A DNA stretch of 37,442 bases from Deltaproteobacteria bacterium (GTDB lineage: Bacteria > Desulfobacterota > Desulfobaccia > Desulfobaccales > 0-14-0-80-60-11). Under the pieces are notes generated by a model. It made no database searches. It was not told the DNA's origin and saw only the letters and a program-made list of their open reading frames with translations. Made by a program: the position numbers and the translations under genes. Each line of letters begins with the position of its first letter. Positions within the stretch are counted from its first letter, which is position 1. Below are positions 1 to 37,442 of this stretch, one piece after another. The DNA is taken from contig VGSJ01000023.1 of assembly GCA_016875015.1 (NCBI GenBank), positions 1-37,442 of the forward strand, read 5' to 3'.

Positions 1-2
1 TC

Positions 3-1589
3 CCCTTGCTTATCCTGGGAGGAGTGATTTATCACCAGTTCAGCGTGTCCTATACCGCCAAGATCATGGACAACATGAAAACCCTGGCGGAGAATCGAGC
101 CAGTTCCATTGACCTGTTTCTGGAGGAACGGATTGCCCAGCTTACCGGTCTGGCGAACACTCAATCTCTGGGACAATTGCAGAACGAAGATTATTTAAAC
201 AGGGTTTTTAATATCATCCAGACCCGCTCCAAGTCATTTTTAGACCTGGGGGTCATCGACGAGGAAGGCAACCACCTGGCCTATGTGGGACCACATTACA
301 GCATCTTGAAAAAAGTGAACTACAAGGATGAGAAATGGTTTCAAGAGGTGATGGTCACGGGGGTTTACGTCAGCGATGTCTTTCTGGGATTCAGGAAAAT
401 CCCCCATTTCATCATTGCCGTCATGGTGCGGGAGAAGAACCAGAGTTGGGTTCTCAGGGCCACCATCGATTCGGACATTATCGATAATATCGTGCGGGCC
501 GCCTGGATCGGCAAAAAAGGCGACGCCATGATCATCAACCGGGAAAACGTGCTGCAGACCACGCCGCGTTTTGGCGGCAAGGTCATGGAGCCCCCCAAGG
601 CTCCCGACTTCGCCGCGGCCACCGGGACCATGGTGGAGGCCATGGACTTTCGGGGGGAGACCATCATCTATGCCACCAGCATCATCAAACTGAAAAAGTG
701 GATCTTGGTCATCTCGGAAGCTCCCACGGAGCAGTTGACGCCGCTGTTGCAGGCCAGATTTCTCGCAGCCTTAATCGGTCTCGGCGGGGTGGTGCTCATC
801 ATCATCGGAACCTACGTTACCACCCGGGCGATGATGAAGGAACTGCAGCGGATGGACCGGAAGCAGGCGGCCAGCGATGAAATGGCGATACAGTCCAGCA
901 AGATGGCGGCCCTGGGCAAGATGGCCGCGGGCATTGCCCATGAAATCAACAACCCCCTGGCGGTGATCGGCGAGAAGGCGGGGTGGATGAAGGACCTGCT
1001 GGCCATGGAGGATGTGGCCAAAAGTGAACACTTCCAGGAACTGTTGGACGCGGTGCACAAGATCGAGTTTCATGTGGTCCGGGCCAAGACGGTGACCCAC
1101 CGCCTGTTGGGGTTTGCCCGGCGGATGGAGCCCGTGGAGGAGCGGGTCAATATTAACGAGATCCTGGATGAGAGCATCGACTTTTTGGAGAACGACGCCC
1201 GCTACCGCAACATCGATATCCAGACGAATTACGCCCCGGACCTGCCGTTGACCACCACGGACCAGGCCCAGCTGCAGCAGGTGTTCCTGAACATTATCAC
1301 CAATGCCATCGACGCCATCGACAAAGATGGGGAGATCGTCATCAATACCAGGTCCATAAAGCAGAACAACCGAATATCCATTGAGATCAGCGACACTGGC
1401 CCGGGAATTCCCAAGGAGGCGTTGCCGAAAATCTTCGACCCCTTTTTCACCACCAAGGAAGTGGGCAAGGGCACCGGACTGGGTTTATCCATTGCTTATA
1501 GCATTATCGAAAAGTTGGGCGGCAGGATCATGGTGGCCAGCGAGGAAGTCATAGGCACCACGTTCACCATTTATTTGCCGGTGAAATGA
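3..1589 (+). CDS. Membrane sensor histidine kinase (Cache-type sensor), 5' end outside the window
   Basis: Sensor kinase expected in the inner membrane with an extracytoplasmic ligand-binding region. The reading frame is open to the window edge, and the visible part begins inside a hydrophobic first membrane segment, so the true start lies a short way upstream. About 220 residues of dCache-like sequence follow, then a second membrane segment near residues 250-272. The HisKA phosphoacceptor motif HEINNP has its His near residue 312, and an HATPase domain follows with DTGPGIP and [10 protein letters not shown]. No HAMP domain is obvious. The stop overlaps an ATG of the next frame, but the better receiver start is 18 bases downstream. 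The partner should be the receiver at 1607. The ligand is unknown; Cache domains commonly bind small organic molecules. Confidence 0.9.
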
Positions 1590-1606
1590 CCCGAGGAGGC
1601 GATGGT

Positions 1607-1996
1607 ATGGAGAAGTTCAAGATGTTAGTGGTGGATGATGAGCCGGACTTTCTGGAGACCATTATCAAGCGGCTGAAGGCGAGAAAGATTGAGGTCGCCG
1701 GGGTGGACAGCGGCTACAAGGCCTTGGAATTCCTGGATAAGCATGACGTTGATGTCATCGTCCTGGATGTCAAGATGCCGGGGATGGATGGGATTGAAAC
1801 GTTGCGGGCGATCAAGAAGAAGAAAGCCCGGGTGGAAGTAATCATGCTCACCGGCCACGCCTCGGTGGAATCGGGGATTCAGGGGATTCAACTGGGGGCC
1901 TTTGATTATGTCATGAAACCCGTGGCCCTGGACGAGCTGCTGGAGAAGGTGCGCCAGGCTTATGACCGGAAGATGATCCAGGCAGACAAGGCCTGA
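1607..1996 (+). CDS. Stand-alone response regulator receiver
   Basis: A 129-residue receiver without an output domain. Acidic pocket D10-D11, phosphoacceptor D54 in VIVLDVKMPG, the switch Thr in LTGHAS and the conserved Lys in MKPV are all present. An upstream in-frame ATG at 1586 overlaps the kinase stop, but GAGGAGG at 1593-1599 sits 7 bases before the ATG at 1607, so 1607 is preferred. It is probably phosphorylated by the preceding kinase. With no DNA-binding or enzymatic domain it must act through protein contact or pass phosphate on in a relay. It closely resembles the receiver at 2909, which suggests tandem duplication. Confidence 0.92.
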   Translation: MEKFKMLVVDDEPDFLETIIKRLKARKIEVAGVDSGYKALEFLDKHDVDVIVLDVKMPGMDGIETLRAIKKKKARVEVIMLTGHASVESGIQGIQLGAFDYVMKPVALDELLEKVRQAYDRKMIQADKA

Positions 1997-2145
1997 TCCC
2001 GGAAACCCGGCAAGGCTGTCAACGCCCGGGAAACGAAGGCCTGGCGTGGAGGCGGTGCCCCGGAGGCGCCGGACAACCCCCGGGCGTTACCTCTGAGAAA
2101 TTTCTCCGGCTCGCAAAATCTAGCCGCCGGAGGCGGGTAAAGCGG

Positions 2146-2916
2146 ATGGATGCGCCCGAAAAAAAAGATTGGCTGCTGGATGAGCGGCTGCTGCAGTCGC
2201 AGAAATTGGCTGCCATCGGTGAACTTTCGGCCGGAATTGCCCATGAAATCAACAACCCCCTGGCCATCATCCGCCAGGAGGCCGAATGGATGCAGCTGCT
2301 GCTGAAGAAACTCGGCGGCGGAGACGGGAAGGAACTTGCGGAACTTCAGGGGTCGGTCCGCCAGATTGTGCAGCAGGTAGATCGCTGCACGGAAATCACC
2401 CGGAATTTACTGGATTTCGCCCGCAAACGGGACCCGGTGATTCAGGCCGTGGAGGTCAACCGGGCCATTGAAAATATGACCATGCTGGTGGAGAAGGAAG
2501 CCAGACACAATAATATCACCATCGTGCGCCATTATGATCAGGACTTGCCGGTGATTTTCAGCGACGCGCCCCAATTGCGCCAGGTGATCCTCAATTTTCT
2601 CACCAATGCCACCTATGCCATCGGCAAAGACGGGGTCATCACCATCACCACGCGCCTTGCCGGCGATGATGCCGTGGACATCGTCATCAGCGATACGGGG
2701 TGCGGCATCCCGGAAGCTCATTTGAGCAAGATCTTCGACCCGTTTTTCACCACCAAGCCCCCGGGCCGGGGCACGGGGCTGGGACTATCCATCTGCCACG
2801 GCATCATTCTGCGGCTGGGAGGGCGAATTACGGTGGCCAGCCAGGTGGGCCGGGGCACGGAGTTCACCATCACGTTGCCGCGCCGCCGGGAATCGGAGTT
2901 GTTTGCTAATGACTAA
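2146..2916 (+). CDS. Soluble sensor histidine kinase without a sensory domain
   Basis: A 256-residue kinase core. HisKA begins almost at once (HEINNP with H33), followed by an HATPase domain with DTGCGIP and [10 protein letters not shown]. There is no membrane segment, PAS or GAF region, so input must come from partner proteins or from phosphotransfer in a relay. Sequence around the His and ATP lid resembles the kinase at 3-1589. GGAGG at 2129-2133 lies 12 bases before this ATG, longer than ideal, so the exact start is less certain. The 3' end overlaps the next receiver by 8 bases, indicating translational coupling. Confidence 0.9.
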   Translation: MDAPEKKDWLLDERLLQSQKLAAIGELSAGIAHEINNPLAIIRQEAEWMQLLLKKLGGGDGKELAELQGSVRQIVQQVDRCTEITRNLLDFARKRDPVIQAVEVNRAIENMTMLVEKEARHNNITIVRHYDQDLPVIFSDAPQLRQVILNFLTNATYAIGKDGVITITTRLAGDDAVDIVISDTGCGIPEAHLSKIFDPFFTTKPPGRGTGLGLSICHGIILRLGGRITVASQVGRGTEFTITLPRRRESELFAND

Positions 2917-3328
2917 GCCCCGGATATTGCTGGTGGATGACGAAGAGCGGTTCCGGGCCAACCTGGAAAAGATGCTGGAGGCCCAGGGACTAACCGTGAG
3001 CGCCAAGGCAAGCGGCGCCGAGGCCCTGGAGGAGCTCAAGCTTGCCCCCTACGACGTGATTATCCTGGACATCCGCATGCCGGGAATGGATGGGCTTACC
3101 GCCCTGGGGGAAATCAAGAAGATCAACCCGGAGGTGGAGGCGATCATCTTAAGCGGCCACGCCTCCATGGACGCGGCCATGGAGATCAACCGGCTGGGGG
3201 GCTATGATTACCTTATGAAGCCGTGCCCCCTGGAGGAGTTGCTGCTCAAGATCGAGGCGGCGTATGAAAAGAAGGTGGATCGGGAGAACAGGACCAAGAA
3301 AACCTCACCCCCAGAAGCGGGTTCATGA
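2909..3328 (+). CDS. Stand-alone response regulator receiver
   Basis: A 139-residue receiver with acidic pocket D10-D11, phosphoacceptor D54 in VIILDIRMPG, LSGHAS and the conserved Lys in LMKPC. A TTG two codons earlier (2903) is possible, but the ATG at 2909 is the natural start and overlaps the kinase stop by 8 bases. The tail after residue 120 is Lys/Glu-rich and short, with no output domain. Together with 3-1996 this makes two kinase/receiver pairs in tandem. The next gene runs convergently and ends about 30 bases beyond this stop. Confidence 0.92.
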   Translation: MTKPRILLVDDEERFRANLEKMLEAQGLTVSAKASGAEALEELKLAPYDVIILDIRMPGMDGLTALGEIKKINPEVEAIILSGHASMDAAMEINRLGGYDYLMKPCPLEELLLKIEAAYEKKVDRENRTKKTSPPEAGS

Positions 3329-3360
3329 CCCCTCCCGCAGACGCTTACCATCGCCCCACT

Positions 3361-6021
3361 CTATCCGGAACCAGCCGGAGGCGAATTTCCCGGGCCGCTC
3401 TCCTCCGGGACTGGCACCATGCCCTCCATATCCAGGCCGTAATTGCCCCGGAGGAATTTTTGGGCCACGGCCTCGACGCCGGCCTCGCTGGTCATGAGCA
3501 TATCCATCTGGCGGGTGAAGATGAGCAGGCGCCCGATCTGGTCCAATTTTTCCTGGATGACCGGGCTGTCGTATTTTTGCAGGCGGGCGTCTACCCGGTC
3601 GCCCTTGACCTCCACGGAAAAATCCAGGCCCATGAGGACGATGGCGATGGCCCGGACCCGCCGGTTGCGGCGTACGTCGTCGGCCGCGCCGCCCTTGAAG
3701 GAGAAGGTGATGTAGTTCTTGTTGACGGTGGCGCCGCAGTAAGCATCCAGGACGCTGTAGTGATAGCCCACCCGGGAAGAGAAATTGAGATACTTGTCGG
3801 AAATAATGGCGTAACTGCGGTCGCCGAAGCGTTCCTCCACATTGGGGGCGGCCAGCAGTTGTTCCCGCATCACCGACATCAGCCCGGAGAGTTGAATGGG
3901 GCGGGGTTCCAGACTCCGCACTTTCTCGTGAAGCATCCCCCGCAAGACGGCCTGGAAGGGCGCCGAGGCCACCTGGTCCGGGGTTACCTTATGAGCGTGG
4001 GGGTCGGCCCCCGCCAAGCCGCCGCCCAGGTCGATGAGGTAGAGGTCCAGGGGAATGGGGGCGTCCAGCTTCAGGGCGTACCCCTCCCGGGCGGAGACCA
4101 TATCGCTGATCTTGAACATCTCGGTGTAAGAGAGTTCATGCACCAGCCTGGCCAGGTCGTGGAGGGACCGGCAGTGCTCCGGGGAAAAATCCGGGGACTT
4201 GGGGTCCACCAGGCGCAGGGGCAGGATGGACTCGGCCACGTGCTGTAAGATTTTATAGACCGGGGTGTCTTTCAGGTGGGATTTCCGGAGGGGCTGATGA
4301 TCCAGCAATTCCAGCACCTGGCCCTGATATATGCGGCAGGTGTAGGCGTCCACCGTGATGATCTGACCCGGGGCAATGGTCTGGGTGGCCACCTTGGTAT
4401 CCAGAAGGGTGGGAAGGGAAAATTCCCGGCTCAGTGAGGCCATGTGGCCGGAGATGCTGCCGGAATCGGTGACAATGGCCTGGGCCTTGGGCATGACCAT
4501 GACAAATTTGGGGGAAGAATGCCGGGCCACCAACACCGCGCCTTCGGGGAAATTCAGCAAGTCCTCGTCACGTTGGAGCAGAAAGGCCGGACCGCAGCCC
4601 ACGCCGGGGAAGGCTGCGGCGCCGCCCTCAACCAGCACGGGATAGCCGGTCACCGCCGGAATGTCTTGAAGTTCCTTGCCCGTGGGGGCCTGCAGGACCA
4701 GGGGCCGGCTCTGGAGCACCATGAAGCGGCCATCTTTATCCAGGGACCATTCCACATCCTGGGGACAGTGGTAGTGCTCTTCCAGCTTGACGCCATAGGC
4801 CGCCAGGACCTTGATCTGTTCCGTGGACAGGCAGGGTTGATCCTGCTGCTCCGGCGGCACCGGGATTTCATGCAGGCCCGCCTCGGGTTTGGCCACCAAC
4901 TGGACGGCCTTGTGGGACACGGTTCGGTCCAGAATAGGAAAATCTTCGGTCTTGGCGACGCGATAGGTGTCCGGGGTAATCACCCCGTCCACCGCATAAG
5001 GTCCCAAGCCCCAGACGGCGCTGATGAGGAGGTTCTCATCCCTGACGTTGAAGGGATGGTGGGAATACATCACGCCGCTGGCCACCGCGTCCACCATCTG
5101 GAGGCAGACGACGCTCATGGCGATGTCTTCACCCCGGATGCCCTTGTTGAGGCGGTAAGAGATAGCCCGGGGCGTGTAGAGGCTGGCCAGGATGTTTTTA
5201 TAAGCCGGGAGCAGCTGGTCGCCCGGGACATTCAAGATGGAGAGGTATTGCCCGGCGAAGGACAGTTGGCCGTCTTCGCCGATGGCGCTGGAGCGCATGG
5301 ATACCCGGACGGGCTCCCCCGGGCTCCCGGCCAGGGTTTCCTGCATCCGGGCATAAGCCGCGAGGATGGCCTCGGACAGGGCCGGGGGCACCTGGGCGGC
5401 GATGATCAAGGCCTGGATTTCGTCGCTCACCTGCTTGACGGTCTGGGGGGTGGCCGGGTCGATGTCCATCTTGCGCTTGTTGATTTCGTCCACCAGATCG
5501 TTGTGGGCCAGAAAGTCGACAAAGGCCCGGGTGCTGATGGCAAAGCCCGCGGGGACGGGCAGACCGATCTTCATGGCCTCGCCCAGGTGGGCGCTCTTGC
5601 CCCCCACCCAATCCACCATTTCTTGGGTAACCCCGGAAAGGGGCAAAACCAATTCCATAACCTGAAGTTCTTTCCTTTTTCCCAACTGGTGCTTGATCCT
5701 GATATTGATCACGTCCAGCACCCGGTAAAGGACCGGATACCTGTGACCGGATAAGACATCCAGACTCTTGATCATGCGGAAGGCGTGGAACGCGGCCCGG
5801 GCCGACTGGGACCTGACATATGACATGCCGAACACGTGGCGACCGGTCAGTTTCTCTTCCAAGTCGGCAATAATATTCAAGAATTGGGAGTTGGAGTCCA
5901 GCAGGTCTTTGAAGCAGGCATAGCGGAAGCGAAAGGCTGCGGCCAGGTCATCCCGGGAGGGTTGGCCCCGGCGGCCTGTGAACTTGCGGTAAATTTCCCG
6001 GAATAAGTTGAGGGTTTCCAT
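3361..6021 (-). CDS. PEP-synthase-like ATP-grasp/phosphohistidine protein with an unusual C-terminal domain
   Basis: An 886-residue cytoplasmic protein. About 130 residues of helical N-terminal extension precede a PPDK/PEP-synthase nucleotide-binding domain (GGKSAHLGEA, RSSAIGEDG, QDVEWSLD). Then comes a swivelling phosphohistidine domain with SGSISGHMASLSREF, whose H526 aligns with the catalytic His. True PEP synthases and PPDK continue with a PEP/pyruvate TIM barrel. Here the last ~290 residues lack recognisable barrel motifs, so the phosphoryl acceptor may not be pyruvate. Rifampin phosphotransferase is a precedent for the same two modules with a different acceptor. A TTG ten codons upstream (6051) is possible, but AGGAG spaced ahead of the ATG at 6021 fits better. 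It is convergent with the two-component genes at 1-3328. Confidence 0.85.
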   Translation of the reverse strand: METLNLFREIYRKFTGRRGQPSRDDLAAAFRFRYACFKDLLDSNSQFLNIIADLEEKLTGRHVFGMSYVRSQSARAAFHAFRMIKSLDVLSGHRYPVLYRVLDVINIRIKHQLGKRKELQVMELVLPLSGVTQEMVDWVGGKSAHLGEAMKIGLPVPAGFAISTRAFVDFLAHNDLVDEINKRKMDIDPATPQTVKQVSDEIQALIIAAQVPPALSEAILAAYARMQETLAGSPGEPVRVSMRSSAIGEDGQLSFAGQYLSILNVPGDQLLPAYKNILASLYTPRAISYRLNKGIRGEDIAMSVVCLQMVDAVASGVMYSHHPFNVRDENLLISAVWGLGPYAVDGVITPDTYRVAKTEDFPILDRTVSHKAVQLVAKPEAGLHEIPVPPEQQDQPCLSTEQIKVLAAYGVKLEEHYHCPQDVEWSLDKDGRFMVLQSRPLVLQAPTGKELQDIPAVTGYPVLVEGGAAAFPGVGCGPAFLLQRDEDLLNFPEGAVLVARHSSPKFVMVMPKAQAIVTDSGSISGHMASLSREFSLPTLLDTKVATQTIAPGQIITVDAYTCRIYQGQVLELLDHQPLRKSHLKDTPVYKILQHVAESILPLRLVDPKSPDFSPEHCRSLHDLARLVHELSYTEMFKISDMVSAREGYALKLDAPIPLDLYLIDLGGGLAGADPHAHKVTPDQVASAPFQAVLRGMLHEKVRSLEPRPIQLSGLMSVMREQLLAAPNVEERFGDRSYAIISDKYLNFSSRVGYHYSVLDAYCGATVNKNYITFSFKGGAADDVRRNRRVRAIAIVLMGLDFSVEVKGDRVDARLQKYDSPVIQEKLDQIGRLLIFTRQMDMLMTSEAGVEAVAQKFLRGNYGLDMEGMVPVPEESGPGNSPPAGSG

Positions 6022-6140
6022 CGCCGGTCTCTCCTGCCTCACATCTAACAAGAATCATACCAGAAAATAGCTTTCAGCGGTCAGCTTTCAGCAGTCAGCC
6101 AAGCCCACTGCCTGGCGAAGCGTAGGACAGGCGCTGCTCA

Positions 6141-6172
6141 CCCTATGGGGCCGTTGCAGAGGCCCGCCCTAC
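6141..6172. repeat. Dispersed GC-rich palindrome copy (CCCGCCCTAC type)
   Basis: An imperfect inverted repeat, GGGCC...GGCCC, ends in CCCGCCCTAC. The same terminal motif recurs at 21025-21079 and 23071-23097, and as a fragment near 13110. All copies are intergenic, like REP-type elements. Confidence 0.4.
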
Positions 6173-6292
6173 CATCTTCTCATGATTTTTGGGAGGCCTT
6201 GAGGATATGAGAGACCGATTAATTATCCCCGTCATCTACTCCGTAGAGGTAGTGGCCGGAGACCTCATCGGACCGGTTGCCTCCACTATCCC

Positions 6293-6322
6293 TTTACACT
6301 CTGTAAAAATTGCTGACAGAGT
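6293..6322. promoter_or_regulatory. Candidate enhancer site for the sigma-54 activator
   Basis: Two overlapping inverted repeats: TTTACA-CTC-TGTAAA at 6293-6307 (perfect 6-base arms), and ACTCTGT at 6298-6304 with ACAGAGT at 6316-6322. The first is centred about 140 bases upstream of the predicted start site, a usual distance for NtrC-family binding. Assignment to the regulator at 11535 is inference. Confidence 0.45.
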
Positions 6323-6413
6323 ATCGGTTCAGCTAAGGGCCGGGATTTGGGGCTGACGCCTGATAACGTTGATTTATTCTGAAGTTATCCTAATCGGCCG
6401 TAGTCAACCCTGC

Positions 6414-6430
6414 CTGGCACGGACATTGCT
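6414..6430 (+). promoter_or_regulatory. Sigma-54 (-24/-12) promoter
   Basis: CTGGCACGGACATTGCT matches the sigma-54 consensus YTGGCACGrNNNTTGCW at every defined position, with GG at 6416-6417 and GC at 6428-6429 exactly ten bases apart. The predicted start is near 6441, giving a leader of about 196 bases to the stress-protein gene. Such promoters need an AAA+ activator with a GAFTGA loop, and one is encoded at 11535-12971. Confidence 0.8.
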
Positions 6431-6636
6431 TTATACAAAAGTGAACGGGTAGCCGGTGAAACCGGTGCATGTGCAATTGTCTCAATACGGTAAGAGATTT
6501 ATTTTCAGGCTTACTTATCAATGTCGGGAGAAACACCAGGAACATGAGGCACTATCGCAACTCCCCGTCAAACTGCCGCAGGTGTCATCTTTTTTTTAAT
6601 CGTGACGCACTTTAAGTCATTCCGAGGAGGTCTTGT

Positions 6637-7050
6637 ATGAAAGTATTGGTGCCAACAGACGGCTCGGAGCATTCCATGAAAGCCGTGCAGCGAGGATTGG
6701 AACTGGCGGAAAAGCAAGAAGCGCAGGTGACCTTGATGTCGGTGGCCTATTTCGGCGCGGATTATCTCGATGAAATGCCGCCGAACATCCGGGAAAAGCT
6801 GGAAGACGAGGCCCGGGCCGCGTTGAAAAAGGCCAAAGCCCTGTTTGACGCCAAAAACCTGCCGGTGGAGACGGTCCTGATGACCGGGCTGGTGCCGGCC
6901 AATTTAATCATCCAAAAGGCTCAAGATGGCAAGTTTGACCGCATCGTCATCGGCAGCACCGGCCAGAACGCCCTGGAAAAGATAGTAATGGGCAGCACTG
7001 CGGCCAAGGTGGTGGCGCACGCCCCCTGCGAAGTGACCGTGGTCAGGTAA
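6637..7050 (+). CDS. Universal stress protein, UspA family, ATP-binding type
   Basis: A 137-residue single-domain Usp. The N-terminal strand MKVLVPTDGSEHS carries the nucleotide-contacting Asp. The C-terminal motif GSTG, nine residues, then GST matches the G-2x-G-9x-G(S/T) signature of ATP-binding members. GAGGAGG precedes the ATG by 6 bases. It is the first gene of a four-gene co-directional unit with short gaps (27, 33 and 35 bases), downstream of a sigma-54 promoter. Usp proteins of this class often bind ATP and modulate partner proteins. Its position beside a transporter suggests regulation of transport or stress adaptation, which is inference. Confidence 0.93.
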   Translation: MKVLVPTDGSEHSMKAVQRGLELAEKQEAQVTLMSVAYFGADYLDEMPPNIREKLEDEARAALKKAKALFDAKNLPVETVLMTGLVPANLIIQKAQDGKFDRIVIGSTGQNALEKIVMGSTAAKVVAHAPCEVTVVR

Positions 7051-7077
7051 CCAAGAATTTCAAGGAGGTTAGTCACA

Positions 7078-7374
7078 ATGCGTAAATGGTGGGCAAAAAT
7101 CACGGGGCTGGTGATCATGGCCAGCTTGCTGCTGCCTGAGATGGTCCTGGCCGCCGGGCCGAAGGCCTCGCCCCTGGTGATCGTGGCCGACACCCGGAAG
7201 TTTACCGGCTGGGAGGCCTGGTGGACCAACTTGTATAATGAGAGTCATTTTTATTTCACTCTCGTGACCATTGTTATCATTCCCGTGGTGGGTCTGATCT
7301 TTGGGGTAGTAGCCGACATTGTCATGACCTGGATCGGCTTGGATCTCAAGTCCCGGGAACTGGCGGAACATTAA
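7078..7374 (+). CDS. Small membrane protein preceding a TSUP permease
   Basis: A 98-residue protein. The N-terminus (Arg/Lys, then a hydrophobic run ending VLAAG) looks like a cleavable signal peptide, with a possible cut near residue 26. A Trp-rich extracytoplasmic stretch follows (TGWEAWWTNLY), then one strong membrane segment at about residues 58-85 and a short charged tail. I do not recognise a named family. AAGGAGG lies 9 bases before the ATG. The gene sits 33 bases ahead of the TauE/SafE permease, so a role as an accessory subunit or assembly factor for that permease is the simplest inference. Confidence 0.8.
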   Translation: MRKWWAKITGLVIMASLLLPEMVLAAGPKASPLVIVADTRKFTGWEAWWTNLYNESHFYFTLVTIVIIPVVGLIFGVVADIVMTWIGLDLKSRELAEH

Positions 7375-7407
7375 GATCTTAAGGACAACACGGTTAGGAG
7401 GATACTC

Positions 7408-8475
7408 ATGGATTTCTTTTATGTTCTCATGCCCATTGCGGGAGTTTCCATATTCTGGCCGGGGCTGATCATTTTAGGGGTGGGGGTAGGCATTATCGGC
7501 GGGTTCTTCGGCATGGGGGGCGCCTGGATGGTGACCCCGGGCCTGAATATCCTGGGCTTTCCCATGGCCTTCGCCATCGGCACCGACATCGCCCACATGG
7601 CAGGCAAGTCCCTCATCTCCACCATGCGCCACGGCAAATTCGGCAACGTGGATTATAAGCTGGGTGTGATCATGATAGTGGGCACGGTGTTGGGCTTCGA
7701 AGTGGGGGCCCAGATGGTCATGTGGCTGGAGCGCATCGGCCAGGTGGAAAAATATGTGCGCCTGTTGTACCTGGTGCTGTTGTCTCTCATCGCCTGGATG
7801 GTCTTTGCCGACGTGGCCAAGAAAAAACGGAAAGACCGGGAGGCGGTGGCGGCCGGCAAAGAAGTGGACAAGCTGTCCACCGGCATTGAATGGCACAAGA
7901 CCCTGCACAAGATCAAGATTCCCCCGATGGTCACGTTCAAAGAGGCCCAGCTCACCTGCAGCGCCTGGCTGCCCATTTTTATCAGTTTCGCCACCGGCTG
8001 GATGGCGGGGATTTTGGGGATCGGCGGCGGTCTGATCCGCATGCCGGCGTTGATCTACTTCATCGGCTGCCCCACCCACGTGGCGGTGGGCACCGACCTC
8101 TTCGAAGTCATGATCTCCGGGCTCTACGGCACCGCCACCTACACCTACAAGGGCCGGACCGAGTTGGTGGCAGCCTTGATCATGCTGGTGGGCGCGGCGA
8201 TGGGCGCCCAGGTCGGCACCGTGGCCACCAAGTACATCAAGGGCTACGGCATCCGCATCGCCTTCGGCCTGGCCGTCATCGGCTGCGGCGTGTCCGTCCT
8301 CCTCAAGCTGATGGCCAAGTGGTTTCCCGCCTGGGAAGGACTCCTTGACGGGAGCGCCACGGTCCTCATCCTGGGCCTGGTGGCAGCCATGTCCCTTTAC
8401 ATCGGGATACGGATGGTAATCGGGGCCAAGGCAGAGGTCGCGGCCAAGAAGGCCCAGATCTCGGTGGCGAAATAG
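7408..8475 (+). CDS. TauE/SafE (TSUP) family permease, likely sulfur-anion or organosulfonate transport
   Basis: A 355-residue polytopic inner-membrane protein with two homologous halves. Each has the glycine-rich family motif followed by a conserved Pro: GGFFGMGGAWMVTP near residues 30-45 and GILGIGGGLIRMP near 200-215. Each is followed by a similar ...GTD... segment (AIGTDIAH; AVGTDLFE). A hydrophilic cytoplasmic loop of about 50 residues (roughly 130-185) links the halves, longer than in minimal TSUP proteins. The family moves sulfite, sulfoacetate, sulfolactate or related anions. In a sulfate reducer, sulfite or another sulfur oxyanion is a reasonable substrate, but sequence alone does not fix substrate or direction. 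AGGAGG precedes the ATG by 6 bases. Confidence 0.9.
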   Translation: MDFFYVLMPIAGVSIFWPGLIILGVGVGIIGGFFGMGGAWMVTPGLNILGFPMAFAIGTDIAHMAGKSLISTMRHGKFGNVDYKLGVIMIVGTVLGFEVGAQMVMWLERIGQVEKYVRLLYLVLLSLIAWMVFADVAKKKRKDREAVAAGKEVDKLSTGIEWHKTLHKIKIPPMVTFKEAQLTCSAWLPIFISFATGWMAGILGIGGGLIRMPALIYFIGCPTHVAVGTDLFEVMISGLYGTATYTYKGRTELVAALIMLVGAAMGAQVGTVATKYIKGYGIRIAFGLAVIGCGVSVLLKLMAKWFPAWEGLLDGSATVLILGLVAAMSLYIGIRMVIGAKAEVAAKKAQISVAK

Positions 8476-8510
8476 CAGATGGGATTGATTATCTGGAAAG
8501 GAGATAGCTG

Positions 8511-9110
8511 ATGGGTAAGAAAGTTAGCTGGTGGGCTCTCGTAGCCAGCTTGGCGGCAACCCTGGTGCTGGGCGGTCTCGGCTGCGGCGAATTGGGCAAA
8601 GTGGACCAGGGCAGGGTGATCGCCTTTGATAAAGAAAAGGACACCGTGACTTTTATCAACGATGTCAAACATGACGCGGCCAATCCCGATTACAGCGGGG
8701 CGCCGGCTACCTTTGCAATGCCCAAGGAACCTGAGGAACGGGGGGCGGACCCCAAGGCCGGGCTGCGGATGAAGCTGGACACCAAGACCCGGGAGATCGT
8801 TATTTACGACCTTCCCACCAAGAGCATGAAGAGTATAACCTACACGCTCATCGACCAAAAAGAGAATGTGGGCAGGGAAAGTCCCATAGTGGCTGAGAAG
8901 AAATTCCCCATGGTGGACAAGGACAAGAAAGCCATCACGGTGTATTCCGGCCGGCAGAAATTGCTGGTGACGTTCTCGGTACCCGAGGAATACTTTGCCC
9001 TACCGGATTATACCTGGGAGGCGGGCGACGAAGTGCGCATCTACTACAAGGAACCGGGCAAAATTGCCAGGTTTATGAACATGACCAAGACGGACATTTT
9101 TAAGAAATAA
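8511..9110 (+). CDS. Predicted lipoprotein of unknown function in the permease operon
   Basis: A 199-residue protein with a signal peptide ending in a lipobox (LGGLGC, Cys near residue 25), so lipid-anchored at the envelope. The mature part is mostly beta-strand-like and charged, with no cysteines beyond the anchor and no catalytic motif I can see. It may belong to a small lipoprotein family of sulfate reducers (possibly DUF4881; from memory, unchecked). AAGGAG lies about 7 bases before the ATG. It is the last gene of the unit and is followed by a strong terminator, so it shares expression with the permease. A substrate-binding or envelope-sensing role is conceivable but unsupported. Confidence 0.82.
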   Translation: MGKKVSWWALVASLAATLVLGGLGCGELGKVDQGRVIAFDKEKDTVTFINDVKHDAANPDYSGAPATFAMPKEPEERGADPKAGLRMKLDTKTREIVIYDLPTKSMKSITYTLIDQKENVGRESPIVAEKKFPMVDKDKKAITVYSGRQKLLVTFSVPEEYFALPDYTWEAGDEVRIYYKEPGKIARFMNMTKTDIFKK

Positions 9111-9138
9111 GTTGTCCGTCGGTGCAGGTGCATTCCGA

Positions 9139-9189
9139 GAGTCGCCCTGGGGTAACATCATCACAAACCCAGGGCGACTCCCTTTTTTT
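9139..9189 (+). terminator. Rho-independent terminator closing the permease operon
   Basis: A 13-base-pair perfect stem (9139-9151 with 9168-9180; GAGTCGCCCTGGG paired with its complement), a 16-base loop and a run of seven T at 9183-9189. It separates the stress protein/permease unit from the sensor genes that follow. Confidence 0.92.
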
Positions 9190-9257
9190 GTGGTAAGATA
9201 AAAAAAGTTGCCGCAGGTGAGAAGCTGGCAGAAGAATTTCAAACCTGGGATGAAATA

Positions 9258-10061
9258 ATGGAGTTAGGGCAGGTAAATCGTTGGCGCAACCTGGCGAGCA
9301 AAATCGCCACGGCCTTCTGCGTGATCGCCTTGCTGGCCATGATTGATGGCCTGCTGGTGCATTTCCGGGAACGGGCGAACTTCGTCAAGGTGCTGCCGGG
9401 AGCCGTTACGGAAATTAACGGGGAACTGACCGACGAGGCCCACGACATTCAGGATTTGACCTTTGTGACCAGTTCGGACCAACTCACGGTGAATTTCGAG
9501 GCGATTCACAAGGGCTATTTTCTGGGAGGGGACATGTGGCGGGGGCGGCTGATCGTCGGTCCGGGCATCTCTCCGGGGGAATACAGCCTGGCGGTTCTTC
9601 CCAAGCGAACCGTATCCCCCCGGAAGGCGCCGGCCTTCCGCATCAAGGTCTTTCCGGACGCTCTCGGCCTTCAGAAAAGCTCCACCTCCCTGGTCCGGCG
9701 GTGGTTGGGGGTCTCAGCCTTCGTCGTGGCGGCAGGCTGCCTGCCGGGGATTTTGCTGGCCTTCGGCGCCGTCTATTGGCTGTCCGGGAGGTGGGATGCG
9801 CTCTTGGCCGCAACCGGCCAGGCCGAAGTCTACCGGGTAACCAGGGGGGACGACGGCTGCGAGATCCATTTCGGTCTGGGCACGGCGCACGGGATGAGTC
9901 CCGGAGCCAGTGTCGCCATTTATGATGAAGGGGGCCAGCCGGTGGGGACCGGCACCGTGGAGGTCTGCAACCAAAAGGTTTCGGTAGCCCAGGCAACCAG
10001 CGACCAACCGATCAAGGCGGGATACCTGGTCTCCGCGTCTGACTTGAAGGAGCTTGGGTAA
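9258..10061 (+). CDS. Two-segment membrane protein linked to a histidine kinase; possible sensory partner
   Basis: A 267-residue protein that I do not recognise as a named family. An N-terminal membrane segment (about 15-37) is followed by an extracytoplasmic domain of about 110 residues, a second membrane segment (about 147-175), and an 85-residue C-terminal domain rich in Gly and beta strands. That last domain has a pattern like small beta-barrel or FlgT-C-like folds (IHFGLGTAHGMSPGASV). The stop is only 4 bases before the start of the next gene, a histidine kinase, and both precede an NtrC-type regulator. A co-sensing or signal-relay role is therefore likely but inferred. No strong SD is seen before the ATG, so the start is moderately certain. 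Confidence 0.75.
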   Translation: MELGQVNRWRNLASKIATAFCVIALLAMIDGLLVHFRERANFVKVLPGAVTEINGELTDEAHDIQDLTFVTSSDQLTVNFEAIHKGYFLGGDMWRGRLIVGPGISPGEYSLAVLPKRTVSPRKAPAFRIKVFPDALGLQKSSTSLVRRWLGVSAFVVAAGCLPGILLAFGAVYWLSGRWDALLAATGQAEVYRVTRGDDGCEIHFGLGTAHGMSPGASVAIYDEGGQPVGTGTVEVCNQKVSVAQATSDQPIKAGYLVSASDLKELG

Positions 10062-10065
10062 AGAC

Positions 10066-11550
10066 ATGTGGAAGCGCCTCAGCCTGCGGGCCCGCATCTT
10101 GGCGCTCCTGATGGCGCTGGTGCTCACCACGATCGGCGGCGGCTTGGTGACCCTGTGGCACAATGCCGCCATGGATTCCCTCCTGACCTCCCTGATCGAC
10201 AAAAACGTGGCTTCCTACCATGCGGCGGAAGAGCTGGAATCCGCCCTTTTGCAACAGAAGGGGTTCCTGACCTATTATTTTCTGGACGGCAATCCCGAAT
10301 GGCTCAAGGAAATCGAGCGGTACAGCCGCGCCTTCGAGGGCTGGCTGGTAAAGGCCCGGGAATCGGCCTATACCGAGGCCATGAAAGAGATTATCGCTCA
10401 GATCGATGTGCAACATCATCAATATGTGATCGCCCGGGAACGGGTGATCGCCCTCTACCGGGAGGGCCAGAGGAAGGCGGGAGCCGAACTGCACTGGGAA
10501 ATACGCCAACAGTATGTCGCGATTCTCAATCTCTGCCAAAGGTATAAACTGACCCATGAATACGCCATCTCCCGGGCGCGGACGGAGAGCCAGGCCCGGG
10601 CCCGGTTCATCAACGCCTTCGCCCTGGTCGCGGTGCCCGCGGCGGCGGTTCTGGGGGTATTGCTGGCGTACATCCTCATCAAGCAGATCCTGGGGCCGAT
10701 CCGCCGGCTGGCCCTGGAAACAACGCCGGCCAACCCGGACCACCGGGTGCCGGATGAAGTGAAGGCCCTGAGCACCCGGGTGCACAGCCTCATCGAAGAC
10801 GTGGACCAGGCTCAGACTGAACTGGAGCGCAGCCAGGAACATCTTCTGCAATCGGGCAAATTGGCCATGGTGGGCAAGCTGGCCGCCGGAGTCGCCCACA
10901 GCATCCGCAACCCCTTGACTTCGGTGAATTTCCGGCTGCATTGCCTGAAGAGCACCCTGGCGATGTCCCCTTCCCAGCAGGATGATTTCCAGGTGATCTC
11001 CGAAGAGATCCGCCATATCGACAGCATCCTGCGCAATTTCCTGGAGTTTTCCCGGCCGCCCAAGCTGAAGGTGCAGCGGGTCAGCCCCTCGGATGTGGTC
11101 AACATGGCCCTGGTGTTGCTGCGCTACCGCCTGGAATCTTACGGGGTGGAAGTGAAGCTTATCCGGCCGCACCGGCTGCCGGAGATTTGGGCCGATCCGG
11201 ACCAGTTGAAGGAAGTCCTGGCCAACCTGCTGGTCAATGCCTGCGAAGTCATGGTGAACGGCGGGGTCATCACCATCCAAGAAGAGGAACGACTGGAGCC
11301 GCCCCTGGGACCGGCGGTGGTTATCCGGATGAGCGACAATGGTCCCGGCATCCCCGAGTCCGTCCGGGACCAGGTCTTTCAACCATTTTTCAGCACCAAG
11401 GAAGAAGGCACCGGCCTGGGGCTGAGCATTGCCACCCGGATCATCGAAGACCACGGCGGCCGGTTGGAACTGGAATCTAGAGAGAATGAGGGGGCGACTT
11501 TCATTATCACGCTGCCCCTCGGGAAAAATGAATCATGGGCCACATCCTGA
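10066..11550 (+). CDS. Membrane histidine kinase, NtrB/ZraS-like partner of the NtrC-type regulator
   Basis: A 494-residue inner-membrane kinase. One membrane segment lies at about residues 10-30, then a 145-residue helical periplasmic region resembling four-helix-bundle sensors, then a second membrane segment near 180-205. A short HAMP-like linker, HisKA with AHSIRNP (H278) and HATPase with DNGPGIP and [11 protein letters not shown] follow. An in-frame TTG at 10054 lies too close to AAGGAG (10047-10052), so the ATG at 10066 is chosen, though its 13-base spacing is long. The gene overlaps the regulator by 16 bases, a sign of coupled translation. The signal is unknown. Confidence 0.92.
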   Translation: MWKRLSLRARILALLMALVLTTIGGGLVTLWHNAAMDSLLTSLIDKNVASYHAAEELESALLQQKGFLTYYFLDGNPEWLKEIERYSRAFEGWLVKARESAYTEAMKEIIAQIDVQHHQYVIARERVIALYREGQRKAGAELHWEIRQQYVAILNLCQRYKLTHEYAISRARTESQARARFINAFALVAVPAAAVLGVLLAYILIKQILGPIRRLALETTPANPDHRVPDEVKALSTRVHSLIEDVDQAQTELERSQEHLLQSGKLAMVGKLAAGVAHSIRNPLTSVNFRLHCLKSTLAMSPSQQDDFQVISEEIRHIDSILRNFLEFSRPPKLKVQRVSPSDVVNMALVLLRYRLESYGVEVKLIRPHRLPEIWADPDQLKEVLANLLVNACEVMVNGGVITIQEEERLEPPLGPAVVIRMSDNGPGIPESVRDQVFQPFFSTKEEGTGLGLSIATRIIEDHGGRLELESRENEGATFIITLPLGKNESWATS

Positions 11551-12971
11551 TTGTGGACGACGACGCGCAGCTGCGGCAGAGCTTCGAGAAACTCCTGAAC
11601 GCGGAAGGACATACCGTGAAGACCGCGTCCAGCGGGGAGGCGGCCATTTCTCTGGTCCAGGCGGCAGTCCCGGACCTGGTGATCATGGATGTGCGCATGC
11701 CGGGGATGAGCGGCCTGGCAGCGTTTCGGGCCATCCACGAGATCGAGCCCAAGCTGCCGGTCATCATCATGACCGCGTTCGGCACCACCGATACCGCCAT
11801 CGAGGCCACCAAACTGGGCGCGTTCGAATACGTCCTCAAGCCCCCCGAGATTCCGGACATCCTGGCCTTGATCTCCCAGGCCCTGGAGGCGGGGCGGTTC
11901 ATGCGCTCCCGGGTGGAACTGGACGTGGCCCCGGATACGGCTGGGGCGGATGCCATCATCGGCAAAAGCAAACCCATGCAGGAGGTCTATAAGGCCATTG
12001 GCCGGGTGGCCCCCACCGACGCCACGGTGCTGGTCCGGGGGGATTCGGGCACCGGCAAGGAACTGGTGGCCCGGGCCATTTATCAACACAGCCTGAGGTC
12101 GGCCAAGCCCTTTCTGGTCATCAATTGCGTGGCCATTCCCGAGACCTTGCTGGAGTCTGAACTGTTCGGCTATGAAAAAGGGGCCTTCACCGGGGCCGTC
12201 AACCGCCGGGTGGGCAAGTTCGAGCAAGCCCACGGGGGCACCGTGTTCCTGGATGAAATCGGGGACATGCCCTTTTCCATTCAGGCCAAGATCCTGCGAC
12301 TGCTCCAGGAGAGGAGCATCGAACGCCTGGGGGGCCGTGAACCGATCCCGGTGGATGTGCGCATCATCGCGGCCACCAACCGGGACCTGGAAGCGGCCCT
12401 GGCCCAGGGGCGGTTCCGGGAGGACCTGTATTACCGCCTCAAGGTAGTCACCCTGTGGCTGCCGCCGCTCAAGGAACGGGCCCAGGACATCACTCTGCTG
12501 GCAGATTACTTCCTGGCCCGGTTTGCCAAGGAAATTGGCATGGACAATCCGGGTACGACGGCAGAGGCCAGGCTGTTGCTCCAGAACTATCAATGGCCCG
12601 GTAATGTAAGGGAACTGGCCAACTCCATACAGAAGGCCTTGATCTTCAGCCGGGGGTATCCCATTCGCCCGGAGGACGTCTCCCGGGCCATCGGCGGCGA
12701 AAGCCTGGCGAAGGAACCGGGAGACCAACAGACGGATGAGATTGTCCGGCAGTGGGTGCGGCAAGCCCTGGCTGCCGGGGAAGGCAAGGACGTATTTGAG
12801 GTATGCATGGACCACTTTGCCAGCCTGGTCATCAGCGAGGCCCTGGACCTGACCGGCGGCAATCGCAGCCGGGCCGCCAAGATCCTGGGCATTTCCCGGC
12901 CAACGCTCTTGTCCAAGATCGATAAATACCGGCTCCGGGTGGAAACTTCCGTAAAACTTGAGGGACCCTGA
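11535..12971 (+). CDS. NtrC-family sigma-54-dependent response regulator
   Basis: A 478-residue activator with receiver (D52 phosphoacceptor in VIMDVRMPG), AAA+ domain and Fis-type helix-turn-helix. Walker A GDSGTGKE is at 169-176. The sigma-54-contacting GAFTGA loop at 216-221 is intact, and Walker B FLDEIGDM is present. The C-terminal region [14 protein letters not shown] is the DNA-recognition part. It is therefore expected to remodel sigma-54 holoenzyme at a -24/-12 promoter. The only such consensus I found in the window is at 6414-6430 upstream of the permease unit, making that the prime target. It overlaps the kinase gene by 16 bases. No clear terminator follows. Confidence 0.95.
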
Positions 12972-13260
12972 GTATCAGGGAGCAGGGAGCAGTTGCTCAT
13001 GGGCCTTTGACCCACCCATAACGTATGAAAAGTGGCAGGTTTTTTATCATGGCGCGCATTACGTATTCTTTAATTACCCGAACCTTGAACCTTGAACTTT
13101 TCAGAACCGGCCCGCCCTACCGGAACCTTAACTTAACCGCCTCCCCCTTCCAAAGAATCTTCTTCTCTGGAAGGCCACTATCCCCTTTTCCTTGGCGTTT
13201 TTCCACTACGCGGAAATTTGCGCCCCAAGGAGCGCCCCGAGTCTTAAGGAGTAGGTTATT

Positions 13261-14199
13261 TTGGGTCTGAAACCGCATCCTGGCAACTCTTACGCCCTGG
13301 GGCCGGTTTTCCCCGGGTTCAAGCCCCTGACGCTGGCAGACCGGGAAATATTTCGAAAAATCCTCTGGGACTATCAAGCCGAAACCTCGGAGCTGACCTT
13401 CACCAACCTCTTTATATGGCAGTCCCACTATGGCTACCAGTGGTCCCTGGACCGGGACCGGCTCCTGGTGGTGAGCGCCAGCCCCGGAGGCGAGGCCTGG
13501 GCCCTGCCGCCGGTGGGTCCCGGGCCCCGGGTCGATCTGTGCCGGCAGGTTTTGGTCCGGCTCCGGGACGAGTGCGGGGTGGCAAACCCCGCCATTGAGC
13601 GGGCCGATCCCCGGCTGGCGGCGGAGGTGGCCGGCCATCCCGAATTTGTGGTGGAGCCAATACGAGATCACTTCGATTACGTTTACCGCACCGATGACCT
13701 CATCCGGCTGCCCGGCGGGCCATACCAGGCCAAGCGCCACCACATCAACAGCCTGGCCAGGTCTTACCGCTTCCGCTATGAGCCCCTCGGGGCCGAGCAC
13801 CTGCCGGCCTGCCTGGATTTAAGCGCCAGGTGGTGTGAGGTCAAGAGATGTGAGTGTGATCTTTCCCTGATGGGGGAGTGGGCGGCCATCAATGCGGCCC
13901 TGGCCAATTTTCAGGCCCTTTCGCTTCAGGGCGGCGTGATTCTCGTCAACGACCGGGTGGAGGCCTTTTCCTGCGGCGAACTGCTGAATGCGGCAACCGC
14001 AGTCATCCACCTGGAAAAGGCCGCCCCGGAGTTACGGGGCCTTTACGCCGTCATCAATCAACAGTTCTGCCGGCAGGCCTGGGCCGGCGTGCCGTTGGTC
14101 AACCGGGAGCAGGACCTGGGGGAGGCGGGCCTGAGGACGGCCAAAATGTCCTACCACCCCCACCATCTGGTGGAAAAGTTCCGCGTCCGCCTGGCGTAA
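13261..14199 (+). CDS. DUF2156 / phosphatidylglycerol lysyltransferase C-terminal-like protein
   Basis: A 312-residue soluble protein matching the DUF2156 pattern. It has an N-terminal GNAT-like half with a TNLFIWQ segment and a C-terminal half ending in LVNREQDLGEAGLRTAK-type sequence, typical of the aminoacyltransferase-like fold of MprF C-terminal domains. No membrane flippase part is present, so the full MprF function is not implied; stand-alone members are of unknown activity. The start is a TTG at 13261, supported by AAGGAG at 13246-13251, 9 bases upstream; the next in-frame ATG is far inside the protein. The 289-base gap before it holds short GGGAGCA repeats and one CCCGCCCTAC fragment. 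Confidence 0.85.
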   Translation: MGLKPHPGNSYALGPVFPGFKPLTLADREIFRKILWDYQAETSELTFTNLFIWQSHYGYQWSLDRDRLLVVSASPGGEAWALPPVGPGPRVDLCRQVLVRLRDECGVANPAIERADPRLAAEVAGHPEFVVEPIRDHFDYVYRTDDLIRLPGGPYQAKRHHINSLARSYRFRYEPLGAEHLPACLDLSARWCEVKRCECDLSLMGEWAAINAALANFQALSLQGGVILVNDRVEAFSCGELLNAATAVIHLEKAAPELRGLYAVINQQFCRQAWAGVPLVNREQDLGEAGLRTAKMSYHPHHLVEKFRVRLA

Positions 14200-14313
14200 G
14201 GGAGCTTGAAGGAAGGCTGAGGGAATTTTTCATTTTTTCATTTTTTCCATTTTTCCATAAGGGCTTCCCCCGGCCATCCCCTTAAACAAAAATCACCTTG
14301 TTCCCAAGGGACT

Positions 14314-16470
14314 ATGAAACGCAATCTCGGTCTTACCGCCGCTTTCCGGCATGCTAAATGGCTGGCCGCCCTGGGGCTTACCCTGGCGGCTCTGACGTTG
14401 TCCCTGGTCCTGGATCTCTCCGGGGCCATCCAGCCTTACCGCCTCAAGACCCTGGATGCGCTCTTCCGCCGGGTGCCGTTGCCGGCCGCCTCGCCCCAGG
14501 TGGTGGTGGTGACGGTGGATCAGCCCGACCTGGATTTTTTCAAAAACCAGGGGGTTACCTGGCCCTGGCCCCGGCAACTCTACGCCCCCCTCATCGACTA
14601 CTGCCGGTGGGCCGGCGCCAAGGCGGTGGTCTTCGACATCCTGTTCACCGAGGCCTCGTCCTACGGCCCCGAAGACGACCAGCGGTTCGCACAGGCCGCG
14701 GCCGCGGCCGGCAACGTGGCGGCGCCGTTCTTCCTATCCCGGGAGGCCAAGCCGCCCAACCCCTCGGAAGCGGACCTGCTCAAGCAAGCCGGCCTCACCC
14801 TCCCCGGCCCTCCGCCTCTGGACCAGCCTGACTATCGGGCCGTAGTCACCCCCATCCCGCCGCTTTTGGCCGCGGCCCAGGCCCTGGGGAACGTGGAGTC
14901 CCGCCCGGACGCGGACGGCATCTACCGCCGGGTAGCCCTGGTGCTACCCTTTAAGGATAAGTGGCTCCCCACGCTCGGGTTCGCGGCGTTTCACCGCTTC
15001 GGGACTCCGGGTCCTTTACAATTCGCCCCCGGCGCCCTGAAGGTGGGGAACCTCGCCATTCCCCTGGATGGCCAGGGGCAGTTCCTCCTCAAGTTTCGCG
15101 GCCCCAGCCGCAGCCACCAGCGGTTTTCCGCGGCCAACGTCATCGCCTCGGAGGCCCGCCGCGCCCACGGCCTCCCTCCCATCTACCCGCCGGCGGATTT
15201 TGCCGGCAAATGGGTCCTGGTGGGACTCACCGCCCCGGGCCTCCTGGACCTGAAGGCCTCCCCGGTGGCCGCGGTTTATCCCGGGGTGGAGGTCCACGCC
15301 ACCTTACTGGATAACCTGCTGAGGGGCGATTTTCTCCGGCCGGCGCCCCTCTGGGGCCTGTGGGCCGGGATCCTGGTCCTCTCCGCCGCCATGGTCTTGG
15401 TCGTCCTCTTTTTCTCGGGGCTTCTGGCCACCCTGACCGGGTTAGCGGCTCTGGCCCTGGCTTACCTGGGGCTGGCCGTCGGGGCCTTCCATTTCAGCTG
15501 GTGGGTCGACCCGGTGCTGCCCGGGGTCGCGCTGGGCCTGAGCTTCACCCTGGCCGCGGCGTTCAGCTACGCCACCGAAGGTCGCCAGAAGCTCTACATC
15601 CGGCGCATGTTCGGCCAATACATGTCCGAGACCGTCATCAACCATTTGCTGGAACACCCGGAAAAACTGCAACTGGGGGGCGAACGCCGCCGGGTCACCC
15701 TATTTTTTTCGGATCTGGCCGGCTTCACCACCATCTCGGAGCGCCTCAGCCCCGAGACCGTGGTGTCCCTGCTCAACGACTATCTGTCCCGCATGACCGA
15801 GATCATCCTGGAAGAGGCGGGCACGGTGGACAAATTCGAAGGGGACGCCATCATGGCCTTCTGGGGCGCCCCCCTGGACCAACCGGACCAGGCCCCCCGG
15901 GCCTGCCGCGCCGCCCTGAGGCAGCAGGCGGCCCTGAAGGAGTTGAACCGCGGGTTTGCCGGACTGGACCTGCCGCCCCTGTCCATGCGCATCGGCCTGC
16001 ACACCGGCGACGCCATCGTGGGCAACCTGGGTTCGGCAAAGCGCTTCGACTACACCGTCATCGGCGACACCGTCAATCTGGCTTCCCGCCTGGAGGGGGT
16101 CAACAAGTTTTACGGCTCCCACATCATGGCCAGCGAGGTCACCGCGGCGGAGTGCGCCGGGGCGGTGGAGTTTCGGGAACTGGACCTGGTGGCGGTCAAG
16201 GGTAAAGAACAGGCGATCCGGGTCTTTGAGGTCCTGGGTCTCACGGGGGAATTGGCGCCGGAGATCATCAAGCGGCGCCAGGACTTCGCCCAGGCGTTGG
16301 AGCTCTACCGGCAGCGCCGCTTCCCCGAAGCCGGGGCCGCGTTCGAAGCCATCCTGACGGAAAACCCCGAAGACGGCCCCGCCCGGATTTACCGGGACCG
16401 CTGCCGGCGCCTCCAGGAGACGCCGCCGCCGGCTGACTGGGATACCGTCTTCCGACCGGAGGGGAAATAA
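14314..16470 (+). CDS. CHASE2-domain adenylate cyclase (class III)
   Basis: A 718-residue membrane enzyme predicted to make cAMP from ATP. An N-terminal membrane segment is followed by an extracytoplasmic CHASE2 sensor (about 40-335), three membrane segments (about 345-420) and a cytoplasmic class III catalytic domain. Catalytic residues are complete: metal-binding D467 and D511, adenine-selecting K507 and D579, transition-state N588 and R592. A helical tail of about 90 residues resembles a TPR-like repeat. The K/D pair argues for ATP rather than GTP. AAGGGA lies close before the ATG, next to a small CCTTG/CAAGG hairpin. The gene appears monocistronic. It is the first of two adenylate cyclases in the window. 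Confidence 0.93.
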   Translation: MKRNLGLTAAFRHAKWLAALGLTLAALTLSLVLDLSGAIQPYRLKTLDALFRRVPLPAASPQVVVVTVDQPDLDFFKNQGVTWPWPRQLYAPLIDYCRWAGAKAVVFDILFTEASSYGPEDDQRFAQAAAAAGNVAAPFFLSREAKPPNPSEADLLKQAGLTLPGPPPLDQPDYRAVVTPIPPLLAAAQALGNVESRPDADGIYRRVALVLPFKDKWLPTLGFAAFHRFGTPGPLQFAPGALKVGNLAIPLDGQGQFLLKFRGPSRSHQRFSAANVIASEARRAHGLPPIYPPADFAGKWVLVGLTAPGLLDLKASPVAAVYPGVEVHATLLDNLLRGDFLRPAPLWGLWAGILVLSAAMVLVVLFFSGLLATLTGLAALALAYLGLAVGAFHFSWWVDPVLPGVALGLSFTLAAAFSYATEGRQKLYIRRMFGQYMSETVINHLLEHPEKLQLGGERRRVTLFFSDLAGFTTISERLSPETVVSLLNDYLSRMTEIILEEAGTVDKFEGDAIMAFWGAPLDQPDQAPRACRAALRQQAALKELNRGFAGLDLPPLSMRIGLHTGDAIVGNLGSAKRFDYTVIGDTVNLASRLEGVNKFYGSHIMASEVTAAECAGAVEFRELDLVAVKGKEQAIRVFEVLGLTGELAPEIIKRRQDFAQALELYRQRRFPEAGAAFEAILTENPEDGPARIYRDRCRRLQETPPPADWDTVFRPEGK

Positions 16471-16554
16471 GGTATTCTAGGGTGGGTAAAGCAGATAAAC
16501 TTGTTGCTTGAGTGGTTAGATTCCTCATCGGGAAGTTAGCGGAAGTCATGTGAC

Positions 16555-18240
16555 ATGGGTGACGCAGATAAAACCAGGGCGCAGCTGATTGAAGAGCTGT
16601 CAATGTTGCGCCGGCGCATCGCCGAATTGGAGATATTTAAAGACTACCGGAAGCTGGCCGAAGCGGCGCGGCGCCGGGCCTACGGCGAACTGGAACACCT
16701 CGTTGCCGAGCGTACCGGGGAACTGGTGCACGCCAACCAGCAGCTAAAACAGGAAATCGAGGAACGCAAGCGGACCGAAGCCGAACTCAAGCGGACCACG
16801 GAATACCTGGAAAACGTCATTGCTAATTCGGTGGATGCCATCGGCATTGTTGACCGGGAAGGCAAGTTTATCCTGTGGAACCGGCGGGCGGCGGAAATCT
16901 ACGGTTACCAACAGGAAGAATTAGCCGACAAGACGGCCTTCGAACTCTACGCCGACCCCGATGAACTGGACCGCATGCTCGGGAGGCTGCGCCGCGACGG
17001 CGTGGTGCGAGAATTTGAGATCCTCATGAAGAAAAAGGACGGCGCCATCGTCCCCATGGATATCTCCATCAGTTTGCTTAAGGATGACCAGGGCCGCACC
17101 ATCGGCAGCGTCTGCCTGGCCCGGGATCTGTCGGAACGGAAAAAGTCGGAGGCGGCGCTCAAACATGCCCAGGCGGAACTGAGGCGCTACTCCAGGGAAC
17201 TCGAACGCCAGGTGCGGGAGAGGACCGGGGAGATTAACAGCATTCTCCGGTATACGCCGGCCGTGGTGTATATCAAGGACCGCGAGGGCCGCTACACCCT
17301 GGTCAACTCCCGCTATGAGGAGTTGTTTGGCATAAGCCGGGAGCAAATCTGCGGGAAATGCGATCATGATATTTTCCCCCGGGCCTTGGCCGACCAAATC
17401 CGCACCTCCGATCTCCGGGTGCTGGCCCACCGGCAGCCCTACCAGGCCGAGGAGGTCTTGCCCCCGCCCGATGGCCGGCGCACCTATCTGTCGGTGAAAT
17501 TTCCCCTGTATAACGAACAGGGCGCCCCCACCGGCCTGTGCGGCATTGCCACGGACATCACCGAACTCAAGCAGGCCCAGGATCAGCTGCGGCGTCTCTC
17601 CGGGAGCATCATGGCCAACCAGGAAAAGGAGCGCACGGCCATCGCCCGGGAACTGCACGATGAACTGGGGCAGGTGCTCACCGCCCTCCGCATGGATGCA
17701 GTGTGGCTCAGCGAACGCCTGCAGGCGCCAGACCCCAAGGCCGGCGACCGGGCTGTGGCCATGTGCGGGCTCATCGACCACACCATTGATGAGGTCAGGG
17801 GCCTGGCCACCCGCCTGCGCCCCGGGGTGCTGGACGACCTGGGTTTGATCGACGCCCTGGAGTGGTACATCGCTGATTTTAAAAAGCGCACCGGCATTGC
17901 CTGCGTCTTCAAGCACCGCCAGGTGCCCAACATCGACGGCCTCGGGGCCACGGCCGCGTATCGCATTGTCCAGGAGGCGTTAACCAACGTGACCCGGCAC
18001 GCCGCGGCCACCCAGGTGAAGGTGAGCCTCGAACCGAAAAAGGGCATGCTCACCCTGGCCGTGGCGGACAATGGGCGGGGCTTCGATCTTAAGGAGATCG
18101 CCGCGTCCGAGTGCCTGGGGCTGGCCGGCATGCGGGAGCGCGCCGGCCTTTTGGGCGGCAGCCTGGAGATCAGGTCCCGGCCCGGGAAGGGGACGAGGGT
18201 GTGTTTCAAATTACCCGCCGATGGCAGCCGGAGCGCTTAA
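16555..18240 (+). CDS. PAS-containing histidine kinase, NarX/DegS (HisKA_3) class
   Basis: A 561-residue protein without evident membrane segments, so probably cytoplasmic. An N-terminal coiled coil (about 10-80) is followed by PAS (about 82-200), a second coiled coil, a second PAS (about 222-340), HisKA_3 with ERTAIARELHDELG (H368) and a compact HATPase ending near 555. The NarX-type dimerisation motif predicts a NarL/FixJ-type partner, which is the next gene. No heme- or flavin-binding residues are obvious in the PAS domains, so the signal is not assigned. The SD before the ATG is weak. Confidence 0.92.
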   Translation: MGDADKTRAQLIEELSMLRRRIAELEIFKDYRKLAEAARRRAYGELEHLVAERTGELVHANQQLKQEIEERKRTEAELKRTTEYLENVIANSVDAIGIVDREGKFILWNRRAAEIYGYQQEELADKTAFELYADPDELDRMLGRLRRDGVVREFEILMKKKDGAIVPMDISISLLKDDQGRTIGSVCLARDLSERKKSEAALKHAQAELRRYSRELERQVRERTGEINSILRYTPAVVYIKDREGRYTLVNSRYEELFGISREQICGKCDHDIFPRALADQIRTSDLRVLAHRQPYQAEEVLPPPDGRRTYLSVKFPLYNEQGAPTGLCGIATDITELKQAQDQLRRLSGSIMANQEKERTAIARELHDELGQVLTALRMDAVWLSERLQAPDPKAGDRAVAMCGLIDHTIDEVRGLATRLRPGVLDDLGLIDALEWYIADFKKRTGIACVFKHRQVPNIDGLGATAAYRIVQEALTNVTRHAAATQVKVSLEPKKGMLTLAVADNGRGFDLKEIAASECLGLAGMRERAGLLGGSLEIRSRPGKGTRVCFKLPADGSRSA

Positions 18241-18241
18241 A

Positions 18242-18880
18242 GTGATCCGGGTCCTCCTCGCCGACGACCACGACATTGTGCGGGCCGGCCTGCGCCGCCT
18301 CGTGGAAGACTGCGGCGACATGGAGGTAGTGGCCGAAGCCGCAGACGGCCAGGAGGCCCTGCGCCAGGTTCAAGACAACTCGCCGGAGGTGGCGGTCATC
18401 GATATTTCCATGCCCGGTCTGGACGGCCTGGAAGTCGTCAGCCGGCTGCGCCTCTCCCACCCGAAACTGCCCATCCTCATCCTCACCATGCACGAAGAGG
18501 AGCAGTATGTGGTCCGGGCCATTGAGGCCGGAGCCATGGGGTACATCACCAAACGGTCGGCCCCGGAGCTGCTGGTGAAAGCCATTCGCAAGGTGCATGC
18601 CGGCGGGCGCTTCCTTACTGATGCCGCCGCCGAGGCCCTGGCGCTGCGCCTGGCCAGGGGCGCCCAGGGCTGCTCCCCCCTGGATTCCCTGTCCACCAGG
18701 GAAATCCAGGTTCTCCGGTACCTGGCCCTGGGTAAGACGGTCCGGGAGATTGCCGAGGCCTACTACCTGAGCCCCAAGACCGTGGATACTTATCGCGCCC
18801 GCCTGCTGAAAAAGCTCAACCTGCGGAACAACGCCGAGCTGTCGCGTTTTGCCCTTCAGAACAAGCTGGTGGATCTTTGA
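18242..18880 (+). CDS. NarL/FixJ-family response regulator
   Basis: A 212-residue transcription factor. The receiver has D8-D9 and phosphoacceptor D54 (VAVIDISMPG), and the LuxR-type helix-turn-helix lies in the last 65 residues (STREIQVLRYLALGKTVREI; YYLSPKTVDTYRARLLKKL). I chose the GTG at 18242, which immediately follows the kinase stop and has GGAG 9 bases upstream. An in-frame ATG at 18221 overlapping the kinase would add seven residues and cannot be excluded. It is the cognate partner of the HisKA_3 kinase at 16555. Its targets are unknown. Confidence 0.93.
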   Translation: MIRVLLADDHDIVRAGLRRLVEDCGDMEVVAEAADGQEALRQVQDNSPEVAVIDISMPGLDGLEVVSRLRLSHPKLPILILTMHEEEQYVVRAIEAGAMGYITKRSAPELLVKAIRKVHAGGRFLTDAAAEALALRLARGAQGCSPLDSLSTREIQVLRYLALGKTVREIAEAYYLSPKTVDTYRARLLKKLNLRNNAELSRFALQNKLVDL

Positions 18881-18884
18881 AGCC

Positions 18885-19103
18885 CGGCCGCCACTCCCAC
18901 TGTAAGAAAATTTCTGACAAAAGAATCATAGATTGCCCGATTTCCATTCTTGCCGCTTCCCGGTATGCTTCCTCAATGTCTATCCCTGCAGTCTTTGCCG
19001 GATTGCATTCAACTAAATAGCGCTCGTCTTTTGTCGGGGTGTACCCAGGTGAGCGCCCGGGGCGGACACGCAGGTTCGTCCCGGCACCGAAAATCTGCAG
19101 CAT
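18885..19103 (-). pseudogene. Possible remnant of an unidentified gene
   Basis: In the gap between two plus-strand genes the minus strand stays open for about 70 codons. The encoded sequence looks protein-like (for example YLVECNPAKTAGIDIEEAY and REAARMEIGQSMILL). Base composition is less GC-rich than the neighbours. There is no SD before its ATG at 19103, and the frame continues meaninglessly into the antisense of the regulator gene, so any gene here is truncated. I do not recognise the family, and chance remains a real alternative. Confidence 0.3.
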
Positions 19104-19128
19104 AATATTGCTTGAAAAGGAACCGCCT

Positions 19129-20682
19129 ATGAAGACCGTAGCCGAGAAGATCCGGGAGTTGAAGGAGAAGGAGGGGCAAATCAAGTCCATGGGTGGGGCC
19201 AAGGCGGTGGAGAAGCAGCGTTTAAGCGGCAAGCTCACCGCCCGGGAGCGTCTGGACCTGTTCTTTGACCCGGGGACCTTCCGGGAAACCGATATCTTTG
19301 TGAAGCACCGGTGCGTCAACTTCGGCATGGAGCAGGTGGAGATCCCGGCGGACGGGGTGGTCACGGGCTTTGGCCGGGTGAACGGCCGGCCGGTGTTCGC
19401 CTTTGCCCAGGACTTCACCAGCCGCGCCGGGTCGTTGGGGGAGATGCACAGCAAGAAGATCTGCAAGGTCATGGACCTGGCCCTGAAGGCCGGGGCGCCG
19501 TTCGTGGGGTTCAACGACTCCGGCGGGGCCCGCATCCAGGAGGGCGTGGACTCGCTTTCCGCCTACGGGCAGATTTTCTACCGGAACGCCATCGCCTCCG
19601 GGGTTATCCCCCAGATCTCCGCCATCATGGGTCCCACCGCCGGGGGCGCGGTCTACTCCCCGGCCATGACGGACTTCATCTTCATGGTGAAGAACACCTC
19701 GTACATGTTCATCACCGGGCCCGACGTCATCAAGAGCGTCACCGGGGAGGAGATCAGCTTCGAGGACCTGGGCGGCGCCATGGCCCACAACACGAAGTCC
19801 GGCGTGGCCCACTTCGCCTGCGAGTCCGACGCCGACGCCATCGACCAGATCAAGCGCCTCTTAAGCTTTTTGCCCAACAATAATATGGAAGACCCGCCGA
19901 TCACGCCCTCTGGCGACCCGGCCGGCCGCGAGGCGCCGGAGTTGGACGCCATCATCCCGGACGACCCGCGCGCCTCCTACGACATGCACGACGTCATCCG
20001 CGCCATCGTGGACGACGGGGATTTCTTCGAGCCCCACGCCCTTTTTGCGGGCAACATGGTGGTGGCCCTGGCGCGTATGGGCGGCCGGCCCGTCGGCATC
20101 ATCGCCAACAACCCCAGCGTGCTGGCGGGCTGCCTGGACGTTGACGCGGCGGACAAGGCCACGCGGTTCATCCGGTTTTGCGACGCCTTCAATATTCCGC
20201 TTTTGACCATCGCCGACGTGCCCGGGTACCTGCCCGGCAGCGACCAGGAGTGGCAGGGCATCATCCGGCACGGGGCGAAGCTCCTGTGGTGCTACTCCGA
20301 GGCCACGGTGCCCAAGCTCACGTTGGTGACCCGGAAGGACTACGGGGGGTCGTACCTGGCCATGTGCTCCCAGGACCTGGGCGCGGACATGGTCCTCGCC
20401 TGGCCCACCGCCGAGATCGCGGTGATGGGGGCCTCCGGCGCGGCCAACGTCATCTTCCGGAAAGAGATCAACGCGGCCGCGGACCCCGTGGCCAAGCGGG
20501 CTGAGATCATCGAGAATTACGAGAACCTGCTCTACAACCCTTACATTGCCGCGTCCCGGGGGTTTGTGGACCAGGTGATCGCGCCCCGGGAGAGCCGGCC
20601 GCGGCTCATCGAGGCCCTGGAGATCCTGAGCACCAAGCGGGAGACCCTGCCGGCCAAGAAGCACGGCAATATTCCGGTTTAG
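19129..20682 (+). CDS. Carboxyltransferase (transcarboxylase 12S / MmdA / PccB family)
   Basis: A 517-residue crotonase-fold carboxyltransferase acting on propionyl-CoA/methylmalonyl-CoA or a similar acyl-CoA. Family segments are clear: GGARIQEGVDSL and GPTAGGAVYSPAMTD in the N half; PGYLPGSDQEW, DYGGSYLAM and WPTAEIAVMGA in the C half. The ATG at 19129 is preceded by AAAGGA; an upstream ATG at 19039 lacks support. Downstream genes encode a tiny subunit and a 5S/biotin-carrier fusion. No biotin carboxylase and no membrane decarboxylase beta subunit occur in the window. The set therefore best fits methylmalonyl-CoA:pyruvate transcarboxylase of the propionate pathway. Propionyl-CoA carboxylase with a distant biotin carboxylase is the alternative. 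Confidence 0.9.
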   Translation: MKTVAEKIRELKEKEGQIKSMGGAKAVEKQRLSGKLTARERLDLFFDPGTFRETDIFVKHRCVNFGMEQVEIPADGVVTGFGRVNGRPVFAFAQDFTSRAGSLGEMHSKKICKVMDLALKAGAPFVGFNDSGGARIQEGVDSLSAYGQIFYRNAIASGVIPQISAIMGPTAGGAVYSPAMTDFIFMVKNTSYMFITGPDVIKSVTGEEISFEDLGGAMAHNTKSGVAHFACESDADAIDQIKRLLSFLPNNNMEDPPITPSGDPAGREAPELDAIIPDDPRASYDMHDVIRAIVDDGDFFEPHALFAGNMVVALARMGGRPVGIIANNPSVLAGCLDVDAADKATRFIRFCDAFNIPLLTIADVPGYLPGSDQEWQGIIRHGAKLLWCYSEATVPKLTLVTRKDYGGSYLAMCSQDLGADMVLAWPTAEIAVMGASGAANVIFRKEINAAADPVAKRAEIIENYENLLYNPYIAASRGFVDQVIAPRESRPRLIEALEILSTKRETLPAKKHGNIPV

Positions 20683-20787
20683 CCGTTAGCAGGTAGCAGG
20701 TAGCAGGTAGCAAAAGCTTAAAAGCCGTTTGGCAATCAGCCAAAGCGCGATCTGGTTGGGCTTGATTTTTCCTAACTGCTAACGGCT
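20681..20787 (+). repeat. Intergenic inverted repeat with tandem heptamers
   Basis: AGCCGTTAGCAG at 20681-20692 (starting inside the carboxyltransferase stop codon) is perfectly complementary to CTGCTAACGGCT at 20776-20787. Just inside the left arm lie tandem GGTAGCA units, and beyond the right arm CTAACTG units. In the mRNA this could fold into a long-range stem between two subunit genes. No T-run follows, so it is not a typical terminator. Confidence 0.5.
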
Positions 20788-20818
20788 AACTGCTAACTGC
20801 TGAAAAAGGAGATCATCC

Positions 20819-21022
20819 ATGTCCATCACACCCCAGGTTCTGGCGGCCATCAGCGGGGCCATCGCGGCCTATATCGCCGACGAGGAGTCTTGTCAAGCCG
20901 CGGCTGCGGGTATGGCGGCCCCGGCCCCGGCCCCGGCCCCGCCGCTGAATCTCTGGGCCCTGGCCGGGCGTCAGGAGGCCATGCAGCTGAGGCTCTTGAT
21001 GCAACGCCGGAGTTTGAGGTAG
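20819..21022 (+). CDS. Small transcarboxylase/decarboxylase-associated subunit
   Basis: A 67-residue protein with an N-terminal helix (MSITPQVLAAISGAIAAYI), an Ala/Pro linker of repeated AP units, and a C-terminal motif of the form W-A-L-A-G-R-x-E-x-M. This layout recurs in very small proteins encoded beside methylmalonyl-CoA decarboxylase and acyl-CoA carboxylase genes, where they are called delta/epsilon-like or assembly subunits. I infer that it helps hold the complex together. It lacks the biotin-attachment Lys motif, so it is not the carrier. AAGGAG sits 8 bases before the ATG. It lies between the 12S-like and 5S-like genes. Confidence 0.75.
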   Translation: MSITPQVLAAISGAIAAYIADEESCQAAAAGMAAPAPAPAPPLNLWALAGRQEAMQLRLLMQRRSLR

Positions 21023-21024
21023 GA

Positions 21025-21079
21025 GTAGGGCGGCCGTCCCCGGCCGCCAAGTGAAGGCGGGCGAGGACGCCCGCCCTAC
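21025..21079. repeat. Long imperfect GC-rich palindrome (GTAGGGCGG...CCCGCCCTAC)
   Basis: GTAGGGCGG at the left pairs with CCCGCCCTAC at 21070-21079. An inner pair, CGTCCCCGGCCGCC with GGCGGGCGAGGACG, extends the hairpin with a few mismatches. It lies between the small subunit and the 5S-like gene, and is related to the copies at 6141 and 23071. Confidence 0.6.
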
Positions 21080-21108
21080 AAACCGAAAACCGAAAACAGG
21101 AGTCATAT

Positions 21109-23046
21109 ATGGCCGGAAAAAATCCCATCAAATTCACCGACACCACCTTTAGGGACGGTCACCAGTCGCTGTTGGCCACCCGCATGCGTTCCGAGGACAT
21201 CATTCCCTTCATGGAGCGCATGGACCAGATGGGCTATTTTGCCATCGAGGTTTGGGGGGGCGCCACCTTCGACACCACCCACCGTTTTCTGGGGGACGAC
21301 CCCTGGGAGCGGATCCGCACCATCAAGGGGATCCTCAAGAAGACCCCCACCATGATGCTCTTGCGCGGCCAGAACCTGGTGGGGTACCGGAACTACGCCG
21401 ACGATCTTACCTACCGGTTCGTGCGCTACGCCGCCGAGTCCGGGGTGGACATCTTCCGGGTGTTCGACGCCTTAAACGACATGCGCAACTGGGAAGTGGC
21501 GGTCAAGGCCCTGATGGACGCCAAGAAGGAGGGCCTCATGGCCCACTTCCAGGCCGCGGTGTGCTACTCCCTGACCCAGCGGCGCATGGGCGGGCCCATC
21601 TTCAACCTGGACTACTACGTCAACTTTGCCAAGACGTCCGAGGACATGGGGGCCGACTCGGTGGTCTTGAAGGACATGGCCGGGATGTGCTCCCCCAACG
21701 ACGCCTACGCCATCATCAAGGGGATGAAGGAGACCATCAAGATCCCGGTGGAGTTCCACACCCACTACACCTCCGGCTCCGGCTCCATGAGCTACTTCAA
21801 GGCCATCGAGGCCGGGGTGGACGTGCTGGACACGTGTCTGTCGCCCTTTGCGCTGCGGACCTCCCAGCCGGCCATCGAGCCGCTCCTGGTGGCGGTGGAG
21901 GGCACCGACCGGGAAACCGACATGGACCTGGCCAAGTTGATCGAGATCGGCTACGACCTGGAGAAGGTGGCGGTAAAGTACCGGGACCTGCTGGACACCT
22001 CCAAGATGGCCCAGATCGACACCGGGGTGCTCCTGCACCAGATCCCCGGGGGGATGTACTCCAACCTGGTGAACCAGCTCAAAGAGCTGGATGCGTTGGA
22101 CCGGATTCACGAGGTGATGGATGACCTGCCCCAAACCCGGCAAGAGCTGGGGTTCCCGCCGCTGGTGACCCCCACCAGTCAGATCGTGGGGATCCAGGCG
22201 GTGATGAATGTGTTGTTCGGGCGCTATAACAAGGTGACGGCCGAGACCCAAGGCCTGGCCTACGGCCTGTACGGCAAGACCCCGGCCCCCATGGATAGGG
22301 AGGTGCAGAAGCACATCCTCAAGGGCTACGAGCGGGGCGAGACGCCCACCACCGGACGCCCCGGGGACATCCTGGCGCCGGAGTGGGACAAGGCGGTGGC
22401 GGACACCAAGTCCATTGCCAAGAGCGAAGGCGACATCCTGATCTACGCCCTGTACCCCACCACGGGCATGCGCTTCCTCAAGTGGAAATACGGGCTGGAG
22501 TCCATCCCCGCCGAGGTCAAGGGCAAGAGCCTCGAGCAGATCGCCCTGGAAGACGAAGTCTACCTGACCATCAAGCAGAAGAATCTCTTCGCCAAGGTCA
22601 AGGAGCATCTGGACACGCTGTCCCAGGCGGCGCCGGAGAAGGGCCCGGGGCTGCGGGACTTCAACGTCTTCGTGGACGGGCAGTACTACCAGGTGGAGGT
22701 GGAATGCACCTCCGGGGCCCCGGTGATCACCGGGGTGGCCCCTAGAGCCGGCGTCTCGCCGGCGGTCGCGCCGGCCCCGGCGCCCAAGCCCGCGGCGGCC
22801 CCGGCCGCGGCGGCCAGCCTGGCGGCCGGGGACGTGCCGTTGCGCGCCCCCATGCCCGGGATGATCATCAGCTACGCGGTCAAGGTGGGGGATGCGGTCA
22901 AGACCGGGGACCTGATCTGCGTGCTGGAGGCCATGAAGATGCAGAACTCGCTGCCGGCCCCGGCCGCCGGCGTGGTCAAGGCCATCAACTTCGAGCCCGG
23001 CGCTTCCGTCGCCAAAGACGCCACCATCCTGGTGATCGGCAAGTAG
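21109..23046 (+). CDS. Transcarboxylase 5S / pyruvate carboxylase B-type carboxyltransferase fused to a biotin carrier domain
   Basis: A 645-residue protein. A DRE-TIM barrel (about 5-300) has FTDTTFRDGHQSLLATR, the metal-ligand segment EFHTHYTSG and VLKDMAG, whose Lys matches the carbamylated active-site Lys of this family. The PYC_OADA helical domain follows (about 300-540), then an Ala/Pro linker (about 550-575) and a biotinyl domain with EAMKM, K610 being the attachment site. The reaction is carboxyl transfer between biotin and pyruvate/oxaloacetate. Fusion of 5S and 1.3S parts is also seen in OadA and PycB. Pairing with a 12S-like subunit points to transcarboxylase. AGGAG precedes the ATG by 7 bases. 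Confidence 0.92.
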   Translation: MAGKNPIKFTDTTFRDGHQSLLATRMRSEDIIPFMERMDQMGYFAIEVWGGATFDTTHRFLGDDPWERIRTIKGILKKTPTMMLLRGQNLVGYRNYADDLTYRFVRYAAESGVDIFRVFDALNDMRNWEVAVKALMDAKKEGLMAHFQAAVCYSLTQRRMGGPIFNLDYYVNFAKTSEDMGADSVVLKDMAGMCSPNDAYAIIKGMKETIKIPVEFHTHYTSGSGSMSYFKAIEAGVDVLDTCLSPFALRTSQPAIEPLLVAVEGTDRETDMDLAKLIEIGYDLEKVAVKYRDLLDTSKMAQIDTGVLLHQIPGGMYSNLVNQLKELDALDRIHEVMDDLPQTRQELGFPPLVTPTSQIVGIQAVMNVLFGRYNKVTAETQGLAYGLYGKTPAPMDREVQKHILKGYERGETPTTGRPGDILAPEWDKAVADTKSIAKSEGDILIYALYPTTGMRFLKWKYGLESIPAEVKGKSLEQIALEDEVYLTIKQKNLFAKVKEHLDTLSQAAPEKGPGLRDFNVFVDGQYYQVEVECTSGAPVITGVAPRAGVSPAVAPAPAPKPAAAPAAAASLAAGDVPLRAPMPGMIISYAVKVGDAVKTGDLICVLEAMKMQNSLPAPAAGVVKAINFEPGASVAKDATILVIGK

Positions 23047-23070
23047 GAAATTTTAAGCATATCAGTGGCC

Positions 23071-23097
23071 TAGGGGCGGGGTTAAAACCCGCCCCTA
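23071..23097. repeat. Perfect short palindrome, third copy of the GC-rich family
   Basis: TAGGGGCGGG (23071-23080) and CCCGCCCCTA (23088-23097) form a perfect 10-base stem with a 7-base loop, 25 bases after a stop codon. It may also act as a 3' mRNA stabiliser. The rest of the convergent gap to 23306 holds one 7-base-pair hairpin (23254-23278, CCTGCTC/GAGCAGG) without a T-run. Confidence 0.6.
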
Positions 23098-23306
23098 CCC
23101 GCGGCGCCCGGAGCAGGCAGGGGGTGCCAAGCCCAGGTCCTTTTCGGCTTGTGACACAGTAGTACTAAAAGTTTAAGTTGGGGCGGGGAGGGCGTCGCCA
23201 CGCCAACGGCTTTTCCAAGTTTACGGGTGTACCGACGGCCCAGGCGCGACGGACCTGCTCTCCGAAAACTGGAGCAGGAAACCTTCAAACAAATTTGTGC
23301 GCCAGA

Positions 23307-26300
23307 TTAAACCCATTGGAATAAAGACTCTGGTTCTGAAAAAATTTTCAGGCAAATATCAACTACTTCCGGATCATATAAGACTCCCCGGTTCCGGGAA
23401 ATCTCTTCCAGAGCCTTTTCTAGCCCTAAAGCCGACCGGTAGGGCCGGTGGGAGGCCATAGCCTCCACCACATCCGCCACCGCCAGGATCTTGGCCTCCT
23501 GGGTAATGTCCTCACCCGAAATACCCATGGGATATCCCGAACCGTTCACCCGTTCATGGTGCTGGAGAATGCCTTGAGCCACCGTGTAGGGGAAGTCTAT
23601 GTCTTTGATAATCTCGTATCCCAGCCGCGCATGGTCTTTAATTAGACTAAACTCCGTCTCACTGAGTTTGCCCGGCTTGCTCAGAATTTCGGCGGGAATA
23701 GATATCTTGCCGATATCGTGCAGGCACCCCAGGACTCGCATGCCCTCGAGCCGCTCCGAGGAAAACCCCATTTCCCGGGCAATGGCGCAGGCCAACTGCG
23801 CCACCCGCTGCTGATGCCCGGCGGTATAGGGATCTCGCATCTCCACGATACCGGCTACTGCCGACACTGTCCCCTCCAAGGCCTCTCGCAATTTTTCCAG
23901 GCTCTGGCGCGCCTCGGCCTCGGCCCGCTGGCGTCCTTCGTCCGTCCGCAAGGACCAGATGCCGAAGGCGACCTCTCCGGCCAGTTCCTCCAGGAGGCTG
24001 ACTTCTTCAGAGTCAAAAGCTTCTGAATCCCGCCCGAAGATATCCAGGATGCCGATGGTTTTTCCATCGACGATCAACGGCAACGCAATAATGACGTTAA
24101 ACTCCCGCCGGCGCAATTTCTCCTGCCATGGGGCCAAAGCCGGGGCATGGAGAAGATCTCTGGCTAACTGGGTCTGGCCGGTTTTGATGGCCATGCCGCC
24201 GGGGCCTTGCCCGAGTTCATCCTCTCCCCAGGTGATTTTCAGCCAGTCAGGATTTTCATCCCCGCTTCCCGCATAAGCAGCCGGGACCACCGACTTGGCC
24301 TCATCCATCCGGGCAAATCCCACCCAGGCCAGGGGATAGCCACCCTCTTGCACGATGATCCGGCAGACGTCGGTTAAGAAATCCTGCTCATGAGTGGCAC
24401 GCGCCAGCGCCTGGTTGCAGGCGCTCAACGCCCGGAGGGCCCGGGTAGTCCGGGAAAGTTTCTCTTCTGCATCTTTGCGGTCAGTGACATCAAACAGGAT
24501 GCCGCTGACATGGTCAATTTTGCCGGAGGAGTCCTTGAATATCTGGAGCAAGTCATGGATCCAACGAATTTCCCCATCCTTTTTCCGGATTCGATACTCC
24601 CACTCAAAAGACTGGTCAGATTGCCGGGTTGCCAGGAAATTCCGCCGGACATCAGTCAGGTCTTCCGGCAGGATGAGGTCTTTCCAGGTTAACGTGCGGG
24701 TGGTAAAGTCTTCCTGGCTATAGCCGGTCAAGGCTTCAACTTTCTGATCGAAGAAATCCATACTCCAATCGGCATATCCTTTAAACACCACCGCCGGGAC
24801 CTGGTTCATCAGCAGGCGGTACTTCGCTTCGCTCTGCCGCAGGGCTTCCTCCGCCTGTTGATTAACCAGGGAAACGGTAGCCAACTCGGCGAAGCCGGCC
24901 GCAAGATTGGCATCGTCCTCGCTGAACCCCCCGGGTTTATTGGCCAGCCCCAAGAGCCCCAAGATTTTTCCTCCCGCCTGCAGGGGGGCAAACAAGATGT
25001 TGTCCAGTCCTAAAGGACCTCCCGGCGGCAGCGGCGCCTCCTCGCGGTGGTTCAGGTCATTGTAAAAGATCGGACTCCCCCGGCCATAAGCCTCCTCCTG
25101 AAGCCCGGAGACCGGCGTGGGGAGGCTCGGTTCACCCGCACCCGGCGCCTCTCCGAAGTCACTGAAGACCACCAGGTCCCCCTGCCCATCTTCCGGGTGC
25201 AGGGCCACATAACCGGTCGTGGCGCCGATCAGCGACTTGCAGAGCGTGAAGATGTCTTTAACCGCGGCCTCAGAGGAGGGTTTACTTAAGACTACCTGGG
25301 AAGCCTTCAGCAAGGCCCTGGACTCCGTCTGGCACTGAATGGATGCCCCCAGGGCATTTAACAGTTTTGCTTCGGTGCGCTTGAGCTGGGTAATGTCCGC
25401 GATGATATGGACCGCACCGGTGAGATTCCCGGCCTCATCCAGGATGGGATCCACCGCCACCTTAAACCAGCCCTCGCCCACCGGCAGGATTAATTCTTCC
25501 CTCTGACGCGACTGCCGCAGACGTTCCAAGGGACAGCCGCCGATGGGTCCGTGCGTGTTGTGAACCACTTCCCAGCAGCGTCGCCCGATGATCTCGGGGA
25601 TGGGCTTCCCCACCAGGTCGGCCATGGCCTGATTGCATTGCAGCATCCGGCCCTCCAGGTCCAGCAGGAACAGGGCGTCGCCGATGGCATCGAAGGTGGT
25701 GCGCCACTTTTGGGCCGCAGTGCGCAGTCCCTCCTCGGCCTGCCGGCGCGCGGTGATATCTTCTCCCGAAGAGACGACGCCGATGATCTGAGCGGATTGA
25801 TCTCGGATGACGGCATTGTGGAAGGCAATGATGCGTCGCTCTCCGGTCTTAGTCACTACCGGATTCTCATAGCATTCCACCGGCTCAATGTCGCCGGCCA
25901 TAAGTTTTTGAAAAACCGCTTTGACTTCGTTGCATACATCTGGGGGCAAACATACCTCAAACCAGTTCTGTCCCAAGATCTCCTGCTCTTCGTATCCTAA
26001 AATCTCACAGCCCCTTTTGTTAATCAGGGTTATTCGGCCGGCCGCGTCCAGAACCACAAACGCCACGCCCGCGATATCCAGGTATTGCTGCGCCTGGTCC
26101 CGCTCCTTATGTAACGCCTCCTCCGCCCGCTTGCGCTCGCTGATATCCCGGGCAATGGACAGCACCGCGGGCTGGCCCTGGAGGTCCATCAGGCGGCTGC
26201 TGCACTCGGTAGGGATAATCCGCCCGTCCCGGGTGATGATCTCCGTTTCAAACACGAAACGGCCCGTGGCCCGGAGTTGTTCCAGGATCTCAGCCCGCCG

Positions 26301-26933
26301 GGCGACATACTCCGGAGAGACCACGTCGCGCACGGTGAGGTGCAGCAGTTCTTCCCGGGTGTAGCCCAGGCGGCGGCAGGCCTCCTCATTCACCTCCAGC
26401 AGGCGTCCTTCCAGGTCGCTGATGAAGATGGCATCCGAGGCGGCGTGAAACAGGGTCCGGTAGCGGTATTCGGCATCCTGCACTGCTTGGGTGCGTTCCT
26501 GGACCGCTTCTTCCAGGTGGCCCCGCTCCCGGCGGAGCGCGTGCTTCGCGGCCCGGAGCCTCAGCATGACCCCGAGCTTGGCGGCCAGTTCGACACTGTC
26601 GATGGGCTTGGCGATGAAGTCGTCGGCCCCGGCTTCCAGCCCCCGGGCCTTCAGTGCGGAGGCGGCCCGGGGCGCGGTCACCAGGATGACGTGGATGGAC
26701 GCGGTCCGGGGATCGGCTTTGAGCCGGCGGCACATCTCGATGCCGTCCAGGCCCGGCATCTCCACGTCGATGAGGGCGCCGTCGCAGGGCTCGGACGCGG
26801 CCAACTCCAGGCCGGCCTCGGCGCCCGGCGCGGCCAGCAGCTTGATGTCCGGCAGATGGGCCGCCAGCAATTGCGAAAGGACTAAGAGGTTATCGGGCCG
26901 GTCGTCCACGGCCAGGAGCACCGCAACGGTCAT
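23307..26933 (-). CDS. Multi-sensor response regulator with HD-GYP cyclic-di-GMP phosphodiesterase output
   Basis: A 1208-residue cytoplasmic protein. Apparent order: receiver (about 3-125, phospho-Asp in ALIDVEMPG), coiled coil, PAS (155-280), PAS (285-405), PAS (410-530), GAF (555-690), PAS (705-825), GAF (830-985), coiled coil, HD-GYP (about 1010-1200). The output has H1072-D1073 in LHDIGKISIP, HHE at 1125-1127 and GYP at 1133-1135, so c-di-GMP hydrolysis is expected. Six sensory modules plus a receiver imply integration of several signals. The ATG overlaps the stop of a small upstream ORF (ATGA). The cluster lies downstream of the qmoC terminator on the same strand. Confidence 0.93.
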   Translation of the reverse strand: MTVAVLLAVDDRPDNLLVLSQLLAAHLPDIKLLAAPGAEAGLELAASEPCDGALIDVEMPGLDGIEMCRRLKADPRTASIHVILVTAPRAASALKARGLEAGADDFIAKPIDSVELAAKLGVMLRLRAAKHALRRERGHLEEAVQERTQAVQDAEYRYRTLFHAASDAIFISDLEGRLLEVNEEACRRLGYTREELLHLTVRDVVSPEYVARRAEILEQLRATGRFVFETEIITRDGRIIPTECSSRLMDLQGQPAVLSIARDISERKRAEEALHKERDQAQQYLDIAGVAFVVLDAAGRITLINKRGCEILGYEEQEILGQNWFEVCLPPDVCNEVKAVFQKLMAGDIEPVECYENPVVTKTGERRIIAFHNAVIRDQSAQIIGVVSSGEDITARRQAEEGLRTAAQKWRTTFDAIGDALFLLDLEGRMLQCNQAMADLVGKPIPEIIGRRCWEVVHNTHGPIGGCPLERLRQSRQREELILPVGEGWFKVAVDPILDEAGNLTGAVHIIADITQLKRTEAKLLNALGASIQCQTESRALLKASQVVLSKPSSEAAVKDIFTLCKSLIGATTGYVALHPEDGQGDLVVFSDFGEAPGAGEPSLPTPVSGLQEEAYGRGSPIFYNDLNHREEAPLPPGGPLGLDNILFAPLQAGGKILGLLGLANKPGGFSEDDANLAAGFAELATVSLVNQQAEEALRQSEAKYRLLMNQVPAVVFKGYADWSMDFFDQKVEALTGYSQEDFTTRTLTWKDLILPEDLTDVRRNFLATRQSDQSFEWEYRIRKKDGEIRWIHDLLQIFKDSSGKIDHVSGILFDVTDRKDAEEKLSRTTRALRALSACNQALARATHEQDFLTDVCRIIVQEGGYPLAWVGFARMDEAKSVVPAAYAGSGDENPDWLKITWGEDELGQGPGGMAIKTGQTQLARDLLHAPALAPWQEKLRRREFNVIIALPLIVDGKTIGILDIFGRDSEAFDSEEVSLLEELAGEVAFGIWSLRTDEGRQRAEAEARQSLEKLREALEGTVSAVAGIVEMRDPYTAGHQQRVAQLACAIAREMGFSSERLEGMRVLGCLHDIGKISIPAEILSKPGKLSETEFSLIKDHARLGYEIIKDIDFPYTVAQGILQHHERVNGSGYPMGISGEDITQEAKILAVADVVEAMASHRPYRSALGLEKALEEISRNRGVLYDPEVVDICLKIFSEPESLFQWV

Positions 26934-27103
26934 GATTCTTTTTCCCTCAGGGTATCATCCATATCCCGGCGGAGGCCGTGGTTGTCGTCCAGATAACTTT
27001 TCAAGTTCCCGTAAAAATGCGTCGAGCCGCTCAGGAGCTTGGCGAAAAACTCCGTTCCCAGGCAGGATGCGCACGGCGCCCCATAAATTATCACCTGATG
27101 CAT
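26930..27103 (-). CDS. Small CxxC protein coupled to the HD-GYP gene
   Basis: A 57-codon ORF whose TGA overlaps the ATG of the HD-GYP gene (ATGA), the usual form of coupled translation. The start MHQVIIYGAPCASCLG has a strand followed by P-C-A-S-C, reminiscent of thioredoxin/glutaredoxin active sites, but the protein is about half a thioredoxin fold. The tail is strongly charged (RRDMDDTLREKES). About two thirds of third positions are G or C, consistent with coding. Only a weak AGG lies just before the ATG; translation may depend on the 13-codon ORF that ends on it (TAATG). I do not recognise a family. Confidence 0.45.
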   Translation of the reverse strand: MHQVIIYGAPCASCLGTEFFAKLLSGSTHFYGNLKSYLDDNHGLRRDMDDTLREKES

Positions 27104-27144
27104 TACCTATCGGATTTTTGCCCATCCTCCTGAAATTCTGCCAT
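27103..27144 (-). CDS. Possible 13-residue leader peptide
   Basis: An ATG at 27144 opens a 13-codon ORF (MAEFQEDGQKSDR) whose TAA overlaps the ATG of the small CxxC ORF by one base (TAATG). Its SD is weak (AAAGGG, 4 bases away). It could serve as a translational coupler or attenuator; it could also be chance. Confidence 0.2.
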   Translation of the reverse strand: MAEFQEDGQKSDR

Positions 27145-27166
27145 AGACCCTTTATCCCACCCCCAC

Positions 27167-27196
27167 AAAAAAAACCGGCCCCCGAATGGGGGCCGG
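27167..27196 (-). terminator. Rho-independent terminator after qmoC
   Basis: On the minus strand a perfect 9-base-pair stem CCGGCCCCC/GGGGGCCGG with a 4-base loop is followed by eight T (27174-27167). It ends the qmoABC unit 28 bases after the stop codon. Confidence 0.93.
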
Positions 27197-27223
27197 CTGG
27201 GTTTCCCGTGCCTGCTGCTGCCG

Positions 27224-28378
27224 TTAGAAGCCCCGGCCCGACATGCGGGCGTGGAGCATGGCCGCGGTGCGATAGACGAAGTGGGCCAGCTTGGTGTAGG
27301 GGGCATAAAAGAACAGCATGAACACCGCGGTCAGGTGCAGGAAGTACGTGGGGTAGGCCAGAATCTGGAGGTGCATCAGGCGGAACAGCCAGGCGAGCAG
27401 ACCGGTGGCGCCCACGACAAAGATCACGTAGATCAGGAACCAGTCATAGTAGGACCCGTACCCCGCCTTTTCGGCGTTGGCCTGGCGCTCTTTAATGAGG
27501 TTCCAGATCCCATAGAGCAAAGAGGCGGTCCCTGCCATGGCCAGCAGTTTTATGGGTGACAAGAGAAAGTAAGGGGGGTCGTGATGCAACACCCACTCAT
27601 TGATGAACCCCCAGGTAGTGACTATGAGCAAAAAGATAAACCCGAACACCAGGAACAGGTGGTTGGTGGCACGGGTATAGGTGGTTTCACACGTCCGGAA
27701 GCGGTTGTGAAACAAGATATCTTTCAAAGTGGCGATGAGGTTGCACACCAGGTTGCCTTCCACTTTGACCCGCCACGGATGCGGCGCGTTGATGTCCTGC
27801 CAGAAGGCCAGCACCCCTTTGCCCAGAACCGCCACGGCAAAGAAGAAGGCGGGGACAAAGATGAAGTCCACCGCCAGGGTGGGGAAGAGTTTGGCGAAGA
27901 TGATCTTCCCTTCGGGTATGGCTATGCCCTGGTGAACCAGGTTTTCCCCCACCTTGATGCCCATGCCGCCCATAATCTTGAGCAGGAACAGCAACAAGAG
28001 CATCGGGAAGGCGATGAGCAGGGGCAGGAACTTGGGGTCTCCCACCGCCTTGGCCAACAACGGCGGCGTGGCATACTTCTCGATGGCCATCTGCCGGAGG
28101 ACGCCCAGGACCTCACCGGGATTGGCGCCCCGGGGGCAATACACGGTGCAGTCGCTGCACTGGTGGCACAGCCAGATATCCGGGGCGCTGAGCACTTCTT
28201 TCAGCCCCCACTGGGCCTGAAGCATCTCCTTCCGGGGGAAGGGTTTTTCGTCCGGGGTGAGGTTACACACCACCGAACAGGTATCACATTGATAGCACTT
28301 CTTGACCGTGTCCCCCCCGGCGGCCATCACCCGCTTCACGAATTGGAGGTCCGGTTTAATGAGAATTTCACCTGCCAT
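27224..28378 (-). CDS. qmoC: QmoC, membrane subunit of quinone-interacting oxidoreductase
   Basis: A 384-residue HdrC/HdrE-like fusion. The N-terminal part carries two [4Fe-4S] clusters (CYQCDTCSVVC near residue 28 and CHQCSDCTVYC near 71). The C-terminal two thirds have about six membrane helices of the NarI/HdrE type, expected to bind heme b and menaquinol. With QmoA and QmoB it passes electrons from the quinone pool toward AprBA. Length and domain order are normal for the family. GGAGG lies 9 bases before the ATG; the gap from qmoB is 13 bases. It is the last gene before the terminator at 27167-27196. Confidence 0.96.
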   Translation of the reverse strand: MAGEILIKPDLQFVKRVMAAGGDTVKKCYQCDTCSVVCNLTPDEKPFPRKEMLQAQWGLKEVLSAPDIWLCHQCSDCTVYCPRGANPGEVLGVLRQMAIEKYATPPLLAKAVGDPKFLPLLIAFPMLLLLFLLKIMGGMGIKVGENLVHQGIAIPEGKIIFAKLFPTLAVDFIFVPAFFFAVAVLGKGVLAFWQDINAPHPWRVKVEGNLVCNLIATLKDILFHNRFRTCETTYTRATNHLFLVFGFIFLLIVTTWGFINEWVLHHDPPYFLLSPIKLLAMAGTASLLYGIWNLIKERQANAEKAGYGSYYDWFLIYVIFVVGATGLLAWLFRLMHLQILAYPTYFLHLTAVFMLFFYAPYTKLAHFVYRTAAMLHARMSGRGF

Positions 28379-28391
28379 GGAACATTACCTC

Positions 28392-30557
28392 CTATAAACC
28401 CTTGAAGGGGTTGGGGCCGATCTCTCGCACCCGGGCCACAAAGTCGTCCAACACCTGGGGGAGTTTGTCGAACTCGGAGATGGCGATTTGGAACTGCTGC
28501 ACCCGGTCGGCTTCCAGTCCCAGCTTGTCCAGGGTTTCCGACAGCTTGGTGAGCCGGTAGGCGCACAGTTCGCTGCCCTTGGCGAAGTGGCACTGGTAGT
28601 CGTCGCCGTACTTGCAGCCCAGGAGGATCATGCCGTCCACCCCATTGTTCAGGGCGATTTTGATCCACTCCATGGCGAAGGAACCCATGCAGCGCAGCGT
28701 GAGAAACCGAATTGCGGGGTTTATCTTGAGGCGATGCACCGCGGCGGCATCCAGCGCCGGCAGGGCGTCGTTTTCGCAGATCAGGCCGATGATCCGTACC
28801 ACGAAATTCGGATCGTCCTCGTCCTCTAGTTCGGGCACGTCCACGGCCTTAATCGCGGAGCCCATGATGTCCACGTTCAGATCTTTGAAGAAGACGATGC
28901 GCTCCGGGCAGGCCCCCATGCAGGTGGCGCAGCGCCGGCAGCGGTTGATCTTGAAAAAGGGCGTGCCCTTCTCGTCTTCCTCAATGGCGCCGAAAGGACA
29001 TTCCTCGGTGCAGCGTTTACAGGAGGTGCAGCGCTGCATGAAGGGGTCCGGGAAGGTCTCATCCCAGGCCCGGGGGTGCACCGCCATCCCCGCGGCCACA
29101 TGCTCCGCGGCCTGGATGGCCTTGCAGGCGGCGCCCACGCCGTCTTCAACGGCCATGGCCATGTTCATGGGCTGGTGGACGCAGCCGGCGGCGTAGATGC
29201 CGGTCCGCCGGGTTTCGTAAGGGAAGCAGATGAAGTTGGAGTCGGCAAAACCGTTGAACAGCTCCAGATCAGGCAGATTTGGCCCCTGACGGTAGCCAAG
29301 GTTGAGCACCGGCTCGTCCGCGGTCGCGGGGACCATGCCGGTGGCCAGAACCACCAGATCGGCCTCGAAGATGACGTTCGCGCCCAGCAGGGTGTCGGTG
29401 GCGTTGATCCGCAGCTTGCCGCCGTCACCGAGACTCACTTCGGCGATCTCCGCCTTGGTGAGCATCACGCCGGGATCACTTTGCACCTGCTTGTAGAACA
29501 ACTCCGTCTGCCCCGGGGTGCGGATATCCTTGTAGAGGAGATAGGCGATGGCGTTGGGGTTCCGCTCCCGGACATACAGGGCCTGCTTCAGGGCGGCCGT
29601 GCAGCAGAAGTCGGAGCAGTAGGGGAGATGGTCCGGGTCCCGGGAACCGGCGCACTGAATGAAGGCCACCGCTTCCGGGGCTTTGCCGTCGGAGGGCCGC
29701 ACGATCTTGCCCGCTTTGGCCATCTCCTCCATCTCGATATTGGTGATCACGTCCTTGGACAAACCATAGCCCAGTTTGACGAGCTTGGTGGCGTCGTAAG
29801 GCTTCCAGCCCGCGGCCAGGACCACGGTCCCCACCCGCAGGGTCTCCACGTCGCCGCCGACGCTGATGTCGGCGTCCAACAACCCGGGCTGCCCATCGAG
29901 CTTCTCCAGGGTCGCCGCGGTCATCACCTTGATTTTCGGGTGATTCAGGACTTCCTGGATCTGCTTGAAGACCACCGGCTCCTGGAGGGTGGTGTAGGGG
30001 TAGCTGGAAGGCGTCTGCCGGTACATCCTGGCGGCGAACCCGCCCAGTTGGGCCTCTTTCTCCACCAGGACCACCTGGTAGCCGTTGTTGGCCGCTTGCA
30101 GGGCGGCGCTTAAACCCGCAGTGCCGCCGCCGATGACCAGAATGGTCTTGTCGCATTCGGTCTCGTACGGCTCCGGCAGGTCGGTCTTCTTGACGCGGGC
30201 GCAGCTCATGCGCAGGTAGTCTTCCGCCAGGGCCTGGGTTTCCTCGCTAGCGGGGTCCTGGGTCCAGGCCACCTGTTCCCGGATGTTGCAGCGCTCCACC
30301 ATGACATTGGGGAAATCGAACTCTTCGTATTTCACCCGGGGGGAGCAGGCGGCGATGACCAGGCAGTTGATCCCTTCCTGGGCGATGTCTTGGTTGATCA
30401 TCGCCAGGCCTTCGGGGCTGCACAGGATGTCGTGCTCCTGGATATGCTGAATCTTGCCTTCTTTTTTGATCACCTTGATCAGGCTCTCAAATTTGACGGC
30501 CTCAGCGATGCCGCAACCCTTACACAAATAGACACCGAATTTCTTTTCTATTTCCAT
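28392..30557 (-). CDS. qmoB: QmoB, HdrA/MvhD-like flavin and iron-sulfur subunit
   Basis: A 721-residue soluble subunit. A short N-terminal Cys motif (YLCKGCG) precedes an FAD domain with VIGGGTAGLSAAL near residue 141. Two [4Fe-4S] motifs follow (CTSCKRCTEECP and CRRCATCMGACP, about 515-560), then an MvhD-like C-terminal domain with further Cys (LLGCKYGDDYQC). This is the standard QmoB architecture, combining HdrA with MvhD. Two adjacent ATGs exist at 30560 and 30557. AGGAGG lies 2 and 5 bases away respectively, so 30557 is preferred, giving a TGATG overlap with the qmoA stop. Confidence 0.96.
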   Translation of the reverse strand: MEIEKKFGVYLCKGCGIAEAVKFESLIKVIKKEGKIQHIQEHDILCSPEGLAMINQDIAQEGINCLVIAACSPRVKYEEFDFPNVMVERCNIREQVAWTQDPASEETQALAEDYLRMSCARVKKTDLPEPYETECDKTILVIGGGTAGLSAALQAANNGYQVVLVEKEAQLGGFAARMYRQTPSSYPYTTLQEPVVFKQIQEVLNHPKIKVMTAATLEKLDGQPGLLDADISVGGDVETLRVGTVVLAAGWKPYDATKLVKLGYGLSKDVITNIEMEEMAKAGKIVRPSDGKAPEAVAFIQCAGSRDPDHLPYCSDFCCTAALKQALYVRERNPNAIAYLLYKDIRTPGQTELFYKQVQSDPGVMLTKAEIAEVSLGDGGKLRINATDTLLGANVIFEADLVVLATGMVPATADEPVLNLGYRQGPNLPDLELFNGFADSNFICFPYETRRTGIYAAGCVHQPMNMAMAVEDGVGAACKAIQAAEHVAAGMAVHPRAWDETFPDPFMQRCTSCKRCTEECPFGAIEEDEKGTPFFKINRCRRCATCMGACPERIVFFKDLNVDIMGSAIKAVDVPELEDEDDPNFVVRIIGLICENDALPALDAAAVHRLKINPAIRFLTLRCMGSFAMEWIKIALNNGVDGMILLGCKYGDDYQCHFAKGSELCAYRLTKLSETLDKLGLEADRVQQFQIAISEFDKLPQVLDDFVARVREIGPNPFKGL

Positions 30558-31816
30558 CATGACCTCCTGCCCAGGGCGATGAGACTCTTAAGGGCGGCCC
30601 CGGTGCCATCCTGCACCGACTTGGTCACATCCAGGGGGCCCTTCAAGGTTCCCACGGCGTAGACTCCCGGCGGCAACAGTTCCTGAATGACAAAGCCATC
30701 CGGGGTGTAAGACAACGGCAGGGGGAAGGGGGAGGCTTTGGTGGAGGGCACCATGCCCGCCGCCAGGACCACCAGATCGAAGACCATGCTCTGCTTGTTG
30801 CCCGTAGCGGTGTTTTCCGCCACCACCACGACGTTGTCGGTTCCGGGTTCCTGGGTGATCTTGGCCACCTTACCCCTAATCAGATGGACCTTCTCATCGT
30901 CCCGAACCTTCCAGTAAAACTGCTCATAGCGGCCCGGGGTGCGGATATCGATGTAAAAGATATAAATTTCGGCCTCCGGGTCTTGTTCCCGCACATAGGT
31001 GGCCTGCTTCAGGGAAGCCATGCAGCAGATGTAGGAACAATACGCCAGATGGTTTTCATCCCGGGAGCCGGCGCACTGCACAAAAGCCACGCGCTTGGGC
31101 GGCTGCTGGTCGCTGGTCCTGAGGATCTGGCCGCCGGTGGGGCCGTTGGACGCCGCCAGGCGCTCCATCTGCATGTTGGTGATGACGTTGGCCACTTGGC
31201 CGAACCCCAGATTGTCCATCTTGGTGGCGTCGTAGAGTTCCCAGCCGGATGCCATGATGACCGCGCCCACGTTGAAGTTCAAGGTCTTGGTGGTCATGTG
31301 CAGCTCAATGGCGTCGTAGGCGCAGGCCTCCAGGCACTTCTGGCCGCAGTCGCCGCGGCACGCGCTCTTGTCGATGACATACTGTTGGGGAAAGGCCAGA
31401 TCATAAGGCAGATAGGCCGCTTTGGTCTTGTCCAGACCGTAGTTGAAATCGTTTACCCGCCACTGGGGGCACGCTTCCGCACAGGCATGACACGCCACAC
31501 AGCGATCATTGACATAGCGGGGGTGCACCTTTACGGTGACGTCGAAATTGCCGGCGCTGCCGCTGACCTGGGTCACTTCCGCCATGGTGTAAAAGCTGAT
31601 GTTGGGATTTTCTTTGATCCGGCGAAAGTTGATTTCCAAACCGCAAGTGGGAGGGCAGAGCTTGGGGAAGTATCGGTGGAGTTGGGCAACCCGGCCGCCC
31701 AGGTAGGGGCCCGCCTCGGCGATGATCACCTGAGACCCGGCTTCCGCCGCCTCCAGGGCTGCGGTGAGGCCGCTCATGCCTCCCCCGATGACCAGAATTT
31801 TGTTATCGGCGTTCAC
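30557..31816 (-). CDS. qmoA: QmoA, HdrA-like FAD subunit
   Basis: A 419-residue flavoprotein. The N-terminal nucleotide fold KILVIGGGMSGLTAAL is followed by the HdrA-type segment YFPKLCPPTCGLE and a Cys-rich region (CVACHACAEACP; CRGDCGQKCLEAC) that may hold iron-sulfur clusters. QmoA contacts AprBA and QmoB in models of the complex. The start is GTG at 31816, with AAGGAGG 6 bases upstream. An ATG at 31837 and longer versions lack such spacing and would exceed the family length. Translation is coupled to qmoB through TGATG. A candidate promoter lies about 80 bases before the start. Confidence 0.95.
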   Translation of the reverse strand: MNADNKILVIGGGMSGLTAALEAAEAGSQVIIAEAGPYLGGRVAQLHRYFPKLCPPTCGLEINFRRIKENPNISFYTMAEVTQVSGSAGNFDVTVKVHPRYVNDRCVACHACAEACPQWRVNDFNYGLDKTKAAYLPYDLAFPQQYVIDKSACRGDCGQKCLEACAYDAIELHMTTKTLNFNVGAVIMASGWELYDATKMDNLGFGQVANVITNMQMERLAASNGPTGGQILRTSDQQPPKRVAFVQCAGSRDENHLAYCSYICCMASLKQATYVREQDPEAEIYIFYIDIRTPGRYEQFYWKVRDDEKVHLIRGKVAKITQEPGTDNVVVVAENTATGNKQSMVFDLVVLAAGMVPSTKASPFPLPLSYTPDGFVIQELLPPGVYAVGTLKGPLDVTKSVQDGTGAALKSLIALGRRS

Positions 31817-31902
31817 ACAAGTCCTCCTTGGGGACATTGAAGCGATCCAGAGCATTGGCCGGGGCTCGTCTCCGGCCCAGGCCCTGAGACCCACTTTCTC
31901 CT

Positions 31903-31931
31903 TCTATAATACATTGTGAATATGGGTTCAA
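31903..31931 (-). promoter_or_regulatory. Candidate sigma-70 promoter for qmoABC
   Basis: Minus strand TTGAAC (31931-31926), a 17-base spacer and TATAGA (31908-31903), with further TATTATA richness around the -10. It lies directly after tandem terminators and about 80 bases before qmoA. The hexamers are imperfect, so the position matters more than the score. Confidence 0.5.
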
Positions 31932-31973
31932 GGAAAAACGTCGCTCTGGTGGGGGGATGGTGATGCATCCCGC

Positions 31974-32056
31974 AAAAAATTGGCCGTGGCTGGCCGGGGG
32001 GCCTAAGACCACGGCCAAAAAACAGCCCGGGGCCTCGGGATCACCCGAAGCCCCGG
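31974..32056 (-). terminator. Tandem terminators after aprA
   Basis: First (minus-strand order): a 13-base-pair stem (32056-32044 with 32039-32027, one G-T wobble), a 4-base loop and a T-run at 32022-32017. Second: a 10-base-pair stem TTGGCCGTGG/CCACGGCCAA (32018-32009 with 31989-31980) followed by six T at 31979-31974. Read on the plus strand, the second could also stop antisense transcription. Confidence 0.88.
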
Positions 32057-32069
32057 AACCTAGCCGTTC

Positions 32070-34034
32070 TTACTTAACCAGCTGTTTGTAAGGCTCAGTC
32101 TCAAACTTCCACTCGTTGGTGTTCTTGTCATACTGAGAAATGGTGAACACCCTCCACTTGCTGTCATCGATTTTCAGGAAGTCAGAGCGGTAGTAGTAAC
32201 CGGGATAACGGGTCTCTTTCCTGAACAGGATATGCCGCAGGTGGGCCTCACCGGAGAGAATCCGGTGATACTGTTCCCAGGCCCGCATCAATTCGTGCAG
32301 GTCTGGCGCGGCCAACCGGGTCGCGTCTTCCTTCAGCATGGTGAGGCGCTTCAGGCCTTCGTTCAGCATGATTTCGTTGGTCTGGTACATGGTGGAGCAA
32401 CCCGCGACATACTCGTCCATCAGCTTCTGCAAGCGGGTCTGGACGTGCTTGGGCAGCAGGTAGTTGGGGTTGATCTCCGGCGCGGTGGTGTAGCCCTTGT
32501 ACTTCTCGTAGATCTCGAAGGGCAGGTAGATCTCGGCGATGACCTCGTCGATGTTCTGCGCCGCTTCCAGCTTGTCGTTCTTGTGGTCCAGGATGAAGGC
32601 CAGGGCGCCCTTGGCGGCCATGCGGCCCTCAGCGTGGGACCCGGAGGAGAACTTGTGCCCGGAGGCGCCCACGCCGTCACCGGCGGTGAACAGACCTTCA
32701 ACGGTGGTCATGCGGTCATAGCCCCAGAACCAGCTGTCCGGCGCGCCCATGTAGTTCTTGGAGGGACCGGAGACCCACAGACCGGCGCAGCCGGCGTGCG
32801 AACCGAGCAGGTACGGCTCGGAGGGGATGATTTCCGACGGCACCTTGTCGGGCTCCATGTTGAAGGAGGCCCACAGGCAGGCGGCGGAGATGGACATATC
32901 CAGGAAGTCTTCCCAGGCTTCAGCTTCCAGATGCTTGAGCTCTTTCTTGGAGAGCGTCTCGGCCAGTTTCTGCATGGCCTTGTCGGTGTGCATCATGATG
33001 GGGCCGCGGCCTGCCCGCATTTCCATCATGGCGGCATGGTTCCGCAGGCAGGTGCCCGGGGCATCAGCGTAGCCGGGATACTCTTCCTTGACCTTATCCC
33101 AGTTCTTGGCCATATAGTCTTCGCCGTAAGCGTTGGTGGCCTGGGCCTTGAAGAACAGGAACCAGGCGCCGACCGGGCCGTAACCGTCTTTAAACCGGGC
33201 CGGAACGAAACGGTTTTCCATCAGCACCATCTTGGCGCCGATTTCCGCGGGCATGGCGTAGGTGGAGCCGGCGTTCCATACGGGGTACCAGGCGCGACCC
33301 TGGCCTTCACCCACCGACCGGGGCCGGAAGACGTTGACCACGCCGCCGCAGGCCACGATCATGGCCTTGCATTTGAAGACATAGGTCTTGTGCTCACGGA
33401 CGCTGAAGCCCACCGCCCCGCAGACGCGGTTGCTGTTCTTCTTGTCGGTCAACAGCTTGACGATGAACACGCGCTCGTAGATGTTTTCCATCCCCAGGGC
33501 GTTCTTGGCGGCTTCCGCCACGATCACCTTGTAGGACTCACCGTTGATCATGCACTGCCATTTACCGGAGCGGCAGCATTTGCCGCCGTCTTTCAGCAGC
33601 GGCAGGCCTTCGTCTCTGGCCACCTGGCCGTCCACGGTGTGGTTTTCATTGTCTTTCTGCCAGATGGGCAGGCCCCAATCCTGGAAGTCATGCACGGACT
33701 GGTCGACGTGGGCGCCCACGCTGTGGACCAGGTCTTCCCGGATGATGCCCATGAGGTCAGTGCGCACCATGCCCACATAGTCAGCTATTTTGTTTTCCGC
33801 CCCGACATAGGTGTTGATGGCGGACAGACCCATGGCTACCGCGCCGGAACGATCCAGGGCGGCTTTGTCAACCAGGGTGACCTTCAGCCCGGTCGCTTTG
33901 GCCCACGCCATAGCTTCAACCGCGGCGCCGGTGCAAGCCATACCGCCGCCCACCAGCAGCAGGTCGGTTTCAACGGTGACGACTTCCGGTTTCGCACAAA
34001 AAGACCATTTACAGAATTCTCTTTCCAGAGCCAT
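32070..34034 (-). CDS. aprA: AprA, adenosine-5'-phosphosulfate reductase alpha subunit
   Basis: A 654-residue FAD subunit of dissimilatory APS reductase, which reduces APS to sulfite and AMP in the cytoplasm. The N-terminus has the FAD-binding GGGMACTGAA after TDLLLV, followed by the family signature SGAVAMGLSAINTY. Segments such as GQGRAWYPVWNAGSTYAMP and SSGSHAEGRMAAKGA are characteristic. Length matches the family (about 650-665). It lies 38 bases after aprB, with GGAGG 11 bases before the ATG. Tandem terminators follow within 20 bases. No inactivating change is seen. Confidence 0.98.
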   Translation of the reverse strand: MALEREFCKWSFCAKPEVVTVETDLLLVGGGMACTGAAVEAMAWAKATGLKVTLVDKAALDRSGAVAMGLSAINTYVGAENKIADYVGMVRTDLMGIIREDLVHSVGAHVDQSVHDFQDWGLPIWQKDNENHTVDGQVARDEGLPLLKDGGKCCRSGKWQCMINGESYKVIVAEAAKNALGMENIYERVFIVKLLTDKKNSNRVCGAVGFSVREHKTYVFKCKAMIVACGGVVNVFRPRSVGEGQGRAWYPVWNAGSTYAMPAEIGAKMVLMENRFVPARFKDGYGPVGAWFLFFKAQATNAYGEDYMAKNWDKVKEEYPGYADAPGTCLRNHAAMMEMRAGRGPIMMHTDKAMQKLAETLSKKELKHLEAEAWEDFLDMSISAACLWASFNMEPDKVPSEIIPSEPYLLGSHAGCAGLWVSGPSKNYMGAPDSWFWGYDRMTTVEGLFTAGDGVGASGHKFSSGSHAEGRMAAKGALAFILDHKNDKLEAAQNIDEVIAEIYLPFEIYEKYKGYTTAPEINPNYLLPKHVQTRLQKLMDEYVAGCSTMYQTNEIMLNEGLKRLTMLKEDATRLAAPDLHELMRAWEQYHRILSGEAHLRHILFRKETRYPGYYYRSDFLKIDDSKWRVFTISQYDKNTNEWKFETEPYKQLVK

Positions 34035-34072
34035 ATCTCAATGTCCTCCTTAAATTTTCGCTGCGGTGCAGA

Positions 34073-34498
34073 CTACTCGGTGCGCGCCGGGCCGGTGTAG
34101 AAACCGGGTTTCTTAAGATCCGCCAAGTCGCTGGGCAGGGTAAAGCCCTTGAAGCAATCAATGGTACCTTCCGGCGTGGTGCGGACTGGGAACTTGAACC
34201 GCTTCACCGTCTTCTGATTCCGGAACTTGATGGTCCAGGTGATATCGTTGCTGGACCGCATGGGGATGGTGCTGGAGCCGAGAGGCATGATATCCGCATA
34301 GTGGCGGACTTCAATGGCCTGCACGGGGCAGATCTTCACGCAGTTGTAGCATTCCCAGCACTGTTCCGGCTCCTGGTTGAAAGCCTTCTTTTGTACGGGT
34401 TCCAGGACCATCAGGTCATTGGGGCAGATGTACTGACAAGCGGTCTTGTCCAGGGCTTTACAGCCGTCACATTTTTCCACGATTACGAAACTCGGCAT
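34073..34498 (-). CDS. aprB: AprB, adenosine-5'-phosphosulfate reductase beta subunit
   Basis: A 141-residue iron-sulfur subunit that carries electrons to the AprA flavin. Two [4Fe-4S] motifs are visible: CDGCKALDKTACQYICP near the N-terminus (with the insertion typical of AprB) and CWECYNCVKICP. The C-terminal tail, which wraps around AprA in known structures, is present. The ATG at 34498 is chosen because GAGGAGG lies 9 bases upstream and the product starts MPSFVIVEKCDGC as in other AprB; the longer open frame is not credible. The 103-base gap to sat has a GGCGG/CCGCC hairpin but no T-run, so sat-aprBA is probably one transcript. Confidence 0.97.
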   Translation of the reverse strand: MPSFVIVEKCDGCKALDKTACQYICPNDLMVLEPVQKKAFNQEPEQCWECYNCVKICPVQAIEVRHYADIMPLGSSTIPMRSSNDITWTIKFRNQKTVKRFKFPVRTTPEGTIDCFKGFTLPSDLADLKKPGFYTGPARTE

Positions 34499-34601
34499 AA
34501 CGTAAAACCTCCTCATTAGGGTTAAGCAGTTATCTTCAATATACCTGCATCGCGTGGCGGGAGGCGGAAGCGACTGCCGCCCCGGCACCACCTTACTCTG
34601 C

Positions 34602-35831
34602 CTACTTTTTCCCGGGGATGTCCCCGGTGGCGAAGCCGTGGACCTTGACTTCCACTTTCTCGGTCAGGCCCCGGTAGTACTTCCGCAGCACGGTCAGGAC
34701 TTCGGGCCGGCTAAAGTGATCCGGCACTTCCATGTCTTCGGAGAGCATCTTCCGCAGCATGGTGCCGCTGAGCATCAGCCGGTCTTCCTTGCCGTGGCAG
34801 CAGGTCCGCATGGAGGCCATGCCGTCGCACTTGAAGCAGTAGAAGGTCCAGTCGATGTTCAGGGGTTTGAGCTCCAGGGCGTCTTTCGGAATCTGGAGGA
34901 AGATCTTCTGGGCGTCGAAGGGGCCGTAGTATTCGCCCACGCCGGCGTGGTCCCGGCCGACGATCAGGTGGGAGCAGCCGAAGTTCTGGCGGAACACCGC
35001 GTGGAACAGGGCTTCCCGGGGACCGGCATAGCGCATATCCAGGGGATAGCCGGACTGGATGCTGGTGTCTTTCACGAAGTAATGCTGGGTGAGGACGTTG
35101 ATGGCCTCGGTGCGCACTTCCGCGGGGATGTCGCCGGGTTTCAGTTTGCCCAGGAGCTGATGGATCAGGATGCCGTCGCAGACCTCGATGGCGATCTTGG
35201 CCAGGTACTCGTGGGAGCGGTGCATGGGGTTCCGGAGCTGCAGGGCGGCGATGGTTTCCCATCCCTTGTCCTCAAACATCTTCCGGGTTTCCCAGGGCCG
35301 CATGTAGAGGCCGGGATACTGTTTCGGGAAGGGGCCTTCACTCCAAGCCTTGACGGCGCCCCCCAGGTTGACCTCCTCCTGGCCCATGACCATCTGCACG
35401 CCCGGGTGGTCCATGTCATCGGTGGTGAAGACCTCTTTGCATTCCCACTTTTTGTCGATTTTGTACTTATCGGTGACCTTCATGGTCCCCATCATCTCTT
35501 CCGTCTCTTCGTCCACCAGGAGGACTTCCTGGCCGATCTTGATGGAGTCGGCCTTGCCCTGGTTGACGGACATGGTGACGGGGATGGGCCAGAAGGTGCC
35601 ATCGGTGAGTTTCATGTCGCCGACGGAGCCTTTCCAGTTTTTCTGGTCCATGAAGCCATCCAGGGGGGTGAAGCCGCCGATGCCCATCATGATGAGGTCG
35701 GCCGTTTCCCGGGAGGTCAGAGTGACCACGGTGAGTTCCTTGGCCCGCTTTTTCTCTTCGGCCACCTGGGCCGGGGAAAGCAGCAAGGGTTTTAATTTCT
35801 TCTCTTTACCAAGCGGATTTACTAAAGCCAT
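34602..35831 (-). CDS. sat: Sat, dissimilatory ATP sulfurylase
   Basis: A 409-residue sulfate adenylyltransferase that activates sulfate to APS. Active-site motifs are [11 protein letters not shown] near residue 200 and GRDHAGVG near 290. A Cys cluster ([18 protein letters not shown]) near 340 matches the zinc site of homologues in sulfate reducers. There is no C-terminal APS-kinase domain, as expected for the dissimilatory type. GAGGAGG lies 7 bases before the ATG. It is the first gene of sat-aprBA; the 179-base upstream gap holds a candidate sigma-70 promoter and a CRP/FNR-type palindrome. Confidence 0.98.
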
Positions 35832-35892
35832 CTATTTCCCTCCTCGGGCGTTAATGAGTTTTTTGTCAAAAGCGCTGACATCCTTGCATAAT

Positions 35893-35908
35893 TGTGAAAT
35901 ATTTCACA
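35893..35908 (-). promoter_or_regulatory. CRP/FNR-family operator (HcpR-like) in the sat leader
   Basis: TGTGAAATATTTCACA is a perfect 16-base palindrome of the form TGTGA-N6-TCACA, flanked on the plus strand by T before and T after (TTGTGA-N6-TCACAT). This is the canonical CRP half-site pair, and HcpR of sulfate reducers is reported to use a near-identical TTGTGA-N6-TCACAA motif. Relative to the promoter proposed at 35925-35953 it lies about +10 to +25, a position typical of repression. Confidence 0.7.
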
Positions 35909-35924
35909 TGCCATCTAGTTTCTC

Positions 35925-35953
35925 ACGATAAATCATCTCTCAAGGCTTGTCAA
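35925..35953 (-). promoter_or_regulatory. Candidate sigma-70 promoter for sat-aprBA
   Basis: Minus strand TTGACA (35953-35948), an exact 17-base spacer and TATCGT (35930-35925). The -35 is perfect and the -10 matches four of six. The predicted start is near 35918, giving a leader of about 87 bases that contains the palindrome at 35893-35908. Confidence 0.55.
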
Positions 35954-36010
35954 GAAGATTTTTCACGAACTTTTTTTCTCTGCGACCATGAATCTCAGCC
36001 TTTTTCGGGA

Positions 36011-36880
36011 TCAAGCGTTGAGACGATAGGCGATCGTGGGTTCTTGGCGACCCCGCAACACTACCGCCGACTCGGGCGTAGCCTTAAACTGCCCCTCCAG
36101 GGCCCGGAAAGTGGCCTCGCTGATCAGGGTGTCGGCTTCCACCTCTTTGGCCAGTTCCTGGAGCCGGGCCGCCACGTTGACCGCGTCCCCCACCACGGTG
36201 AAGTCCATGCGCTTGTTGGAGCCGATGTTGCCGACGATGGCCTCCCCGGTGTTGATGCCGATGCGCATTCCCTGGATGGGAGTCTGGCCCGCGGCTTGCA
36301 TCTGCCTCAAATGGCGCTGCATGGCCAGGGCGCATTCCACCGCATGGTTGGCCGCCTGGGGCAGCGGCAGCGGCACCCCGAACACCGCCATCAGGGCGTC
36401 CCCCACAAATTTATCCAGGGTCCCCTGATATTTAAAGACCAGATCCACCATCTCGGTAAAGTAGGTGTTGAGCACCTCCACCACGGCCTCCGGGGCCATG
36501 GATTCCGACAGGGTGGTGAAATTGCGGATATCGGCAAAGAGGACCGTCACTATCTGGCGCCGCCCTCCCAAGGCCAGCAGCCCCGGATTCCTCAAGATCT
36601 CTTCGCACAACTCCGGACTCACATAACGGGAAAAGGTGTCCCGGAGCACGTGCCGCTCCTGGTAGAGGCGCAGGCGGCTCCGCAAGGACGCCTCGTGGCT
36701 GGCCTCTTCCATGGCGATTTCTTTGAGGAGGGTCTTGAGCTCCGGATCGTCGGTCTCCTGGGACAGGGACAGGTAGCTCTTCCGGGCCTCGTTTTCGTGG
36801 GCGATGGCCAGTTCGATAGCCTGAATAATATTCAGTTCGGGTTTGGACTCGACGTCGGGTTGGGGTCGCTCGGCTTCCAT
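36011..36880 (-). CDS. Adenylate cyclase fused to a two-helix rubrerythrin/ferritin-like domain
   Basis: A 289-residue soluble protein. Residues 17-74 form two helices with the half-rubrerythrin pattern: E29 in E-x-x-A-R-x-x-Y (Y36) and E59-x-x-H62, the ligand set used for one half of a diiron site. A linker helix (83-96, SRYVSPELCEEIL) precedes a class III cyclase. Catalytic residues are complete: D117 and D161 for metal, K157 and D226 for adenine, N235 and R239 for the transition state. Cyclases dimerise, so two half-sites could build a diiron centre, as in encapsulated ferritins. Cyclic AMP formation gated by iron, oxygen or redox state is inferred. AAGGA precedes the ATG. The next gene on the strand is sat. 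Confidence 0.88.
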   Translation of the reverse strand: MEAERPQPDVESKPELNIIQAIELAIAHENEARKSYLSLSQETDDPELKTLLKEIAMEEASHEASLRSRLRLYQERHVLRDTFSRYVSPELCEEILRNPGLLALGGRRQIVTVLFADIRNFTTLSESMAPEAVVEVLNTYFTEMVDLVFKYQGTLDKFVGDALMAVFGVPLPLPQAANHAVECALAMQRHLRQMQAAGQTPIQGMRIGINTGEAIVGNIGSNKRMDFTVVGDAVNVAARLQELAKEVEADTLISEATFRALEGQFKATPESAVVLRGRQEPTIAYRLNA

Positions 36881-36937
36881 ATATTCCTTGGGGGATCGGT
36901 TGACAGGTCAGGATGCTGCCGCGCAGGCTTTTAGAGA

Positions 36938-36946
36938 ATTATATCA
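36938..36946 (-). promoter_or_regulatory. Extended -10 promoter for the ferritin-like cyclase
   Basis: Minus strand TGATATAAT holds a perfect TATAAT with the TG extension. No good -35 is visible, as is usual for extended -10 promoters. The predicted start is near 36931, about 50 bases before the ATG. A TGTGA half-site overlaps its 5' edge; its TCACA partner is poor (TCTCT). Confidence 0.6.
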
Positions 36947-37126
36947 CAATCTTTCTCTGAGGGAAGGGAAAGCTGAGCCTTGGCCAAAATTTCTTCTCTG
37001 GCAGCATAATGCAAACATGATCTGGTGCGCAGTGTTCATCCTACCGGGTTTATCTCCTTTCTTGGAAAATTTACATTTGACAATGATCCTCCTTTTGTGC
37101 AATGAAGGACTTAACAGGAGGTTGTC

Positions 37127-37279
37127 ATGGATTTTGCCGAGCAGATTAAGAAGTTAGTGGTACTATTAGATACTAATAAAGATAAAGTGACCAATGAAGA
37201 GGCAACTAAGATGGCATTAGTTATGCCGTTTCATTTCTGTCCGGTTAACGGATTAAAAAAAGCCCGAAATCTCCTGTGA
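37127..37279 (+). pseudogene. Interrupted gene, N-terminus resembling HsdR N-terminal-domain proteins
   Basis: AGGAGG lies 4 bases before an ATG that opens a 50-codon ORF. The first 35 residues (for example LLDTNKDKVTNEEATKMAL followed by VMPF) match the conserved start of proteins with a type I restriction HsdR-like N-terminal nuclease domain, in which EEATKNALVMPFI is typical. After VMPF the sequence switches to IS DNA and the frame stops at 37277-37279. The gene is therefore disrupted by insertion at about 37231. The rest of the gene, if retained, should lie beyond the element outside the window. Family recall is from memory. Confidence 0.6.
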
Positions 37280-37330
37280 ATCTGTTAAAATGTGTTAGCC
37301 ATAACCCATTAAACGGAAAGGAGATTTCGG
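37264..37330 (+). promoter_or_regulatory. Inverted repeat that can mask the transposase ribosome-binding site
   Basis: CCGAAATCTCCT (37264-37275) is perfectly complementary to AGGAGATTTCGG (37319-37330), and the second arm contains the AGGAG that serves the ATG at 37334. A transcript entering from outside would fold and hide the SD; one starting inside the loop would not. IS10 and IS50 limit transposase expression in this way. Confidence 0.6.
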
Positions 37331-37333
37331 ACT

Positions 37334-37442
37334 ATGGCCCATTGTAACACAATCTTTCATCAGATGCTTAAACTTATTCCGAGACATGTTTTGGGCAAGC
37401 TGGAAACCGAGCACGGCACTGGCCGGAAAGCCCGGTCTTTTA
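37334..37442 (+). CDS. IS4-family transposase, N-terminal fragment (DUF4372-like)
   Basis: The first 36 residues begin MAHCNTIFHQMLKLIPRH and continue with a GRKARSF segment. This is the pattern of the DUF4372 N-terminal domain of a large IS4-family transposase group (consensus-like NTIF-Q-L-LIPRH ... F). AGGAG lies 10 bases before the ATG. The DDE catalytic domain is beyond the window, so activity cannot be judged. Confidence 0.8.
   Translation, partial: MAHCNTIFHQMLKLIPRHVLGKLETEHGTGRKARSF

Follow-up and report, generated by a model that had tools for sequence, protein, structure and literature searches.

The perfect palindrome TGTGAAATATTTCACA, found as an exact match at positions 35893-35908 of the window (the whole stretch of 37,442 nucleotides analysed here), is very probably an operator of the NADH-sensing regulator Rex, which would repress sat and the genes behind it from just downstream of their promoter. 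Control of sat by Rex is already known in Desulfovibrio, having reportedly been described for Desulfovibrio vulgaris Hildenborough by Christensen et al. in 2015, and by analogy our case would be one of the same kind in a new lineage. The genome (3.1 Mb in 148 contigs, 99.96% complete) belongs to an order that we take to be Desulfobaccales, and its named close relatives, among them the MAG CG07_land_8_20_14_0_80_60_11 and 'Desulfobacca acetoxidans isolate FI88_58_11', place it near Desulfobacca. In sulfate reducers, this class of palindromes has been attributed both to HcpR and to Rex; our results point to its likely reader, and they would add an uncultured family near Desulfobacca to the bacteria in which Rex controls sulfate activation.

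The palindrome has no second match in the window at up to three mismatches, and shuffled windows contain a mean of 0.02 matches. As an earlier note on this DNA had claimed, it is a perfect palindrome situated between a cyclase gene and sat, both on the minus strand (Table 1). On the sat strand the 18-mer operator (35909-35892) ends 60 bp upstream of the sat ATG, and sat heads a run of minus-strand genes formed by aprB, an aprA-like gene and three genes called qmoABC-like from gene order and domains, without a specific model. The best promoter on this strand, TTGACA-17-TATCGT at 35953-35925, with hexamers that are consensus matches only, is followed by 15 bp and then by the operator. In an alignment of sat leaders, three stretches are conserved, namely GTGAAAAA-TTATTGACA, TAnnnT and the operator, and the sequence from the operator to the ribosome-binding site is diverged; the placement of the palindrome downstream of the best promoter, another claim of the earlier note, holds, with TTGACA and TAnnnT both conserved across the alignment. 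Since this site and the others described below lie at none of the usual activator positions, we infer that repression is the likely mode of control, so that the repression suggested in the same note on the basis of placement is supported as probable by an operator 15 bp downstream of the predicted sat -10 box. In relatives, the conserved TTCGTGAAAAATCTTC element stands about 58-59 or 68 bp from the main operator, two spacings that are roughly one helical turn apart.

Table 1. Genes and predicted regulatory elements around the palindrome, in positions of the window.
Feature	Position	Strand	Remarks
Class III nucleotide cyclase, N-terminal rubrerythrin-like stretch	36011..36880	-	Conserved upstream neighbour of sat in the family of this genome (f1)
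Conserved TTCGTGAAAAATCTTC element	35954..35969	-	Directly adjoins the -35 box; resembles half of an operator, or else an A-rich UP element
Predicted -35 box of the sat promoter, TTGACA	35948..35953	-	Invariant in 11 aligned leaders
Predicted -10 box, TATCGT	35925..35930	-	TAnnnT kept in relatives
Candidate Rex-type operator, 18-mer TTGTGAAATATTTCACAT	35892..35909	.	Contains the 16-mer 35893-35908
sat, dissimilatory ATP sulfurylase	34602..35831	-	Immediately downstream of the operator; PF01747, PF14306
aprB, APS reductase beta subunit	34073..34498	-	PF12139; start taken at ATG 34498
aprA-like, APS reductase FAD subunit	32070..34034	-	FAD_binding_2, Succ_DH_flav_C; named from position and domain
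qmoABC-like genes (445, 722 and 384 aa)	27224..31894	-	After aprA, same direction

The comparison with the sat leaders of relatives that the earlier note had suggested finds the palindrome conserved beyond chance. In all 11 f1 genomes with the window's type of sat, our own included, TGTGAAnnnnTTCACA is kept at 51-63 bp upstream of sat and TGTGAANNNNTTCACA is exact. The four inner bases of the operator vary among these leaders (ATAT, ATTT, AATT or AACT), and most f1 leaders have A...T as their outer base pair, as against the T...A of Rex sites; A...T also fits CRP. Among 40 related genomes, 31 of which have a sat match, the exact pattern occurs in 16 and its reversed control in one, and 14 of the 22 f1 sites with the exact pattern lie upstream of sat or of a sat fragment. 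In another family of the same order (f2), the three genomes with a window-type sat contain no site at up to three mismatches. Six of seven f2 sat leaders, with both sat types represented, contain a different palindrome, T(C/A)GTGCTAnnnTTCACGA, at 177-256 bp upstream of the sat match, which is possibly a diverged Rex operator.

When compared with the Rex consensus TTGTGAANNNNTTCACAA quoted in PMC6391272, the operator has one mismatch among 14 specified bases; the S. aureus Rex consensus is given as TTGTGAAWWWWTTCACAA in the accessible part of PMC6018154. Because TGTGAAnnnnTTCACA is both the core of the Rex consensus and a special case of TGTGA-N6-TCACA, the sequence of the site alone cannot decide its reader, and Rex is favoured by the presence of a rex gene, by other sites in the same genome, by the association of the site with rex across the phylum, and by a serine at the Arg180 position of the genome's CRP/FNR factor. 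The genome has one rex gene (PF06971 and PF02629; NCBIfam NF003993 at 300 bits; GIGNLGS motif), located by eye directly after atpB/atpE-like genes, and the PDB matches of its product are solved Rex proteins, with the QIRKDLxYFGEFG segment almost unchanged. A palindrome, TTGTGTAAAAATCCACAA, stands 30 bp upstream of the rex start. Among f1 rex leaders, 12 of 21 contain the palindrome at up to three mismatches 21-35 bp upstream (reversed control 0 of 21) and seven more contain a weaker one, with four or five mismatches, at 26-28 bp; the rex leaders of genomes G008 and G016 have none. The promoter scan found no promoter in the leader of rex itself.

A broad survey of named genomes returned 13 loci, nearly all from close relatives, and the association between site and rex was therefore examined in other genomes of the phylum. 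This set comprised 247 genomes, with sat in 109 and rex in 125, and 400 bp of sat leader were scanned in 70 of the 109 sat-positive genomes (30 plus a further 40 taken by rank, some of lower rank being passed over). A site at up to three mismatches was found in the sat leader of 20 of 37 genomes with rex and of none of the 33 without it (Fisher, 1e-7), and the reversed control in none of either group; at up to four mismatches the figures were 29 of 37 and 7 of 33, with 7 and 10 for the reversed control. The 17 rex-positive genomes in which no site was found at up to three mismatches within 400 bp include one relative of the same order. Genomes of one phylum are not independent of one another, and kinship is corrected in part by the test at the family level, where the site was present in 7 of 17 families with rex and in none of 23 without it (p 0.001). 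The comparison offers an easy test across the phylum, in which genomes without Rex should have no site.

Predicted bacterial Rex regulons are said to have been described by Ravcheev et al. in 2012; compared with the accessible account of those regulons, the candidates here come from an uncultured family and comprise dsrC, RsbRD_N-dsrMKJOP, hmc and CODH/ACS genes, and rex itself. At up to two mismatches, our genome contains ten Rex-type sites, versus three for the reversed control, and eight of them precede genes: sat, rex, dsrC, an RsbRD_N-domain gene followed by dsrM, hmcA, a gene for a CooC-like ATPase, a TauE gene and the gene of a lactate-type MFS transporter. Behind three of these genes stand further ones, with dsrK/O/P-like frames after dsrM, hmcB-F-like frames after hmcA, and a CODH/ACS delta subunit gene after that of the CooC-like ATPase. 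The remaining two sites are likely chance matches or doubtful, one being inside a kinase gene (window position 25558) and the other intergenic (C88), and an exact TGTGA-N6-TCACA at C102 is inside an ORF. The site overlaps the predicted -10 box at dsrM and TauE and the -35 box at dsrC, and begins 3 bp after the predicted -10 box at hmcA and 2 bp after it at the CooC-like gene, versus 15 bp at sat. The site of the dsrM operon was found in 17 of 20 f1 leaders and, across all 30 leaders compared, in 18, versus none for the reversed control; one of the three f1 leaders without it had only 105 bp available. The small RsbRD_N-domain gene stands before dsrM directly behind the Rex-type site (L008 and L237). 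Exact Rex-type sites also occur in G007 and G016 upstream of a gene pair for a small membrane protein and a TauE-like permease (L233 and L240), and a TauE gene with such a site is present in our own genome too (L001).

On the identity of the regulatory protein our results depart from the earlier note, which was right on control of sat and its probable repression and probably wrong in proposing CRP or HcpR. In control of the CRP type, cAMP from the adjacent cyclase would activate a CRP protein at TGTGA-N6-TCACA and thereby repress or activate sat. The palindrome does have this CRP form, and the cyclase that the same note had placed immediately upstream of sat is a conserved neighbour, adjoining sat in 17 of 17 f1 loci with enough upstream sequence (0 of 3 f2 loci tested). 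Nevertheless, we consider this explanation very unlikely. In a genome of such completeness, one HTH-bearing CRP/FNR protein was found above the cut-off (L012), the other five cNMP domains belonging to four proteins in which no HTH was matched, and its recognition helix, GTISETLSR, has a serine at the position of Arg180 in CRP, as do the 17 f1 homologues that were read, some f1 genomes having further paralogues. Judging by these residues, the factor should not read TGTGA sites. It aligns best with DNR and, by eye, has P-A in place of the R-S pair of CRP, which we take to be cAMP-pocket residues, while the canonical FGE...R(S/T)A motifs are confined to proteins without an HTH. The sequence of the sole factor found points to a genome in which no CRP/FNR protein binds the site, an outcome that the earlier note had named as speaking against its own reading, whereas the site agrees with the Rex consensus and tracks rex across the phylum.

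Control by HcpR, in which a CRP/FNR-family sensor of NO or redox state would repress sat as was proposed for Desulfovibrio in 2004, meets similar difficulties and appears improbable. The available text of that proposal (Rodionov et al. 2004, PMC545781), on an HcpR/CRP-like regulon, describes the same class of palindrome upstream of sat, with predicted HcpR sites TTGTGANNNNNNTCACAA upstream of sat and apsAB, and HcpR1 of D. desulfuricans binds a sat promoter weakly (PMC5701242). However, by the rule stated in the same portion of PMC545781, a serine at position 180 pairs with TTTGA-type and not with TGTGA-type sites, and our genome differs from those described there in that its only CRP/FNR factor found lacks the arginine tied to such sites. 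Moreover, the HcpR1 study found no differential expression of sat (PMC5701242), and later work assigns sat to Rex (PMC7531388). A palindrome downstream of a predicted transcription start could also act within the 5' untranslated leader as an RNA hairpin instead of a protein site, but its arms do not vary in any of the 11 leaders, with compensatory changes absent, the stem would be short and A+T-rich, and the similar sites at dsrM, TauE and dsrC overlap predicted promoter boxes, all of which makes a hairpin barely credible.

Under control by Rex, binding of the protein to this operator, the response to NADH, repression, and the grouping of the downstream genes into one transcription unit would follow the pattern of D. 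vulgaris and other bacteria. At low NADH/NAD+, Rex would bind a short way past the sat promoter and block transcription of sat and of the aprBA and qmoABC-like genes behind it. A rise in NADH, for example when the demand for electron acceptor is unmet, would lead Rex to take NADH and let go, and sulfate activation would then be expressed. In D. vulgaris, where Rex represses sat, sat transcripts rose about 11-fold when rex was lost and about 4.6-fold when the binding site was lost, according to the accessible part of PMC7531388, and on this analogy high NADH should release Rex and switch sulfate activation on. As far as the available portions of PMC7531388 and PMC6018154 go, the D. vulgaris Hildenborough system shares with ours a Rex palindrome in the sat leader, a position that fits repression and a predicted NADH signal. 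Unlike that system, ours belongs to another lineage, and in it sat heads the sat-aprBA-qmo-like genes with one strong operator, known from sequence; the name of the D. vulgaris binding-site mutant, IR1and2, suggests two inverted repeats there (PMC7531388, same part). The accessible text of PMC4215793 likewise states that in Desulfovibrio Rex coregulates Rnf together with many genes of sulfate reduction.

In the f1 genomes, sat is either of the window's type or of a second type, 29-32% identical to it, and the genes on its two sides are the same in both cases, with the cyclase (62-91% identity) upstream and aprB (78-90%) downstream. The leaders of second-type sat genes (L048, L040-L043, L045 and L047) contain the site at up to three mismatches in 7 of 7 cases with enough sequence, and the reversed control in 0 of 7; an eighth, from G012, has only 144 bp upstream and was left out of this count. 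Alignments of the G007 leader with 10 leaders of the window type reach 77-86% across 86-123 bp (scores of 69-94, against at most 29 for shuffles), although the Sat protein of G007 is 29% identical to that of the window. The simplest reading of these alignments is that the sat reading frame was replaced in place while promoter and operator were kept, which would be a clear example of regulation that survived the replacement of its target gene. A tentative extension, which we regard as quite possible though short of probable, is that cyclase, promoter and Rex operator form a fixed regulatory socket in which sat was swapped for a distant type with Rex control kept, that nearly the whole chain (sat-apr-qmo, dsrC, dsrMKJOP and hmc) is on one NADH switch, and that the rubrerythrin-like cyclase may add a second input by a route other than the operator. 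Action of the cyclase through this operator is unlikely. Elsewhere in the genome, a lone cyclic-nucleotide-domain protein without an HTH (L019) is encoded between iron-sulfur and flavin oxidoreductase-like frames.

Follow-up and report, generated by a model that had tools for sequence, protein, structure and literature searches.

An adenylate cyclase with an encapsulated-ferritin-like half-site from Desulfobaccales: a candidate iron or oxygen sensor of a new kind

We analysed a 37,442-nucleotide stretch of contig VGSJ01000023.1 (hereafter the window) and found that it encodes a protein joining a two-helix half-ferritin to a class III adenylate cyclase, a fusion with the look of a novel iron or oxygen sensor in a sulfate-reducing bacterium. 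In bacterial signalling, the non-haem diiron sensors known so far are chiefly hemerythrin domains, and Vibrio cholerae Bhr-DGC and Desulfovibrio vulgaris DcrH likewise carry a non-haem diiron input on a signalling output, which includes a nucleotide cyclase (PMC9388753). Signalling enzymes controlled by diiron domains are thus already known, and the novelty lies in the half-ferritin input domain: hemerythrin sensors hold a complete, His-rich four-helix fold in one chain, whereas the fusion protein has a Glu-rich ferritin half-site, and its output is a class III cAMP cyclase instead of the GGDEF domain of Bhr-DGC. No ferritin-type sensor fusion was found in the open-access literature searched. 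If the proposal is true and two chains together complete a ferritin half-site, sensing would be the act of assembly itself, and cAMP would be tied to the iron or oxygen status of obligate anaerobes, where cAMP signalling is little understood. The features of the gene are as follows.

36011..36880 (-): half-ferritin/adenylate cyclase fusion gene, 289 aa by translation
36659..36832 (-): two-helix ferritin-like domain, residues 17-74 (helices 18-42 and 46-74), from PF02915, EncB_fam, the structure model and Foldseek
36794..36796 (-): E29, putative Fe ligand (EncFtn E32), invariant in 29/29 with GAA and GAG codons, aligned with the Glu of EncB and Pyrococcus furiosus EncFtn
36773..36775 (-): Y36 (EncFtn Y39), invariant in 29/29, TAC and TAT
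36704..36706 (-): E59, putative bridging ligand (EncFtn E62), invariant in 29/29, GAG and GAA
36695..36697 (-): H62, putative ligand (EncFtn H65), invariant in 29/29, CAC and CAT
36557..36658 (-): coupling segment, residues 75-108, a short helix (76-83) followed by a transducer-like RYVSP...GGRR element
36014..36556 (-): class III (IIIb-type) adenylate cyclase catalytic domain, residues 109-289, from PF00211, CyaB 3r5g and conserved catalytic residues

A two-helix ferritin-like domain joined to a class III cyclase

Translation confirmed the two motifs read by the first-pass annotation; helix 18-42 carries E29-x-x-A32-R33-x-x-Y36, and helix 46-74 carries E59-x-x-H62. Pfam Rubrerythrin (PF02915) matched residues 17-67 with 27.4 bits (cut-off 22.8), and the match covered profile positions 84-134, corresponding to one repeat; the fusion protein does not have the four helices and two motifs that would make up a full diiron domain in a single chain, and Pfam gave no hemerythrin match. 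The fusion protein therefore matches the rubrerythrins and other two-repeat ferritin-like proteins of PF02915 above the cut-off with half of the diiron motif, but it has one E...ExxH repeat of two, lacks a rubredoxin domain and spaces its ligands by 30 residues. The spacing in rubrerythrins and two-repeat ferritin-like proteins is approximately 33 residues.

The best NCBIfam models for the N-terminal part were EncB_fam (E 1.6e-9) and TIGR04535 (E 2.4e-7), and the cut-offs of both full-length families were missed (37.8 vs 90 bits and 30.7 vs 125 bits, respectively). Judged by its sequence, this part is a domain homologous to encapsulated ferritin and not a member of the family. The EncFtn/EncB proteins (Rhodospirillum rubrum 5da5; P. 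furiosus 5n5e; Myxococcus xanthus EncB/EncC 7s5c, 7s8t; TIGR04535, NF058679) are two-helix half-ferritins with E, Y and E-x-x-H at identical spacing, and they are the top sequence and fold matches of the fusion N-terminus. The fusion protein shares their two-helix fold and E, Y and ExxH ligands at EncFtn spacing but falls below the full-length family cut-offs and carries the cyclase at the C-terminal position where the encapsulin cargo (localisation) tail would be.

Run against solved structures, a profile built from 21 homologous N-termini matched P. furiosus 2fzf (E 9e-9), EncFtn 5n5e (2e-4) and EncB 7s5k (5.5e-4). The EncFtn and EncB alignments had no gaps, and E29, Y36, E59 and H62 landed on E, Y, E and H. 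The iron ligands of R. rubrum EncFtn are E32, E62 and H65, with Y39 (PMC5012862), giving a ligand spacing (0/+7/+30/+33) identical to that of the fusion protein. The chance expectation for E-x6-Y-x22-E-x2-H, given the composition of the first 100 residues, was approximately 0.002, and the pattern was missing from the two paralogues with readable frames (L004 and L005). In the same genome, a further match to the cyclase (L007) is broken by a TGA and is possibly a broken gene.

The model of the N-terminal 97 residues had a pLDDT of 88 overall and 97-98 across residues 21-70, with helices at 18-42 and 46-74 and, after a break, at 76-83 and 89-96. In a Foldseek search against the PDB, EncB 7s5c was the top match (0.5 Å over 58 columns, TM 0.91 on the target), followed by EncFtn, EncC, sulerythrin and the four-helix-bundle model 1mft; the E-values were weak (0.1-1), as expected of a short hairpin, and the probability was near 1. 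The first-pass annotation had proposed half of a rubrerythrin/ferritin site, which can now be specified as the encapsulated-ferritin kind of two-helix half-ferritin; its ligands are kept order-wide and its confident hairpin superposes on EncB. Several tests thus support a genuine half-ferritin.

The catalytic domain matched Guanylate_cyc (PF00211) over residues 109-286 with E 4.6e-32 and 111.5 bits (cut-off 21.9), and Pseudomonas aeruginosa CyaB 3r5g (1.4e-34), which was used for residue alignment. All six catalytic residues claimed at first reading were present and were kept in all full-length homologues: D117 and D161 (metal), K157 and T228 (adenine), and N235 and R239 (transition state). 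T228 stands in place of Asp, which we take to be the class IIIb version of adenylate cyclases. We read the fusion protein as a class IIIb adenylate cyclase, soluble and with a half-ferritin input, that is predicted to synthesize cAMP. Its catalytic domain and residues are like those of the class IIIb cyclases P. aeruginosa CyaB (3r5g), Anabaena CyaB1 (2w01) and Spirulina CyaC (1wc0), from which it differs in the input domain. The transducer-like RYVSP...GGRR segment is common to the fusion protein and the other class III cyclase of the window (14314-16470, forward strand), which by eye has a CHASE2-like extracellular part.

Conservation, distribution and half-ferritin histidine kinases

E29, Y36, E59 and H62 were invariant in 29 distinct homologues with both synonymous codons in use, as in the H62 codon (CAC in 16, CAT in 13), and loss of these residues among homologues, named at first reading as the observation that would count against the site, was not seen for E29, E59 or H62. 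A chance pattern or recent artefact was ruled out by this conservation with synonymous drift. Mean pairwise identity across the 29 sequences was 78% in the sensor and 65% in the cyclase. Helix 2 was invariant at 19 of its 30 positions, and because it is conserved overall, the invariance of the ligands supports metal binding but does not prove it.

One copy of the fusion was present in all 22 near-complete Desulfobaccales genomes searched, and 28 of the 29 genomes of the order carried it overall. In a phylum sample searched at E 1e-8, the fusion occurred in 19 of 395 genomes, all Desulfobaccales but one, a 76%-complete MAG; we take Desulfobaccales to be the order that carries it. When genome contigs were scanned with fixed peptide patterns, the matches were limited to four close relatives. 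In the plasmid collection, the N-terminal 97 residues alone gave no match, and the full protein matched cyclases with less than 60% identity.

Elsewhere in the phylum, in a different order, three of ten genomes (G109, G278 and G074) encode a soluble histidine kinase headed by the same half-ferritin with identical ligand spacing, with HisKA, HATPase_c and Rubrerythrin all above cut-off.

L110, 706-1740 (-): half-ferritin histidine kinase
L111, 1318-2517 (+): half-ferritin histidine kinase
L112, 1492-2514 (+): half-ferritin histidine kinase

These kinases share the N-terminal half-ferritin and ligand spacing of the cyclase fusion and differ in their HisKA/HATPase output and in belonging to another order. 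They have apparently not been described before. Since the same half-ferritin stands on a histidine kinase in three genomes, it recurs as an input module, and this recurrence is the strongest hint of a sensory role. The kinase fusions also suggest that a whole domain class has been overlooked because annotation reads simply "rubrerythrin". The kinase genes adjoin a flavodoxin/ArsC-like fusion gene.

Assembly between chains and its alternatives

The reading that we favour, to which we give about an even chance, is that a diiron half-site completed between chains gates the cyclase output. Two half-sites from two chains would come together around iron in the manner of encapsulated ferritins. How far the shared site is loaded, or its redox state, would then change the hold on the cyclase halves and thereby alter cAMP output. 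The signal would be either the supply of Fe2+ or an oxidation, by O2 or by peroxide, and the protein would act as a direct iron-, oxygen- or peroxide-to-cAMP converter. Two precedents favour this reading, namely the metal-dependent assembly of EncFtn (PMC5012862) and the hemerythrin protein Bhr-DGC for diiron control of a nucleotide cyclase (PMC9388753). It is further favoured by the family models, the EncFtn spacing, the invariant ligands, the hairpin match, the kinase fusions and retention across the order, and weakened by the weak Foldseek E-values, the 19/30 invariant positions of helix 2, the poor full-length model and the antiparallel geometry.

Class III cyclase dimers are fed by parallel input helices. 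The EncFtn diiron dimer, in contrast, is an antiparallel four-helix bundle (PMC5012862), so that in such a dimer the helix 2 ends would lie approximately 14 residues (~20 Å) away from the site and point opposite ways in the two chains. The first-pass annotation had suggested that the iron site could lie over the cyclase dimer axis, which is unsupported as stated; given this geometry, such a placement would need a fold-back at residue 75, or the site would join different cyclase dimers. Residue 75 is a helix break in the domain model but lies within a continuous helix (46-84) in the weaker full-length AlphaFold model, which was poor (pLDDT 56, pTM 0.35) and too weak to judge sensor-cyclase coupling. 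The break could allow a fold-back that brings the cyclases together, or the iron site could link neighbouring dimers into a higher oligomer.

The main rival to between-chain gating is that the hairpin, though it descends from a two-helix ferritin, has a purely structural part in dimerisation or coupling, is metal-free and senses nothing, or is acted on by another input. We consider this unlikely, though it is the alternative that survives best: the invariance of helix 2 and of the LRSRLRLY segment equals that of the ligands, which suggests that packing or coupling constrains them, but in residues 27-44, the second half of helix 1, the sole invariant residues (alignment A1) are E29, A32, Y36 and L37, two of which are diiron residues, and the four ligand positions are common to iron-binding EncB/EncFtn and the histidine kinase fusions. 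Somewhat less probable still is a site that binds Mn, Zn or mononuclear Fe and serves as a sensor of metal availability rather than of O2 or redox state. E/E/H ligand sets bind several metals, the EncFtn crystal sites hold Ca2+ and a Mn-bound rubrerythrin structure exists; the closest relatives, however, are the ferroxidase-type EncFtn/EncB.

We regard as improbable that the ferritin-like half is a ferroxidase or peroxidase enzyme merely co-localised with the cyclase, with no signalling between the two. EncFtn does show ferroxidase activity (PMC5012862), but approximately six residues alone separate helix 2 of the half-ferritin from the conserved transducer-like element, and the parallel histidine kinase fusion suggests a sensory role. 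Least probable of all is a heteromeric site completed by another ferritin-like protein, so that the cyclase would report ferritin or rubrerythrin status, for although further rubrerythrin/ferritin-like proteins, several in number, are encoded in the genome, conserved neighbours of the cyclase included no ferritin-like gene that was seen, and EncFtn assembly is homomeric as a rule.

Between-chain gating may extend beyond the cyclase. It is slightly short of an even prospect that the half-ferritin is a reusable input domain, set on a cyclase in Desulfobaccales and on a histidine kinase in the other order. Iron would then complete a diiron site between chains, possibly those of neighbouring cyclase dimers, and so switch the second-messenger or phosphoryl output, which would make the domain a new class of non-haem iron sensor.

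The sat locus

The cyclase gene had been placed beside sat at first reading, and sat indeed lies on the same strand, its start 179 bp downstream of the cyclase gene.

34602..35831 (-): sat (ATP sulfurylase) ORF; the order cyclase-sat-(apr-qmo) is kept in relatives
34073-34591, 32070-34034 and 27224-31894: aprB, aprA and qmoA/B/C, respectively, after sat
35925..35953 (-): sigma-70-type sat promoter TTGACA-N17-TATCGT, between the cyclase gene and sat
35893..35908 (no strand): palindrome TGTGAAATATTTCACA, probable Rex operator, just downstream of the -10 of the sat promoter

The cyclase gene was directly upstream of sat on the same strand in all 17 genomes of the window family with enough contig, and aprBA and qmoABC often came next after sat in these loci; in a second family, no sat was present within the ~6 kb fetched on either side of the cyclase. 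TTGACA with an aligned -10 stood at the promoter position in 18 of the 18 loci compared. Behind the same cyclase and promoter, different genera have two sat subfamilies, the ~410-aa window type and a 425-aa type (L086-L102), as though the gene had been exchanged in situ.

The exact palindrome TGTGA-N6-TCACA was present in the window and 11 further sat-adjacent relatives and degenerate in five. The full site, TGTGAA-N4-TTCACA, agrees with the Rex consensus TTGTGAAW4TTCACAA (PMC2883068), and the window organism has a Rex gene in its own genome. Rex represses sat in D. vulgaris, according to a citation of Christensen et al. 2014 in PMC11451228. Given the Rex-type site, the Rex gene and this repression, sat control looks independent of the cyclase. 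HcpR has been predicted at sat in Desulfovibrio (PMC545781), but the same three points favour Rex. A cAMP-CRP site fed by the cyclase was rejected, since the search of the genome gave a single Crp-type transcription factor (L072/L144), a 255-aa CRP/FNR protein that resembles HcpR and has Ser at the position of CRP Arg180 and lacks the Arg that binds the cAMP phosphate. This phosphate-binding Arg is retained in three cNMP-binding proteins (L073, L074 and L075), none of which is a transcription factor, so cAMP probably acts elsewhere.

Exact palindromes also occur elsewhere in the genome, ahead of a multihaem cytochrome-like gene (L107) and of a CooC-like/CODH-ACS-like gene pair (L109). At the contig end (37330-37442, forward strand), the start of an ORF resembles, by eye, an IS4-type transposase.
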